In this document: positions 1 through 64,000 of the stretch, piece by piece
How positions within the stretch are numbered: the first letter of the stretch is position 1
Layout: each line of letters opens with the position of its first letter
Source of the DNA: Cystobasidiopsis lactophilus
Taxonomy: Eukaryota; Basidiomycota; Agaricostilbomycetes; Agaricostilbales; Chionosphaeraceae
Reading direction: 5' to 3'
Assembly: GCA_001599975.1 (NCBI GenBank)
Contig: BCIO01000003.1
Location: 186,001 to 250,000 of the forward strand
Length of the DNA stretch: 64,000 nt
Made by a program: the position numbers and the translations under genes
Notes under the pieces: model-generated
What the model saw: the letters and a program-made list of their open reading frames with translations, nothing else
Databases searched by the model: none
What the model was told of the DNA's origin: nothing

Positions 1-252
1 GTAGCCCTTGGTGTCGAACCCAGGAATGTTGACACGGTACAGGTAATCGGGCAAGGCGCCAAGCACGTTTCCAAAACGTTTCTCTCGCCAGGCCGCTTCT
101 TCTGAAGAGAGGCCAGCCGAAGCTGCTCGAATAGCAACGCCGCTGGTAGGGCACTCGCCAATTGACGGCACATACGGCGGGATTTCTTCGCCGCCAGATT
201 GAGCAGCTGCCAGACCGGCCAACAGCAGTAGTAACGGAGTGACGGAAAGCAT
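1..252 (-). CDS. Phospholipase B (lysophospholipase), N-terminal part
   Basis: This is the first part of a - strand gene that runs off the left edge. The ATG is the complement of 250-252. It is followed by a hydrophobic leucine/alanine-rich signal peptide of about 18 residues ending near AAQS. The mature start has the pattern typical of fungal secreted phospholipase B: a Cys-Pro, then an LSSEEAAW segment, then YLYRVNIPGFD. Family members hydrolyse acyl chains of phospholipids and lysophospholipids at the cell surface or outside the cell. The catalytic serine and aspartate lie outside the window. The family call rests on about 84 residues of N-terminus only. Confidence 0.8.
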   Translation of the reverse strand, partial: MLSVTPLLLLLAGLAAAQSGGEEIPPYVPSIGECPTSGVAIRAASAGLSSEEAAWREKRFGNVLGALPDYLYRVNIPGFDTKGY

Positions 253-849
253 GATTGTGTAGGCTTAAAAACGCTCTTCTGTAACTGATTGGGGCTCAGA
301 AAGGTGATAGAGGCTGGCCGCGCAGAGACCTGGCAGCCGTCGAGCTTTTGGAGCCTTGGTGCAGGCCAGTCGCAAAAAATCGATGTGGCTTTGGGGCAAG
401 CAGTTGTGTCTCCGCATAAAGAAGCGCCAGGCACCGACGATCTGCACATGCTGCTGTCAAGGCGAACGCGATTGAGCTCTTGCCCAATTTGGCAGGTGGA
501 TCTTTAAGCCAGAGTCATTTTGAAAGCAGGTCATATAAGCACCAGGTCTAGTCTATTGTCGGTGGTGTAGCTCATGCGGGGCATTGGCAAGCAAAGAGGT
601 GATGGAAGGGGGCAAGGTGCGACAAATCGGTGAGATGGCCGGCTGCCAGATCGGCTCATGACAGAGAGTCTCTAGAGGCATTCTATCTTCCTCTATGTAA
701 AAAAATAACCCGTTTGCACTGGTAGGGCTGTTAGATACGCTTGAGCGGTGTGGCTTGGAAGCCGTCCAACAACTTTTCACGTTGCTCAAACATTTCTGTG
801 CGTCCCGCATCAGCGACTGGAACATCACCGAAGGGCGTCGAGTACCGAC
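253..849. other. Intergenic; upstream region of the phospholipase B gene
   Basis: No supported gene is seen here. The stretch lies between the start of the phospholipase B gene and the end of the ABM gene, both on the - strand, so it should hold the phospholipase promoter. No clear TATA element or repeat was identified. Confidence 0.5.
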
Positions 850-1289
850 CTAGGAAAGGTGGGCATTCGTTGTTGTGGCCTTGACCAAAGTCGACATCAG
901 AAACAAGAAGGAGAGTCCGGAGGTGGCAAGCTCACGGTGGAAAGCCGCTTCGTCGACATACTAAATTCAATTCGTGAGCTTAGCCCTTGCTGATGATGAC
1001 GATAATGTGGCAGACTTACGTTCTCCCAGATGATGAAGGACCTGGGCTCTTCGGAGTTCACAGTAAGATCGAAAACTTTCACGAAGTCGGTCTCATGCTC
1101 TTCGACATAGGCCTTGATCTTCTTCCCGTCTGTGATGCGTGTCGGCACATGAAGATGAGACCAAGATCGACATACATTCGAGGCAGACATCAAAGTGCTC
1201 TGGCTTGGGAGTAACCTTTGCAAGCTGGGCGAAGTGTTTAACGCCAAACATGAACACCACGAATGGCACCATACCACGACGTAGGACAT
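850..1289 (-). CDS. ABM-domain (antibiotic biosynthesis monooxygenase-like) protein
   Basis: This is a four-exon gene read from the - strand: exons 1275-1289, 1176-1224, 1020-1129 and 850-960, with introns of 50, 46 and 59 bases bounded by GT and AG. It encodes 94 residues. The start reads MSYVVLAKVTPKPEHFD, the usual first strand of a dimeric alpha/beta-barrel ABM domain. Later come a long helix (KAYVEEHETDF), a strand around SFIIWENY and the DEAAFHRELATS helix, all typical of the family. ABM proteins are small cofactor-free monooxygenases or related dimeric-barrel enzymes acting on quinones and aromatics. The substrate cannot be told. It shares its upstream region with a DUF3237 gene on the other strand, which suggests joint use. 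Confidence 0.8.
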
Positions 1290-1748
1290 CTTGTTTAGAG
1301 AAGAAAGAGAGTGCAAGCCGCTGCAAGACGCAATGATGCCGACTCGGCCATCGTCGAGCTGACTAACTTTGGGCCGCGCAGGTTTGGCCCAGCAGGCGCG
1401 ATAGGCCGCCCTCTGTCAGTCAGCAAGATAGAGCGAGGGCTGGCAGTCCATTCCAGTCTCAAAATACAGGCACGAAAAGGGCAAAGACGGGCATTCTGCG
1501 CTTCGGTGGCGACTAGATTCAGGCAGCAGTGACGATGAAGGTTGTCCTGGAGCAAGAAAATTGGGACGGCGGAAGCGCATCGGTTCGCTCGCAATGATGG
1601 TTTCTGCATGCGATAACTGCTATTCGAATGCAATGGCAAAGATATAGGCGAATTGAGATTATCCCAGGCGCTGGATTGGAGGGGAACCGCACATAGGGCG
1701 CCCCACCTCGTTTCAGCCGTAGCAGACTCTTGACCTCCGACAGCCAAA
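1290..1748. promoter_or_regulatory. Divergent intergenic region between ABM and DUF3237 genes
   Basis: The 459 bases lie between two divergent start codons and should carry both promoters. No gene is supported inside. No specific binding motif was recognised. The + strand start has a favourable context, with CCAAAATG at 1744-1751. Confidence 0.5.
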
Positions 1749-2386
1749 ATGACAGCTACGACATCATTGAAGACAAGTTGTAAGTATGCTCATTCTATAC
1801 GCCAGGCCAGAAAGCTCACCGAAGAGGACAGATGCCGCGACAATGCGAGCTAAGCTTGGCTCTCCTCCATACGACATTGGTGCTACCGTATGTTCGCCTA
1901 TTTGTCCACATCCTGACTCTAATGAACAAGGAAGGTGTCTGGCCATCGAGTCGCGGTCGCAGTGGTCGGCGGGTCTTTGAAAGGCATCAATGGTCTGAAC
2001 GCCACAGGGTTGTTTGGTGGCGACTGGGTCTCCCTTGGTGCAGAGAGGTCCAAAATCGACGTTCGGTTGACCTTCAAAGCGGACGATGGAGCCATCATAT
2101 ACTGCGAATACACTGGCCTGACCGAATTGTCCGACAACGGCATGAAGGTGATGAACAAAGACGCTGAGGCGAAGTCTACTGCCTTCGAAGGTGAGCTCCT
2201 CGCACTGGGAGTGCTGCACCTGTAAGATGTTGGCCTTTAGACTCGTACTGGCGCGTCACGCCCGTCTTCTACACGACAAGCGAAAAACACAAATGGCTGA
2301 CCCAATCGATCTTTGTAGGCAAGGGCCGGTTCGAGCTCGGGGACGACGAAGGGGCAGTTGTGTATGAGCTGTTTAGGGTGGAGTGA
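1749..2386 (+). CDS. DUF3237 family protein
   Basis: The four-exon model is 1749-1779, 1832-1887, 1935-2190 and 2241-2386, giving 162 residues. The assignment rests on the DUF3237 pattern: PPYDIGAT near the N-terminus, a central GGDWVSLG, then FKADDGAIIYCEYTGL, and late SYWRVTPVFYTTSEKHKWL followed by SIFVGKGR. DUF3237 proteins are small beta-barrel-like proteins with no firmly known reaction in fungi. Exon 1 is short and the first intron acceptor at 1831 was chosen because it alone keeps the frame. The gene is transcribed away from an ABM gene 459 bases upstream. The two may act in one catabolic or detoxifying step, but that is inference. Confidence 0.82.
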
Positions 2387-2962
2387 AGGATTGCGAGAGC
2401 AAAAGAGCTGCTCCATGTGCCAACAAAAGATTGAGGACCGATCTTCGAATGCCGAGCCAAGCCTCAGTACAGCAGATGATAGCAGAAGAGCTATAAAGAA
2501 TGTATTGAAATGGCCATGATTGGCAAGGTCAGCCCAAGACGCAGCTTCATGGGAGGCTGGAGACTCGAGAGGGAGGAAGGCGGTCAGCAGCAACTTGACA
2601 AATCCGACGCAACAAGCGCAAGAGCAGCATGGCAGCCCAACGACAATGAGAATAGCATTGAGCAGACATCGAAGGCATTGCCTGCTTTGCCAGAGAGCAG
2701 TGTATTGGAAGACCGCGCTCAAAAGGAGTTCTCTCGCGAGGATTTTGTGGCGAGCCTCAGGTGGCGACACTGACAAGGTTCAAGTTTTGGGTCGCCTTCA
2801 CCCACGATGACAGTTTCAAGTAAGAAACGACTCCATGTCTCTGGCCGTTATCGACTTGATAGACGAGAGTCCAAAGAGATTTCCACTGGTCGACAAGACC
2901 ATTTCACATTTCAGAGATACGAGGAGAAGCAGAAGCCAGCCAGACCCTTGATGAGGATATGA
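2387..2962. other. Intergenic between convergent genes
   Basis: No supported gene is seen. The stretch separates the 3' ends of the DUF3237 gene (+) and the aspartyl protease gene (-) and should hold both 3' ends. Open frames here are short and lack recognisable protein character. Confidence 0.45.
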
Positions 2963-5111
2963 CTACGAGATGATGAGCCGTCTAGTGGCGGGGAGCGCAG
3001 CCGACGCGTTGGTCTGTGCAAAGTTTGAGAGCTTGAGGAACAGGTTGAAGCCCGGCATCCAAAAGCCCACTCACTGTCCATGTCAAAGACGCAGTAGACC
3101 TGCTTGAGGAAGGCGTCGCCCCAGATCCTGGCAAACACAAGACACGATCAGACTAAAGGATGGGGAAGGCAAAAGGCGAAGGCTTACTCCAAGATCGAGC
3201 CGTCGGGCATCTTGCCACAGCTCTGCAAGGCGCCGTAGACCATGCCATTGCCGGCGTCGGCGTAGATCATGGCGGATCCGGGAATCTTGACCATCGAGGT
3301 GCCAAACTCCAACTCCAAGTCGGGGCACTGGGCGTTGGCGGGGAAGACGAACCCGCCAACATCGGAGTCTAACACGGTCTTCGGTGAGCATCAACCACAA
3401 CAACATGAAGTGTTCTGTAGCCTCACTGTTCTGAGAGCCCTTGATCTTGCCGTAGACGCCTCGCAGACCTCGTCCGAGCACAGCAAGAGGGTAGTGCTGC
3501 GGATCAGCGTCATCAGCGTCGAAGAGGCAAAGCGGGAGTGAGTCTGGATCTCACCCAGTGTCGACGATGGCCTTGACGGGGCCGTTGCGGCGAGGCCTCT
3601 CAGCGCCGTTGACCTTGTATTTGTTGGTCTTGATTTGCCAAAAGCCTGCTTGTCAGCATCATCAGACATGTTTTGCTCATCACGGAACACAAAGACCGAC
3701 CCTCAGAGCTGTCAATGTCGCAGTAGGTCAGCTTGTCGGCGGGGACTCGTTCGTCGATGGCGCCGAACTTAACAAGTGCGTGGTTAAGACGCGCCCGAAA
3801 ACACGACGGCAAGGAGGAGGCTCACAGTGTAGAAGCTCTTGTTGTTGTCGCTGAAGTGCTCGAGCTTCACCTGCAAGTGGGCATAGCTTGTCAGCAATGT
3901 TTACCAGCCGAAAAGGATGGAGAGGCTCACGGTGAAGACGCCTTTGGCGATGAGGCCTTGCTTCTTCATGTTCTCGACGATGGGATCAGCCTGGACAGGC
4001 TCGACAGTCTGTGAACAGTGCAGCAGCGTTAAGTGTGCAGCCGTAAAGGAAGATGTGCGAGAATTCGCACGTTGAGCTTTTTGAAAGCCAGACCGATGAG
4101 GCCATCAGAGCCGCGCAGGTTCCTGAAGCGCTTGGACTGGGAGAAGCAAAGTGTCAGAAGAGACAAAGCAAGCAAGGGGTGGACGGAGGCTCGCAGCGTT
4201 GAAGGCGCACTCGACGACTTGGTCGGGCACCTCGATGTTGCCGATTTGGACAGTGTCTTTGTAGCAGTTGCCCCTGGCGCCGGAGCCGTCGGCGTACTTG
4301 ATCTCCCAAGAAGACTTCTTCTGCTCGACGGCGGTCGGGCTCTCGGCGGGGTCGTAGAGCGAGTGCTTGAGCGCCTGGAAGCGGCTCATCTCGGTGCTGT
4401 TCTTGGTCATGACCCAGAGGTCCGACGAGCCGGTGTCAGCATCGAGCATGACCTCTTGGCCGCCAATCTTGAGGGGCAAGACGTATCTGAGGGAACGAAG
4501 TGAAAAAGTCAGGTCTGACAGCTCGCGACTGAAGAAAATTTTTCCGCGACGCACTCGAGGTCGAGGCCGATGCTGTGTGGCGCATCATCGCCTGTCAGCG
4601 TGTCTCTCGCAGGAGCATTGGGCAGAGCGCTCACTCCTTGGCTTCGACTGAAGTCGTGCCGATCGAAGCTTGCGACTCGGTCTCGGGCACGTCCTTGCCG
4701 TCTTCATGGGACACTGTGCACGTCGCACGCGCTCAGCATAGCCACAAGAACGCAGGGGCAGGGAGGCTCACCGTGAGACACGCGACGGACGACCTGCTCG
4801 TTCCTGCAGTACTGGGAGGGTTTTGACAGGCGAGGGTCAGTGCGCGCTCGACAGCCGCACAAAAATGCTCACCATCTGGGTGTGCTTGGTGGGCTGGATG
4901 CCCCTGTTGTCTGGCAATGAGCTGGGAGGGTCCTGGAGGACGGCAGACGAGCGGACGACTTGCCATTTGCTCACCGCCTTCGCGTACGCTCGGAGGCCAT
5001 TGGCTTTGAAGTGAGGGTTTTGGAGCTGTGAATTCACAGCAGTGAGCAAATGTTCAGGCAAGCCCAGAGGCAGGCAAGGCTCACAGCGGTGACTTGGATC
5101 GAAGAGGCCAT
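2963..5111 (-). CDS. Pepsin-like aspartyl protease, probably with a frame break
   Basis: This is a - strand gene with about a dozen short exons. The first catalytic motif is in DADTGSSDLWVM (about 4430), and the second is IVDTGTT near 3500-3560. Other family features are a YADGSG flap segment and GSDGLIGLAF. The penultimate exon carries GDAFLKQVYCVFDMD, typical just before the C-terminus of A1 peptidases. The N-terminal segment resembles a propeptide but has no signal peptide from the ATG at 5109-5111, so a further 5' exon may be missing. One intron near 4190 appears to begin with GC rather than GT. Around 3456 the frame must shift by one base for the expected E-A-V-Y-G-K-I-K-G reading. This is either a sequence error or real damage. 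Confidence 0.75.
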
Positions 5112-7102
5112 CTTTGCTCGTCGTGCTGGACCAAGGGGCGCACACCGCGTTTTTGTTGTGCTTGGCAACTTATCGAGGCTTGTGGGACTGCCCCCTCGTT
5201 TGACAGGTAGCCCACTTTGACGAGAAAACATTCCAATCACAGAAGGAGCTTCGCTTCACGCCCCGGGCCTCGTTCATTGAGCATTTTCGAGGGGCCTTGG
5301 AGCATCACAAATCAGACAAGATGCGCGGAGGGTTGTTTGACAGGTTTTCAGATGCACAGCGTGGGTCTTGACAGATTCAAAGCGGGCCAGTCAAATTTTG
5401 CCACCCAAATTCAAGGTGCCCGGTCTCGATTAGGCGCGTCGCTCTTGCTCCATGTTAGCAACCTTGCGCTCTCTGGAGCTGATATCGGACGGTAGAGTGA
5501 TGCAATGCCTGCCAGAGTCCATGCTTGCACGAGTTTTGTCTCTCGCTCCCGCTTTCCCTCCAAAATGATCTCGTGGGCGCAGCGGCCAACCTTGCTGCTC
5601 GTCGAGTTGCCGGCCTTTTGATTGCGTCTGTTGTTGCTGCTTCAGGCAGGTCGTGGTCTCTCGAGATGCTGGCCGTAGCTCCACAAAGAGCGCAATTCGC
5701 TTCTTGGCCCGGCGCGTCGGCGACCATCGGCTTCCTCGATGCTGGTCTCTGTCTGCCATGCCTTTATGAGAAATGCAGGGCTATAGTTCTTGTTGATGCA
5801 GCCACGACTAGGAGATGCGCTATACTAGAGCTGTCGCTTCGACCCCTCAACAGGACAAGGCAAAAGGCTGCGCCTGCGCGCTCATGGTGCAAACCACCCC
5901 AGTGGAGTGTAGCTAGTCATTACACGTTCTTCAAGAGAAACTTAATTGCATTGCTTCGTCCGCTACTCCAGACCTTCACTCCAGACCTTCTTTCTAAGCC
6001 CGCCACCTCGGTTCCTCACATTGGCCCGCGTGATCTCGGCAGCACCCGTATGCGAAGGCGCAGTAGATGAAGGTGGTGTCCAAGGGCGCCTACATTCTAT
6101 AGCACCGTGCAAAGGCTGNAGAGCTTGAAGCCGATTGAGTCGAAAGCGGCAAACCCAGGCACGCCCTGTAAAGCTCACCTACGTATGTTTAGCTCGGCAT
6201 GTCCAGGACTGGCTACTAAAGTAAGGCAAACCCACGTTGGTTGAGCACGGCATGCCAGCGTTGGTCCATTCNGCTCGCACATAGGCCAGCCAGTGAGTTG
6301 CAAGCAACCGCTCATCAAAGCGCACCTTCGCCTGCCTACTAAAGTAAGGCAAACCCACGTNGGTTGAGCACGGCAAGCCAACGTCGGTCCATTCAGCTTG
6401 CACATAGGCCGGCCGGGGAGCTTGGAAGTCGGAGAGGCATGAGGCAGAAGCGGACGGCTGAAGGGTCACTTCGGGTTCGGGCAGGATAGCGACACCAAAC
6501 GGCCACCTCCGCCGCAGCTCTACGACCAAAGTCCATGGAAAAGCAGGGCCACGCTCTGGGCATGCCTCGACCGAGGACTTGGGGTGGCGTGAGAGCGGCT
6601 CGAAATCAAGGCCAAAATCATTGCTTGCTGAAAAGCCTGAAGCAGTTCACCTTGCGCGCGCTTGCTCACTCCAGCTCAGACACGTTCATTCTGCTCAGCT
6701 CAACTCGCCCTCGAAGCTGGACGTGGCTGGTGAGGCTCAAGAAGAGAAGGCCGCAAAGCGCAAAGGCGGCGTTTGTCGGCGTTTATCTTTCAAGAACAGG
6801 CTTACTGGTTAGACGGACAGACAAAAAATTTTGGATGTAGGATTAGTATTAAGGAGGACCAGGGCCGACGAGTCTACTCGACCCTTACGAGCTGGCTGCG
6901 TTGTCGACACGTCTCAACGTTCTCTATCAACGTCTTCTTGAACAACGAACACAACTTCTTGATGGGCTCCCTCTCTGACGATGGAACAAGTTGGACCTAG
7001 ACCGTTCGAACAGAATGTCGGACCGCACGCCTTCTGTTTATCCGCTCTAGAGGCCTGCCCTCCTCTTTCGCTGCTTGTTCTCAGTATATCGTCTGCGAAA
7101 TC
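5112..7102. other. Gene-poor stretch with a tandem repeat and undetermined bases
   Basis: About 2 kb without a gene I can support. A 181-codon open frame exists at 5525-6070 on the + strand, but it has no recognisable domain, and frames on the opposite strand are just as open. Undetermined bases (n) occur at 6119, 6272 and 6361. A 123-base direct repeat sits at 6213-6411. The region just before 7103 should hold the promoter of the next gene. Confidence 0.5.
6213..6411. repeat. 123-base direct tandem repeat
   Basis: Two copies begin at 6213 and 6336, each starting with CTACTAAAGTAAGGCAAACC and running into a shared GGTTGAGCACGGCA segment. The second copy is partial, about 76 bases. Both contain one undetermined base, which fits difficulty in assembling a repeat. 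Confidence 0.8.
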
Positions 7103-8360
7103 ATGGCTGCGAAGCAACTCTTCTTGTCTGACGACGAAGCAATCTGGGATACGATCGTCAATTATTCAACGGCATTGCAGGGCAGCGACGTGAGCAGTCT
7201 TCTCTCTGGCAGCAGGTCTGTATCTGTAATGGATAGGAATGTCCAGAACTCCAACAGGAATACCCAGCTCTCCAGGAACAACGCTACAGCCTGCTGCCTG
7301 GCTGTAGCCATCAGAGGCTTCCAATCTGAGGTTAATAAGCTGACCGGCGAGTAGGTCACCACTGTATCGTAGTACCCTGGATTTTGGTATATATACTTAT
7401 CGCTTCCTTTTAGATATGGCCCCTTCGTGAGCGACCGAGGCAGACCCAACAAGTGCCAGCGCGGGCACGAAGGCCACTTCATAGCAGAGCATCTTCTTCT
7501 CATTCACTGCAAGAGGCTTCCAAGACCTGTCGAGCCGTCAGATGACCTGAAGCAAGCGATCGCCAATCATGTGCGACTCAACTCTCCCAAGACCGGTGTG
7601 CTCAAGATTGAGCAATCTGACGCTTTCCGGGAATGGAAGAAACACGTCAAGGCCGAAGCAAAGGAAGTCAGCGAAAACCTGGAAATTAGCGGCGGCTTTG
7701 CTCCCGGCACGCGCGAAGCCTGGGAAGCTTATTGGGTAGCGAGCGTGGTTGCCAAAACTCTGCACGCTGAGGTTCAATTGCCGCCTGTGAGTTGATCAAC
7801 TGCGGCTGCAGAATCAATTGACGCTTTGGATAGACCAGACTTCTTGAACTGCTAGCAAAATCCATCCCGATCCACGAGGAGCGGTTTCTTCGCCAATACA
7901 ACAACGCCAAAGAGGTTGGCCGAGGCCGAGTTTTTCCACCCCACGGTAGGTTACCTGCTCCCAACTCGAATTCTATAGACTCATCTTACTTGTTGTATCA
8001 TCAGCCAATATTGTGACCTGCATGTACGCTATGTTGCAGCTCGAGGAATCGCGTTTGCTCGGCCACATGGAGTTTCACGGCGTCTATCCCAGTGCCTTTA
8101 ACGACGTATCTTCTCGAGTGGCCTTGGTAGAAGAGTTTGGAGCGGCTTTTATCATTGGCGCGCTCGGCTATCACCAACTTGGGGGCCATCCTCTGCACGA
8201 GATGTCGCACGATGCGGACAAAACCCACATTGGCTACGATGTCATGAAAGAGGTGAAACTGCTGCTCCATGGAAAATGGGAGGCAACAGATTCCGCAATT
8301 CCTGGGCAGCAAGAGATCTGCGTACGGCGTTGGCGCAACATCGAGATCAAATTGGTATAG
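7103..8360 (+). CDS. Hypothetical protein, no recognised domain
   Basis: The four-exon model is 7103-7350, 7414-7786, 7834-7945 and 8005-8360, giving 362 residues with consistent phases at each intron. The middle part contains a K-C-Q-R-G-H-E-G-H-F segment and several predicted amphipathic helices. The last exon has ANIVTCMYAML and LGGHPLHEMSHDAD, rich in histidine. I see no signal peptide, membrane segment or known domain. An additional 57-base stretch at 7192-7248 begins with GTGAGC and ends in CCAG, and it could be an intron removed in frame. Likely a lineage-specific protein. The spliced frame is convincing but the role is unknown. Confidence 0.65.
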
Positions 8361-8695
8361 TGATCGCGGTGGCAAAGCAGTCCCATTATTATGTCTTGTA
8401 TCGCCATACAGAACTCTAGCTGTAATTAGTCATGCCATTTCCTCATCTTGCCGATGTTCATCCACGTCTCGCTAGCCTTTGAGATGCACACAATGGCAAA
8501 AAGAATTCGTGCGGAATAAATCGCTCTTTGCCTTCTAGTGAGCTAGGAAAGAAGAACCGGGTATCATTTGTACAACAGACCGTAGAGATGGAGAGAGTGT
8601 CCAAGCAGAATCGTCCCAACGCCACCGAACCTTCCGACTGTTCGGCGATTTGGCGACCGGAAGTAAGAAAGCGAGCAACGGGAGCGAGGTGCAGG
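8361..8695. other. Intergenic between convergent genes
   Basis: No gene is supported. It separates the 3' end of the hypothetical gene (+) from the 3' end of ARP2 (-). A GAATAAA-like string near 8512-8518 could serve a 3' end. Confidence 0.4.
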
Positions 8696-10558
8696 CTAGC
8701 GGTGCAGCTTGTCGAGCGCCTGGGTGCCCATCTCCTCCCACTCTTGGCGGGTGATCCAGAACTGCTCCTTGTCCTTCATGATGTCGGCCAGCACGGCGCC
8801 TCCGAGCTGTTCGTTATTCCTTTGTGAGTCATATTCAAGCATTGAATGAGGGAGAAGGGGGACGAACGTAGACCATGTGCTTCCTCCTTGGCGGGTCCTC
8901 GATTTTGATCTTGAAGTTCTGTGCGCAGGGGATCTCCGGTCTCATCCCTGGTGGTGGGATACAGCAAGAGACTGGACGCACCTTTAGTCGGTCAATGTCA
9001 TTGTTCAGAACGCGGGTGAGGTAGAGCTGCTTGATCTCCTTCTCGAGGCGGGAGGGCAGCCCCGGGTACATGGACGAGCCGCCGGAGAGGACGACGTGCT
9101 TGTAGAGTTCGGACCGGACGTCTACCGGTGCGGCCTGTCAGACGTGACGCCAAGAACGTATCAGCACTTCTGGAAGGAGAAGCTGATAAGGTATGGGAGT
9201 CGCCCGACCTGGATGGTTTGGAGGAGCATCTCCGCCACTCCCGGCTGTGCACAACAAATTTTGAGCCAGATCAGAAAAAGGCATCCCTGATCAACGGCAA
9301 GCTTCACGCACCTGCTCGACGTCGACGAGGTGTGGCTGGAACATGCACTCGGGCGCCTCGAACCGCTCGGAGCCGACCTTGATCACTCGGCCGTCCGGCA
9401 ACTGTTGGCAAACGAACGAACCCAGTCAGGTGCTGACTGAAGGGAGAGGCGGCGAGGACCAACCGTATAGTTCTCGACGAGCACGGTGGTCTCTTCTGAG
9501 AGCTGTTTGTCTAGGTCCAAGTCGTATCTGTTCGCGGTCACTCGGGGATCAGCCAAAGTGGAGGATGATATAAGGTTGTGGAGCACGAACGAGACGTAGC
9601 AGAGCTTCTCCTTGATCTGGCGGACGGTCTCGAAGTCGGCGGTTCGGTTGAAGGCGTAGCCGCGCATGAGCAGCAGCTTGATCAAGTAGCGGGTGACGTC
9701 CCTGCCGGCCACGTCCAGCCTGCGGGTCAGGTGGGGTAAGGCAAAGCCATCGTAGACGGGCACGATGTGCGTGACGCCGTCCCCTGAGTCCACCACGACG
9801 CCGGTCTGGAGGCCTTGGGCGTAGAGGGTGAGGACGGCTTGGATGGCGATGTACACCCCGCCAAACTGGTATTCTTCAAACATGATCTGGCACATCTGCT
9901 CCCGGTTGCGGGTCGGGTTCATGGGCGGCTCGGTGAGCAGCACCTTTGCGTCCTTGGTCGTCACTCGCAGCTTTTGGTCAAATGTATAGTCCCACTGTTC
10001 GTCGAGCGTAATCAGACAGCATCCTAATGGTAAGGATGAGGAGAACATAGGACGAACGAGATGGCGCATGTCCTCCCAGTTGCGGACGATGCCGTGCTCC
10101 ATGGGCTGGGTGATTTGGAGGAAGTTGCGCAGCTCGGAGGCCTCGTCGCCGACCCTGTTCGCCTCGCAATCACGCACTAGATCACTTAGTGAATGGTAGA
10201 GCAGGGCAACGAACATGATGTCTGAGATGCGGACGCCAGCCGGGAGGGTCGAGCCTCGCTCCTCCGCTCTGAGGATGGGCCGGCCGACGACGGCTGGGAA
10301 TGAGAACTCGGGGAAGTCTGTGCGACGCCTTGGCATGTATACTAAGGTTGTATAAGGGCAGAGACAAGCGCACTGGAGCCGGCCTGCGCAGGAGACGAGG
10401 GGTCAGTGTTGATGCATGAGTGCGAGCAGCGCAGCCCACTCACGAAACCACATTTGACGAAGCCGGTGCCATTGTCGACCTGTCCATCACTGGTCAGCTA
10501 TATCCACCAAGGCATCAAACGGGGGCAAACAACGAACCACAATCGGGAGCTGAGCCAT
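8696..10558 (-). CDS. ARP2: Actin-related protein 2 (Arp2/3 complex)
   Basis: This is a multi-exon - strand gene starting with MAQLPIV at 10558. Exons then give [31 protein letters not shown], the nucleotide-binding segment [19 protein letters not shown] (about 9750-9800), [20 protein letters not shown], then [18 protein letters not shown], and near the end [12 protein letters not shown]. These match Arp2, the ATP-binding subunit that starts new branches on actin filaments together with Arp3 and ARPC subunits at cortical patches. The first exon is only 21 bases and its intron begins with GTTCGT. The start lies 71 bases from the start of CRIPT on the other strand. Identity is clear; exact exon edges in the middle were not all fixed. 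Confidence 0.93.
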
Positions 10559-10629
10559 GTTGCGTCGCTGTCAAACTCCAACCCTCGCTTGCTCCGCGAC
10601 AGCCACTGCGACTTGATCAGTGACAATCA
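10559..10629. promoter_or_regulatory. Very short divergent promoter between ARP2 and CRIPT
   Basis: Only 71 bases separate the two start codons. Both transcription starts and 5' leaders must fit here or overlap the neighbouring gene. No TATA box was seen. Confidence 0.6.
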
Positions 10630-11388
10630 ATGGTGTGTGCCAAGTGCGCCAAGAAGGAAGTCGCGGTCGGATCCTCGCTGGCTTGCTCAGACGTCTGGAA
10701 GGTGCGTCTCGCTGTCCTCCCCCTGCTCTTGAAGGCTCTGCTCATGCATTTGCGCACAGCCAACGGGCAAGGGCGAGGAGGACCGGAATGGCGGGCGCAA
10801 GATTGGGGAGAACAAGCTGCTGTCGAGCAAGCGCAAGATGAAGCAGATGCCCTACATGATCCCCGACATGAAGGCCGCCTCCTCCTCCAAGAAGGCCGCC
10901 TCGGGCTCCTCTGGCAGCGTGCTTTCCCAGTGCAAGTGGGTGTCGCCTGCTTTACATTACAGCTTCCCAGGGCTGTTCTTAATGGTCGTGGCCACAGAAA
11001 ATGCAAGAGCAAACTCAATAAACCGGGAGCGCAATATTGTCAGAGTGGGTGGCGGCACTTGACCTCATTCACTTCTGACGTTGAATGCGTCCGTTACCAT
11101 CCACAGGCTGCTCGTATAAGGATGGCATTTGCTCAATGTGTGAGTTCCTCCATCCTCTACCAGCTTGTAGCTAGAGCTGCTCTGTAGCTTTGGAATTTGC
11201 AGGTGGTGGTGAGCGCTGGCCTGCCCCTCTGATTCAGCTTCCAGACTGAATTGTTGTGATTGACCGCCCACAGTGGTCGTTCTGAAGGACAAGGTTCGTC
11301 CAGCTGACTCCCTCTAAGCTCGTCAGCCCAGACTGAGCTTGATGGCTACTCCGCCGAACAGGCCCAGTACAAGATGTCAAGCAAATGA
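10630..11388 (+). CDS. CRIPT-like zinc-binding protein
   Basis: The gene has six or seven exons. The first (10630-10701) encodes MVCAKCAKKE followed by an S-D-V-W-K end. The second (from 10760) has GGRKIGENKLLSSK. Later exons give KCKSKLNKPGAQYCQ, CSYKDGICSMCG and the C-terminal AQYKMSSK. These pairs of C-x-x-C motifs and the order match CRIPT, a small zinc-binding protein found across eukaryotes and linked to the minor-type spliceosome in animals. It is divergent from ARP2. Its 3' exons, from 10913 on, belong to a segment that is repeated in tandem immediately downstream, so a second set of the same exons follows without the 5' exons. Confidence 0.88.
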
Positions 11389-11927
11389 CCGCTTCCCGTC
11401 TTGCTTTCATCGTTGTCACTCTGGGTTCGGGCACGAGCAATAGAGGTTCGTTTGTGGTCCTTACAAAATCAGCTCGGTGGCGGGCAGCTGATATTTGTGT
11501 GACCGCCGCACAGTGTTCTCGGGCATCTTGTCCATATCGTCTTCTTGTATCTTTGTCGTCGGCGACGACGTGTAATTGTCAGAGGTCAGTGGGCGCTACG
11601 AAAGAAGGAGCCACAAGCTCACTCTGCCGCCATGGTTCGCTGGACAGATTCCTTGTCATTTCGACTCCCAACCCGCTTCGCCTCCTGCCTTCTGCCACCG
11701 CCTTCCTCTGATGCTTATCATTGCGGACGTCCAACACTCAAAACCTGGCCAGAGACAGTTTTGGTCCACTTTGGACAAAACGGCAGACACGTTTTACGGC
11801 TTCTCGTTTTCCCTTTGTGTCTTGATACCAACCCTTTGCGGCTTCGCTTGGGTTCTGTAAGAACAGTGGCGATGTTTTGGGCTCTCGTTTCAAAAGGTGT
11901 CAACGCCATTGTCGTACTGTCCGGCAG
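10913..11927 (+). repeat. Tandem duplication, copy 1 (3' half of CRIPT and its flank)
   Basis: Starts at GGCAGCGTGCTTTC in the second CRIPT exon, covers the remaining CRIPT exons and introns, and continues about 540 bases past the stop codon to the segment ending GTCAACGCCATTGTCGTACT. The same order of sequence starts again at 11933, so the unit is about 1020 bases. Substitutions are spread over exons, introns and flank. Confidence 0.9.
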
Positions 11928-11932
11928 CGTGC

Positions 11933-12395
11933 TTTCGCAGTGCAGGTGGGTGTCGCCTGCTTTACATTACAGCTTCACAAGGCTGTACTTGAAGGTTGCC
12001 ATCACAGAAAATGCAAGAGCAAACTCAATAAACCGGGAGCGCAATATTGTCAGAGTGGGTGGCGGCACTTGACCTCATTCACTTTTGACGCTGAATGTCC
12101 TCCTTGACACCCTCACAGGCTGCTCGTACAAGGACGGCATTTGCTCAATGTGTGCGTCCCTGGCCTTGCCGCATCAGTTTCGAGCTAGAGCTGATATTGT
12201 ATCTGGGGTCTTGCAGGTGGTGGTGAGCGCTGGTCTTTACCTCATTCAGCTTCCAGACTGAATAAATTTGACGAAACGCTCACAGTGGTCGTTCTGAAGG
12301 ACAAGGTTCGTCCATTTGACTCCCTCTAAGCTCGTCCGAATGAGCTTAATGACAACTACAACGAACAGGCCCAGTACAAAATGTCGAGCAAATGA
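11933..12395 (+). pseudogene. 5'-truncated CRIPT copy (3' exons only)
   Basis: Contains intact-looking versions of the CRIPT 3' exons: the zinc-binding KCKSKLNKPGAQYCQ, CSYKDGICSMCG and the C-terminal AQYKMSSK with a TGA at 12393-12395. It lacks the first exon and most of the second, and no start codon or promoter of its own was found. The splice sites look usable and the changes seen in the exons are few. It could therefore serve as an alternative 3' end for the upstream gene, but by itself it is a fragment. Confidence 0.75.
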
Positions 12396-12398
12396 CCG

Positions 12399-12417
12399 CC
12401 CCCCCCCCCCCCCCCCC
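12399..12417 (+). repeat. Run of 19 cytosines
   Basis: A perfect homopolymer of 19 C lies just after the stop codon of the truncated CRIPT copy. The matching place in copy 1 has a mixed pyrimidine-rich sequence, so the run arose or expanded after the duplication, or is an assembly artefact. Confidence 0.9.
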
Positions 12418-12967
12418 TTCATCGTTGTCGCTCTGGGTTCGGGCACGGGCACTAGAGGTTCGTTTGTGGTCCTTACAAAATCAGCTCGGTGGCGGGCAGC
12501 TGATATTTAGGGTGACCGACGAACAGTGTTCTCGGGCATCTTGCCCATATCGTCGTCTTGTATCTTTGTCGTCAGTAACGACGTGTAATTGTCAGAGGTC
12601 AGTGGGCGCTACCAAAGAAGGAGCCACAGCTCACTCTTCGTTCTGAGCCCCACGACAGATTCCTTGTCATTTCCACTCCCAGCCCGCCTTGCCTCCTCCC
12701 CTTCTGCCACCGCCTTCCTCCGGTGCTTAACATACCGTCCGTCTAGCACCCCAAAAACCTGGGTAGAGACAGTTTTGGACCGCTTTGGACAAAACGGCAG
12801 ACACGTTTGACGGCTTCTCGTTTTCACTTCATGTCTTGATACGACCCCTTTGTGGCTTCGCTTGGGTTCTGTAAGAACACTGGGCGATGTTTTGGGCTCT
12901 CGTTTCAAAAGGTGTCAACGCCACTGTCGTACCGTTCCTCTTTGCACCTCTTCCCCCAACTAGCATC

Positions 12968-13701
12968 ATGCGCGCGATGACGGTCATCTGCCCCCTACTT
13001 GTTCTGATCTGGCTTGGCGTTATCGTCTCTGCCAGGACGCTGTCGCCCAACCAGGCGTGCTTGACCGACTTCGCCAAGGCCACCACCCAGTTTGCCCTCG
13101 TCTCCGAATCTGACGGTGCGGTTTGTTCGATCTTTCTGATCTGTACTCGATCTGAAGGGGTTGGACCTGTGCAGCTACCAAAGGCTGGGTCCCGAAAAAC
13201 GGCATGCTCGTCTACGACACCGTCACCTCCAACGATTTTACGCTCGTCCCGGTCGATAATGGCCACGCCTTTGCCTTTGTCTCAGTGTTCGTTGGAGTCC
13301 TTTTTCCTCGTTTTTGAGCGGCCTGTTGACCTTGGAATCAGGTCGGCAAGCACATCGGCCAACGCTCCCATTTGCGTCCGCAAGAGCGGTTGGCAGCAAC
13401 TCGCCCTGGTTAGCTGCCCAACCGTCTTCAAAGGTGCAGTCAACAGGGACACCCGCTTCCCTCTCTACTGCGACGTCTGCTCGGACGCGGCCCCGCCCTC
13501 CAAGTGCTGGATCCAGAGCTACGTCTTGCAAGGCGGCTGCTATGGCTACGACTCGGGCAAGGGCAACGGCCTGCAGCTGCAGAACTGCAACACCACTACG
13601 GATACCCAGCAGGTGAGCTGTCATCGCTTTCCTTGGTCTGTGTGTCTCGTCGGCTCAGCCTCTTGAGCGCACAGCAAGTGTTCCAATTCGCAGTCAAATA
13701 G
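12968..13701 (+). CDS. Small secreted cysteine-containing protein, paralogue 1
   Basis: The ATG at 12968 opens a signal peptide (hydrophobic core ICPLLVLIWLGVIVSA) followed by LSPNQAC. Exon 2 carries ATKGWVPKNGMLVYD. Exon 3 carries ICVRKSGWQQLALVSCPTV, then FPLYCDVC, PPSKCWIQS, GGCYGYDSG and LQNCNTTTDTQQ. A tiny last exon gives QVFQFAVK. Introns begin with GT and end with AG and keep the frame. Two close paralogues with the same exon plan lie at 14357 and 24192. About eight cysteines are kept, so disulfide-stabilised secretion is likely. No known domain was recognised. Such families often hold effectors or cell-wall proteins, but function here is not known. Confidence 0.82.
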
Positions 13702-14356
13702 GCCCTGTGGCATGCTTTCGAGAGTGCTCTTGTACAATAATAGGCTTTACTATAATGGACCTTTGACACTTGATGACGCCAAGAAACTCGCCTGGCGCCG
13801 AAAAGACTGGTTGTACTCAAGCGAGCAACTCCGCTGCAATGGAGAAGAATCGCCCGCAGATGCTGATCGCCGGATCCAATGGCTGCGATTTGAGTGTTTA
13901 CTACATGACAACATGTGGCCTGCACCTCGTCATGAACACGGAAGGCGCGCGGCAGGTCGGCCGCAGGATGTGTCGGGTTTCTGTCGCCATTAGTCTCTTC
14001 GCCTAGTGCTCCTACGCCTTCAAAGTGTTCTTTAGTATGCACAATCCTGCAGGGTAGAAGGCGCCTGGCAGCTTTAGCTCAGCGCTTGAAGTGCTCTAGC
14101 CTTGCGGCTGTGATTCTGCCGCGTCCTTCTTCGGCCCTCCAAAAAATTAGGTGTGGCGTTCGTATCACGTCTGGAAATGTTCTGGCATGTTTGAAGTGGA
14201 GGCTGAAGCGCGAGACCAGTCCATAAACTTCCGATAGAAGGCGTTCCCTGCCCGTCCTGTCCTCACTGTGCTTGGTTCAACGCCACCCAACAAGTTTGTT
14301 TCATGCTGTAGGGCCCTCTTTGCGGCTCACTGCCGTTCTTGCGCCTGATCCACACC
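13702..14356. other. Intergenic between two secreted-protein paralogues
   Basis: No gene is supported. Open frames of about 80-90 codons exist in several frames with no protein signature. The region should hold the 3' end of paralogue 1 and the promoter of paralogue 2. Confidence 0.45.
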
Positions 14357-15101
14357 ATGACCCTCCTCCGTGGAATCGTTATCGCGCTCTTGATCCCCTG
14401 CGGCTCCCTGTTTGCCTATGCGGCCGATCTCTCGCCTAACCAAGACTGCATCGTTTCCTTCGCGAAGGCCAACTCAAAGTTCTCAATTGCTTCCGAGGCC
14501 GATCGTAAGTAGATTGCACCCCATTCTTGAGTCGCTTTTCTTTTCTGAACTGGGTAACGACAGCCACGAAGGGCTGGGTCCAGCAAGACGGCTTCATAGT
14601 CTACGACACTCTCAAGACCAATGACTTCATGCTCCACTCTGTCGAAAATGGAGAAGCCTGGGCTTTTCACTCCTAGTGAGTCTGCAGTGACTCCTCCAGA
14701 ATCTCGTTGCTCAAACCCATGTGCAGCTCCAGCAGTCCTGATGCTTGGCCAATGTGTATCAGAAAAGACGGCTACCACGAACTCACCGTTGCTCCTTGCC
14801 CGACTGTCACGCAAGGCACCGTCCGAAGCGACTTCGAGTTCCCCATCTACTGCGACACTTGCACTGCGGATGCACCGCCTTCCAAATGCTGTATCCAATC
14901 CATCACGACCGTTGGCGGCTGCTTTGGCCCTGACACCAGCATGAAAAATGATGGGGGCGGACCGGCCAGCGTCATTCAGCTGCTCAACTGCAACTCTACC
15001 ACGGCGACTCAGCAGGTGAGTTCATTCTGACAGTTGTTGCACTTTTCTCTGATCTGCTGGTTCGATTGTCACAGCAAGTCTTTCAGTTCAAGGTCCTCTG
15101 A
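14357..15101 (+). CDS. Small secreted cysteine-containing protein, paralogue 2
   Basis: Starts with a signal peptide (LLRGIVIALLIPCGSLF core) and LSPNQDCIVSFAKANSKF. Exon 2 gives TKGWVQQDGFIVYDTLKTND. Exon 3 gives CIRKDGYHELTVAPCP, FPIYCDTC, APPSKCCIQS, GGCFGPDTS and LLNCNSTTATQQ. The final short exon is QVFQFKVL, ending with TGA at 15099-15101. The exon plan and cysteine spacing match the paralogues at 12968 and 24192. The adjacent position to paralogue 1 suggests tandem duplication. The protein is presumably exported; role unknown. Confidence 0.82.
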
Positions 15102-15312
15102 GCGCCACCTCTTTCTTTCACGCGCAGTGGATGTAAATGCAGCTGCTTGTACTGATTTTCGCCGATCAATGCAATACATGAATGAGTCGCCATCATGCAG
15201 TGCGCTTGAAGAGCCTACCTATTAGGGGCTTCGCCACCGCCCACAGTTTGGTGCGAGCCCGCCGCCCGCGCCACTCACAGGAGGCTTTTGCTCTTGAACT
15301 GTTCCGAATGCG

Positions 15313-16501
15313 ATGCCAAACGTTCCTCAACTTCCTATTGAGCTTATTGAGCGGATAATAGGATACGTCGAGGAGCCTTCTCTCGCTTTGTCGTTCCTGT
15401 GTCGAGCAACGCTTCCGGCGGTGCGATCGAGGCTCTTCTCTTCCATTGTTCTCCCGCACTATGCCACGACGAACGAAAACGCAGAACAACTCGTCCGCAC
15501 TTTGACCGAGGACGAGAGCAAAGGGCTTTGCGACCTTGTGCGAGGGCTGGAGTGCAAGCCGGTCAGCCGCGGTTACGAGGAAAGGGTCGTGCGGGTGGTT
15601 GGCGCCCATTGCCGGTACTTGGAAAAGCTTTGCCTTCGCGAGTGCTCGCATGAGGTCAGCAGATGGCTCGCCACGGTGAGCTTGGCTTTCTGTTGGGCAA
15701 GCAGCATCGCCGAGCTGACCTCCATCTGTGGCCATCGCGCAGGGAGCCTGGCACTCAGCGTCTTTTGCGTCTCTTAAGATCCTCCACGTTGACGGTACTC
15801 AACTTCACCCGCTATCCATCGTCCCGCTGTTCGATTTGCTCGTGCACTTCCCGGCGGTCTCTGCCCTTTCTTTGAAATACCTCGACTTCTATTTTATCCG
15901 CCTCCGTCCTCTACCTCCAATCTCGTCTCTGCGCATCGAAAGTTCAACAGGCCAAAAAATGGCTGATGGCAATCCGTTTTTATCTTCTTCTCTGCGCCGA
16001 CTAGCTCTAGTCAATCTAGAGGTGCAGGACGAGGCGGACGTCATTACTGCTGTCGGGGGGAAGTCGGTCCAAGATTTGGAGGTGCCCACTACTACGAGCC
16101 TTTTCTATGCCAGTGACCTGCCGCCAATCGGGCTGCTAACAACTCTCCGGGTCTTGCGTCTCACCTTCACCGGCTTCTTCAACGGCGACATCTCCCGTTG
16201 TCTGGCATATGTCAATCTTCTAGCCTCACTGCAGAAGCTTGTTATCACGGGTGAACAGTGGCATGACCACGTTGTGGCCGAAGACGGCTTGGATGAGGGG
16301 AACTTAGGGCAAGAAGGCGAACTATCAATTGCGCTGGCCGACCTTAGCATCCTTCCCAACTTGCAAGAGCTTCATCGACTTCCGCACTCAATTCGCACCA
16401 TATCGCTCCACCGGATCCCGGCAAGGCCTGCATTGAAGGTCTTCCTGGGGTTTGAAGGGTGGAGGAGATTTGGCCTCGGGGCGCCGGTGGCGGAGCGGTG
16501 A
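15313..16501 (+). CDS. F-box-like / leucine-rich protein, array member A
   Basis: Two exons, 15313-15675 and 15743-16501, give 373 residues. The N-terminus reads LPIELIERIIGYVEE with a following FLCRATLPAVRSRLFSSI, the helix pattern of an F-box-like motif. The rest is rich in leucine with repeats of the L-x-x-L-x-L type, for example SLRRLALVNLE and LRVLRLTF, resembling leucine-rich repeats. F-box proteins usually link substrates to SCF ubiquitin ligases through Skp1. Whether this one binds Skp1 cannot be seen. The intron falls after WLAT, the same place as in the six following paralogues. Confidence 0.78.
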
Positions 16502-16916
16502 TGCCGCAGATGCAAGCGTGGACTACCGCCAATGGCATGGCAAAAGGGCACAAGCGAGCTGTTGCGGCTGTGTGTGTCGGGGATCTGGGATCGGTTTCTC
16601 AGAGCTAGCGTGGCAGCAATTGCTGTCGAGCCTGTAGATCCTTGTTGCGCACCACCCTCTCGTCTACTTTGCATCCATCATGAGTTGATGCCCACGAGTT
16701 GCTAGTGAGGGCACCGCAGATATCTTGAGAGTTTCGCCACTCTTGCTCCCAAGCATGCTCCGCTTCACCCTCAACTTGTTGTTCCAGCTCATACAACTGA
16801 TCCTCCTAGTCCTTCTCAGCTTGATCCTTGGCCTGATCGAGGTCATCGAAGCCGGCTCAAACAGTCCACCAAGCGAACCCGCGCAATTTGAAGCGCCCGT
16901 CCAAGTAGCAAGAGCC
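16502..16916. other. Intergenic, with an in-frame hydrophobic extension of the next gene
   Basis: No separate gene is seen. From 16755 an ATG opens a frame that runs without a stop into array member B and encodes a strongly hydrophobic segment (LLFQLIQLILLVLLSLILGL) followed by a proline-rich linker. No other array member shows such an extension, so the paralogue-like start at 16917 is preferred. Confidence 0.5.
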
Positions 16917-18080
16917 ATGGCCCCGTCGAGCGCCGCTCAGCTTCCTCTTGAAGTTCTTGAAAAAGTCATCGCCTTTCTCGATAACCCAACAGATAGCTTC
17001 AGCTTCTTGTCAAAAGGCACCCTTTTTGCGATCCGCTCCCGTTTGTTCTCCTCTATCCGCCTCTCTACCTTGCGGTCTCCTGTGCGACGCCAAATGCTAG
17101 CCCGAACGCTTCTTGACGGGGCTGGAGGTCGGATTGTCGCCGGCATGGTCAAAGAGCTGGAGTGCAAGCTGCTCAAAAACGCCGACGATGATGATGAACG
17201 GGTGGTGCGGGCGGCCGGACTGTACTGCCTCAACCTCCAAAAGCTTGTTCTTCGAGAATGTTTCTACCGGGAACTAAGGTGGATCGCCTCATGGCTCGAA
17301 TCCGTAGGTGCGACGAGGTTTCTCGAGCGGAAAGTCTCATATGTACGGCCGAGCTGGGAACAGGCAGCCTGGCTTCCTCACCTGTTGCCTTTCTCCGCCC
17401 TGACTGTGTTGGAGCTTGAGGGTCAACCAGAGAGCAGCATTTGGGCTGAACTGGTGTTTCGGCTGCTCGCACGTCTCCGAGCGGTTTCAACGCTCGCCCT
17501 GAAGTACGTCTACTTCGGACCAATTGATACTCTCCCCCCTCTATCTCCGATACAATCCTTGCGCCTGGAAGAGGCACGAGGACCGGGCTTGGTGCTCAGC
17601 CACTCCCTCCTCTCGCCAACATTACGCAGCTTGGCGCTCGTCGACACGGCGCACCAAGCTGACATCCTTGCGGCCGTTCCTGGCGATCAGCTAGATACGC
17701 TAGAGCTTTGGACCACCCACCTGTTCGCCCCCCGCGACTTCCCGGCTGTCAGCCAACATAGCGCCCTCCGGATTTTGCGGCTTCACGCGGCGACACTGTA
17801 CGGCAGCGATCTTATCGACTGTCTTTGCCACGTCCCGCTTCCCGACTCTTTGGAGTATTTCGCCTTCGATGGAGACTACTGGGACGATGACGAAATAGAA
17901 GGGATCGATGGGCAAGAACTGACGCGCATCTTTTCCGACGCCGGCTTCCTACCCCACTTACTGGAGCTCAGCTCTCTAGCGCCAGCTAACGGCGCTAGGT
18001 TCGCACATACGATCAAAACCAGGCCCAATTTGCGCTGCTTCTTCAGCTTCGAGCAACAGGCGGAGATTGACCTCGCGTAG
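16917..18080 (+). CDS. F-box-like / leucine-rich protein, array member B
   Basis: The model is 16917-17303 and 17364-18080, 367 residues. The 60-base intron would also read through in frame, but its position matches that of the paralogues. The start reads AAQLPLEVLEKVIAFLDN with FLSKGTLFAIRSRLFSSI, the shared F-box-like head. The body has LALKYVYFGP, IQSLRLEEARGPG and SPTLRSLALVD, the repeated leucine pattern of the family. An in-frame ATG at 16755 would add about 54 residues with a membrane-spanning segment, so a membrane-anchored form is possible. Confidence 0.78.
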   Translation: MAPSSAAQLPLEVLEKVIAFLDNPTDSFSFLSKGTLFAIRSRLFSSIRLSTLRSPVRRQMLARTLLDGAGGRIVAGMVKELECKLLKNADDDDERVVRAAGLYCLNLQKLVLRECFYRELRWIASWLESVGATRFLERKVSYVRPSWEQAAWLPHLLPFSALTVLELEGQPESSIWAELVFRLLARLRAVSTLALKYVYFGPIDTLPPLSPIQSLRLEEARGPGLVLSHSLLSPTLRSLALVDTAHQADILAAVPGDQLDTLELWTTHLFAPRDFPAVSQHSALRILRLHAATLYGSDLIDCLCHVPLPDSLEYFAFDGDYWDDDEIEGIDGQELTRIFSDAGFLPHLLELSSLAPANGARFAHTIKTRPNLRCFFSFEQQAEIDLA

Positions 18081-18374
18081 ACAGCGCTTGATCAGGGACA
18101 GAGGGGGTTTTGTGGTGGACACCCATGCTTTCTGGACTCTTCTTGATACCGGTACTGGGCGGATCGCAGGCTCGTTGTGGGACAGTGGACCGGGTTTCAA
18201 CTCGGAGAGGTTGTGTGGTGGGAGCGAGGGTTGCAGAATTTGTCCTTCATTGTAGTACGAATCCTGCTTTTTGTGGTAGCCCAGATCTGTCAAAGTCCAC
18301 GAGTCGCCTACCAAGATTTGAGTAGCACCAAGCTCGTTTTGCCACTCTTGCTCCGGAACGGCCCATCCTGATCC

Positions 18375-19575
18375 ATGGCGACATCAAGTGCTGCCCAGCT
18401 TCCTGTTGAAGTCCTGGAGAAAATCATCACCTTCCTTGAGGCGCCATCGGATGCTTTGAGCTTTCTATGCAGGGGCACCCTCTACGCGATCCGCCGCCGG
18501 TGTTACTCTTCGATCCGGCTGGCAAGCCTGTCCTCTCCAGCACGGCGCGAAAACCTCGCCAGGACCCTTCTCGATCCCAATTGCACCCTTTTAGCCGGCC
18601 TGATTGAAGAGCTGGAGCACAAGCTGATTGGGGAGGGCGACCACAGTGGCGGCGGCGAGTTCGACGACAACAGAGTTGTACGAACAGCTGGGCTACGCTG
18701 TGGCAGGTTACACCGCCTCCATCTTCTGGAGAGCTCCTGGAGTGCGTTGCTTTGGTTTGTTTCCTGGCTGGACCTTGTAAGTGGAAGGCGGACTACTGCC
18801 ACGCTTTTGAACCTCAACGCACGATCGCCCAACGCAGATGCGCTCCCTTCCCCATCCGCCTCCCTTTTGCGCCTTGACCTGCTTGGAGATCGAAAGCCTC
18901 GAGTATGCACCAGTCAGAGCCGAGCTGGTGTTCCGGCTGCTTCGGCGGCTTCCCTCGGTTTCAACGCTCGCCCTGAAGAGCATCCGTTTCAACGAGCCAC
19001 CCAACCCGCTTCCATCCGTGCCACCATTGATATCATTGCGTCTAGAAGACGTGCATGGGCCTGGCTTAAGCAACGAAGACGACAACCCACTCCTTGCACG
19101 CACGCTGCGCCGTCTAGCCCTTGTCTGTTTAGGGGCCCATCTCAACATCTTAGGCGGCTTCACTGGAGCCAGCCTTCAAGAACTCGAGTATTCCACATCC
19201 TCCATCTTCGGCACCAACCGACCCCCCGAGTTTGGCCACTTCACTGCTCTTCGAGTCTTACGGCTCACCTGGAGGACGCTACTCGACGACGACCTGATAG
19301 AATGCCTCCGAACGGTCCCGCTACCAGATCCTTTGGAATACCTGGCTTTCGATGGGGCTGATTGGGACACCAGCTATCAAGGGGTCGACCAAGAGGCACT
19401 CGAGCTCGTCTTTTCCGACGCTGGCTTCCTACCCAACTTGGTCGAGCTCAGCTCTCTCGCGCCTCCCAGCGCCCTGAAATATCCACACAGTATCGCATCA
19501 AGGCCTCACTTGCGTTGCTTCTTCGGATTTTCAGCAAGAGACGGACGGGCGATCCGTGGTGGACCTGGGGATTGA
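18375..19575 (+). CDS. F-box-like / leucine-rich protein, array member C
   Basis: Exons 18375-18776 and 18838-19575 give 379 residues. The head AAQLPVEVLEKIITFLEA and FLCRGTLYAIRRR are very close to member B, and so are STLALKSIRF, SLRLEDVHGPGL and the C-terminal LVELSSLAPP. B and C are probably the most recent pair in the array. The donor GTAAGT at 18777 sits after WLDL, the conserved intron place. Predicted to be a soluble F-box-like adaptor; target unknown. Confidence 0.8.
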
Positions 19576-19867
19576 GGCGAACCCAGCAGCCTGTTTCAAG
19601 GAAGCCGTCGCTTTCCTTTCTTGAGACTTTGGGGACAGATCAGGTGAGATTGATTCGTACGGCTGTAGAGCGACCAAGGTCTGACAGTGTGGTTGGCCTA
19701 ATAGACCGTCTGCATCGCCGTAGCCACCCACATTTCCTCCACTTGCTATTTGTAAACGCGATCCCACTGTCAAGAGTTGCTGTACAAATGAAGGAAACCG
19801 GCACTGGCCGTGGTGGAGCTCGGACCTCGTCACGACTCACAATTTCTTTTGTACTCGGACGGTCTCA

Positions 19868-21028
19868 ATGGCTCCCCCAAATGTGCCCCGTTTGCCTCCG
19901 GAGATCTTGGAGAAGATCATCTCTTACATTGAGGACCCAAACGAAGCGCTCGCCCTCCTCTCTCCATCTACTCTTTACGCCATTCGGGCGCGGCTCTATT
20001 CGACCGTCGTGCTTCCATTCGACCTGCAAATCGCCAGGAATGCCAGGAGCGCGCTGCTGGTCCAAACTTTACTTGAAAACGACGGCAACAACCCGCTGAT
20101 AGGACTGGTGAAGGAGCTGGAAGGGTGCCTGCTTGGGGGCCGGGACGGAGAGCTTCTTTGCACACTGACGGCGAAGTGCACCAACTTGGAAACGCTGAAG
20201 CTCCGGCATTGTTTCGAGCTGCACATGCGGTGGTTAGTTGAGGTGTGTAGTCATCCGAGATTGCGCAAGATTGAATGACTGAGCCATTAACAACCTCAGA
20301 AAGCCGCCCACGGGTCCTTCGCGACTCTGTCCACGCTCACGCTCGAAGGCAGCGACTACGACTCTCTTCTTCATGGATATGTGTTCTATCCTCTTGTGCC
20401 GCACCTGGCTTCGCTCTCGACCCTCAACTTGAAATGGGTCTTCATGGACGCTCCTGACGCCCTTTCCTCCTTGCCGCCCATCCGTGCTCTTCGCCTAGAA
20501 GAGACTTCAGGACCGAACATCGTCAATGGCAACCCTTTCCTCACTTCTACACTGCGGCACTTGGCGCTCGTCAACATGGACGCCGACACTCAGCTGGCCA
20601 TCTTGACCAAGCTTTCCGACAATCAGTTAGAGTATCTGGATATCAAGTGCGAGGACGATATCTTCATGACGGAGGGCATGTCGGGCCTGGCTGGCCACGC
20701 CTCTCTACGGGTGTTGCGCTGCACTTTTGGCCTACTGTCACCTGGCGACCTGGTCCACTGTTTGAACTCGGTCGAGCTCCCGCCTTCGTTAGAAGTGTTC
20801 ATTCTCAACGCTCTCAACTCGGCGGCCAATGAAGCTCTCGACATGCAAAGGTTGGCAGCCATCTTCGCCGACCAGAGCTTCCTACCCAACCTGCGCCGGC
20901 TGACAAACCTAGCCCCTCCTGAGATTGCCTCTACCTCCCAAGTGATCGATACACGTCCAAGCCTCGACTTTCAGGTCGGCTTTGAAGAGTGGGCGTTTTC
21001 TATGACAAAAGCTGCCCAGGTCGAATAA
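19868..21028 (+). CDS. F-box-like / leucine-rich protein, array member D
   Basis: Exons 19868-20242 and 20300-21028 give 367 residues. The head is VPRLPPEILEKIISYIED with LLSPSTLYAIRARLYSTV. The second exon starts with KAAHGSFATLSTLTLEG, the segment that follows the intron in every member. Later come SLPPIRALRLEETSGPN, STLRHLALVNMD and FLPNLRRLTNLAPPEIA. The intron donor is GTGTGT. No signal peptide or membrane segment is seen. Confidence 0.8.
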
Positions 21029-21226
21029 TGGGGTGTGAGGGGTGTTTGAGGCGAGGGCCCGGGAGGCTAAACCCCTAACGATCTGTATATGCTGGCCATA
21101 TGACGGCTCGTTGGTATCATGAACATTACCCTCTGCAACCACGACTCCTGTTCGAACGCTCGAGCCTCCGAGTCGAAAGTCGGATTCGCCACGGTGACTG
21201 CTGTTTTCCCAAACAGCCATTCTCCA

Positions 21227-22416
21227 ATGGACCTGAATCTCCGGCTTCCCATTGAAGTCATTGAGAAAATCATCGGCTACATCGAAGAGCAGGAGGACGT
21301 GCTGGCTTTGCTTTCTCGTGCGACCCTTTACTCGATACGCGCCTGGCTTTATTCGTCGATTGTGCTCTCGTCTCCCGAAGTAGCCTTTAAGTGTCACGAG
21401 CTGTTGGGCACTTTGAAGTGCGATGGTCGCGACGAACTTGCTCGCCTGGTCAAGGAACTCGATGTGGACGTGACCGGATCAAGGTTGAAGGACGGAGGGC
21501 TTGTTGGCGAGCTGGCGTCTCGATGCCCTGGTTTGGAAGTCTTGAGACTTAGACGTGGCTATGCCTTGAATCTACACTGGCTTGCAACTGTGAGTGATCG
21601 GGTCCGCTAAACGCAAAGCTTCGAGCTCAAATCCCGCCCAAACAGATCACTGCGGACCGCTCCAACTCCTTTTCAGCCTTGTCAACTCTCACACTAGAAG
21701 GCAATGCATCGTTCTATCCGCTTTACGCTGATCGATTCTTGCCCTTTCTCGGATACTTGCTTGCCCTTTCAACGCTCCGCCTGCGCTGGATCCACTTCGA
21801 TGCAGCACTGGGTGACTTGCAGCCCTTGCCCCCCATTCAAAATCTCCATTTGGAAGAAATTAAAGGGCCTGGAGCCGTCAGCCACAATCCCCTCTTGTCT
21901 TCCTCGCTGCATCGCCTTTCTCTCATTAGATTGGAAGGGTCAATTCAATTCGGCATGTTGGATAAATTCAAGGGCAGCCAGCTGGAGCATCTGGAAATGG
22001 AAGACAGTATGAGCTTTCACCTTATGGCCTATGAGACGCAAAATCTCGCCTACCTCAAGTCTCTGCGCATTTTGCGGTTGAATTTCAGCGACACCAGCTC
22101 CAGCGACCTGTTGCAACTCTTGCAGCTGCCACAGCTTCCACAGTCTTTGGAAGTCATCTGCATTTCTGGTCTCACCTGGGTCGGAGGGTATGAAGACAGC
22201 CTCGTGCCAGAGTTTGGACGCCTTTTTGCCGACTTGGCCTTCCTCCCGATCCTCAAGCTGTTGACGAGCTTGGCTCCTCCGACAGTCGCCCCCACTACCC
22301 ACCAAATTGTCTCACGGCCGGGACTAACCTTTGTCTTCGGCTTCCAAGAGTCGGACGATGACGGGTCCGAAGAAGGGACGGATTCAGAGGCAGGATCTGG
22401 ATCGGAATCGGAGTGA
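21227..22416 (+). CDS. F-box-like / leucine-rich protein, array member E
   Basis: Exons 21227-21589 and 21646-22416 give 377 residues. The start MDLNLRLPIEVIEKIIGYIEE matches the family head. An upstream in-frame ATG at 21119 would add 36 residues without family similarity and is less likely. The body has LPPIQNLHLEEIKGPG and SSSLHRLSLIRLEG. The C-terminus carries a serine and acidic tail (ESDDDGSEEGTDSEAGSGSE), which is absent in A-D but reappears out of frame after member F. Confidence 0.79.
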
Positions 22417-22695
22417 CGAGGCGGGCAAGAGAAACCAATTTCTGAAGAGTTGTGCTTGGACGCCAGCGCACACAGGCATCAGAGTTGGTGGAGGGACCAG
22501 GGGCCCATGCTTACTTTTTTGCCACCCGCGCCGCCGACCTTTCTGGGGACTTTCCTACTTGGGTTCGGCAATAATAACGATCATTTGTAGTCTCATCAGC
22601 CCTTGCAGGCCGTACGCCACACCCATCACTTGACGCCCTCGCTCTTAGCGGTCAGGGGCCGTCGAGTCAATTCTTTTGCTCCCAAACCGCGCTCG

Positions 22696-23870
22696 ATGGC
22701 CGTCCCTCAGCTTCCCATTGAGATTGTAGAGCAGATAATTGGACGTCTAGAAGAGCCTGCGGACGCTCTAAACTTCCTTTCTCGGGCGACGCTTCCCGCG
22801 ATTCGAGCCCGCCTGTACTCGTCAATCTTTCTCAAGTCCCCGTCCAGCAACCGCCACATCCCAAATGAGCAATTATGGCGTACATTGATGTCTGGTGAAG
22901 GTCTCCGCCTTGCGCGACTGATCAAGGAAGTGGATGGAGACGGGCTGTTCGCATCGACGTCCACTTTCGCGAAGGACCGTTGCGGGGTGCTGCTGTCTCG
23001 TTGTGTGAACTTGGAGACTTTGCGTCTCCGATGCGGCAGGATGGAATTAGCTTCGCTTCTGGGGGTGGGTTTCCTGATCTTTGGCGGAACCCAAAGCTGG
23101 CTGCTCACGTTGCCTGCCAGGTCCTTCATCTGAGCGGCGGGTCACCTTTCCGTGTTCTGTCTACGCTCGTCGTGGACGGCGCCGGGCGCGACTACGCCAT
23201 CTATTCGAGTCAGCTTTTCCCGGTCCTTGCCCGCCTGCCTACCCTTTCGAACCTCAGTCTGAAAAGGGTCCAATTCAGCGCGACGCCCCGCAATTTTCCG
23301 CCTGTGCCCCCCGTTGCAGCGCGACAACTCGAGGACTCATGGGGCCAATTCTTAGTCGAAGGCAATCCGTTGCTCTCTTCTTCGCTCCGCCGCTTGGTTC
23401 TGCTCAAAACGCTCCCATTTGATGAGCAAAGGATTTTCGAAAGTCTTGCCGGCACTGCTTTGGATTATGTCGAAGTGGCAGACGAATACACACGCCAGTT
23501 CAGGGACAACGCACCCGAGATCCCTTCTCTCTCTGGCTTGATTTTGCTGCGGACCCTCCGATGGTCGTTTGACAACCTCGACTCGGACGACCTGCTCCAT
23601 CTCCTCGGGAGCGACCTACCACCTACGTTAGAGCATCTTACTCTGAATGGCAATGTGTACCTTGGCGACATAAACGAAGCCCCTTTTGCGAGAGAGCTGG
23701 ATCGCCTGTTCTTTTCGGATCCGACCTTTCTCCCGAATCTGAAATGCCTGACCAGCTTGGTTCCCTCGACGCTCGCTGGCGCTACCTACCATAGCGACTC
23801 ACGCCCCAAGCTCAAGCTTGTGCTTGGCTTTGAAGAGAGGGAGACGCCTGTACGGGAAGTCGGAATCTGA
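22696..23870 (+). CDS. F-box-like / leucine-rich protein, array member F
   Basis: Exons 22696-23064 and 23121-23870 give 372 residues. The head is VPQLPIEIVEQIIGRLEE with FLSRATLPAIRARLYSSI. The body includes SSLRRLVLLKTL and FLPNLKCLTSLVP. The frame ends at 23868-23870 shortly after GFEERE. In a shifted frame the following bases encode an acidic serine tail like that of member E, so the C-terminus appears to have been cut short by a small insertion or deletion near 23840-23865. Confidence 0.77.
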
Positions 23871-24191
23871 CGACGAGGACGAACAGGCGGGTGAGGAGTT
23901 GAAAGGCGAAGAGTCGGATGTGAGCGACACAGAGTCTTCGGCTGAGTTTGCATCAGGGGAGGATACCTTAGCCCATCTCTCTAACGCGCCCCATCGGGGT
24001 ATCTTCGATTTTTCTCGCTTCTTCTCGCCCTGCTCCCCTTGTGCTCTTTCTTCTGGTTGGACGGCTACCGTTCCAGCCTATCGTTCATACACGTACACCT
24101 CGAACGGTCACGACCTGTATCCACCTCACATCGTCCACCTCTTATCCTTTCCTCTTACTCCTCCAACGAATTGTTCTCGACTCAACGATAT
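23871..24191. other. Intergenic with a relic of an acidic tail
   Basis: The first 100 bases encode, in one frame, an acidic stretch (SESDDEDEQAGEEL and onward) similar in character to the tail of member E. It is out of frame with member F. The remainder shows no gene and should hold the promoter of the third secreted-protein paralogue. Confidence 0.55.
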
Positions 24192-24955
24192 ATGCTCTTT
24201 TCTTCCTTCACACCCTTGGCCTGGCTTTTGGCTTTTACTGCATTGCTGGCTCAATGCAAGACGCTCACGCCCAACCAGCCCTGCGTGGCCTCTTTCGCCC
24301 AAGCGACTGATATGTTCTCAATCGCCTCTCAAGCTGATGGTCGGTGCTCTTTCGAGTTTCTCTTGACACTGACCATCAGATTCTGACCTGTCGAGGGGTA
24401 TGGCAGCTACCAAAGGCTGGGTAGCCAAGAACGGATTGGTCGTGTTCGACAAACTGGCCACCAACGATTGGATGGCGCACCCGGTGCACAAGGGCAAAGC
24501 TTTCGCCTTTCACAGTCTGTCCGCATGCATTCACTTCAGTTGGTCCCTTGGATACATGGTTGACCTGGTGCGGACAGATCATCGAGCACGACTTCGACCC
24601 CATACTGCGCCGAGAAAAACTCTCACGATGTTCTGGTCGTTGCGCCATGTCCCAATCTCCTCACGGGCTCCGTGACCACCTCCATGCAGTTCCCGGTGTA
24701 CTGCAACTCGTGCGGGAATGGCATGGCGCCGAGCACCTGCTGGCTCCAGTCGCCGGTCACCAACGGCAATTGTTTCGGGGCCGATTCAAGCATGGGAAAT
24801 GCGATTGGGCTTCAGAACTGCAACACTACCACCGCAACCCAGCAGGTCAGTGTGCTTCCCTAGACCTTGGGCTGAGCGACTTCTCACACTCCACTTGGTT
24901 TTCACAGCAAACCTTCCAATTCGTCACCACACCCGGCATGTCCATGCAAACTTAG
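24192..24955 (+). CDS. Small secreted cysteine-containing protein, paralogue 3
   Basis: The signal peptide (FTPLAWLLAFTALLAQC) is followed by LTPNQPCVASFAQATDMF. Exon 2 gives TKGWVAKNGLVVFDKLATND. Exon 3 gives PYCAEKNSHDVLVVAPCP, FPVYCNSC, APSTCWLQS, GNCFGADSS and LQNCNTTTATQQ. The last exon is QTFQF plus a short tail ending at 24953-24955. The gene lies inside the F-box-like array, between members F and G, about 9 kb from its two paralogues. The conserved exon plan shows common descent. Function unknown. Confidence 0.8.
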
Positions 24956-25215
24956 CCTCTGTTCCTTTTGCTCAAGTGGGCCAATCCAAGGCGCTACGTC
25001 AAATCTTGCCGAGTCGGGTCCTTGGGTCTAGCTGGCAGCGCACAGCCGGCTTCCCTCGCGTTGTTTATCGCGGTTGGCTGGGTCCGCTGCGCACCTCAGG
25101 CTGCTTGTAATACAGAAATTCACTGCCCATATTTGCCGCTGCCCATAATTTTGCCGCGCCTTTGTTGGAAGGTTGAGGCTCGCTTCTCGGCGGCCAAGCT
25201 CCTTGCGTGCCCGAA

Positions 25216-26439
25216 ATGGCCAATAAACTCATGCCCCAGCTCCCATTTGAGCTTATGGAGCAGATCATCGGCCAGATCGAGCAGCCGGCTGATGTCCTGG
25301 CCCTCCTTTCGAAGGCCACCCTGTTTTCCATTCGAAAGCGCCTCTACTCAACTGTCGAGCTCCCCTTCGAGCCTTCGTCGTCTCGAACTGGGAACCTGGT
25401 CAGTAGATTACTGTCCGACGTCAGCAGGGATGTCGCCAGGCTGGTTACCAGCCCACGCGAGCCTCTGGCCGCTCGGTCTGCAGCAAGTTGTCCCTCAAGG
25501 TCAGCTTTTGCGCCAGTTGGCGGTCCGGTGTCCAAATCTGGAACATCTGCGCCTTTTCGACTGCGATGACGAGAACTTGTTGAACCTAGTGGCGGTGCGT
25601 CTTACCGCTAGAGCAGGTTTAATTTTCATGAGGCTCAGTCTCGGACACAGCATCCCCCGGAGAGCAGAACTTCACCGCAGTGCTTTTTGAAGGTGTCGAG
25701 TTTGACATTGCAAGCAAGCTGGCGCGCGTCCTTGTACTCGCAGCAGTTTTTCAATCTGCTCTTGCACTTTCCCTCCCTTTCGGCCCTCACCATTGCAGAA
25801 GGCATCTTTCATCTACCGATTGATGCCACAACCAGCTTTCCTCCAGTTCCATCCCTCTCTTCCCTGCCACCAATACGATCTCTTTGCCTGCGCTCATGCG
25901 GAGGCGCGAGCATCATCCACCACAATTTGCTCCTCTCTTTGCCGCTTCGTAGCTTAGCCCTCGTCGATTTCAAGGGATTCGACTCCGTGAGGCTCATTGA
26001 CGGGCTGTCCAGTAGCTCGCTGGAGGTGTTAGAGATCCGGCACAGCGAGCAATCAACATTGGGGCTGGCCCAGATCCCCAACCTAGCTCGTTGCGGCTTT
26101 CTCAAGACGCTGTCGCTGTCCGTGGTCGAAGTTGCGCCTACCTACCTGATTGACGCACTCGCATATCTCCAGCTGCCGCCTTCGCTAGAGTCGTTCGTCC
26201 TCACCGGCGACCACTACGAAGCGGGCAGCAACTTGGCCGAGCAGAACACCAGCGTAGCGCGGTTGACTGCTATCTTCACCGACCCGCAGTTCCTCCCCAG
26301 CTTGAAGCAGCTGACCTACTTAATTCCGTCCAGCGCCATTGCGACACACCACGGCATCGGCTCCCGACCAAAACTCGAGTGCTTGCTGGGCTTTGAAGCG
26401 GCGGCGGAGATGCCAGAGGCGGGCGAGGAGAGCGATTGA
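25216..26439 (+). CDS. F-box-like / leucine-rich protein, array member G, probable frameshift
   Basis: The start MANKLMPQLPFELMEQIIGQ and LLSKATLFSIRKRLYSTV give the family head. The first exon (25216-25594) has 379 bases, one too many for the phase-0 intron kept in all paralogues. The family reading changes frame around 25440-25490, before GQLLRQLAVRCPNLEHLRL. Exon 2 (25681-26439) is intact and has SLTLQASWRAS, SLPPIRSLCLRSCGG and FLPSLKQLTYLIPSS. The gene may be newly inactivated, or the sequence may hold a one-base error. Confidence 0.7.
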
Positions 26440-26492
26440 GGGTTGAGACCGGATAGCTCAAGAATGTCGGACTGCAGCTGTGGTTGAAACCC

Positions 26493-27404
26493 GTCAGTGC
26501 CGGATCACCACTTTAAGATCTTGCCAGCAACGAGTTTTTAAACTTGTCCTCATTGACAGGCTTGCTTTCACACATAGCTCTTCGTCATTTTATTACGACT
26601 TTTTTCCAACCTTGCCATTGCGCCTTTGTGGATATCAGCAGGTCAGTGCCGGATCCACCACTTTTGAGATCTTGCCTTCCGGGCGTTTTCTGAAAAGTAA
26701 CTCCTGCCGACAGCCAGGCCATCTTCTTCTCCACTCTATCATAGCAGCGAACATCGGCCTGGGGAGGAAAGGTCGGTGCTCGTCGTTACCTTGAGATCTT
26801 GCCAGCCGCAACGTCTCACCTGTTTTTTTTTTCTTGGCCTCGACAGCCCACCTGTCCATTCGCACTTCTACGATTCGTTTGAGCTCTTTGCCAGTACCCA
26901 TCATGATAGACCTGGGTCGCATAGCAAGGTCAGTACCTATGGAGCCCCTTAGATCTCGCCCTCCTGCGAGTTCTCACGGTTTCCAGGGGATCTGACAGAT
27001 TTCCTTCTCTGCCAGTACCCATCATGATAGACCTGGGTCGCATAGCAAGGTCAGTGCCTGTGGATCCCCTTAGATCTTGCCCTCCTGCGAGTTCTAACCA
27101 GTTCCAGGGCATCTGACAGATTTCCTTCTCCGCTCTTGCACACCCACTACATCTTCCAAGCCCAGAGGTCACTCATATGGATTGGTCAAAAAGGTCGGTT
27201 TGGACGCCTACTCTTAGATCTTTTGCCACTGGCGAGTTCTCAAGCTATTGTGTTCCCCTCCGACAGCAACCCTTCCAGTCCTTGTCGCTGCAGATGGCCG
27301 TACATCCTCCACTGAGGCTCGTTCTAGGCGGCAGGTCAGTGCTGGTCTTGCACTTTAGATCTCGTCCGCACTCGAGTTCTCAAGGTGACCTTCGAGATTG
27401 ACAG
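26493..27404 (+). repeat. Array of seven related spliceosomal-type introns (introner-like)
   Basis: Seven intron-like segments follow each other: 26493-26559, 26642-26713, 26772-26846, 26929-26998, 27050-27119, 27194-27266 and 27335-27404 (67-75 bases). All begin GTCAGT or GTCGGT, carry an AGATCT block followed by T/C-G-C-C or a close variant, then in most CGAGTTCT with a CTAAC or CTCA branch-like site, and end in GACAG. The bases between them (51-82 long) look like exons with AG before the donor. The internal shared block is not needed for splicing and is not seen in the other introns of this window. The fourth and fifth copies are nearly identical and share their flanking exon. Confidence 0.8.
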
Positions 27405-27569
27405 GCTGCATCTCCCTTGGCCCCATGCCCTTCCTCGCGGCTACTTTCACATACATCCTTTCTGCTTGTAAATGCACACAACCTGAAGTTTGAAATTCGC
27501 CACCCTGAACCCACAAATCTTGCCTCCGCCCCCTGTGAGCTCAAAATCCGCGGCGCCGACCTCGCTTAA
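26903..27569 (+). CDS. Possible gene or leader frame threaded through the intron array
   Basis: If the array introns are removed, a single frame stays open through every exon from 26560 to a TAA at 27567-27569, with all phases agreeing. The first ATG in this frame is 26903. Coding pieces are 26903-26928, 26999-27049, 27120-27193, 27267-27334 and 27405-27569, giving 127 residues. The start MIDLGRIARFPS is repeated once because exon 4 is a copy of the end of exon 3. No domain is recognised. The stop lies 22 bases before the ATG of the MMTAG-like gene, so this could instead be part of that gene's 5' leader. Open frame over about 190 codons argues for coding, but a second frame is also open for part of the way. 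Confidence 0.4.
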
Positions 27570-27591
27570 TCCTCAACGACGATTTCTAGCA

Positions 27592-28366
27592 ATGGGCGAC
27601 TTTGGCGGTGGTCGTGAACCTATCCGAGGTGGCACTGTGCGTTGCTTCTAATCCCTAGCTGATCGATGCTGATGGGGGGACGGACAGCGAGGCGGGCAAG
27701 GACAATTCGCTTGGTCGGACGTGGCTGCCGTTCGTTCCTGACCTTAAACACTTAGCACTAATGCTTAATAAGTGAGATGAGCAGGACAAAGACCGGGAGA
27801 ACTACTTGGGCCACTCCTTAAACGCGCCTGTCGGTCGATGGCAGAAGAACAAGGACATCACTTGGTGTTCGTCGTCCTCCCTCTTCTCTCTCACTTTAGC
27901 ACTAACACAAGCAACTTGTGACATGTAGATAACAAAGATCAGACTTCAGAAGAAGCAGCCGCCGCCGAGTTGAAGCGGATCAAGCAGGCCGAAGAGGACG
28001 CTTTGGCTTTAGCCTTGTTCGTTCTCGCCTTCCCTTAGCTTAGCACCCCTCGTTGTTGGACTCAAAGGTGTAACGCACAGAGGATACGCACCGACGACCA
28101 AGCGGGAGTTGACGGCGGAAGAGGTCGAGGCGAAGGCGGCGGCCAAGGCGGAGAAGAAGGCGCTCCGGCGGATGGAGAAGGAGGAGAAGCGGGCGAGAAA
28201 AGAGGCCAGAAGGGCGGAGAGGAGGTCCAGGTCGAGGTCGCCGGAGAGGGACAGGCGGAGGGAGGAGGAGGAGGATGGGGAGAGGAGCAGGAGGCACTAC
28301 AGGGAGGACAGGGACGACCGCGGGAGGGACTATGATAGGAGGGAGCGCGATAGGGACAGGCGGTGA
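27592..28366 (+). CDS. MMTAG / kinase-phosphorylation-domain protein (MMTAG2-like)
   Basis: Five exons, 27592-27636, 27688-27729, 27785-27866, 27929-28016 and 28081-28366, give 180 residues. The N-terminus has [11 protein letters not shown] and [12 protein letters not shown], followed by [19 protein letters not shown] and KDITWY, the hallmark of the MMTAG domain found in animal MMTAG2. The C-terminal half is a charged helix rich in Glu, Lys and Arg, ending in an Arg/Ser/Asp tail ([12 protein letters not shown]). Family members are nuclear and poorly understood. Three of the four introns start with GTTCGT. The array of similar introns immediately upstream may be its leader. Confidence 0.85.
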
Positions 28367-28632
28367 GGAGCGCCCTTTGGCTCTTTGGATTTGGCAAGAG
28401 TTGGGAGAGGCGCTTCTCTCAAGATGTAATCTTTCACACCCAGACGTCTCGAGACCTTCCCGCCTTGGCTCCTTCTATGGCACCTCCTCAACTTGGTGAC
28501 CAGGCTCTCAAACTGACGAAGCACCTTCAGGGCAAGGTTGCAGGATTCAAAAGCTAACTTCGGCCTGTGAAGACATTTTTCGCCACCGAGACCTTTGCCC
28601 AGCCCAAAGGAATTCCTCCCTTCCCAAGTCAC

Positions 28633-30139
28633 TTAGAGCCTCGGCCACAGCTCCGCAAAGCAATCAATGATGTCCCTCGCCAACAGCTCCGGCACTTCCC
28701 AACCTGGGAAATGTCCTCCCTAGAAAACAAATCGGCCTCGTCATCAGAAGCCCACCTTCCTTCGAGTGAGGGTGGTCTCACCTTCTCATGTTCTCTAGAC
28801 CACTGCAAGTTGCACGTGCCCGTGATCTCGGAGGGCAGGCGGGGGATGACCTCCTTGGGGAAGTACGAGTAGCCAGTCGGCTGAAGGACGTGCGCCACCT
28901 TGTCCACGCCTTCAGGGGCGGAGCGGTAGGCGTACAAGCACCGCTCGATGGAGTGCGTGAACCAGTAGAGCCTATTACCCCACACCTATGAGTTCAAGGA
29001 AGAAGGGAAGGGAAGAGGAGGAAGAAGAAAACGGACGAGACGTGGGAGAGGATGTCGTCGATCGAAGGGTCCACGTCGGTCCAGTCTAGATACTTCTCCC
29101 CTAGCCAGGCTAAGAGCGCGACGGGGTTAGAAGCTAGCGCGTGCCCACTTTTCGACACCCGCCATACTCAGCATTGGCAGAAAGGACAAAGAGGAAAGAG
29201 CGACGAACATGGTGGACGGCCTAGTGCCGTGGACGGCCGAGTAGGCGATGCCGGACTCCATGAACGTCTTGCCGCGCTGGATGCTGTCCTGCTTGGCTTG
29301 TGGCAGGGCGGCCAGCTCGGCGGGCGAGGGGAAAGGGATGTTGGGCACAAATGTGAAGTTCAAGTGGACCGCTGATTGTTCACATTGTCAGTGATCAAGA
29401 AGGGGAAAGGTGAGAAGAAGGACGGTACCTTGAACGCCTGGGAACTTGGACATGCGCCGGGTCGTAGCCGCGCCAATGTCCCCACCGTGAGCCGCGTCTG
29501 GTTTTTGGAGAAAGTGTTTAGATTTTGAAGGAGCACAGAAAAGGAGAAGAGACGAAAGCGAACATTTGGGGTAGCCCAGGCCAAGCATGAGCTTGTCGAA
29601 GACGGCGGCGACGTCGGTGGTGTAGATGCTCTTGTCCAACGGTAGAGGCCCGGACAGCGTGTACCCCGGCAAAGTAGGGACGACGATGGAGAAAGCAGGG
29701 GAGGTGGACTGGGCCAAGATGGGGATGACCTCCAAGAACTCGAGCACCGAGCCGGGCCAGCCGTGCGACATGATCAGAGGGATCGCCTTTGGGTTCGGAG
29801 AGGGCACGTGGATGAAGTGCTGCTCGTAGGTGAACCCGTCGTGCTCGATCTCGGCTTTGAACTGCGGGAAGGCGTTCAGCTTGCTCTCGACCGCCCGCCA
29901 GTCGAACTTTGTCTGTGTTGCCGTCGACTCCCCTCAGCAAACTGCGTCTGCGCAGCAGTGCAACACCTCACCTTCCACTGTTCGACAGCCTCGGCCATCC
30001 ACGCAGACGTCACGCCAAACTTGCGGTCGCGCCCCTCGTACGTCGGCACTGCCAATCGGGCGAGGCGGAGGTGCTGCTGCAGGTTGAGCACGTCGGCCTC
30101 GGGGATGGCGAGCTTGAAAGGCTTGATTCGAATGGCCAT
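28633..30139 (-). CDS. Microsomal-type epoxide hydrolase
   Basis: The multi-exon - strand gene starts at 30139 with MAIRIKPFKLAIPEADV, the EHN domain typical of this class. Key motifs are HGWPGS (oxyanion hole), GGDIG with the nucleophile aspartate (about 29480), the lid region with several tyrosines, and a final exon starting GGHFPGWE with the catalytic histidine (about 28700). The stop is at 28633-28635. The enzyme opens epoxides to diols by an alpha/beta-hydrolase mechanism. Red basidiomycete yeasts are known for such enzymes. No membrane anchor is visible at the N-terminus. Confidence 0.88.
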
Positions 30140-30586
30140 TGTTGGTTGAATGAGAGAAAGGGAGGTGGCACGCTGGGTGTCATAGCGGCTGCCAGAGCGA
30201 GGGAAAGCTTTTAACAGTTTAAGCGTGGCCGTCCAGAATTAGCCCTCTTTGGCCATCTGCATGCCTTTAAGGCGTCTCGCTAGGGCGCCATTTTATCAGT
30301 AAAGGACTTGACAAAGAGCAGGCATACTCACAAAATAGGCAATAGGGAGGGGATGGATGGATGGGAAGAGAGACCAGCATGAGGACTGCCTCTTGACTTG
30401 CGATCCGGCCCATAGCTTCGCCTTTGAAGCAAGTAGATCTGTCTGGAGAGCATCAAGAGAGGCAGGATGAGTAGCGAGGGAGGGACTGCTTACAAAAAAT
30501 CATAGGGATGGAATGGTCGCTGCTGGACAAAATTAATGGGCGCTTTGAAACTCCGTCTACCCCGCTGCAGCCCTCGGCGGAATGCC
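30140..30586. other. Intergenic, epoxide hydrolase promoter side
   Basis: No gene is supported. The stretch lies upstream of the epoxide hydrolase start and downstream of the 3' end of the next - strand gene. A GGGATGGATGGATGGG string near 30349-30364 is a short simple repeat. Confidence 0.45.
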
Positions 30587-32002
30587 TCACGCCGGCTTGC
30601 TGTTGTACAGGGCCACGACGCCGCGTTTTCGGCAGGCCATTCCAAACTTGGCAACTTCAAAATCTTCGAGATCCGAGTAGAGGTCGAGCCGTTTCAAAGA
30701 TGGGGTAGAGTCCGAAGTCGCGAGAAGCCTGAAAATGGAGGTGATGACGGCATCGATGTGCTCTTGCGGGAACCGAAGAAGCATGTAAACAGTAAGATGG
30801 CGAAGCGAAGGGCTGGAGATCGTGTCGAGGTGAAGGACATTCCGATTATAAGAACGCTCGGTATTTTCACACCAGGTGTGGTGGTCGTTGGCCAGCGTGA
30901 TGTTGAGGCAGGAGAGGTGTTTGAAGCGATTGAGATTAGCCCAACTCTGAAACTGCCGGAACCGCAGGTCGAGCAAGTTGTTGAAGCACAAAGAAAGCCC
31001 AATGTCGAGGTGGGTCATCGAAGGCGGTAAGTGCTCCACAAATGCTGCCCAATCGATTCGAGAGGCGAGGTTGGCCCGCTTTCGCTGGCCGATCGACGGC
31101 GCATCGACCTCCACCTTGACCGGGCTTCCTCCATCCTCAACGCATTGCTTCCATGGAGCGTCAAGTAGCTCGTAGTCGTGCAACCGACAGACATCGTGAT
31201 CGACGCGAAGGTTGACCTCCAGTTCTCGCAGCGCCAATCCCCTCCTTGGGCTCCCGACCGCTTCCCATGTGGCAGTGTCATGACACGAAGGAATACCATA
31301 CTGATGGTTGTTGAAACCGATCTGGAGGCCAGGAGAGTTCCAGAGCGTGACTGTCCGCAAAGCGCGAACATCTTCAAGGTTTAGAATGGACTGCGGCAGA
31401 AATCCTGCGCCGTGCCCTGTTGCCATCCAGTCGTGCCCCACTTCAAAATCCACAGCTCGAACTGAATTGAACGGTTTTGCAGCCAGAACCTCTTGCATAG
31501 CCTTCAAAGGCCACCCATCGAACCAAAGTGATACATCGACGCCATCGAGTGGTGGAAGCAAAGGCGTGCCCAAGAATGTAGTCAGATAAGGAAGGCCAGG
31601 GAGAACAGAAAAAGACGACCAAGACATGAACTGGAGACGAAGGGTTCGGATGTGTGCTAAGAGTCGTTTGACAGGATCAAGGCAGTTTGCAACTTCCTCG
31701 ACGCGAAGAAGTTCTTCTTTCTCAGTTCGCCTAGAGATTGTAAGGGCATTGGTCGCCGGTGGAACCCAGTCTGCCTTGATCCTGATGGTGAACTCTAGCG
31801 TCCTCCAGACTTCAGGGATGCTGAGTTCGTAAAAGCGCCGGCATGTCAAAAGCAGCGGATTCGAGTACACCTCGCTTTCGAAGCGCGGGCAAGGTCGCTG
31901 GGTGTCGTCGTCAAAAGTGACTGTGAGAGTGGGCGGGACGCTGGTGAGGCAGGAGTAAAGGATCGGACCCAGAATCTCCGCTGGAATATCGAGGAGGTGC
32001 AT
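30587..32002 (-). CDS. F-box-like protein, second subfamily
   Basis: An uninterrupted frame of 471 residues starts at 32002 with MHLLDIPAEILGPILYSCL, an F-box-like first helix. It continues with YSNPLLLTCRRFYELSIPEVW, the usual later part of such heads. The C-terminus (RKRGVVALYNSK) resembles the ends of the F-box-like genes at 35953, 38146 and 40299, which finish E-R-G-L/I-x-G-x-Y. The middle part is leucine-rich without a strict repeat. No intron is needed, unlike its relatives. Likely an SCF-type adaptor by analogy only. Confidence 0.7.
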   Translation of the reverse strand: MHLLDIPAEILGPILYSCLTSVPPTLTVTFDDDTQRPCPRFESEVYSNPLLLTCRRFYELSIPEVWRTLEFTIRIKADWVPPATNALTISRRTEKEELLRVEEVANCLDPVKRLLAHIRTLRLQFMSWSSFSVLPGLPYLTTFLGTPLLPPLDGVDVSLWFDGWPLKAMQEVLAAKPFNSVRAVDFEVGHDWMATGHGAGFLPQSILNLEDVRALRTVTLWNSPGLQIGFNNHQYGIPSCHDTATWEAVGSPRRGLALRELEVNLRVDHDVCRLHDYELLDAPWKQCVEDGGSPVKVEVDAPSIGQRKRANLASRIDWAAFVEHLPPSMTHLDIGLSLCFNNLLDLRFRQFQSWANLNRFKHLSCLNITLANDHHTWCENTERSYNRNVLHLDTISSPSLRHLTVYMLLRFPQEHIDAVITSIFRLLATSDSTPSLKRLDLYSDLEDFEVAKFGMACRKRGVVALYNSKPA

Positions 32003-32578
32003 TGGTTCTGCTCATGGGCTTAGGAAAGCTGCTCGGGCAGTACAGATGCAAGAACATTACTAACCAGACTGGCACTTGAGAGCAGGTCAGGGACTCAGGG
32101 GCCTGGGTGGATTTGGAGTCCGACTTTGCAGCTCTGCCTGCTTTTCGGCGTCCACACTGGAGTGCGCCGGTACTTCCGTATAGAAACCAGAACACTGAGA
32201 CAGCATCGAGCGGCAGCAGAAGAGTAGAGCAGGTGTTAAGAAGGGTCCGCGCTGCGCTCGAAGACGAAACTTCTTGGAATGAAGTTCAAGGCCAAAGCTA
32301 GGTCGGCGTCAGTGTGGCTTCCAGTTCTGCCTTTGGAAAGCAGCATACAAGCAGCCAAGAAACCGGCTTGCCAAAGAGCAAAGCCTTCCCTGAATGGTCG
32401 TGGGTGCAAGGGGCTCAACCGCAGACACTGCGCCGGCGGCTGGTGGCAAACTTCCCTCGAGATGTGGTCAAGGGCTTCCAGTCAGATTAAGAACCCTAGT
32501 CATCACAGTTGCAGAAGCCTAAAGTTTACACAAGGCAGGCCGACGAGACCCAGCCGAACCATCGCCCTAGATGCCATT
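32003..32578. other. Intergenic
   Basis: No gene is supported. It lies between the start of the F-box-like gene and the 3' end of the transporter gene, both on the - strand, and should hold the F-box-like promoter. A + strand open frame across 32279-32854 is mostly antisense to the transporter. Confidence 0.45.
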
Positions 32579-34735
32579 TTACTCGCGGTGAGCGAGCTCC
32601 TCCTTCGAAGCCAGCTTCGAGTCGCCCTTCTCGACGTTGACGTCCAGGTTCGCGTCGTGTGCTTGAGAGCGGTGGACTTCGCCCTTGCCAACACGAGCGT
32701 TGATGCCGCCAGCGACCAGACCTTGGAAGATACCGGGATGCTCGGCGAACTGGACGTCCATAGCTTCCAGCGTTTTGTTGGCGGTTTCTGGGAAACAAAA
32801 ATATGTTATGGGGATGAAGCTGAAAAGGATCGCAGCCCTTTAGAAAACGGTTAGCTTTGGGACTAAAGGGCGAAGTGGCGAAGGCCAAACACGGAAAACT
32901 CACCAGATGATGTAGAACTGGTAGCCGAGATGCTTGACACCAGAAGGAGTGATGTAGACAACCTGTAATCAAAACGATGAGCTCGTTGGATCTGCTTCAG
33001 CGCGGGCAGGAGACGAACAACAAAGTTGGAGATCCAGCTGTGCGACGCCATTAGACTTCCGACGTCTAACCGATGTAGCAATGCGACTCACTGGAAGAAG
33101 ACACCAACGGCGGTGGCCTTGGCGCGAACACGGAGAGGGTTGATCTCGGCTGCAAGAAGCGAACCGTCAGCACGGAAACGTAGAGCCACATCGAGGTGCG
33201 CCCGCTTACCAGCATAGCACCAAGAGACGGGCAAAATGCCTCCACCGAAGAAGTCAAGGTAGATGAACAAAAAGGCGACAGCAACACCTCCGGCAACCTT
33301 GGAGTTGACCGAAACGCATCCGGCAAAGACGGCCATGCAGATCGAGCACCCCAAGCTGCCAATGATGACAGTCCAACGACGCCCAATTTTGTCCATGTAA
33401 AGCATAGGTGTAAGGGAGAAGAAAGCGAATTGGGTGGAAGCCACGCCGGAAAGAATGAGCGACAAGGTGGCGCTGAAGCCGAAGATGGACTCGTAGAGGC
33501 TCGATTGGTAGTAGAGAATGGAGTTGATGCCGGACCATTGGTTCATCAAGTAAGGGCCCACTGCATGGACGTCAGCATGGACAAGAGGGCTAGAGGGAGA
33601 AGTAAAACGCACTGCCGAGGAGCACACGCTGCAGGTTCTGGCCGCGGAAGACTTCGGACCAGCTGGCTTGGCCGATGGTGCGCTCGAACTCGATACCGTC
33701 AATGATCTCCTGGTATTCGAGCAAGACGTGCTCGTCGTCGATGGGCTTGCCGAGAAGTCGAGAAATGGACTCCTTGGCCTCTTCGTGGCGACCTTTGTTT
33801 GCCAGCCATCTGGGGGACTCAACAGTGAATGGCAAGATGGCGAAGGCCACGAAGGCGAAAGCGATCTGCATGGCGACCGGCACACGCCATGAGGCGCTGT
33901 TGTTGATGAAAGACGTGCCAAGGGTGAGCCAACTGGCGCAGACAATGCCGAACTGTACTCTTCAATGAGCAACGGATTAGCGCAGAACATCACAGGGAAG
34001 CTCACGATGATGAAAAAGGATTGGACGGTCAAGAGGGCACCTCGGCGACCCGCGGGCAGAGTCTCCGACTGGTAGATGGGCACAGTGACAGTCATCAAGC
34101 CAATACCGAGGCCACCAATGAGCTGTTATGCTGGTCAAAACAGCCTACAGAACAACAAAGACGGATAAACTCACACGACCGGCGACCATTTGGCCCCAAG
34201 AGAAGGAAGCGGTTTGGATGGCTGCGCCGACGACAAGAATGCTGTTCATTTGGCACTCAGCGTGGCTCTGAACAAACGGAGGAAGCAGTCGCGAAAACTC
34301 ACGCGTCGCCAACCAAGATGCTGCGCTTGCGCCCGAGCTTTTCGCTGATGAAGAAGGCGGTGACGGCACCCAGAGCGCATCCCAAATCATAGATGGCTGC
34401 TTTGAATGAGTTTATGTGATTAGGTGAATGCGCAGGTCAAAACTGACCAGTCACCAAACCAGTGTCTGTCGCCGCGGGAAAATCTGTCAGTCCAAATCCT
34501 GTGTGGCAATCAGCCAACGCGTGCGGACGCACCAGAGCTGTTGGGGTTTCCAAGCATCTCGATGAACGCAGGGATGGACAGGATGGCGCCGAAGAGACCT
34601 GTTCTGGCATTTGAGCTCCGGGTCCTTGGCCCTTGCAATTCCTTGGTTCTCACCTTGGTCATAGCCGAACAGACCAAAGGAGAAGCCAGCGAGGCACAGG
34701 ATTAACCAAATCAAACGCTCTCCTTGGACAGCCAT
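32579..34735 (-). CDS. Sugar-porter-family MFS transporter
   Basis: The multi-exon - strand gene starts at 34735 with a first membrane segment LIWLILCLAGFSFGLFGYDQG, typical of fungal sugar porters. Other motifs are ISEKLGRKR in the first half, VESPRWLANKGR before the central loop, NQWSGINSILYYQ at the start of the second half, and DKIGRR between later helices. The C-terminal tail has FPETANKTLEAMD followed by a charged region ending at 32579-32581. These match the hexose/quinate porter group of the major facilitator superfamily, acting at the plasma membrane. The substrate cannot be fixed from sequence. Confidence 0.86.
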
Positions 34736-35952
34736 GGTGTGGAAGGAGTGGAGGGTTTTCGAGAGTGGCAGACGAACCAGCGAAAATTCGAAGTACTCTG
34801 GGGTCCCCACTTAGTGCTACCAAGTCGTGTACGATCCGGGGTGCCTCGGGGTCGGCGGGGCTAGGGCGAGGGCGACTGGAGGATTTGCGCTGGCTAGCGC
34901 TACCTTTCGTACGCCTTTGCCCAGGGCGCTCTCGAAATCGACCCGAAAATCGTCCCGGCTCTCAGGCGAGCGCCGGTTCTTGGCGGAACCCTTTGCCTAT
35001 GGCCGCCATGGCGCGAGCTTCGACGCGAGGAGGCCAGCAATCGATGCCCACGGCGCGTTCAAGGACGAAGGGCAGCAGCGTTTGGCTAGCCGAGTCGACC
35101 CTCGAGAATCCCTCTACATATAAGTATGCAGTGGGCTACTTACTGTAATGTTGCACCCAGACAGGACAAATTTGGGCAAAGGGCAGCCGGTTACATCCTA
35201 CGCCCAACGAGAGCGCTAGAGAGGCAAGAGCCGACAGCGACCGGGCGCGGCGAGCATTGTTGTCGATCAAAGGCAGGCCGGGGAGAGCATTGGTTGATGC
35301 CGACCGTTCATGCATATGTCCTCAGAAGCTGTTGCCTTGAAGCCACAAGCGAATCCAACTCCAAACACGAGCGAAAACGCAAACGCAACTTCGAGCCATA
35401 AAGCAGTCCCTCAGTGGTAGCCAGCCCCTGTCCAGGCCTCCACAGCAGCATGATTGACAGAGAGGCGCCTTGTCTGGTGACTTCGAGCCAGCACAGGCAC
35501 GACCACACGAGTGAGGCGATCAATCAATGCCGCGTCAAAGTCCGCTCGATTCCAGGCATCGGCGAAGGTCCAGTGGCTGATCCACGGTGTGGGCGGCCGT
35601 CGTGCACTCTCTTGATTAAAGACCGAGCGTTGTGGTGATGCTGGCCGTCCAGGAAGAGCCTGCATGCGGTAAAGGACGGCAAAAGGCATGCCGATGCTGA
35701 GTGTGCTCAGTGGGGAGCCGTGGATCCAGAGGCTAGGCTCGAGTGTCGACTAGGTTCCTTGTCTGCTGCGCCGATTTGGGTTCAGCTGGGTAAGATACGG
35801 CCAGGTCTCAGGTGCGCTCGTTAGTTCTAATGGAAGGCAGCGAAGTGCGTGAAAAGCAGCGGTCAAATTTGAAGACAAAGTCCGTGGTCATATGGGCACT
35901 GAGCGGTGAGAGCTATCGGTACAGAACGTATGCAAAGAACATGCTGTGGATG
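34736..35952. other. Long intergenic region upstream of the transporter
   Basis: About 1.2 kb without a supported gene. The part next to 34735 should carry the transporter promoter. Several frames of 70-170 codons overlap on both strands with no recognisable protein features. No repeat was noticed. Confidence 0.5.
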
Positions 35953-37433
35953 CTAGACAAGCAGTCGATCACGACAATTCGGCGTCAGGGCTGTGTGTCC
36001 GACAATAATGAGTGTTGAGTTTGCCACCGAAGGGAACATGACTCGCCCGTTATATGATCCGCTTAGACCTCTCTCCTTGATAGCGTCTTCAAATGCTTTG
36101 ACAAGGGAATGCGAGTAGTCCCATGTGGAGTCGAAGGTGACCGACGTGAGCGCCGGCAAGTTGTTGGACTTGATAAGCTTGACGAGGGAGACCATAAGCC
36201 CGCTGATCACTGACAAAGGGAACTCCAGTCGGACAGCAATGATGAGAGAGGTGAGGGACGGATGGCAGAGCGCATCGATGTCCAAAAAGGCGCGGCTGAA
36301 AGTGGGTGGCAAGTCTTCGCTCTCTGGATCCTCCTCCGAAATATTGCAGAACGCCAGTCGTACCGTTTTCAACGCGGGGAAGCGGTTGAGGCTGCTCCAG
36401 TTGTCAAAGTTCAAGAATCTGAAGTCTCCAAAGGAGTTGTGGTCGTCGAAGTGGACGTCGATGTCGAAGGAGGACATCTCCAACGGCAAGAAATTGATGA
36501 ACGACTTCCATTCTATCTGGGTGCTGAGCTCTTCCGCGGCCAGCGCGTCGATTTCCACTTCGAGCGAAGGGGAGATTCGGTCGCAGACGCTCGATAGAAT
36601 GTTGAAGCGCTTGTAGGCAAGATCGTGATAGTCGTCAAGAGTCAGGAAAATGTTGTCCAGGATGAGCCTAGGGCTGCCGCTTGTGTGCGAGACCGACCAG
36701 GTGCAGCGGTCGTCTCTTGATGAAATCCGAAACGCCTCTTCGCCCAACAGCACTGTCAGCATCCTGTGCGAATTGACGGTGACAGACTTGAGGTTCAGCA
36801 ACGGGTCCAGCTCTAGAACCCATGGCGAGAACTCTCGGCGGTACGTGCCCTCTTCGTCGTCCTTCACTGTAAGACGCTGCACCCACTCCCGCTTGAGGCT
36901 GGCGATATCCAGGACGCGTTGAGTCGCGAGCGAAGATAGTCCTTCTATTTGGAGGACGAGCTCGAACGGCTCGTGTGATGCAAAGTGGCGGAACCAAGTC
37001 TCCAAGAATGGAAACAAGAACGTCTCGTGGGCGTCACGGGTCGAACTGATGTCCATGTTCATTCCCTTGACGTGCGACAATGGCCGCTCTAGACGCTGAC
37101 ACACTGCGAGCAGCTTTGCCAGGTGGGTTTTCCGATATGTCACGAAGCCCTGGGACCGGTTAAGTCAACAGGTCGGACAAGGGAGATAAACTAAGAGCCC
37201 ACAGCATCTCGAGAGAATAGACAGTTGAATTTAACTTTGAGGTTGGCGTAAAGAAGAGGGTAGAAGAGTGAGAGGAAGCGGCGGTCGGTTTGCAGCAGGC
37301 GCCAGTTGGTTGGAATCGTCTGCTTGATGACGGGGCCCGCCCACTCCAAATCGACGTCTAAAGTCGGCCCGTCGTCCTCCACCAGAGCATCAAAGATCAG
37401 CCTCAACACGTCGTCCGGTAGTTTTTCCGCCAT
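35953..37433 (-). CDS. F-box-like protein, second subfamily
   Basis: Two exons, 37203-37433 and 35953-37149, give 475 residues. The head is KLPDDVLRLIFDALVED, followed by WRLLQTDRRFLSLFYPLLYA. The intron falls before GFVTYRKTHLAKLL, the same place as in the gene at 38146. The body contains RPLSHVKGMNMDIS, FPLSVISGLMVSLVKLIKS and SVTFDSTWDYSHSLVKAFED, all echoed in the two following paralogues. The C-terminus KERGLSGSYNGR is followed by about 30 extra residues. Confidence 0.78.
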
Positions 37434-38145
37434 TGGATCCGCGAATTCGAATGCGGAGGGCGGAGCCGGGAGGAGGCAGGTGAGTTGGACAGGGATTAGA
37501 AGTGGGCGTATTCGGTCTTCTGCCAGTCGCACGACTTCAGCAATGCTATGAGCTCTCCCTGAGCGTGTGCTTGGTGAATCCGTTGCGCGAGCCGGGCTTG
37601 AACGTCAAAAGGCGGCGGATTTCGGTTTCAGGGGCGGTGCAAGGCTGGAGGCCTGAAAGCCGCCTGGCCGGGTCTCGTGCACACTTCGATGCTGTTGCAG
37701 AAGTGAAGAGGTGCTCTTAAGCGAAGGGCTGAGGCGGGAGGAGAGCAGGGCAAGCGCCCCTCACTTTTGCCACCATGCCCCAGACCGAGATGCAAGTTAT
37801 GGGCTTAGGGTGAGCTTATTGTCTACGATCCCTCTCCAAAGTCACAAGGCATGGTAGGCTCGAACCCTTCACCCGTCACTGGGAGACGACACCTGCAGCG
37901 CCATGAGGCGGCGGTCCATGCTCTCTTGTCCAGAAGGTTCTGTCCCGCCAGACCCTTGGTGGCCCCGTGCTGGTGAAAAAAACATCAGAAATGAAAATCA
38001 GGCGTTACATCAGCAGTGCTCGAAACAGGCTTACCTCCTTGCGAACTTTGCCGGTCCCCAATCCCGCATTTCCACCAGCAGCGACACTGCCACCAACAGC
38101 GGCCAGAGTGAACGAAAGCCGGCCAAAAGGCAATACTTGATCAAT
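37434..38145. other. Intergenic between two F-box-like paralogues
   Basis: No gene is supported. A GGCTCGAACCC string near 37857-37867 resembles a tRNA B box on the opposite strand, but no matching arms were found. The region should carry the promoter of the gene at 35953-37433. Confidence 0.45.
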
Positions 38146-39644
38146 CTAAATAGGGCGCGGGTCTGAGGGATGGTTTGAGCGGCGAAAACACAGTGGCAGA
38201 GAAAAGGTTTCGCACCCAGTGTACTTTCCGGCAAGTTGTCTCGCTTGAAGAGCCTCTTGAAATGCGTTGACCAAAGAATAGGAATAGTCCCAGGTCGACT
38301 CGAAGTTGATAGTGGTGAGGGAAGGCAGATTGCGCGAATTGATCAGCTTGACGAGGGAAGCGAGGATCAGGGAGGGCTGCTCCGGGGCGCTGGTGAAGTT
38401 GACAAAGATGTCCAAGGTGGAAAGGGATGGATGAGAGAGTGTTGAAAGGTCTGCTATGCGGTGGCTGGTCGGCGGCGGCCAAGTTTCAGTTTCGGTCATC
38501 ACATCCCAAGTGCTAAGGAAGGCGAGCTCGAGAGTAGTGAGGCGCGAAAAGCGGTTCAAGCTGGCCCAGGTCCCAAAGTTCGTAAAGCGGAGATTGGCCA
38601 ATTGCTCCTCCGACCACGGCAGATCAATGACGAGGCGAGCCATGTTGTCAGGCAAAGCGCGGATGAAGACCGGCCACGAGATCCAGCCCTCCACGTTTTC
38701 GGGAATTTCCGCCTTGATGCTGACCTCAAGCCTTGGCGAGATGAGACTGCCAAAATTACGGAAGATGGTGAAATCTTTCGTTTCGCCGCCTAAATGGTGG
38801 GAGTCGGTGATGTCGAGTGTAAATTTGCTGACCATCAGTTGTGGCGTCCCGTCCCAATTGGCAACAACTTCCCAAGTACAAACATCATCTCTTGAAGGGG
38901 TGTTGTAGGCTTTGCCGCCAAGCGTGAGCGTGAGCAGGCGATAAGCCGTGACCGTACACGTCCGAAGGTTTGAAAATGCGTCCAAAGGAAGGAATCCGGG
39001 TGCCGGCTCTTGGCCCAACACCCTTTGTGAATCATTTCGGATGTGTAAGGTGGTTATCCATTCCGGTTTTACGCTGTCCAGCGCCCTTTGTAGACCCAAG
39101 GGCGAAAGGCCGTGAAGGAGAGCGCCGACTTGTATCGAATCGTGCTGGGAAAAGAACCGAAGAAGGGTGTCGAAGAAAGGCAAGAAGAAAGGCTCGCTGG
39201 CGTGCTGGGCTACCGCGAAGTACAGCTCAATGCGCCGGACATGCGACAATGGACGCTGAGCGGCTTCGCACATCCTCTGCAGCTTTGGGCGGTGCGTTTG
39301 AACATACGTTGCCAGAGCCTGAGTGGATTGACTTTCAAAGTCATTCCACAAGCGAAAGAAGGGGGGAAACTGTGTACCTTGGTCGCCAGCAGATCAACGC
39401 TCACGATGTCAAACCCACTCGAGAGAAACCGGACGTCGATTTTTTCGTACAGAAGAGGATAGCACAGGGATAGAAATTGTCGGCTGGTGAGAAGTATACG
39501 GAAAGGCGTGGTGGGCACCCTTCGTCGAAGGCTGAGCGCAGAAGTGTTGACGAACACGACTTCGAAAGTGGGCGTGCCGACCAGGCTCTTAAAGATCATT
39601 TGCAAAATCTCATCGGGCAGCCGGCTCTTGCTGGAGGGCGGCAT
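38146..39644 (-). CDS. F-box-like protein, second subfamily
   Basis: Exons 39378-39644 and 38146-39318 give 479 residues. The head is RLPDEILQMIFKSLVGTP with FRILLTSRQFLSLCYPLLYE. The intron falls before ALATYVQTHRPKLQRM, matching the paralogue at 35953. The body contains RPLSHVRRIELYF and TTINFESTWDYSYSLVNAFQ. The end has ARQLAGKYTGCE and then a short tail. In-frame ATGs upstream of 39644 exist, but the chosen one matches the paralogues. Confidence 0.78.
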
Positions 39645-40298
39645 GAAGGGCGACAGGCAAGGTCTTGAAGGCGGGAGCGCAAAAAAGGCGATAAAACTTG
39701 ACAAGCAGCACACAAGCCTTGAGCGAGGGCGGGAACTAATCAGAGAGTGGATGAGCCTTGCAGCAATGAACAAAGCCAGGCAACAATGAACGCTGTGGCT
39801 GGCTGTCCGTCGCCAAAGTCATCTTGGTCCACCGAAACTGTGCGGGTAAACTGGTTGGGCCGAATACCGCAGCCTTTCTTCAGGACTTGGTCGGCAAGAT
39901 GAGAGCTGATGTCACCAATGTGCATTTACAATGAACATCCTGGTGGCCCTCGAGCGGTCACTGACAAACCCCCTGGCCTCTCCTTTGAGCAACCAGCTTC
40001 TGGCCTTGTCCTTTCTCCAGTGGCCTCGAGGCTGCCTCCCTCACATCAATCCTCACGTTGGCCGCCCGCATTGCCGTGCGGCCTGGGTGGGTACGTCTCT
40101 TGGGTTACTGTAATCGACAGCCAAAGTCAATCGGTAAGAGAGTCAGCAAAGGGGGCAGCTTGGTGAGTTGTGTTAGGGCTGGTCGCACCTTTGCTCTGCC
40201 AGCGACCGAACGATGAGGCCCACGCTCAAGACATTTTGAGCGCTGGTCTGCCATCAGAAGGTCATCAGAAACGTACACTGCCACGACACAGAACGGAC
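39645..40298. other. Intergenic between two F-box-like paralogues
   Basis: No gene is supported. A possible 3' exon of the gene at 40299 could lie at about 40105-40245 (see that entry). The rest should be the promoter of the gene at 38146. Confidence 0.45.
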
Positions 40299-41654
40299 TC
40301 ACCCCTTGTAGACTCCGTAGATGCCTCGCTCGCTTATCGCTTGCTCGAAGCCTCGAACGAGCGAATAAGGAAAGTCCCATTCCGAGTCCACAATTAGATG
40401 TGAAAGGAAGGGAAGATTGGGAGAGTTGACCAGCTTGATGAGAGATAGCAGGATGAAGTTGACGGCATCGGAGTGAGGGTGGCAGTAAAACTTGACCGTC
40501 AAAGAGCGGATGCCGTTGTGCTGAGGCGTGCTGAAGTCAAGAAATGCCCGGTCGACGTCCGCAACAGAATCTGGATCATGTGGTCCGTTCCAGTCAAGCT
40601 GCATTGTGAGATGTCGAAGGTCTTGAAATCGTGCCAAGCTTTTCCAACTCTTGAAGCTGTGCCGGAAGCAAAGGTCGGCAAAGTCGGGTTCCTCCCACTC
40701 GAAAACAAATAGAAGGCGCTTGGTGACCAAGGGCAGATATTCGATGAGAGCATCCCATTCCCACGATATGCGGGAGCCATCGTTGATGATCTTCACCGTG
40801 ACTTGGAAATCTGCTGAGAAGACGTGCCCAAAGTCTTGGAGGGCGGAAGCTCTCTTCACAAATGCGTGCTCATGGCCAGCGGTGACGCTGACATGGTCCA
40901 GGACAAGGCTCGGCCAGCCACCACTACGCACAACCTTCCAGGTGCAAGCATCGTCAGAGGAGTGGAGGGCATGGTTCTTGTTGTTGAGCGAAGCTGTAAG
41001 ACGAGGTTGCTGGTCGAGGACAAAACGTTGTAGGTTCTGGAAGTGATCCAGTTCCAGGATGCAAGGTGCAAGTTGCTGCCTATAGTCGGAAGTATGATCG
41101 TCCTTGACCGCAATATTCTGTACCCATTCGGATCTGAGGTCGGGCAGGGCCAGGACTATGTGCGCCAGCATCGGAGAAACCTCGAGCTCCAAAGATAAGG
41201 TGGTGGACTCGCTAGGGGCCAAATGGTGCAAAAGACCCTTCAGGAAGGGAACGAGATAGGTTTCGCTAGGCGGGTCATCAGAGGCCAATTGAATGGTCAA
41301 AGGCTTCGCATGGGATATCGGTCGAGAAAGACGCCGATAGAGTTGACGAAGCCATGGCAGATGTGCCTGCGGGTAGGATGCAAATCCACCGGCAAAGGGC
41401 GTCGCATCCGGGCGTGAATTGAAAGGGAACCCTTGAAAGCGGATCACGAATTGGGAGTAGAGGAGAGGATAGCGAGTGCCTAGGAAGCGGCGGCTGGTGC
41501 GCAATAGCTTCCATTCAGGCGGCACATAGGAGCGAGGCCAGCGATTGCCTTTGGTTGTTGGGCCAGTCCGTCGCAGCTCAACGCACACGAGCGGTGCATC
41601 ATCGACCACCTCCTGCAAAACGGCCCGCAACACTTCATCCGGCAGCCTTTCCAT
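40299..41654 (-). CDS. F-box-like protein, second subfamily
   Basis: A continuous frame of 451 residues starts with MERLPDEVLRAVLQEVVDD and WKLLRTSRRFLGTRYPLLYS. The body has RPISHAKPLTIQ, SEWVQNIAVKDD and SHLIVDSEWDFPYSLVRGFE, echoing the two genes to its left. The frame ends right after GIYGVYKG, at a TGA that overlaps a good donor (GGTGAGTCC). Splicing there, with acceptor near 40246, would replace the stop by about 45 other residues. The continuous version agrees in length with the conserved part of the paralogues. Confidence 0.77.
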   Translation of the reverse strand: MERLPDEVLRAVLQEVVDDAPLVCVELRRTGPTTKGNRWPRSYVPPEWKLLRTSRRFLGTRYPLLYSQFVIRFQGFPFNSRPDATPFAGGFASYPQAHLPWLRQLYRRLSRPISHAKPLTIQLASDDPPSETYLVPFLKGLLHHLAPSESTTLSLELEVSPMLAHIVLALPDLRSEWVQNIAVKDDHTSDYRQQLAPCILELDHFQNLQRFVLDQQPRLTASLNNKNHALHSSDDACTWKVVRSGGWPSLVLDHVSVTAGHEHAFVKRASALQDFGHVFSADFQVTVKIINDGSRISWEWDALIEYLPLVTKRLLFVFEWEEPDFADLCFRHSFKSWKSLARFQDLRHLTMQLDWNGPHDPDSVADVDRAFLDFSTPQHNGIRSLTVKFYCHPHSDAVNFILLSLIKLVNSPNLPFLSHLIVDSEWDFPYSLVRGFEQAISERGIYGVYKG

Positions 41655-42138
41655 AGCACTTGCTCCTCTTGGTGGACTTCTGGTCGACCTAAGAACGAAC
41701 GCCCTCTTGCAATGCCCAGCTTGCGTTTCAGGAAATCATCAGGTAAATCTTTTGACAGATTTTTGGCGGACTCACAAGCTCTGGCCACAACCTAATACAC
41801 CAAGCTCTCACTCAACAACCAGCAAGACCACCGGGGCTAGGTGATGGCGAGAAGGTGCCGCGCACAGACCGAAGGTTTCCGAGCAGGCAAGCCAAGTTCG
41901 TGGCGAGCAGCGCAACGGCCAGGAGCAGGGATAGCTAGGCTGGACTGGAAGGTAGGTTTCAACACAGAGCAGGGAAACGAAGCGGCTCCAAAGTCTTTCA
42001 GCAGCGGCCGTCTCAAAAAGACAGTCGCTGCGTCGGGAGTCGCCACCGCTTTTTCAGTTTGGCCAGAACTCTCGAAGTTGTGGGCGCTTCATCAATGAAG
42101 CTGTCTTTCGTGTGCATTTCTAGTTCAAGCAAGCAATG
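41655..42138. other. Intergenic
   Basis: No gene is supported. The region lies upstream of the F-box-like gene and downstream of RPN7, both on the - strand. Nothing distinctive was seen. Confidence 0.45.
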
Positions 42139-43634
42139 CTACCCGACCACCCTGGACAGCCGTTGGATCGAGTTGAGCAGCTGGTCCGAGCTCTTGATGA
42201 CCGCCTCGTATTTCGCGTTCCGCGGGTCCGCGCTCTTGCTGGTCGTCTGCACCACGCCGTTGACTTTGTCGATGCTGTACGGTAAGCGCCCGGACGCGAT
42301 GAATCGGGCCAGGTCCCTGTGCGCCAGGAATTTGCTTCAACCTTCGCCAACTTTGTGGCGAGGAAGAGAGGAACGCACGAGTCCACAAAGTCCTCGGTGA
42401 CGCCGAATGCGTGGCCCAAGGAGGAGAGCGTGACGGAGCGGTAGGATTCGAGGAACTGGGCGTAGGCTTTGATGCGCATCTCGCGCACGTAGAAGCGGGT
42501 GTGGGCGTGCAGGATGGAGGAGGGCTTGAGGTGGTTTTGCTCCACTTCGGCTGTTCGGACAAAAGCACGAGAGTTAGAACGAGCATGATCTAAAGGGGCC
42601 TAAGGAACGAACCTAGTGCGGTGAAGAAGCGGGAGTAGGAAGAGTTGTAGAGCGAGGTGGTGTAGTCTTTGAGGTGCGGCAGTTCGGGCAGGGAGGCGAT
42701 GACTTCTGGGGACTCGATGATCTGTGCGTTCAAGACAGCTCGACAGTCAGCCAGGCAAGGTGGACTAAAGGTGGTGGCCTAGAAACGCACCTTCTTCTTC
42801 ATGTCCTTGCGCTCGCACGCCAGCGTGCCGGCCACAACGCACAGCCCGACAAATTCGTTGTAATCGAGCAGCTCGGTGGCGGTGAAGGTTGAGAGGGTGT
42901 CGAGGAAGAGGGAGGCGCCGAGTTTGAAGTCGCGGATGGCGAGCGAGTAGAGGCCGCGGTACACCTTGAGCCTGTTGCGGCGGTCCCAGTCGCCGCCCTC
43001 GTCGATCAGAGTTTGCGCAGTGGCGATGGCGGCCGCTGCAGCCTTGAGGTCGGAGTGGAAGAAGTGGACGCGGATGATGGCGAGCCGGAGGTCGATGCGA
43101 GAGGCCAACCCCGCCGTCTTCGCCAGCGTCTCTTCGTAAGCCTTGACGGCCTTTTCCTGTTGTAATGTCAAACTGTGAGTCAGCATGGCTGGTCTCTAAG
43201 AGCGCAAACAATGCTGCAGGCATGGACAGCACAACGACGCCCAGCGAGCAACCTGACGAGCCAGCACACAGACGAGGCGAACTCACGGCTTCTCCAATCT
43301 TGGCCAAGTACTGCGCCTTGGCTTTTAACGCATCCGCAATCTCCGTCTCGCCCAAGTTGTCCTGCGCGTCCTTGAGCTTGGCCTCGAGCGCCTCAAACTC
43401 TTTCGCGTTGGCCGCCTCGAGCTTCTCCAGCAGCGCCTTGTTGTCCGCTGTGGATGGCAGCGTGCTGTTGGCCATCAAAGCGGACAGGAACGGCGCCATC
43501 GAGTCGGTGGTGATGCCCTCGAGCAAAGCGGCTTGCGTGGCCGGGTGCGAGGCGGCCAGGAAGGGCTGGGCGAGCGACCAGGCGTGCTGGGACAGCTTCA
43601 AGTTCGGGATTGGCAGCACCAGCTCGTCACTCAT
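42139..43634 (-). CDS. RPN7: 26S proteasome regulatory subunit Rpn7 (PSMD6)
   Basis: The - strand gene starts at 43634 with MSDELVLPIPNLKLSQHAWS. The N-terminal half has an AKLKDAQDNLGETEIADALK helix typical of Rpn7. The middle exon has a tetratricopeptide-like solenoid (AGLASRIDLRLAIIRVHFFH and RNRLKVYRGLYSLAIRDFK). The C-terminal part is a PCI domain (REMRIKAYAQFLESYRSVTL, LGHAFGVTEDFVD, IDKVNGVVQTT) ending at 42139-42141. Rpn7 is part of the 19S lid and helps to position Rpn11. Length and order fit the family. Confidence 0.93.
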
Positions 43635-43815
43635 CGTATCAAGCCGCACTCGTTGTTGCTGGCCAAGGCGCTCGACACGCTGGCAAGTTGGAGCCCTCAC
43701 GTAATCGAGGCGTGACCGCTCTTCGGCTCAGCTCCGGAAGGAGATTATGGGCATTATGAGAGCATGAAGGACTTATTAAGTGTATGTGCTGTGAAATACA
43801 ATAACATAGAGACGC

Positions 43816-44986
43816 CTAGAGGTTAAGATACTCTTTCCCCCGGGTAACCAGGACCTTGGGCAACAGCTTGTGAAGTCGCTGTCCTTCAATGTAAGCGGAG
43901 AGACCTTGGCGGAGAGCCGGTGGCTCGAGAAGCTTGGCCAGATACCATGGAGGAGAGCTAAAGTAATGCTGAAGAGGCTCCAGGAAATCAGCCTGCAGTG
44001 ACTCCCTGTTGTCGCGCAAGTGGCGGCTTCTGTGGGGCAGCAGCATCATGCGCATCCGATTGGTACGTTCAATGTTGCCTGAAGACTACCGGTCGTGAGA
44101 CATTCCTGTTGGCAATGGACGATACAGACGACTGACCGTGTTTCTGCAGTGTCTCAAGACGTTGACTGATCTCCTTGTGATATAAGAGAATAGACCCGAC
44201 ACAGTGATAGAAACGCTCTTGGAGCCCTTTGGGATCAAGTAGAGGCGGGCGGGCAAGGCTCAATAGAATCGCGTGGAGGAGCTTCCGGGACGCATTGCGG
44301 CTGGCATGCACAAATGGCGCAATGTCTGCAAGCGGAAGCATGCGTACAACCTTTTACAAAGAACGGTCAGAAAGAAAACGGTCGTACTAATCACATCCGA
44401 CTCACCTCATCGGCTGAGAAGGGCGGGGTGAACATGGCGGGTTCGCATAATTTGATTCCATGTTCGAAGAGAGCCTTCGTCTCGACTGGAACTTGAAGTC
44501 GTTGCATAGAGTCAGCGTTGGTGAGTTTCTTGTACAGAGGGCGCAATTGGCTTCCGCGCATTTTTTCCAAAGCCAAGAAGTTTTCCAGCTCGACGTAGTA
44601 TCGGTGGTAGAGCAGCCAAACCAACATGTCGTTGTTGGAGTACTACACGAATGAGTACTAAGAGTATGCTTCACCGTGATTCGAATGAAAATACCACGTA
44701 CCGGCGCCCCGCGAGCCAGCGCCCATAGGTACAGCTGAACGGCAAGTTTCGAGAGGTCCAGCGGCTCGGAGGGACAGCGTTCCCACTGCCCATGAAGAGC
44801 TTTAAGCGTGTCTTCGACGTCTTTGAGGAATTTTTCTCGCATATCTTGCGAACGTATTGCCTCTCCTGGTACTAGTTGCTCGTGCTGCAGCCGACCGAGA
44901 ATAAGCAAGCCACTCCATCGTGAGCGCACAGGAGGACTTACCCTGTTGGGTCTGAGGAAGTTTTTCACTTCAAATCTGGCAGCCAT
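43816..44986 (-). CDS. Hypothetical helical protein, no recognised domain
   Basis: About five exons on the - strand start at 44986 with MAARFEVKNFLRPNRV. Later exons give DLSKLAVQLYLWALARGAPV, DMLVWLLYHRYYVELENFL, ASRKLLHAILLSLARPPLL, CVGSILLYHKEISQRLETL and a C-terminus LLPKVLVTRGKEYLNL. The composition points to an all-helical soluble protein. No signal peptide or known motif is visible. An 88-base tandem repeat lies just upstream of the start. Exon edges are partly approximate. Confidence 0.6.
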
Positions 44987-45686
44987 AGTCTGAATCCTGG
45001 ACAAGACAGGAAGCGGGCAACTGCCAACGACGCGACCCGTATGTTTCAGAACGGATTCGACAAGGACGCCTTCTGTCCAACCTTCTGTCCAAGACAGCAT
45101 ACGGCCAACTGCCACCGACCCGGCCCGAATGTTTCAGAGGATTCGACAAGGACGCCTTCTGTCCAACATTCTCACCGAATGCACGACCAGGCATCTTGCA
45201 TCCAGAGCTTGGCCGCATTGCTGTACAGACAGACAGAGAAAAAGCGAGCGGGCGGGCTGGGCGGGCCCTTCTTCTTTGCTCAAGGCGACGAGTCCACTCG
45301 AAGCCTCCGCACGTCTTTGGATCACAGGAAATACTGACTAGGGGAAGAGGTAAAAAAAGACTGTTCACTGGGATCCCCACAGGCATTCAGCGCTCGTATT
45401 TCGGAGGTATTGAGGGATCATCGGCTCGAGAGTCTGATCCTGTTGAAGAGGAAGGCAACATTCCCGGCAGCGCGTATCTTTGCAGTAGGCAACTGTCACT
45501 TGTTGAGTGAAAAAGATGTTAAAACAAATCGTAAGCTGCGCAGGAGACAAGCATGAACATCGTGGTCGACGCGAAAGGCGGACGCCGTCTAGATCTGCTG
45601 GTGGCGCCACCGCGAGAGACCTCGCCGCTATGGTACGCGTTTGAATCAGCATTTGTTTTTCAGTTCATAGGTTACAAGCTACATCG
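44987..45686. other. Intergenic with a promoter-proximal tandem repeat
   Basis: No gene is supported. The part nearest 44986 holds two copies of an 88-base repeat that would lie in the promoter or leader of the - strand gene. The other part is the 3' flank of the F-box-like gene ending at 45687. Confidence 0.5.
45018..45167. repeat. Two imperfect copies of an 88-base direct repeat
   Basis: Copies at 45018-45081 and 45106-45167 share CAACTGCCA, ATGTTTCAGA and the longer GATTCGACAAGGACGCC followed by TTCTGTCCAAC. They differ at several positions and by a small gap. Confidence 0.8.
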
Positions 45687-47178
45687 TCACAGGGTGCCCT
45701 GGAGCTCCTGCCGAATGATGCTATCGGAAAAGTACAGTGGAACTCCAAATGGTTGAGGGTTGAGCCCTTGCGAGCGCCACTCACGACGCCACTCCGACAA
45801 CGTTTGAGCTGACGGAGTATTGTCCTGGTCATCGGCGGAGGCTTGAGCTGCGCTGCAACCTTTGATTGGATAAAGACGCACCTCCGACTTGCTGAGCATG
45901 CGAACAAGATCCGGGAACCATCCGAACGAAGCAGACAGCCGGGGGCGCTGTATCAAATGAACTTGTTGACTTGGTGAGGGAGATGAAATGTCAAGCGCAG
46001 TCAGTTAGCCGAAGCAGCAACAAGCGCACCGAAAATCGTCGACAACATGCAGCATCGATATGCTCTTGAGAGAGGGGAGAAGGTCCGCTTGCACCTCTAA
46101 CTCTTTCAAAACATGGCGCCAAAGGTGTCGGTCCTCGTACAATGTCGAACTTCGCACCAGCAGCGCTTGCAGTGAAGAAGGCAGGGCAGTGAGCATTGCG
46201 GGAATCGCCAGCCTGGAGGAGGCGGTGAGGACCAAATCCTGCACCTTGAGGCCACGAATGGAAGTTTCAGACAAGCCATAAGGCAAGGTGTAGGGCGTCA
46301 GAGGTGTTGTCTTGGACGTCGATGCCAGGCTGAGCGTATCCAGCGTATCTTTGACATTCAAGATGATGGCTGAGCAGTCGGAAATTTCACATTCGGAAAG
46401 GTGGAGATGGGTGAGGGAGCGAGGGAGGAGGAGGGAGCGAGGGCTCGAATGGACAGAGAGAGTGCCGGCGCCCGTCAACTTTTCCAAGAATAGAGAGGTG
46501 ATCTGCGGTCCAGAGGGAACCTCTGGCAGTTCTTGCTGGAAACTCCCATAGCTGAACTCGAGGCTCTGAAGTCTGGGGCAGCGCTGCAGCAGTGGGAAGA
46601 GGATGGCGCCGTCCAAGTCGCCCTTCGGGACCCCACTGATGGCCAAGGTCCGCAAACGCTTGCCGTCCAAGCGCTGAATGGTCTCAGGTCAACTAGGAAC
46701 GAGCGAACCAAGCCTTGGACCAACCTCAGCCAACCGCCGCAACAACCAGGCGTCGCAGTTCTCTACGCGAAGGCTTTCCAGATTCTTGCACAGAGTCGCA
46801 ATCTCATACGGGTGATGGCCACACCAACTGCGGGTGCGATTAGACGACAAGCCACGCTGTGACGCTTTCCCTTACCGGTCGTCGAAATCAAGCCGGCGAA
46901 CGAGCAATTCTGGAGACCAGTGCGTCGCCTCGTCAATCGTCCGCCGCAGGTTGGCCGATTGTGATCTAGAATACAGTTGGGAAGTCAAGTCGACGTGCCT
47001 GTACATACGCCTTAGAAGTCAAAACGAAAGCAGAAGAAAGAGGGCGTTCCGACCTGTATAATCGCGCACGGATGGCAGGCAGCAGTTCGGGCGAGAGCAG
47101 GCCATCGACTAGGTCAGCAAGGTCCTCGTTCTCGATGTACCCGATTATGACGGTCCAGACATCGACATTTAAGCACAT
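45687..47178 (-). CDS. F-box-like / leucine-rich protein related to the + strand array
   Basis: Five exons, 47054-47178, 46876-47010, 46725-46827, 46030-46682 and 45687-45969, give 432 residues with all phases agreeing. The head is VDVWTVIIGYIENED with LLPAIRARLYR, a degenerate form of the array head. The body has CKNLESLRVENC, RCPRLQSLEFSYGS and SLTHLHLSECEISD, clear leucine-rich repeat strands. The last intron was placed because it restores DDFR followed by HLIQRPRLSASF, which parallels the end of the neighbouring gene at 47346. Likely a diverged member of the same family. Confidence 0.7.
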
Positions 47179-47345
47179 TAGTCCACAGTGAGGGAACAAG
47201 AGATCTCGTTGGGGGCATGTTTTGGCGGAGAGAAGGGCGGCGCCAGCGAGGTCACCCCTAAATTGATCGATTTGGCAAGACCGGTACAGATGTGGTAGGC
47301 GCTTCAACATTGCAAGACATCCCAGATCTACGCGTCACGCAACCC

Positions 47346-48538
47346 TTAGAAGTCGGCCAACCAGGAAGAATCGCCAAAGTCGCGTTGTTGAAGAAGAGAG
47401 TACGAGGCGTTGTCCGCCGGCGAGTGCTCCGGAGTCTCACTTGGAAGCAATACCAACAGGCGAGGGCGTTGCGGGATAGGAGCATGCGCTTGAGCGTCGT
47501 CAAAGGATTTGGAGATGCTGAACAAGCGCAGGTGAGGGAGGATGCTGGGGGAGTGCAGCTGGGAGATGAAGCGAGAGATTGGCCCGGTCCCGCTTTCCGG
47601 CATCGTGCAATCTTCTAGCCGGACGTCCTCGATTGATCTTGGAAGGGATAGGATGAAGCGGCTTGCCGCCGACTCTTGCCCATCAGCCGACCAGTTGATG
47701 TTGGCCAACCTTAAGCTCTGGAGGCGGTGGCACTCTACAAAGAGCGAAAAGTCGACGACGTCTGCACACGCATCGAAACCGATAGACAGAGAGTCGAGCC
47801 AGAGGCCAGCTGTAGACACAATGGCCCCCAGCTCACTTGGAGAGACGCTGCAGAGCTCGAGGTGGCGAAGGGACGGCGTGAACAGAGGGTGCCAGCGGCC
47901 GCCAAATTGCAGTGGTCGCGTCATGCGGAGATGGGTGAGTGAGGGCATTGACACTGTCAAGCGATCGGGGCGCCACCCAAACCAAGGCCTATCAACATCC
48001 AACTCTTGAAGGCGCGTACAGTAGCTGAGGATCTTGTAAATGCGGCCAACATGTAGAACAGCACTGTCTCTTGAACTCAGTCGTAAGACGGTCAACACAG
48101 ACACTAGCGACTGGTCCACCAGAGACTTGAGGGTGGGCCAACGACCGAAAATCAAAGGGGACGCACTGGAACTACAGCCTCCATAGACCTGTTGTCGCAT
48201 TCAAATAAATGAAGGGTCCGTAAGGCGACGCATTTCTTCAGGGCCACAAGCGATTTATCGTTGTGAAGCTGGTCGAAGCCTAGTTTCAGACCCTTGATCA
48301 ACAAGCCCGGCTGCCAATCCTTTGCCTCCAAAAGGGTCCAGAAGAGCTTTTTTGCTTTACTCGGAGAGCGTATGTCGACCTCGGCGTATAGAGCTGACCG
48401 GCAGGCTGGAAGCAACGCTTTGCAGACAAATGCCGACACTTCTCGAAGAGCAGGCTTTTCGAGCTCGGATAGTATGAGGGCTAGGATCTCGACTGGCCAA
48501 TTGGTCGACGCCAGACGTGTACAGCAAGGCTTTGGCAT
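47346..48538 (-). CDS. F-box-like / leucine-rich protein related to the + strand array
   Basis: Exons 48167-48538 and 47346-48125 give 383 residues. The head is NWPVEILALILSELEKPAL with VCKALLPACRSALYAEV. The body contains CVALRTLHLFECDNRS, SLTHLRMTRPLQFG, SLRHLELCSVSPSE and CHRLQSLRLANINW, leucine-rich repeat strands. The intron is only 41 bases with donor GTGCGT. An alternative donor nine bases upstream is also in phase. It sits next to, and resembles, the gene at 45687, so the two form a tandem pair. Confidence 0.75.
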
Positions 48539-49003
48539 CTTGGTTGTATGGGAGCAAGGGCAACTTTGGCAGAAGGGGGAAGAATCAAGCGGTGTCGTCG
48601 CACACAGCTGCACGGATTGCCGTGCCTTTCCGTGCGACAGGAGAAGCAACGCATCAAATTCCAGCGACCATCAGTCCAGACCATGATCACAGCGAACAAG
48701 CAATGGGGCAGCAAAAAAGCAGGCTGAACAGCTTTTTATGGCTTTTGCCACCAACAGTCTGTGTACCATCAGACGGCGCCGGACCTGCTGCCCAATGCTT
48801 TTCGAGAATCTAAACAGGTGTCGTCGTCGGAAGCAACCAATGTGAGCCGGCAACAGGAGCTGGCCCCAAAAGTTTGGAGAAGGCCGCGGCTCGTCCGAAA
48901 GCCTCATCAGAGGCCATCATCGAGTGTGGAGCACAGCGACGACTGGAGGCGTACGGCGTCGGTCCTGGCGAACGACCAAACGACGAAGGAGCGCGGAGCC
49001 CGA
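48539..49003. promoter_or_regulatory. Divergent intergenic region
   Basis: The 465 bases lie between the F-box-like gene (-) and the histidine kinase gene (+) and should hold both promoters. The + strand frame of the kinase stays open upstream to about 48761 but has no ATG there. No distinct element was identified. Confidence 0.5.
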
Positions 49004-51998
49004 ATGGAATGGCTGGACTGCGTCCCTTTGCCGCTGTTCCTGTTTGCGGAGGATCTGTCGCTCGTCGCGCAGAACCAGCTCGCCCTCGATCTTCTAGGGC
49101 CAAAACCCGCCCAAACATTTGACGAGATCTTCTCGCTTGACACGCTTGAAGTGACTTCCTCTCCGCCGCCTCTCGATGACATTATTCGCTCCACCCAGCT
49201 CGCCCTCAAGACCAGTCCTCATGGGGCCCAACTCTATGCGATCGCGTCTCAACGATGCTCTTTGCCCTCCCCAATCAATCACTGTCCCTCTCCCTCGTCC
49301 CATCCTGGGCCAGCTTTCTCCATCGTCCTCAAAGACGCCCTCTCCGAAGTGATCCAATTGGACACCGCCCAGCCCAGCTTCGACCACTTCAAGGCCGCCC
49401 TCGCGGACGAACAGGCTCTTGTCGAAGCTCCAACTGTCGCTAGCGAAGGCCGCCAAGCTGGCATTCGCAGTCTGGCTGACATCTTGACGAAGATTGAGGA
49501 CATGAGAAACCCAAACCTCGAGATGCTGCAAACAATCTTGGCCCACATGAAGCCAATAGTGTGCACGACGAGCGCTCATGGGGAGCTCAAGTACATCAAT
49601 CGACCCTTCATGGACTACACTGGTCTTACAAAGGAAACGGCATACGACATGAAGCTCTGGTTCACTTTATTCCATCCCGAGGATTTGCCCGGAGCTGTGT
49701 GAGCTGGCATCACATTTCTCTGCAAGAATCTTCCTTTGACCCTGTTCCGCTCCGCTCAGAGCAAGCTTTGCCCGCGCGAGTGAAACGGGCGAGGATCTGC
49801 ACATCCAGTACAGAATCAAAAGAAAGGATGGAGCGTGGCGATGGCATGAAGCTCGTGGATCTCTCATTGAATACAAACACGCACCAGATGGGCAGATGCG
49901 CATTTGCTCCATCACAGACATCGAGGACATCGTCAATGTGCGTTCTGCAGTGCCTACGGACTTTTTTCCCTCGCTGAACCTCCAGGTAGGCTCGCAAGGA
50001 AGTTGAAGAGCACAAGCGGCGCATGTCGGCAGTACTCAGCTCTACTCATGTCCTGTTGTTGAACGTCGACTTGGATCTCAAGATTCAGTTCTCGGAAGGC
50101 TCGCCGCGGCAGAAGCCCCAATGGTCCTCGGCTATCATTGGACAACTGCTTACGGATGCTTGGCCGGATCAAAAGCTGGAAGATGGCGTCCGAAAGGCCA
50201 GAGACTTGGAGCGAGCGCTTCCAGCCTTCGCGTCAGAGCTCCAAATTGGCCAACAAGTAGCAGTATACCGCTATCACCTCTCGCCCCACTTCGATCAGTC
50301 ACAGCTGAAGGGGATCAACATCGTAGCAGTCGACGTGACGGAAACAGCCGAGAAGGAGGCAGCTTTCCGGAAGGCGGAGGACAGTCGGAAGGAGCTGCTG
50401 CACTCCGAAATGGCAGCAAAGGCGGCATCAAAGTTCAAGAGCAATTTCTTGAGCAACGTCAGCCACGAAATCAGGACGCCAATCACGGTCATGATGGGCT
50501 GTGCCGAGCTTCTGCTGGCGGATACCGGTCTTTCTGAACGCCAGCGAGATTTGGTGCACACTGCTGCCTTCTCTGTAAAGGTTCTGATAGCTAATAGCTA
50601 ATTCATTCCTGCAGGCCGAGAAGAGCATTGAAGCTGGCCAATTCTTGCTGGAGTTGGTCGCCCAAGTCCTCGACATTGGCAAGATTGAGAATGGCAAGCT
50701 CGACATCGACGTCCAGCCTGTGCACCTCTCCTCCTCCATTGAACACACGCGCCTCTTTTCGATGACCCGTCCGAACTCGTCGGTCAAAATGATCGAGTCT
50801 GTCTCACCATGCTACACCGGCCTGGTGTATGGTGACCTGCTGCGCATAAAGCAGGTTTTAGCCAACCTGCTTTCCAACGCCGTCAAGTTTTGCGACAGCG
50901 GCATTATTGAATTCTCCATGGCTCAGGAAGCTGAGACGGACTCGCACGTTGACATCTGCTACAGTACGTTCCCTTGGGTTTCTCGAGCGAGGATACACAT
51001 GGCTTATTCCCTTGGTTCAGCTGTGCGAGACACCGGTGCGTTGAGAACCCCACATTTGACGTTGCCTGTCTCGCCCATCCTGAGCGCTGGCAGGCATCGG
51101 CATCGACCCGGAAGTTATCAAGACGCTTTTTGTGCCTTTCCAGCAAGCAGACCTCTCGACGGTCAGGAAGTACGGAGGGAAGTGTCTCCCACCCTTTCAC
51201 CGGAGTCCTCAAAACTGACAGGAATTTTGCTCCACAGGCAGTGGCCTCGGACTTTACCTCTGCAGATCTCTCGTCACACTTATGGGTGGGACAATTGACC
51301 TCGAATCCCAGGTTGGCAAGGGGACGACAGGTGCGTTCTGCATACATTTGGCGGAGAAGAAGTAAGTATGAAAGCTGACTGCACCTCCGACACTTTCAGT
51401 CTCGGTGCATCTGCCGTTCTCGAAGGTTCCCTCTGCAGCACCGTTCTCGCCATTCATCAGTAGTGGCGCATCTCCTCAGCTGGGCAAGCCCCGCCAAGAA
51501 ATCCGTGTTTTGGTTGCAGAAGGCAAGCACGGCGCTGAAGCTTTTTCCAAGATGCATCTCACCGGTTTTGCACTCAGACAACAAGATTCTCCGAGATCTG
51601 CTGCTTGCCATGCTGGCAAAGCTCGGTTTTCAAGCGGAAGCCGTCACCAACGGCTTAGAAGCTATCGATCAAGCGCAGAGCCGCCCTTACGACATCATCC
51701 TTTTGGATATTCAGATGCCACTGCTGGACGGATGTGAAGCCGCCACTCGCATTCGCAAGTCCTCCAACAACAAGATCGCCAAAGTACCCATCATTGCCTT
51801 GACGGCCAGCGCCATCAAAGGCGACGAAGAGATCTTCGTGCGTCATGTGGCCACTCACCCCCGAGAACAATGTGCTGACTAGGCTTACAGCGCGCTGCGG
51901 GCATGACGGGCTATCTTCCAAAGCCCGTGCGTCTTACTACACTGGAGAGTGCCATTATCGACCAGCTTGCTTCGCATTCGCACATTCGACCTCAATGA
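49004..51998 (+). CDS. Hybrid histidine kinase with PAS domain and receiver
   Basis: The start MEWLDCVPLPLFLFAEDLSL leads into a PAS-like sensor region (GELKYINRPFMDYTGL, then IQYRIKRKDGAWRWHEARG). A second sensor-like part follows, then the H box FLSNVSHEIRTPI (about 50450). The ATPase domain has LANLLSNAVKF, DTGIGIDPEV and YGGSGLGLYLCRSL. The receiver starts RVLVAEDNKILRDLLL, has the phospho-acceptor in IILLDIQMP, and a late lysine in YLPKPV. It ends at 51996-51998. Such kinases autophosphorylate on histidine and pass phosphate to their own receiver and then to Ypd1-type carriers. No membrane segment is seen, so it is probably cytosolic. The intron inside the receiver (51523-51577) starts with GC. 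Confidence 0.9.
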
Positions 51999-52127
51999 TT
52001 GCTCCGAGTCGTGTATCCAACTGTGCTCTAATCTGTACTTGCATGGAGGCTCGCAGCACTTCGCACACTTGTAATAACATTTCTCAATTTAATCACCTCC
52101 CTTTCGCATTGATACGGCCACACAACT

Positions 52128-54847
52128 TTAGTCCACCTTTTGGACACTGCTGGCTTGGCGAGAGGCATAAGTCGCGTCAATCTTCTCGTCCTTGCCCACC
52201 ATCTGGGCCTCAATGTCCTCGGCATCGAGAGGCTTGCCAGAGAGATAATCTTGGGCATGCTGGTCTTCGACCACGATCGTGTCGGGGTCCTTGGGCAACA
52301 GGACGTTGAGCAATACGGCGACGATGGCATAAATCAGGAATGGCGTGGAGATGATGATGACTGTCGAGCGCAGAGAGAGTCAGCAACGCCACCATCATGC
52401 CGAGCACAACGCACCCAGAGCGTCCATGAAACCGCGCAAGGCATGGTTCGAGCCTTGGTACCTGCTTACGACCCTTAGCACACAGATAAGCACACACCCT
52501 CAGCTTTAATTTACGTAAACATGAAGGTGCTCCAGTCTCTGAAGGCATTTGTCAGAGAGGGTCTGAAAAGAAAGCATTGAACTCACGGGACGAGCAAGTT
52601 GCCCATGCCTGCCGGTTGCGTTAGTCAAGAAATTTCAAGTTGTCGAGGGCAAATGTAGCCTACCGAATGAGAACGAGGCGGCCATAATGAACCGGTCGCG
52701 TCTAGTCCACTTGACGAAAGCCAGGACACGAAGGCCAGAAACGCAGACGGTTGAGAACAAAAACGTCGTGACGCCACCCAACACGCTGTTAGGGATGGCC
52801 AAGAAAACGCCAGAGATCTTGGCGAGAACGCCATAAAAGATCAAAATGCCAGCACACCTGCGAAGAGCAGGTCAGTTTGGTTCAGAACGCCGGCCATTCG
52901 CTTACCAGTAACCAGCTCCGCGATTAGCACAGCGCGTTAAGACAATGACACCGTTGTTCTGGGCGAAGATGGACATCGGAGTGACGGTAAAGAGGGCGGC
53001 GAGGAGACCGTTGAAGCCATCAGCAAGCAAGCCGGCTTGCACGCGAGATTCGTAAAGAAGGCCAGCGACTGGCTGTCGAGAGGCTTCACTGCTCGCAGTG
53101 ATGTCGCCAACGGCTTCACATCCAAGGGAGACGTAGACGCAGATCATGGGCAAAATCGCGGGAGCGTAAATCCTGAGAGCAGGTCAGCAAGCGATCCTCC
53201 CTTGAGGTTGGAAGTATTCACTTGAGCGGGAATGTCTTGACCCATCTAAATGTGCCAAAGAGTGAGCGGTTGAGCGAGCCTAGCCAGGCTCGACGACTCA
53301 CAGAAAAGTGATTGCTGGGGCAGAAGTGATAGAGGAGCCGTCCACATAACCGGTACCTCCTGCGACGATCATGCCCATAGCGAGACCAAGGATGATCGAG
53401 GCATTCTTCATGAAAGGCGAGCCAAACTGATCATAGCAAGGTAAAGTCAAGTGAAGCTCTGCTCAACAGCAAACAAACAACCCACAAATTCGATGAGGAT
53501 GATGGTGAAGTAGGTGAGGAAGCCCAAACCAAGGAACTTGGCGTCACCCCAGGGCAACGGACGAGGAGCGAAGATGGTGGGGCAAAGGTTGAAGATCGAT
53601 GGAGCGTCCGGGTGGTTTTGGCAGCCATTGGAGCCACCGCCCCAGGCCAAGAATCCACTGTCACCGATCAAGGAAGCACCGATGAGGAAGACGACACCGC
53701 CAGTCACGATAGGCGAGAAGATGCGCTTGAGCGTGGTGGGCTTGACGAAAGCCAGACCCATCAAGGTCAGGGAGCAAAGGGCAGCCGTGCCGAGCAAGTG
53801 ACCAAAAGCTTCCGGGCATGGATCTGGCTCTGGTTCAGCTTGTGCTGCGTCATAGTGGGAGGTGACGGGCTTACCTCTGGTGGTGACGCCATCCACGGTC
53901 GAGCTGGTGCAAGTGCCGTCGTTATACAGGGCGTTGAAGATGGCGCCGGCAGTGGACAGTGTTGCGAAAGAGGTGCCCACGACAGTGATCAAACCGGTGC
54001 CATAGTAGTACTTAGTGCCAGGAACTTGGCAGGCGGGAGTGATAAGCTGGTTTCTCGCAAAGAGACCAGAGTGAGCGCTCACTTCTCCAGCGGGTCATCT
54101 GCAGAGCAGATAGAATACCGGCGGTCTGTCCCAACAGCGTCAATATAGGTGAAAGGCAAGCGAGGGCGCACCCGAAGGCAACCCTCCCAGGCAACGACGG
54201 CGGCTCACAATCAAACTAGCGGCCACCATGTAGTTTTGAGTAGGCCCGTCCAAGTTCAATTCTGAAGCGAAGATGATGGGCGGTGTAATAAGACCAGCCT
54301 GGGAAGACGAAAAGCTGAGCCCTCGAAACATTCGGGATGAGGCGGGCGCTCACAATCATCGACAGCGAGTGCTGGAAGCCACCTGAGGAAGCACATACTG
54401 AGTCACCGATGTGTCGAGAGGTGCCGCACAGCACTCACAGATGAAAGCGACCAAGATAGGCAAGCTCTCCTCGAGGGAGTAGAAGGGTGTGGGTCGGACC
54501 TTCCTGGGGCCTTTGCCGAACTTGAAAGGCAAGGTGGGCATGCACAAGCCGCTCAAGTCATAGCTGCCAATCCATCCGTCTTTGCTGGAGACCTAGACGC
54601 CGATACGGGTCAGGTTCTTGTGATCGTGTTGGGTCCATGTCCTCGGAATGGAAACCAACCTTCTCCTTGAAGCCCCTAAACGTAGGAGGCTTGACAGTCG
54701 AATTGCGTAGAGCCTCCCAGTCATCCGGGGTGTGTTGAGTTGGACTGTGAATGCGCTATCAGTTTGCGCGTTCTGGCGCCTGAGACTCCATCGATGCCGG
54801 GCTCACTCGTCTCGATAAGTGGGTTGGGTGGTCACAGTGGTCGCCAT
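52128..54847 (-). CDS. Nucleobase:cation symporter of the NAT/NCS2 family (UapA/UapC-like)
   Basis: A many-exon - strand gene starts at 54847 with MATTVTTQPTYRDE. Membrane segments follow, including AGLITPPIIFASELNL, LITVVGTSFATLSTAGAIF, TGGVVFLIGASLIGDSG and FLGLGFLTYFTIILIEF. The family signature QNNGVIVLTRCANRGAG lies near 52920-52960. The preceding SLGCEAVGDITASSE is another conserved NAT stretch. The C-terminus is charged and ends at 52128-52130. Fungal members import xanthine, uric acid or uracil with protons at the plasma membrane. The exact base cannot be told. Confidence 0.92.
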
Positions 54848-55633
54848 CTTGTCTGAAAGGCGAGTAGAATGAGAGCAAGAAGCAGAAAAAGCAAGTGGCG
54901 AACTTGCGATCTTACCCTATCATCGGCCTAGGCCAGAAATGATGTAGGGACGAGATAAGGACTTTTAGACCCGTGTTGCCCTTGATCTGCCCCCTCATTT
55001 TGGCTTTTTTATTTTCTGCGCCCTTGCTTAGTGTCGTGTGGGCAAAGATGCCGGGCGTGGCCCGAGGGAGCAGGGCAGAGCGAGCGAAGAACTTGCGAAC
55101 GCTAAATGAAGACACGCTGACGCGCGCGACTGCACGCCTCAAACTGTGCTGGCCCGGGTTTTTAACGTTTTCCGCAGCAGCCCAACCAGTCCGCGAACGG
55201 GCGCCAAGAAGGGTGGAGCCTCGTCAAGCCTCGTCCCTGCGGCTCCTGCGGAAGGCCGAGAGGACGTCCAGTTGCAGCGATCGGATCAGCGGCATTCGTT
55301 TGTCGGGTCAAACATGGGTCAGGACCCAGACGCCTCAAACAGAGGCCAGAGCGCGGGGCCCAAGCCGAGAGGACGCAGGGCCTCCAGACGACCATTCGCC
55401 GTGGCAGATCTCCGTGACCTAACCAGCGCAAGTCGAACCGCTTGCGTAGACCGAGAAAGAAAGAAGTCAACTTCGACATAGTACATACTGTAGTGGAGTT
55501 GGCGATGGCGAGCGAGACAGGAAGGAGAAGGCCGCCCACCGCAGAGCAGCATTGCAAAGCGCAAGCACAAACGAGGTCACAGAGTGGGCCCGTTACAACG
55601 TATGTGCAGCTTGAGATCACGGCAAGGACGCAT
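54848..55633. other. Intergenic
   Basis: No gene is supported. The part near 54847 should be the permease promoter; the part near 55633 is the 3' flank of the TspO-like gene. A GC-rich open frame on the + strand at 54973-55422 starts without ATG and has no recognisable features. Confidence 0.45.
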
Positions 55634-56503
55634 TCAATTCAGCCAAACGATACCGCCTGTAGTCAGAGCTCAGCGCTCGTAGGGCGGGTGGCACCGATGG
55701 CGGAAAGCATTGAACTCACCGTTCAAGTAGGTGGCATAGGTCAACCACAGGCTGTAAGCAGTGTAGATGTAGCCAGCTGTAGGACTTAAGCCGAACGAGG
55801 TGGACTGCGGATGGTTCTCTACTCAAAGGCAGTGCAATGGCTTCAAGCGAAAAGAGAACGCACCGTCAGCTTGTAGACGGTGCCGGTGAGCACCAGAATA
55901 TCGGCTAATGCCAGCTTGGTCGTATGTATGCCAAAGACTTGGTAGCGGCAACTGAGTTTACGGAAGTAGGCTGTGGACGTGAGGAGCTCACAGAGAGGAG
56001 TCCAGAGTAGATTCAAGCCTAGCTGGGCCCAATGCAACTTCAAGGCGAAAGCAGCTTCGTCCCTCATCAACGGTGAAAGAAACTGCAAGGCGCTCTCTGA
56101 CGTGTCAGAACCTCGGAAGCATTCAGTAGGGGCCGAGGAAGCGCACTGATGTTTGCAGGCCGTAAAGCAGGCTGGCTGCGTAGCCCATGCCGCCGTAGAG
56201 CAATGTCCAAACGATTGGGAAGACGACATTAGGAGGTTCTGCGGGCGACACCTCACGGTCGTCAAGAGAAGCTCTCGGCCAGCTTGCGAAGGGGAACACA
56301 AGCTCACTGCCCATGGGAGGCTGCCGCAACGTCGGGTACCACTAATTTCAAGCTTTGAATCTCGCTTGCGAACGCAGACAGAAGGGCAAAGGCAGTACAT
56401 TTTTGACCGACGACTTGGTGAGCAGGCCGCTGGCCGTGCCGACAGCAATGTGCAGGCCCACGCTGAGCGCTGGGTTCGCGACCAATCCGGCAAACGAGAA
56501 CAT
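55634..56503 (-). CDS. TspO/MBR family membrane protein
   Basis: The - strand gene has about six exons. Exon 1 (from 56503) gives MFSFAGLVANPALSVGLHIA. Next come WYPTLRQPPMG and PPNVVFPIVWTLLYGGMGYA, the hallmark of TspO. Then WAQLGLNLLWTPL, KLALADILVLTGTVYKLT, and the last exons AGYIYTAYSLWLTYATYLNG and GGIVWLN. Five membrane helices with the tryptophan-rich motifs are all present. Family members bind porphyrins and sterols in mitochondrial or bacterial outer membranes and are linked to oxidative stress. It is divergent from the FHA-domain gene. Confidence 0.88.
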
Positions 56504-56654
56504 TCTGAGTGTTACAAGTGGCGAATCGGGAAAGAGAAACGCAATGCAGAGGCTGAAGGAAGGGGCAAGGCGGCACCACCACTTGGGGAAATCGGTTGTT
56601 TTGTTTTTCGCCAAAGGCCCAAGCGAAAGGTTGAGGAGGGTCTAAGTCGACAAC
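56504..56654. promoter_or_regulatory. Short divergent promoter between TspO-like and FHA genes
   Basis: Only 151 bases separate the two start codons, so regulatory parts must be shared or overlap. No clear TATA box was seen. Confidence 0.55.
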
Positions 56655-59600
56655 ATGGAGGTGCAGAGCTCTAGGGCCAAGCTGTACGGCTCCATCACGC
56701 TGCTGCGCGAGGGCGGCAAGTCGACGCAGTTCCCGTTGACCAAGCCGAACATCTCGTTTGGGCGGATGCCTTACTGCGACGTGCGCATCTACGACGCCGC
56801 CGTGTCCAAGCTGCACGCCGAGCTCGCCATCGACGACGGCTCAGTCCTGCTTGTTGTCCACTCTGTCAATGGCGTCCACCTGGAGTTGGACCAAGACGAA
56901 GCGCAGGGCGAAGGGACGGTCAAGAAGGGCCGAGGGGAGACGGCAACGCTCGAGCACGGCCAGGTGTTTGCCATCGCCGGCCGCCGCTTCAAATACAGCC
57001 AGCCAGACCACAGCAACCAACTGGTGCTCATCCAGGTCCGTCCCGTTGACCGCATTGGGCTGTGTCAGACCATTTTGTTTATTATGTATCGATGCTTAGA
57101 CTCCGGCAAAGGCCAAGCTTCGGTTCTCGCTGGTGCCTCAGGAACAGCCTCCGCCACTGGCTTTGGCAACACCCAAGAGCAGCCGGCGCACCTCGCTGCT
57201 CGGCAGCCTGGCCTCCCCCTTCACCTCGTTGTTTACCCCCAAACAAGCCGCTCCCCCGCCGCCGCCGGTCGAAATGCCAACGCCGGCTCCCGGTTCAGAC
57301 TTGATTTCCTGGTCTGACGACGACGACCAGCAGTCCCAGGGCCAGGCGGACGTCGTGACTTTCGACCAAGCCGACCCAGAGTCCGATTCGTCCCAAGACT
57401 CGGACGACAACGACGACGCCGACTCGTCCACGGCCAGTATCCGCATGACCATTTCGCCCTCTCCTTCCCCTCGCATTTCCTCGGCAGCACAACAACAACA
57501 ACATTCCCAGCAGCAGCAAGACGACGAGGAAGACTCGGACGACGAGATTGAAGATTATCTCATGTCCCCTACCACCGCCAGAGCCAAGGACGTCCCGTTG
57601 CCCGACTCACCGCTTTCCGACTCTGACGAAACCGATTCGGACGAAGACGACGTTTGTCCTCTTGCCTTTGCCCCTAAGAAATTTTAAGTTTCTTATTTTC
57701 TCTATTGAGGCCGTACAGGACCGCTACGAAGACGCCGACATCCCTCTGGCCTCGACCCCTACTCCTCCTTCCCGGTCTTTCTCAATGATGGCCCTGCCAT
57801 CCACCCCTCAGCAGCCGGCCATGTCCCCACCCAAGCTGCCCACTTCGCTCTCCCGCAAGCACTCTCTCCGCGAGCGCGTCCTCATAAAGTCCGCCGTCAA
57901 AGCCCACCACACCACCTTGCGGATGCAGCGCTCCCTGTCCATGGGCGCCATTGCCCGAGAGCCGTTTGCTCCCCCGCCTAGGCGAGCCAGCTTGGGTGTC
58001 GGGTTTCTGGTGGGCGGCAGCCTGGTCGCTGAACCGCCTTCGCAAGACCCGCCGTCGCCCACAAGGGAACAAGTGGCTGCTGTTCCTTTGCCTACTCTTT
58101 CCGATGTGAGTGGCCGCTGCCCGCCCAATCGCTTTGCATCTGAGATTGTGTCCTCTGGCCCTTTAGACTCAGCGCGACCAACCACAACAAGGGACCACAT
58201 TGTCTTTCGCCGATATCCCAACTGCCTCCAATGACGACATCTCCGAGTTCTTCCACTCGTCCTCGTCCTCGTCCGGCTCCGAAGGCGAGGAAGAAGACTC
58301 GGACGAGGAGGAAGAAGCCCCTTTCGTTTACTCGCCCTCGTCCCCCTCTCCGTTCATCGACAGTGAAATCCCCTTGGCGCCAGCTGCAGAAGATGAAGAA
58401 GCGCCGCAGGAGGAGCCGCGCGCCTTGTCGCCCAGAGCTCTCAGGGCTTTCCGGCGCTCGCTGTCCAAGGAACCGGAAGAGTCCCCCGTGGCTTCCCAGA
58501 GCAATGTGCCGGACGATCTGCGGCAAGTTCGAGAAGAGCTGGCTTTGGAGCGCTCTTCCCCCAAATCCGTGCCGATGGTGGAGCTGCCCCAGACGCCTCT
58601 GATTCTTCTTAATCCCTTCGTCGTCCAAGAACCCACGCCCACTATTCCTGCCGCTTCTTTCGATTCAATCGCGCCCGAAGATACGACGAAACCCTCCGCA
58701 CCAGAGGTTGACGCTACACCCAGCAAGCCTTCCCGCCCCAAGCTCTCCCCTCGCAAGTCGGCCTTGAAGTCTCGCCCATCCCTTGGTGAAACGTTGCCGC
58801 CCGCCGCCTCGCCATGCTTGGGCAAGAGGAAGGTGCTCTTCAGCGAAGAGCCAGAGTACAAGACGATCGCCTCAAGGGACGACCCCGAATTCCTAGCCGA
58901 GCAAGAGGCCATGCGCATCCAACCGAAGAAGAGACGGATCAGCCCCAGACTCAGCGCTGATCGTGTTCTGGTCGATGCTGCCACGCCAGCGACGGAAGAG
59001 GAGAAGCCCGCCGAGGTGCAAGTCGAAGTCCAAGTTGAGGTCGAGGCTGTGACCGTTCGTTTTCGTCCCACTTTTTGCCAGTTGGGAGCAACAACTGAAA
59101 GTGGGTTGGTCGAGCAGACTTCTCCCAAGACGCCGTCGCCGAAGAAGCAGGCAACAGCTGCAGCGACGCCCAGGCGCACTCCCGGGCGCACACCATGCAA
59201 GTCCCCAGGCCGAGCCCGCCGCGTGCCGACCACGACACCACCAGCTTCCGTCGCTGTGGCCTACGAGAACTTGCAGGCGTCTCTGGGTCGCTCCACTCCT
59301 CTGCCGCTTCCTCGTCGCGTCCCATCGCCGTCGAAGCCCGCAGCCCATTCCACTCTCAATTTATTGTCGCATCAACCGGCGCCTCAGACGCCCGTTCGAG
59401 CCGACACAACGACGCAAGAACGAGAGTCCAGCTTGGCCCACTTGCTCGCTTCGCCCGCACCTCGGCTCAATGCCGCCACTTCCATTTTTGCCCTGCCTTC
59501 TTCCACTCCCGCACCACCTCGGACACCCGCTCAAGATCGACGAGAAGCGCTCACGAAACAGCTGGAGAGCGCCAAGAAGCGCACGCCTCTGCCGCACCTC

Positions 59601-60449
59601 GCGCTCGCCATTTCCCTCAGCCCAGAATCGTTCGGCCTCACCTCCAAAGTGGCTCCGCCCAAAACGCCAGTACCATCCACACCGGCCATGATCATCCCTG
59701 AGTGCCAGCCACCGACCGCCGCAACTTTCACGCCGTTCTTGGGTGGTCTGAAGCGCATGATGCAAATGCCGCAGCCTAACCCGGTGCAAACTCCGGCGGC
59801 GCTCAACTCGGTCCGAACACTATTCAAACCGACTAACGAGCCTGCACCCCAGTACGACTGGGGAGCAAAGTTTGAAGATGGGGACATCGGCCGCGTCTTG
59901 CAAACGCCCCAAGCCCAGACCCAACCTCCAGTGGTGGACGACAGCAAGGTGGGCAGCACCAAGGCCGGCAGTCAGATTCCATCTCTGCGGCCTCGCCGAG
60001 TGCCTTCAGGCTCGACATCGACGCCGGCCAACCCTCCTGCGCCCAGGCGTGCCACCAGGTCCGCTCGCCCTATCCACGCCGACCCTCAACCACCGGCTTC
60101 AGAACCCTTGCCAGCTCGCACCACTTCCTTCTCCCGAACAACGGCATCAAAGAACCCATTGGGCGTCCAGCGGGCGCCTTCGTCCAAGTCCAACTCGCCC
60201 GAAGAAGCGCCCGCACCCAAGCAAGCGATGTCAACCGGCAGGATCACCAGGTCCAAATCGTCTTCCGATAGCATATCAGCATTGGCAGCTGGTGGTTCCT
60301 CAAGTAGCAAGAACAAGAAGGCGGCGGCCGCGGACGCGTTGGCCCTGGCGGCCAAACCACCAACTCGGCCACGCAAGAAGGACGTCGTGGCAGAGAAGGA
60401 GAATGCTGGCAATGCCGTTGCGCCGGCTCGGAAGGCAGCCAGGGCTTGA
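56655..60449 (+). CDS. Large FHA-domain protein with disordered, PP1-docking-like tail
   Basis: The N-terminus carries an FHA domain: ITLLREGGKSTQFPL, then ISFGRMPYCDVRIYD with the phosphothreonine-binding arginine and a SKLHAEL motif, then VNGVHLE. After an intron ending near 57101 the rest, over 1000 residues, is low complexity with acidic serine runs, a glutamine-rich stretch near 57490, and many S-P, T-P and basic patches. Sequences KRKVLFSEEP (about 58825) and VTVRFRP (about 59050) fit the RVxF docking motif for protein phosphatase 1. An FHA head, PP1 docking and repeated TP/KSP sites recall Ki-67-type chromosome periphery proteins, but no repeat match can be shown. Probably nuclear. Confidence 0.75.
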
Positions 60450-60641
60450 TGTGAAGGACCTCAAATATGGACAAACGACCGCCGCATAAACCCTTTCGTA
60501 TTTCTCAAACACTTGTAACATTGCTTCATCTCCAACTCATTGGGATTTCCTGAGCGTCACGATCCTTTCTGCACTTTCCGTCTCGTACGCTGAATCAAGT
60601 GGTCAGGCGCAAGTGCTAGGGTGGCAAAAACCGGCCTCCGC

Positions 60642-61021
60642 ATGTCTTCCGCACTCGACGGTGGCGTCAACGTCATCATCATGCGCAGCTTTAGGGCTCA
60701 GGCTCAGGCGGATGCGGACGCTTTGGCAAAGGTCATCAAGGACAGAGAAGAGGAGCTGGCCTCAATTGGCAATCTCACCGACAGAGAGAGCTTAAACATG
60801 GTAAAGCAATGTTCTCGGTTCTCTCGTGCGGACGCTGGCTGACGGGTCGGGTGCCTTTGTAGCGGGCGCAACTCGAAGGAGAGCGTAATAGAGCTGCACA
60901 CGATCGAGTGACAGCTCTGATGACGGTAGAATGGGAGGAGCAAGCCATTCATTGGGTCTTGTGGTTGAAGTTGCGGCGCATCCTGCACCTAGGCAAGCGC
61001 ACGCCTTCTCAGAACGGCTGA
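60642..61021 (+). CDS. Small coiled-coil-like hypothetical protein
   Basis: Exons 60642-60800 and 60863-61021 give 105 residues. The first exon has AQADADALAKVIKDREEELA, likely a charged helix or coiled coil. The second has MRAQLEGERNRAAHDRV and a basic end LRRILHLGKRTPSQNG. The frame is kept across a 62-base intron with GT and AG. No domain is recognised. The spacing after the FHA gene is about 190 bases. Confidence 0.6.
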
Positions 61022-61130
61022 GCTTCAATGCATCACAAGTTCACCCCGAAGCACAAATAAGGTCGGAAGGCGGATTTCGCACAAGCGGGCTGGCTTATAT
61101 TGGCCTTGTTAGCATGCAATCCGGATCCGT

Positions 61131-61488
61131 TCATCTTTGAACCTCTTGCCAAGGTAGCTGTGCGTTTGAAACCACCTCAGCCACTGCGATGAAAGTGACT
61201 AGTGGATCGTTCGCACGCACCAACTGAATCTCGTACTGAGCCGAAGAGGCGTGACTCGCTTCATTTGCTGTTTGCGGGCGGTGTGCTTCCAATCTAAGAA
61301 GTCTCACTGCGTTGAGGCCGCACCGATCCTCCATGAAATAGCGCGCATTGTCACTGTGAGAAGCCAGGTGCCATTCAGCCGTTATGGACAAATAGGCTGG
61401 GGCAAAGCAAGGCAAGCGCACTGTACAGCTCCTGTGCAAGGGAGTGCATGGAAACCAGTTCAGCAGAGCGGTTAAGGTACAAGCTCAT
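61131..61488 (-). CDS. Small hypothetical protein
   Basis: The model has exons 61427-61488 and 61131-61353 and gives 94 residues, starting MSLYLNRSAELVSMHSLAQE and continuing with NARYFMEDRCGLNAVRLLRL. The end is QYEIQLVRANDPLVTFIAVA plus a short tail. The donor GTACAG is unusual but gives the right phase. It looks like a short helical subunit of a larger complex, but no family was recognised. It is convergent with the small gene at 60642. Confidence 0.5.
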
Positions 61489-61649
61489 CCTACGTACCAG
61501 CTCCAAAGTCCCCTTGCGAGCGGAGCGTCTCCCTTTCCCCCAGCTGTCCGAATGTGATCGAAAATGTGAGTCAAATGACACTGACTAATGTGCGGATCAA
61601 CACGGACCTGTTAACGCAAAGTGAAAGCCTCCAGGGCCAAGGGCGAGAA

Positions 61650-62691
61650 TCAATCCTTCGAATACCTGTGCACTCCACTTCAGTCGTAGTCCTTCGAGAC
61701 AGCGAAGGGAAGAGGACACGCACCAAGCCATCAGCTTGGCCTTCTTCTTCTCTGCTGCTCGCGCCTTGTACATTTCCTGTGCGGCAAGCAATAAAAGCTG
61801 AGCCTCGACGGACGAAAGTGGCTAAAGGAGTTCCGGCAGACGCACCAGCTCCTTCTTGCTTGGCCGCTTCTTCTTCTCCGCCTCTGCAGCCGCCGCCGAA
61901 GTTCCCTGAGCTAAGCGTTCGGCCTCTCGTTGCTGTCCGGGCATGGCAAGAAGAAAGTCAGTCTGGTAGGCCGACTAGAGTGAAAGTGCGCATCCACGAA
62001 CCTTTTCCCAAGAGTCGACGTCAAAGTAGATGGAGCTCTGCCTCTTGGCGCGCGAGAAGTCCGACACAAAGTCCGGGTTGCGGTTGTCGCCTTGAAACTT
62101 GCCGGTGCGGGCGTTGAACCTCCCCGCCACGGCGTACGCGGCGCCGGTCACGGGCCCGCCACCGGCAGAGGCCTTTGCGGCTAGGTTGGGGTCGAGGTAG
62201 GCCAGTTCGGGGTCGATGCCGTCCAGAGCGGCGCGCGGGTCGACCGCCTTCTTCGTGGTGGCCGCAGCGTCGGTGGTGATCGGGTTCGTCCACGTCGTCT
62301 CGTCGGTCTTGACGTTGTGGAAGTAGTAGGCGTTGTATCTATGAACCTAGCCTTAGACTTTATGCAAGAATGCATCGAGGGGAGAAGCCAGCTCACTGAG
62401 GACTGAAGATGGCTTCCCAGTCGCCATTTCTGTGCGCCGCCCTATGCGATGAGACCACATTCACCAGGTCTAATGTAAAGGACGGCCAACGCACTTGGGT
62501 GGCCCTTTAGGCTTGTCGTCGTCGCCACCTTTTTGGTCGGTCGAATGCCACTCCGGTTCTCCCTCTGCCGCCTCATCTGCGTCCTCCTCCTCGTCGACGG
62601 CGTCAGGCTCGCGCTCCTCCAGCTCAGCCTCGGTCGCTTTCCGTTTGCCCTTGGAACTGCTCCCGCTCGCTTCCGGTCCTGCGCTCGCCAT
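61650..62691 (-). CDS. WW-domain protein, probably nuclear
   Basis: The start at 62691 reads MASAGPEASGSSSKGKRKA, followed by a strongly acidic region (DEEEDADEAAEGEPEW). A WW domain spans three exons: NGDWEAIFSPQ and YNAYYFHNVKTDETTWTNP, with both tryptophans and the aromatic pair present. After it come TGAAYAVAGRFNARTGKFQG and a lysine-rich C-terminal helix (AEAEKKKRPSKKEL and KKKAKLMAW) ending at 61650-61652. WW domains bind proline-rich ligands. The arrangement resembles splicing-related WW proteins, but the exact relative is unknown. One intron starts with GTTCGT. Confidence 0.78.
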
Positions 62692-63142
62692 TTTTTTGGT
62701 GGTGCAAGAGCAAAACTGGGCCTGCTCCAAGTCGGCGAACTCTGGCTCTCGGTTTCTGGCTTGTGGGTTGCCTAGGTATGCTTCTGTTGATTGCTGGATT
62801 GGTTTCGTGGCGGTTGAAGAATGCTGTCGACCTGCTTCGTTGCCCAAGGCCGCTGCGGCGAACTGCCCTCCCGCCTCGCTCGCTTCGCTGTCCGTCATTG
62901 GCTGTGGCATTGAATAGTGCTGGCCGAATAATAATGCCACGATGAAAGTCGAAGGGCGAACTACGAAGTCCCTTTGTTGTGCCTCAAACGCAGGGCTTTG
63001 GCTGCCTACGGCTCCCTCTTGCAAGTCGTCTTCTTCCTGGTCTGCCAGTGGCGAACTCCATATCTTTGCTTTGATCTCTTTTGCCGACGAAGATGGCTAG
63101 GATTGCGCCTATTGGGAAGACAGCCTTCTCAGACCCTTGCAG
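62692..63142. other. Divergent region with unresolved 5' end of the next gene
   Basis: Holds the promoter of the WW gene and probably the start of the + strand gene. A frame from an ATG at 62942 runs to a TAG at 63098-63100 and then continues open into the coding part of that gene. No intron that removes the TAG in phase was found. Other ATGs at 62822 and 63094 do not connect in frame either. Confidence 0.45.
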
Positions 63143-63898
63143 CGTAACGAAGTCGCCAACATCCTCTACTACAACAGCGCCGGATTCGATCCCGCCCACC
63201 AGTTCTCCCACCCTCTGGACAGCACGGGATTCGGCCACCAGTGCGACACGTTCGTCCTCCAAGCCATCCCCTTCGCGGTCCCATCTGCTAAGCAGGAAGA
63301 GGTCAAAGGCAAGCTCGGCGAAGCTCACCAGAAAGCAGCAGCGGCCATTGCGGCTTCTACTGCCTGGGAGCCCAAAGTACAAAGTCTTGTCTTCAAGGCT
63401 GCCGAGACCGGCTTGCTGGTCGCGGAGCATCGGCGCCCTAAAATCTTCGCCGGCACCTGGCAAAACGGCCACCTGCGTCCGCGAGATGCCAATGGCTTTT
63501 CGGGCGTCGGACTGAAACCTGGCAACGTCGTTCAAATGTACGGCTATCTCCAAGGTCAACCTGTGCCCGTGGGCTGGCATACCGCCGGCGCCCTCCGCGA
63601 CCCGACCAAGCTGATTTCCCACGAGCGTAAGGCCAAAACTCCGCTGCTTTGATTTGCTCCCACCTTACATGGAATTCTAAAAGGCCACCATGAGAACGCC
63701 AGGTTCGAAGACGTCTTCGAGGAGACCTTGCCCCAGGCCATGTCTTGGATGTTCTCAAACTTACAAGGGACGGCTCCACTTAACGTCGTAGGTGTCCTTC
63801 TCCTTTGCTTGACGCAAAAAGCGAACAGCGAGATAACTGAGCACCCTGGGCAGGCGATCGAAGTGTTCCCCTTCAAGGTCGCCGACCAGTACCTTTAG
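63143..63898 (+). CDS. Hypothetical protein, 5' end not resolved
   Basis: Coding exons 63143-63626, 63684-63787 and 63854-63898 join in frame and end with a TAG at 63896-63898. The frame is also open upstream back to 63101. The exon start at 63143 is a guess based on a CCCTTGCAG acceptor. Segments include NILYYNSAGFDPAHQFSHPL, RPKIFAGTWQNGHLRPRDAN and, in the last exons, ENARFEDVFEETLPQAMSW and VFPFKVADQYL. The protein is probably soluble and about 220 residues or more. No family was recognised. Confidence 0.6.
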
Positions 63899-64000
63899 CC
63901 CCAGACCAACCTGAGCCCCTTACCTATGCCTTCCAGTCCCCTCTTCTGTACTGTCGTCAAACCTTAGATCCTTCTTCCCCAATTCATCAAACCAAGCATT

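Follow-up and report, generated by a model that had tools for sequence, protein, structure and literature searches.

Seven related introns at one locus of Cystobasidiopsis lactophilus as a possible local form of a genome-wide intron design with complementary donor and acceptor ends

The usual description of splice sites is as distinct consensus motifs, which are read by U1, U6 and U2AF. A mirtron is a short intron that folds into a hairpin with the splice sites at its ends and an AG overhang of 2 nt. For the fungal introner-like elements of Dothideomycetes and the symmetric sister stwintrons of Hypoxylaceae, passages of two reports describe a fold that joins donor and acceptor, and copies that begin and end exactly at the intron borders, with no repeats flanking them (PMC8469720, PMC4457414). 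A passage of the latter report attributes less than 1% of the single intron gains in one fungus to within-gene tandem duplication (PMC4457414). Another report names the pezizomycotine fungi as the only group, of the eight that bear introners, that is not aquatic, and gives fungal introners as having neither terminal inverted repeats nor target duplications (PMC9860276). In the nonconventional and intermediate introns of euglenids, as outlined in part of one account, positions +4, +5 and +6 pair with -6, -7 and -8, joining the intron ends, and the GT-AG introns of euglenids have a stem structure in some strains only (PMC4770533).

The locus that we compared with these systems lies in a window of 64,000 nt (C3:186001-250000, contig BCIO01000003.1) of the 22.1 Mb genome of C. 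lactophilus, which comprises eight contigs and has the gene content of a fungus, probably a basidiomycete; positions given without a contig are those of the window. A first-pass annotation had described seven consecutive intron-like segments at 26493-27404 on the forward strand as sharing the donor GTC(A/G)GT, an internal AGATCT block and the acceptor GACAG, and this was borne out, as each of the three signals was found in all seven segments, which are 67-75 nt in length (Table 1). The sequence CGAGTTCT was present in exact form in four of the seven (I4-I7) and was altered in I1-I3. The same annotation had considered that ordinary introns share only splice signals with these segments. This held for the internal block, with AGATCT present in just one of 167 ordinary predicted introns, but not for the intron ends, since complementary ends were also found in many other introns. 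Based on the splice signals, we infer that the array segments are GT-AG introns of one transcript.

Removal of the array introns left a frame of 194 codons that was open from 26488 to a stop codon at 27567-27569 and had no start codon close to its 5' end. The coding score of the exons was -14.7 per 415 nt, compared to a 5th percentile of +9 for CDS and to a median of -32 and a 95th percentile of -22.8 for introns, and the protein reading of the spliced array exons had no Pfam match at E<=1. Based on this low coding score, the lack of a Pfam match and the MMTAG2-like gene that begins at 27594, the array probably represents either a non-coding transcript or the 5' leader of the MMTAG2-like gene.

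Table 1. Features of the intron array and its downstream neighbor (positions in the window; introns, folds and exon joins are predicted)
Feature	Positions	Strand	Length (nt)	Ends	MFE	z	Remarks
Intron I1	26493-26559	+	67	GTCAGT..TTGACAG	-16.9	-3.05	paired-end hairpin
Intron I2	26642-26713	+	72	GTCAGT..CCGACAG	-21.7	-2.49	A.C mismatch at +4/-6 of end stem
Intron I3	26772-26846	+	75	GTCGGT..TCGACAG	-16.8	-1.34	G-C instead of A-T at +4/-6
Intron I4	26929-26998	+	70	GTCAGT..CTGACAG	-30.1	-3.86	
Intron I5	27050-27119	+	70		-30.6	-4.97	tandem-duplicate partner of I4, 87% identity to I4
Intron I6	27194-27266	+	73	GTCGGT..CCGACAG	-22.2	-2.65	
Intron I7	27335-27404	+	70	GTCAGT..TTGACAG	-23.5	-2.21	
Exons E2-E7 between array introns	26560-27334	+	82, 58, 82, 51, 74, 68				predicted splicing leaves one frame open throughout and another over 125 codons
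Two tandem copies of a unit (exon 4 end, intron, next exon start)	26885-27126	+	121 (unit)				92% identity
MMTAG2-like gene, next downstream	27594-28366	+					PF10159 MMtag, E 2e-31, exons joined by eye

The seven introns are mutually related, in agreement with the first-pass annotation. Relative to shuffles, 15 of the 21 intron pairs had z of 4 or more and the other six had z of 1.3-2.7; z was 42 for I4-I5, 17.9 for I1-I2 and 11.5 for I4-I7. When compared to pairs of non-array introns, 15/21 array pairs exceeded the 99th percentile and 6/21 did not (by global score, 11/21 exceeded it), and the top-scoring pair of an array intron with a non-array intron reached 25, which is the level of mid-ranking array pairs among those exceeding that percentile. 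The exons were mostly unalike, as the only outliers in the 15 exon pairs were E4-E5 (z 34) and E5-E6 (z 5.6, with a common start), with E3-E6 at 2.5. The identity of the flanks at a fixed offset, in the 20 intron pairs without I4/I5, was 0.31 on each side compared to about 0.26 expected from exon composition, indicating that the likeness mostly ends at the intron borders. Similarity bounded by the splice sites, with unrelated flanks, was therefore found for 20 of the 21 pairs taken together, with I4/I5 as the exception.

Flanks about as alike as chance in these 20 pairs are the expected outcome if the introns were copied as units. The alternative that had been put forward, repeated local duplication of an intron together with its exon, was shown for I4/I5, where the duplicated unit is 121 bp; the other introns had no clear exon likeness. 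The I4/I5 duplicate had nine differences in 70 intron positions versus one in 51 positions of the exon parts (p 0.04). Our reading, for which we estimate a probability of roughly 0.57 jointly with the explanation by end pairing given below, is that the seven array introns are related by local multiplication, one by tandem duplication that included exon pieces and the others with a likeness confined to the intron. Either the introns were copied as units inside the locus, or they descend from old unit duplications in which the exons were lost and the introns kept. In the one datable pair, I4/I5, the exon has changed less than the intron, which argues mildly against the account by exon loss.

The array had also been proposed as a candidate family of introner-like elements, and at the sensitivities used the defining feature of such a family, copies in unrelated genes, was lacking, so that this proposal was not supported. 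The pattern GTCRGT N8-24 AGATCT N18-48 GACAG had 11 matches genome-wide, seven of them in the array, compared to three in a reversed-pattern control. A DNA search with I5 as the query (E<=10) matched I5 and I4 alone, and a sequence profile of the array introns, run over 272 kb including the sites of all four non-array pattern matches, recovered the seven array introns alone; the copies thus appear to be confined to the locus, with no convincing copy in an unrelated gene by DNA, pattern or 272-kb profile search. A pattern for the inner hairpin was found in three array introns and at two places on C2 (control 0). Rfam, searched over 260 kb at the gathering threshold, gave no match, and one below-threshold hit was located near the array (E 3.3).

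Two of the four non-array pattern matches were plausible introns (C2:3860692-3860752 and C6:432335-432400), both of them with GTCAGT, AGATCT, GACAG and a predicted fold with paired ends. Removal of the C2 intron produced an unbroken frame with a dual-specificity-phosphatase match that spans the junction, in a gene that we take to be CDC14-like, and the host gene of the C6 intron was, as judged by eye, TMA7-like. The shorter pattern GTCRGT..YYGACAG had 382 matches versus 246 in its control, so the occurrence of AGATCT by chance in one or two real introns would be unsurprising. Based on the four non-array matches compared to three in the control, the resemblance of these two introns to the array could be due to chance.

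The MFE folds of all seven array introns have a stem that runs from the first intron base to two bases before the intron end, leaving a 2-nt AG overhang. On the forward strand the folds had z of -1.34 to -4.97 versus dinucleotide shuffles (mean -2.94), I3 being the weakest, whereas the reverse complements were weaker (z -0.31 to -3.28, mean about -1.3) and the six exons were near 0. The array introns were more stable than the 167 ordinary predicted introns (mean z -2.83 vs -0.87, one-sided p 0.0007). The pair at +4/-6 is A-T in four of the array introns, G-C in two and A.C in I2. I4 and I5 are equally stable despite their nine differences, a result that is matched by 0.8-7% of random nine-change sets, depending on the direction and the drawing method. 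RNAalifold, applied to the first array alignment, predicted an inner hairpin of 10 pairs, one of which was changed on both sides; a MAFFT alignment had the 3' ends out of register, and pair counts on it were left out. Apart from the splice signals, the apical stem was the best conserved part of the array introns and the arms were less conserved. The predicted folds of the array introns are symmetric and stable, as described for introner-like elements, if weakest in I3, and by prediction their hairpin ends are the splice sites, as in mirtrons.

Ordinary predicted introns of this genome, which are mostly 50-70 nt in length, also have complementary ends (e.g., GTTCGT..CGAACAG and GTGGGT..CCCACAG). 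A rough, purpose-made gene finder predicted 183 introns in 75 genes in C3:1-260000, missing MMTAG2 and the array. In 169 of the predicted introns, the Watson-Crick fraction was 0.521 at +3/-5, compared to 0.348 when permuted, and 0.462 at +4/-6, compared to 0.297, and neither value was reached in any of 2000 permutations. The excess was confined to the +3/-5, +4/-6 register among the 13 registers tried. End stems of at least 5 bp were found in 59 of these introns versus about 21 expected, and there was an unpaired fraction, with stems ending at 1 bp in 30/169 and at 2 bp in 40/169. The commonest donors among the predicted introns of C3:1-260000 were GTGCGT, GTTCGT and GTGAGT. At +4, C and A had about the same frequency, which differs from the usual fungal consensus.

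Counts that need no gene finder revealed the same covariation of donor and acceptor. In the whole genome, on both strands, GTGCGT..GCACAG occurred 1587 times (reversed control 64) and GTTCGT..GAACAG 1039 times (241), whereas the swapped combinations GTGCGT..GAACAG and GTTCGT..GCACAG occurred 233 times (132) and 163 times (131), respectively; the raw odds ratio of this two-by-two table is about 43. Complementary donor and acceptor ends of introns occur in thousands of places, for example at C1:5591-5652 (-) and C1:35803-35876 (+). In the local 260 kb, GTNNGY..ACAG with complementarity at +3/-5 and +4/-6 had 137 matches versus 37 in reversed sequence, and 131 remained without the array. With the array left out, eight of the 16 possible +3/+4 types (AC, CA, GA, GC, GG, GT, TC and TG) occurred at no less than 1.8 times expectation. 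The remaining eight types had no clear excess, including CG, the type of I3 and I6, which outside the array was found four times versus six in the reversed control.

Beyond +3 and +4 the evidence for pairing was mixed. Opposite the fixed G at +5, position -7 was C in 57, T in 26, G in six and A in two of 91 typed GTTCGT..GAACAG introns. The T at -7 could reflect a G.U pair, or could have another cause in CpG decay; where no CpG is involved, T accounted for 23 of 41 non-C bases, above one third (p 0.002), in a set that includes chance hits. Pairing at +6/-8 was not above permutation. Further in, with G.U counted, the values at +7/-9 and +11/-13 were each reached by 20 of 2000 permutations, and that at +11/-13 by 8 of 2000 in a second set; the other positions tried, including most of those from +8 to +14, were within the permutation range, and the inner complementarity was therefore patchy. 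At +3/+4, G.U was not clearly favored over A.C (57 vs 42; control 47 vs 42, p 0.31), so that pairing at the RNA level is not proved against a cause at the DNA level.

A branch-like CTNA was predicted to be paired upstream in 50 of 91 introns versus 35.0 expected, and in 41 of 66 versus 23.7, the expectation being that from shuffled upstream sequence. Inside the end stem, the folds of ordinary introns were only a little more stable than those of shuffles (mean z -0.64 and -0.49), and the array introns had a mean of -1.92. None of 33 candidate paralogous intron pairs showed a double compensatory change at +3/+4, and in one pair or more the stem was broken in one of the copies. At C3:129-134 kb and C3:190-196 kb (approximately 4-10 kb of the window) lie blocks of paralogous genes on opposite strands; their introns are as much as about 97% alike, in many cases with the paired ends included. 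A U1 snRNA search with RF00003 gave no match, and the controls gave no match either.

Based on these observations, we propose that the array introns represent locally an intron design that is found genome-wide, with complementary, covarying donors and acceptors, and in which the ends would pair in the RNA and help to define the intron; the probability of about 0.57 given above applies to this proposal together with the local multiplication. In this model, donor positions +1 to about +5 would pair with acceptor positions -3 to about -7, leaving the final AG unpaired, and in an array intron the inner stem would reach as far as the branch-like site. By pairing in the pre-mRNA, the ends would hold the two splice sites together. 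A change at the variable donor positions +3 and +4 would be compensated in the acceptor, and the pairing would take over part of the role in recognition that a fixed consensus at donor positions +3 and +4 has in other fungi. The covariation is an observation; that the ends pair in the RNA and aid splicing is what we infer from it. A wider form of the proposal, to which we would give slightly less than an even chance, is that a large class of spliceosomal introns, thousands genome-wide, uses a two-part splicing code. In this code +3/+4 could vary freely, since a hairpin would allow them to be read jointly with -5/-6, and the branch site would have a second stem of its own; the array would represent such hairpins multiplying locally.

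The main rival to this proposal is that the complementary ends are a fading trace of palindromic introner-like elements, several symmetric kinds of which spread in the past, with the array as a late local burst. One report describes fungal introner-like elements and the Hypoxylon stwintrons as symmetric and as having inverted repeats or stable folds; degenerate copies are proposed there to become regular introns (PMC8469720). The exact intron borders kept in the 20 array pairs other than I4/I5, the lack of a clear preference for G.U at +3/+4 and the remaining inner complementarity at +7/-9 and +11/-13 are all consistent with this origin. However, long inverted repeats should fade over their whole length, and the complementarity seen here peaks at the ends and becomes patchy past +6. 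In addition, complementarity is present in many different end types, the searches described above revealed no wider family for the array block, and fungal introners are described in another report as having no terminal inverted repeats (PMC9860276). That the signal is concentrated at the ends and that the end types are varied weakens this rival, and we consider it rather unlikely. Even less probable, and the least so of the readings weighed here, is that the seven introns are members of an introner-like element inserted into many genes. The common internal block, the exact borders and the phosphatase-gene (C2) and TMA7-like (C6) introns, with their array signals and paired ends, would suit such a family, but DNA, pattern and profile searches found no further copies, the C2 and C6 introns themselves were missed by the profile at E<=10, and the number of non-array pattern matches barely differed from that of the control.

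Two readings of the locus itself seem to us improbable to a similar degree. The array may be a host transcript for hairpin RNAs, its exons serving as spacers and its excised introns as mirtron-like precursors, as the coincidence of hairpin ends and splice sites, the non-coding appearance and general dissimilarity of the exons, the greater stability of these introns than of ordinary ones and the Piwi and RNase III domains encoded in the genome would allow. Paired ends are common to many introns, though, and are thus no mark of a special product; furthermore, it is the apical stem that is best conserved rather than the arms that would give a small RNA, and in I4/I5 the intron has changed more than the exon. 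Alternatively, the segments may not be introns at all and may represent a tandem array of structured elements in unspliced RNA or intergenic DNA, in line with the low coding score of the exons and the failure of the gene finder to predict the array. Against this, AG is unpaired after the stem in all seven segments and AG precedes the stem in six of the seven, branch-like sites are present, and removal of the segments leaves one frame open over the six inner exons. The same architecture also occurs in the C2 intron whose removal restores the dual-specificity-phosphatase match across the junction. Piwi matches were located at four places in the genome (C4:140-141 kb, C4:543 kb, C2:622 kb and C2:716 kb), and two RNase III matches, one over and one under the cut-off, lie approximately 1 kb apart at C1:765-766 kb; from these domain matches, RNA interference may be present in this fungus.

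If introns with paired ends are as we propose, intron recognition in this fungus would depend in part on the structure of the RNA instead of a fixed sequence. Covariation of donor and acceptor at matching positions would show, through compensatory variation arising in nature, that the two intron ends can be recognized as a pair. Among the open-licence PMC articles listed in our search, there was no report of genome-wide donor-acceptor complementarity in fungi. The proposal is directly testable by compensatory mutation in a fungus with a small genome, it would improve intron prediction in this fungal group, and it would bear on how symmetric introner-like elements turn into regular introns.

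Set against the known systems, the array differs from the introner-like elements and stwintrons in that no convincing copies were found in unrelated genes, and in that the complementarity is short, is strongest in the outer five bases and is present genome-wide in introns unrelated in sequence. It resembles them, as far as the cited passages describe them, in having predicted spliceosomal introns with a symmetric fold, exact intron borders and no flanking repeats. Compared to mirtrons, the arms are the less conserved part of the array introns, although the predicted hairpins likewise have the splice sites at their ends and an AG overhang of 2 nt. The 121-bp unit of I4/I5, which includes exon pieces, is a counterpart to the multiplication of introns by tandem duplication, whereas the other array introns are without clear exon likeness. 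The introns of this fungus differ from the euglenid introns of the partial account cited above in being GT-AG, fungal and mostly 50-70 nt long, with a pairing that would begin at +1/-3 and that is not significant at +6/-8. We consider the euglenid intermediate introns only as possibly working alike, the host being a fungus by its gene content. Within that comparison, the pairing register described for euglenids agrees with the +4/-6 pairing detected by permutation and with the C or T found at -7 opposite the G at +5, whereas +6/-8 was not above permutation.
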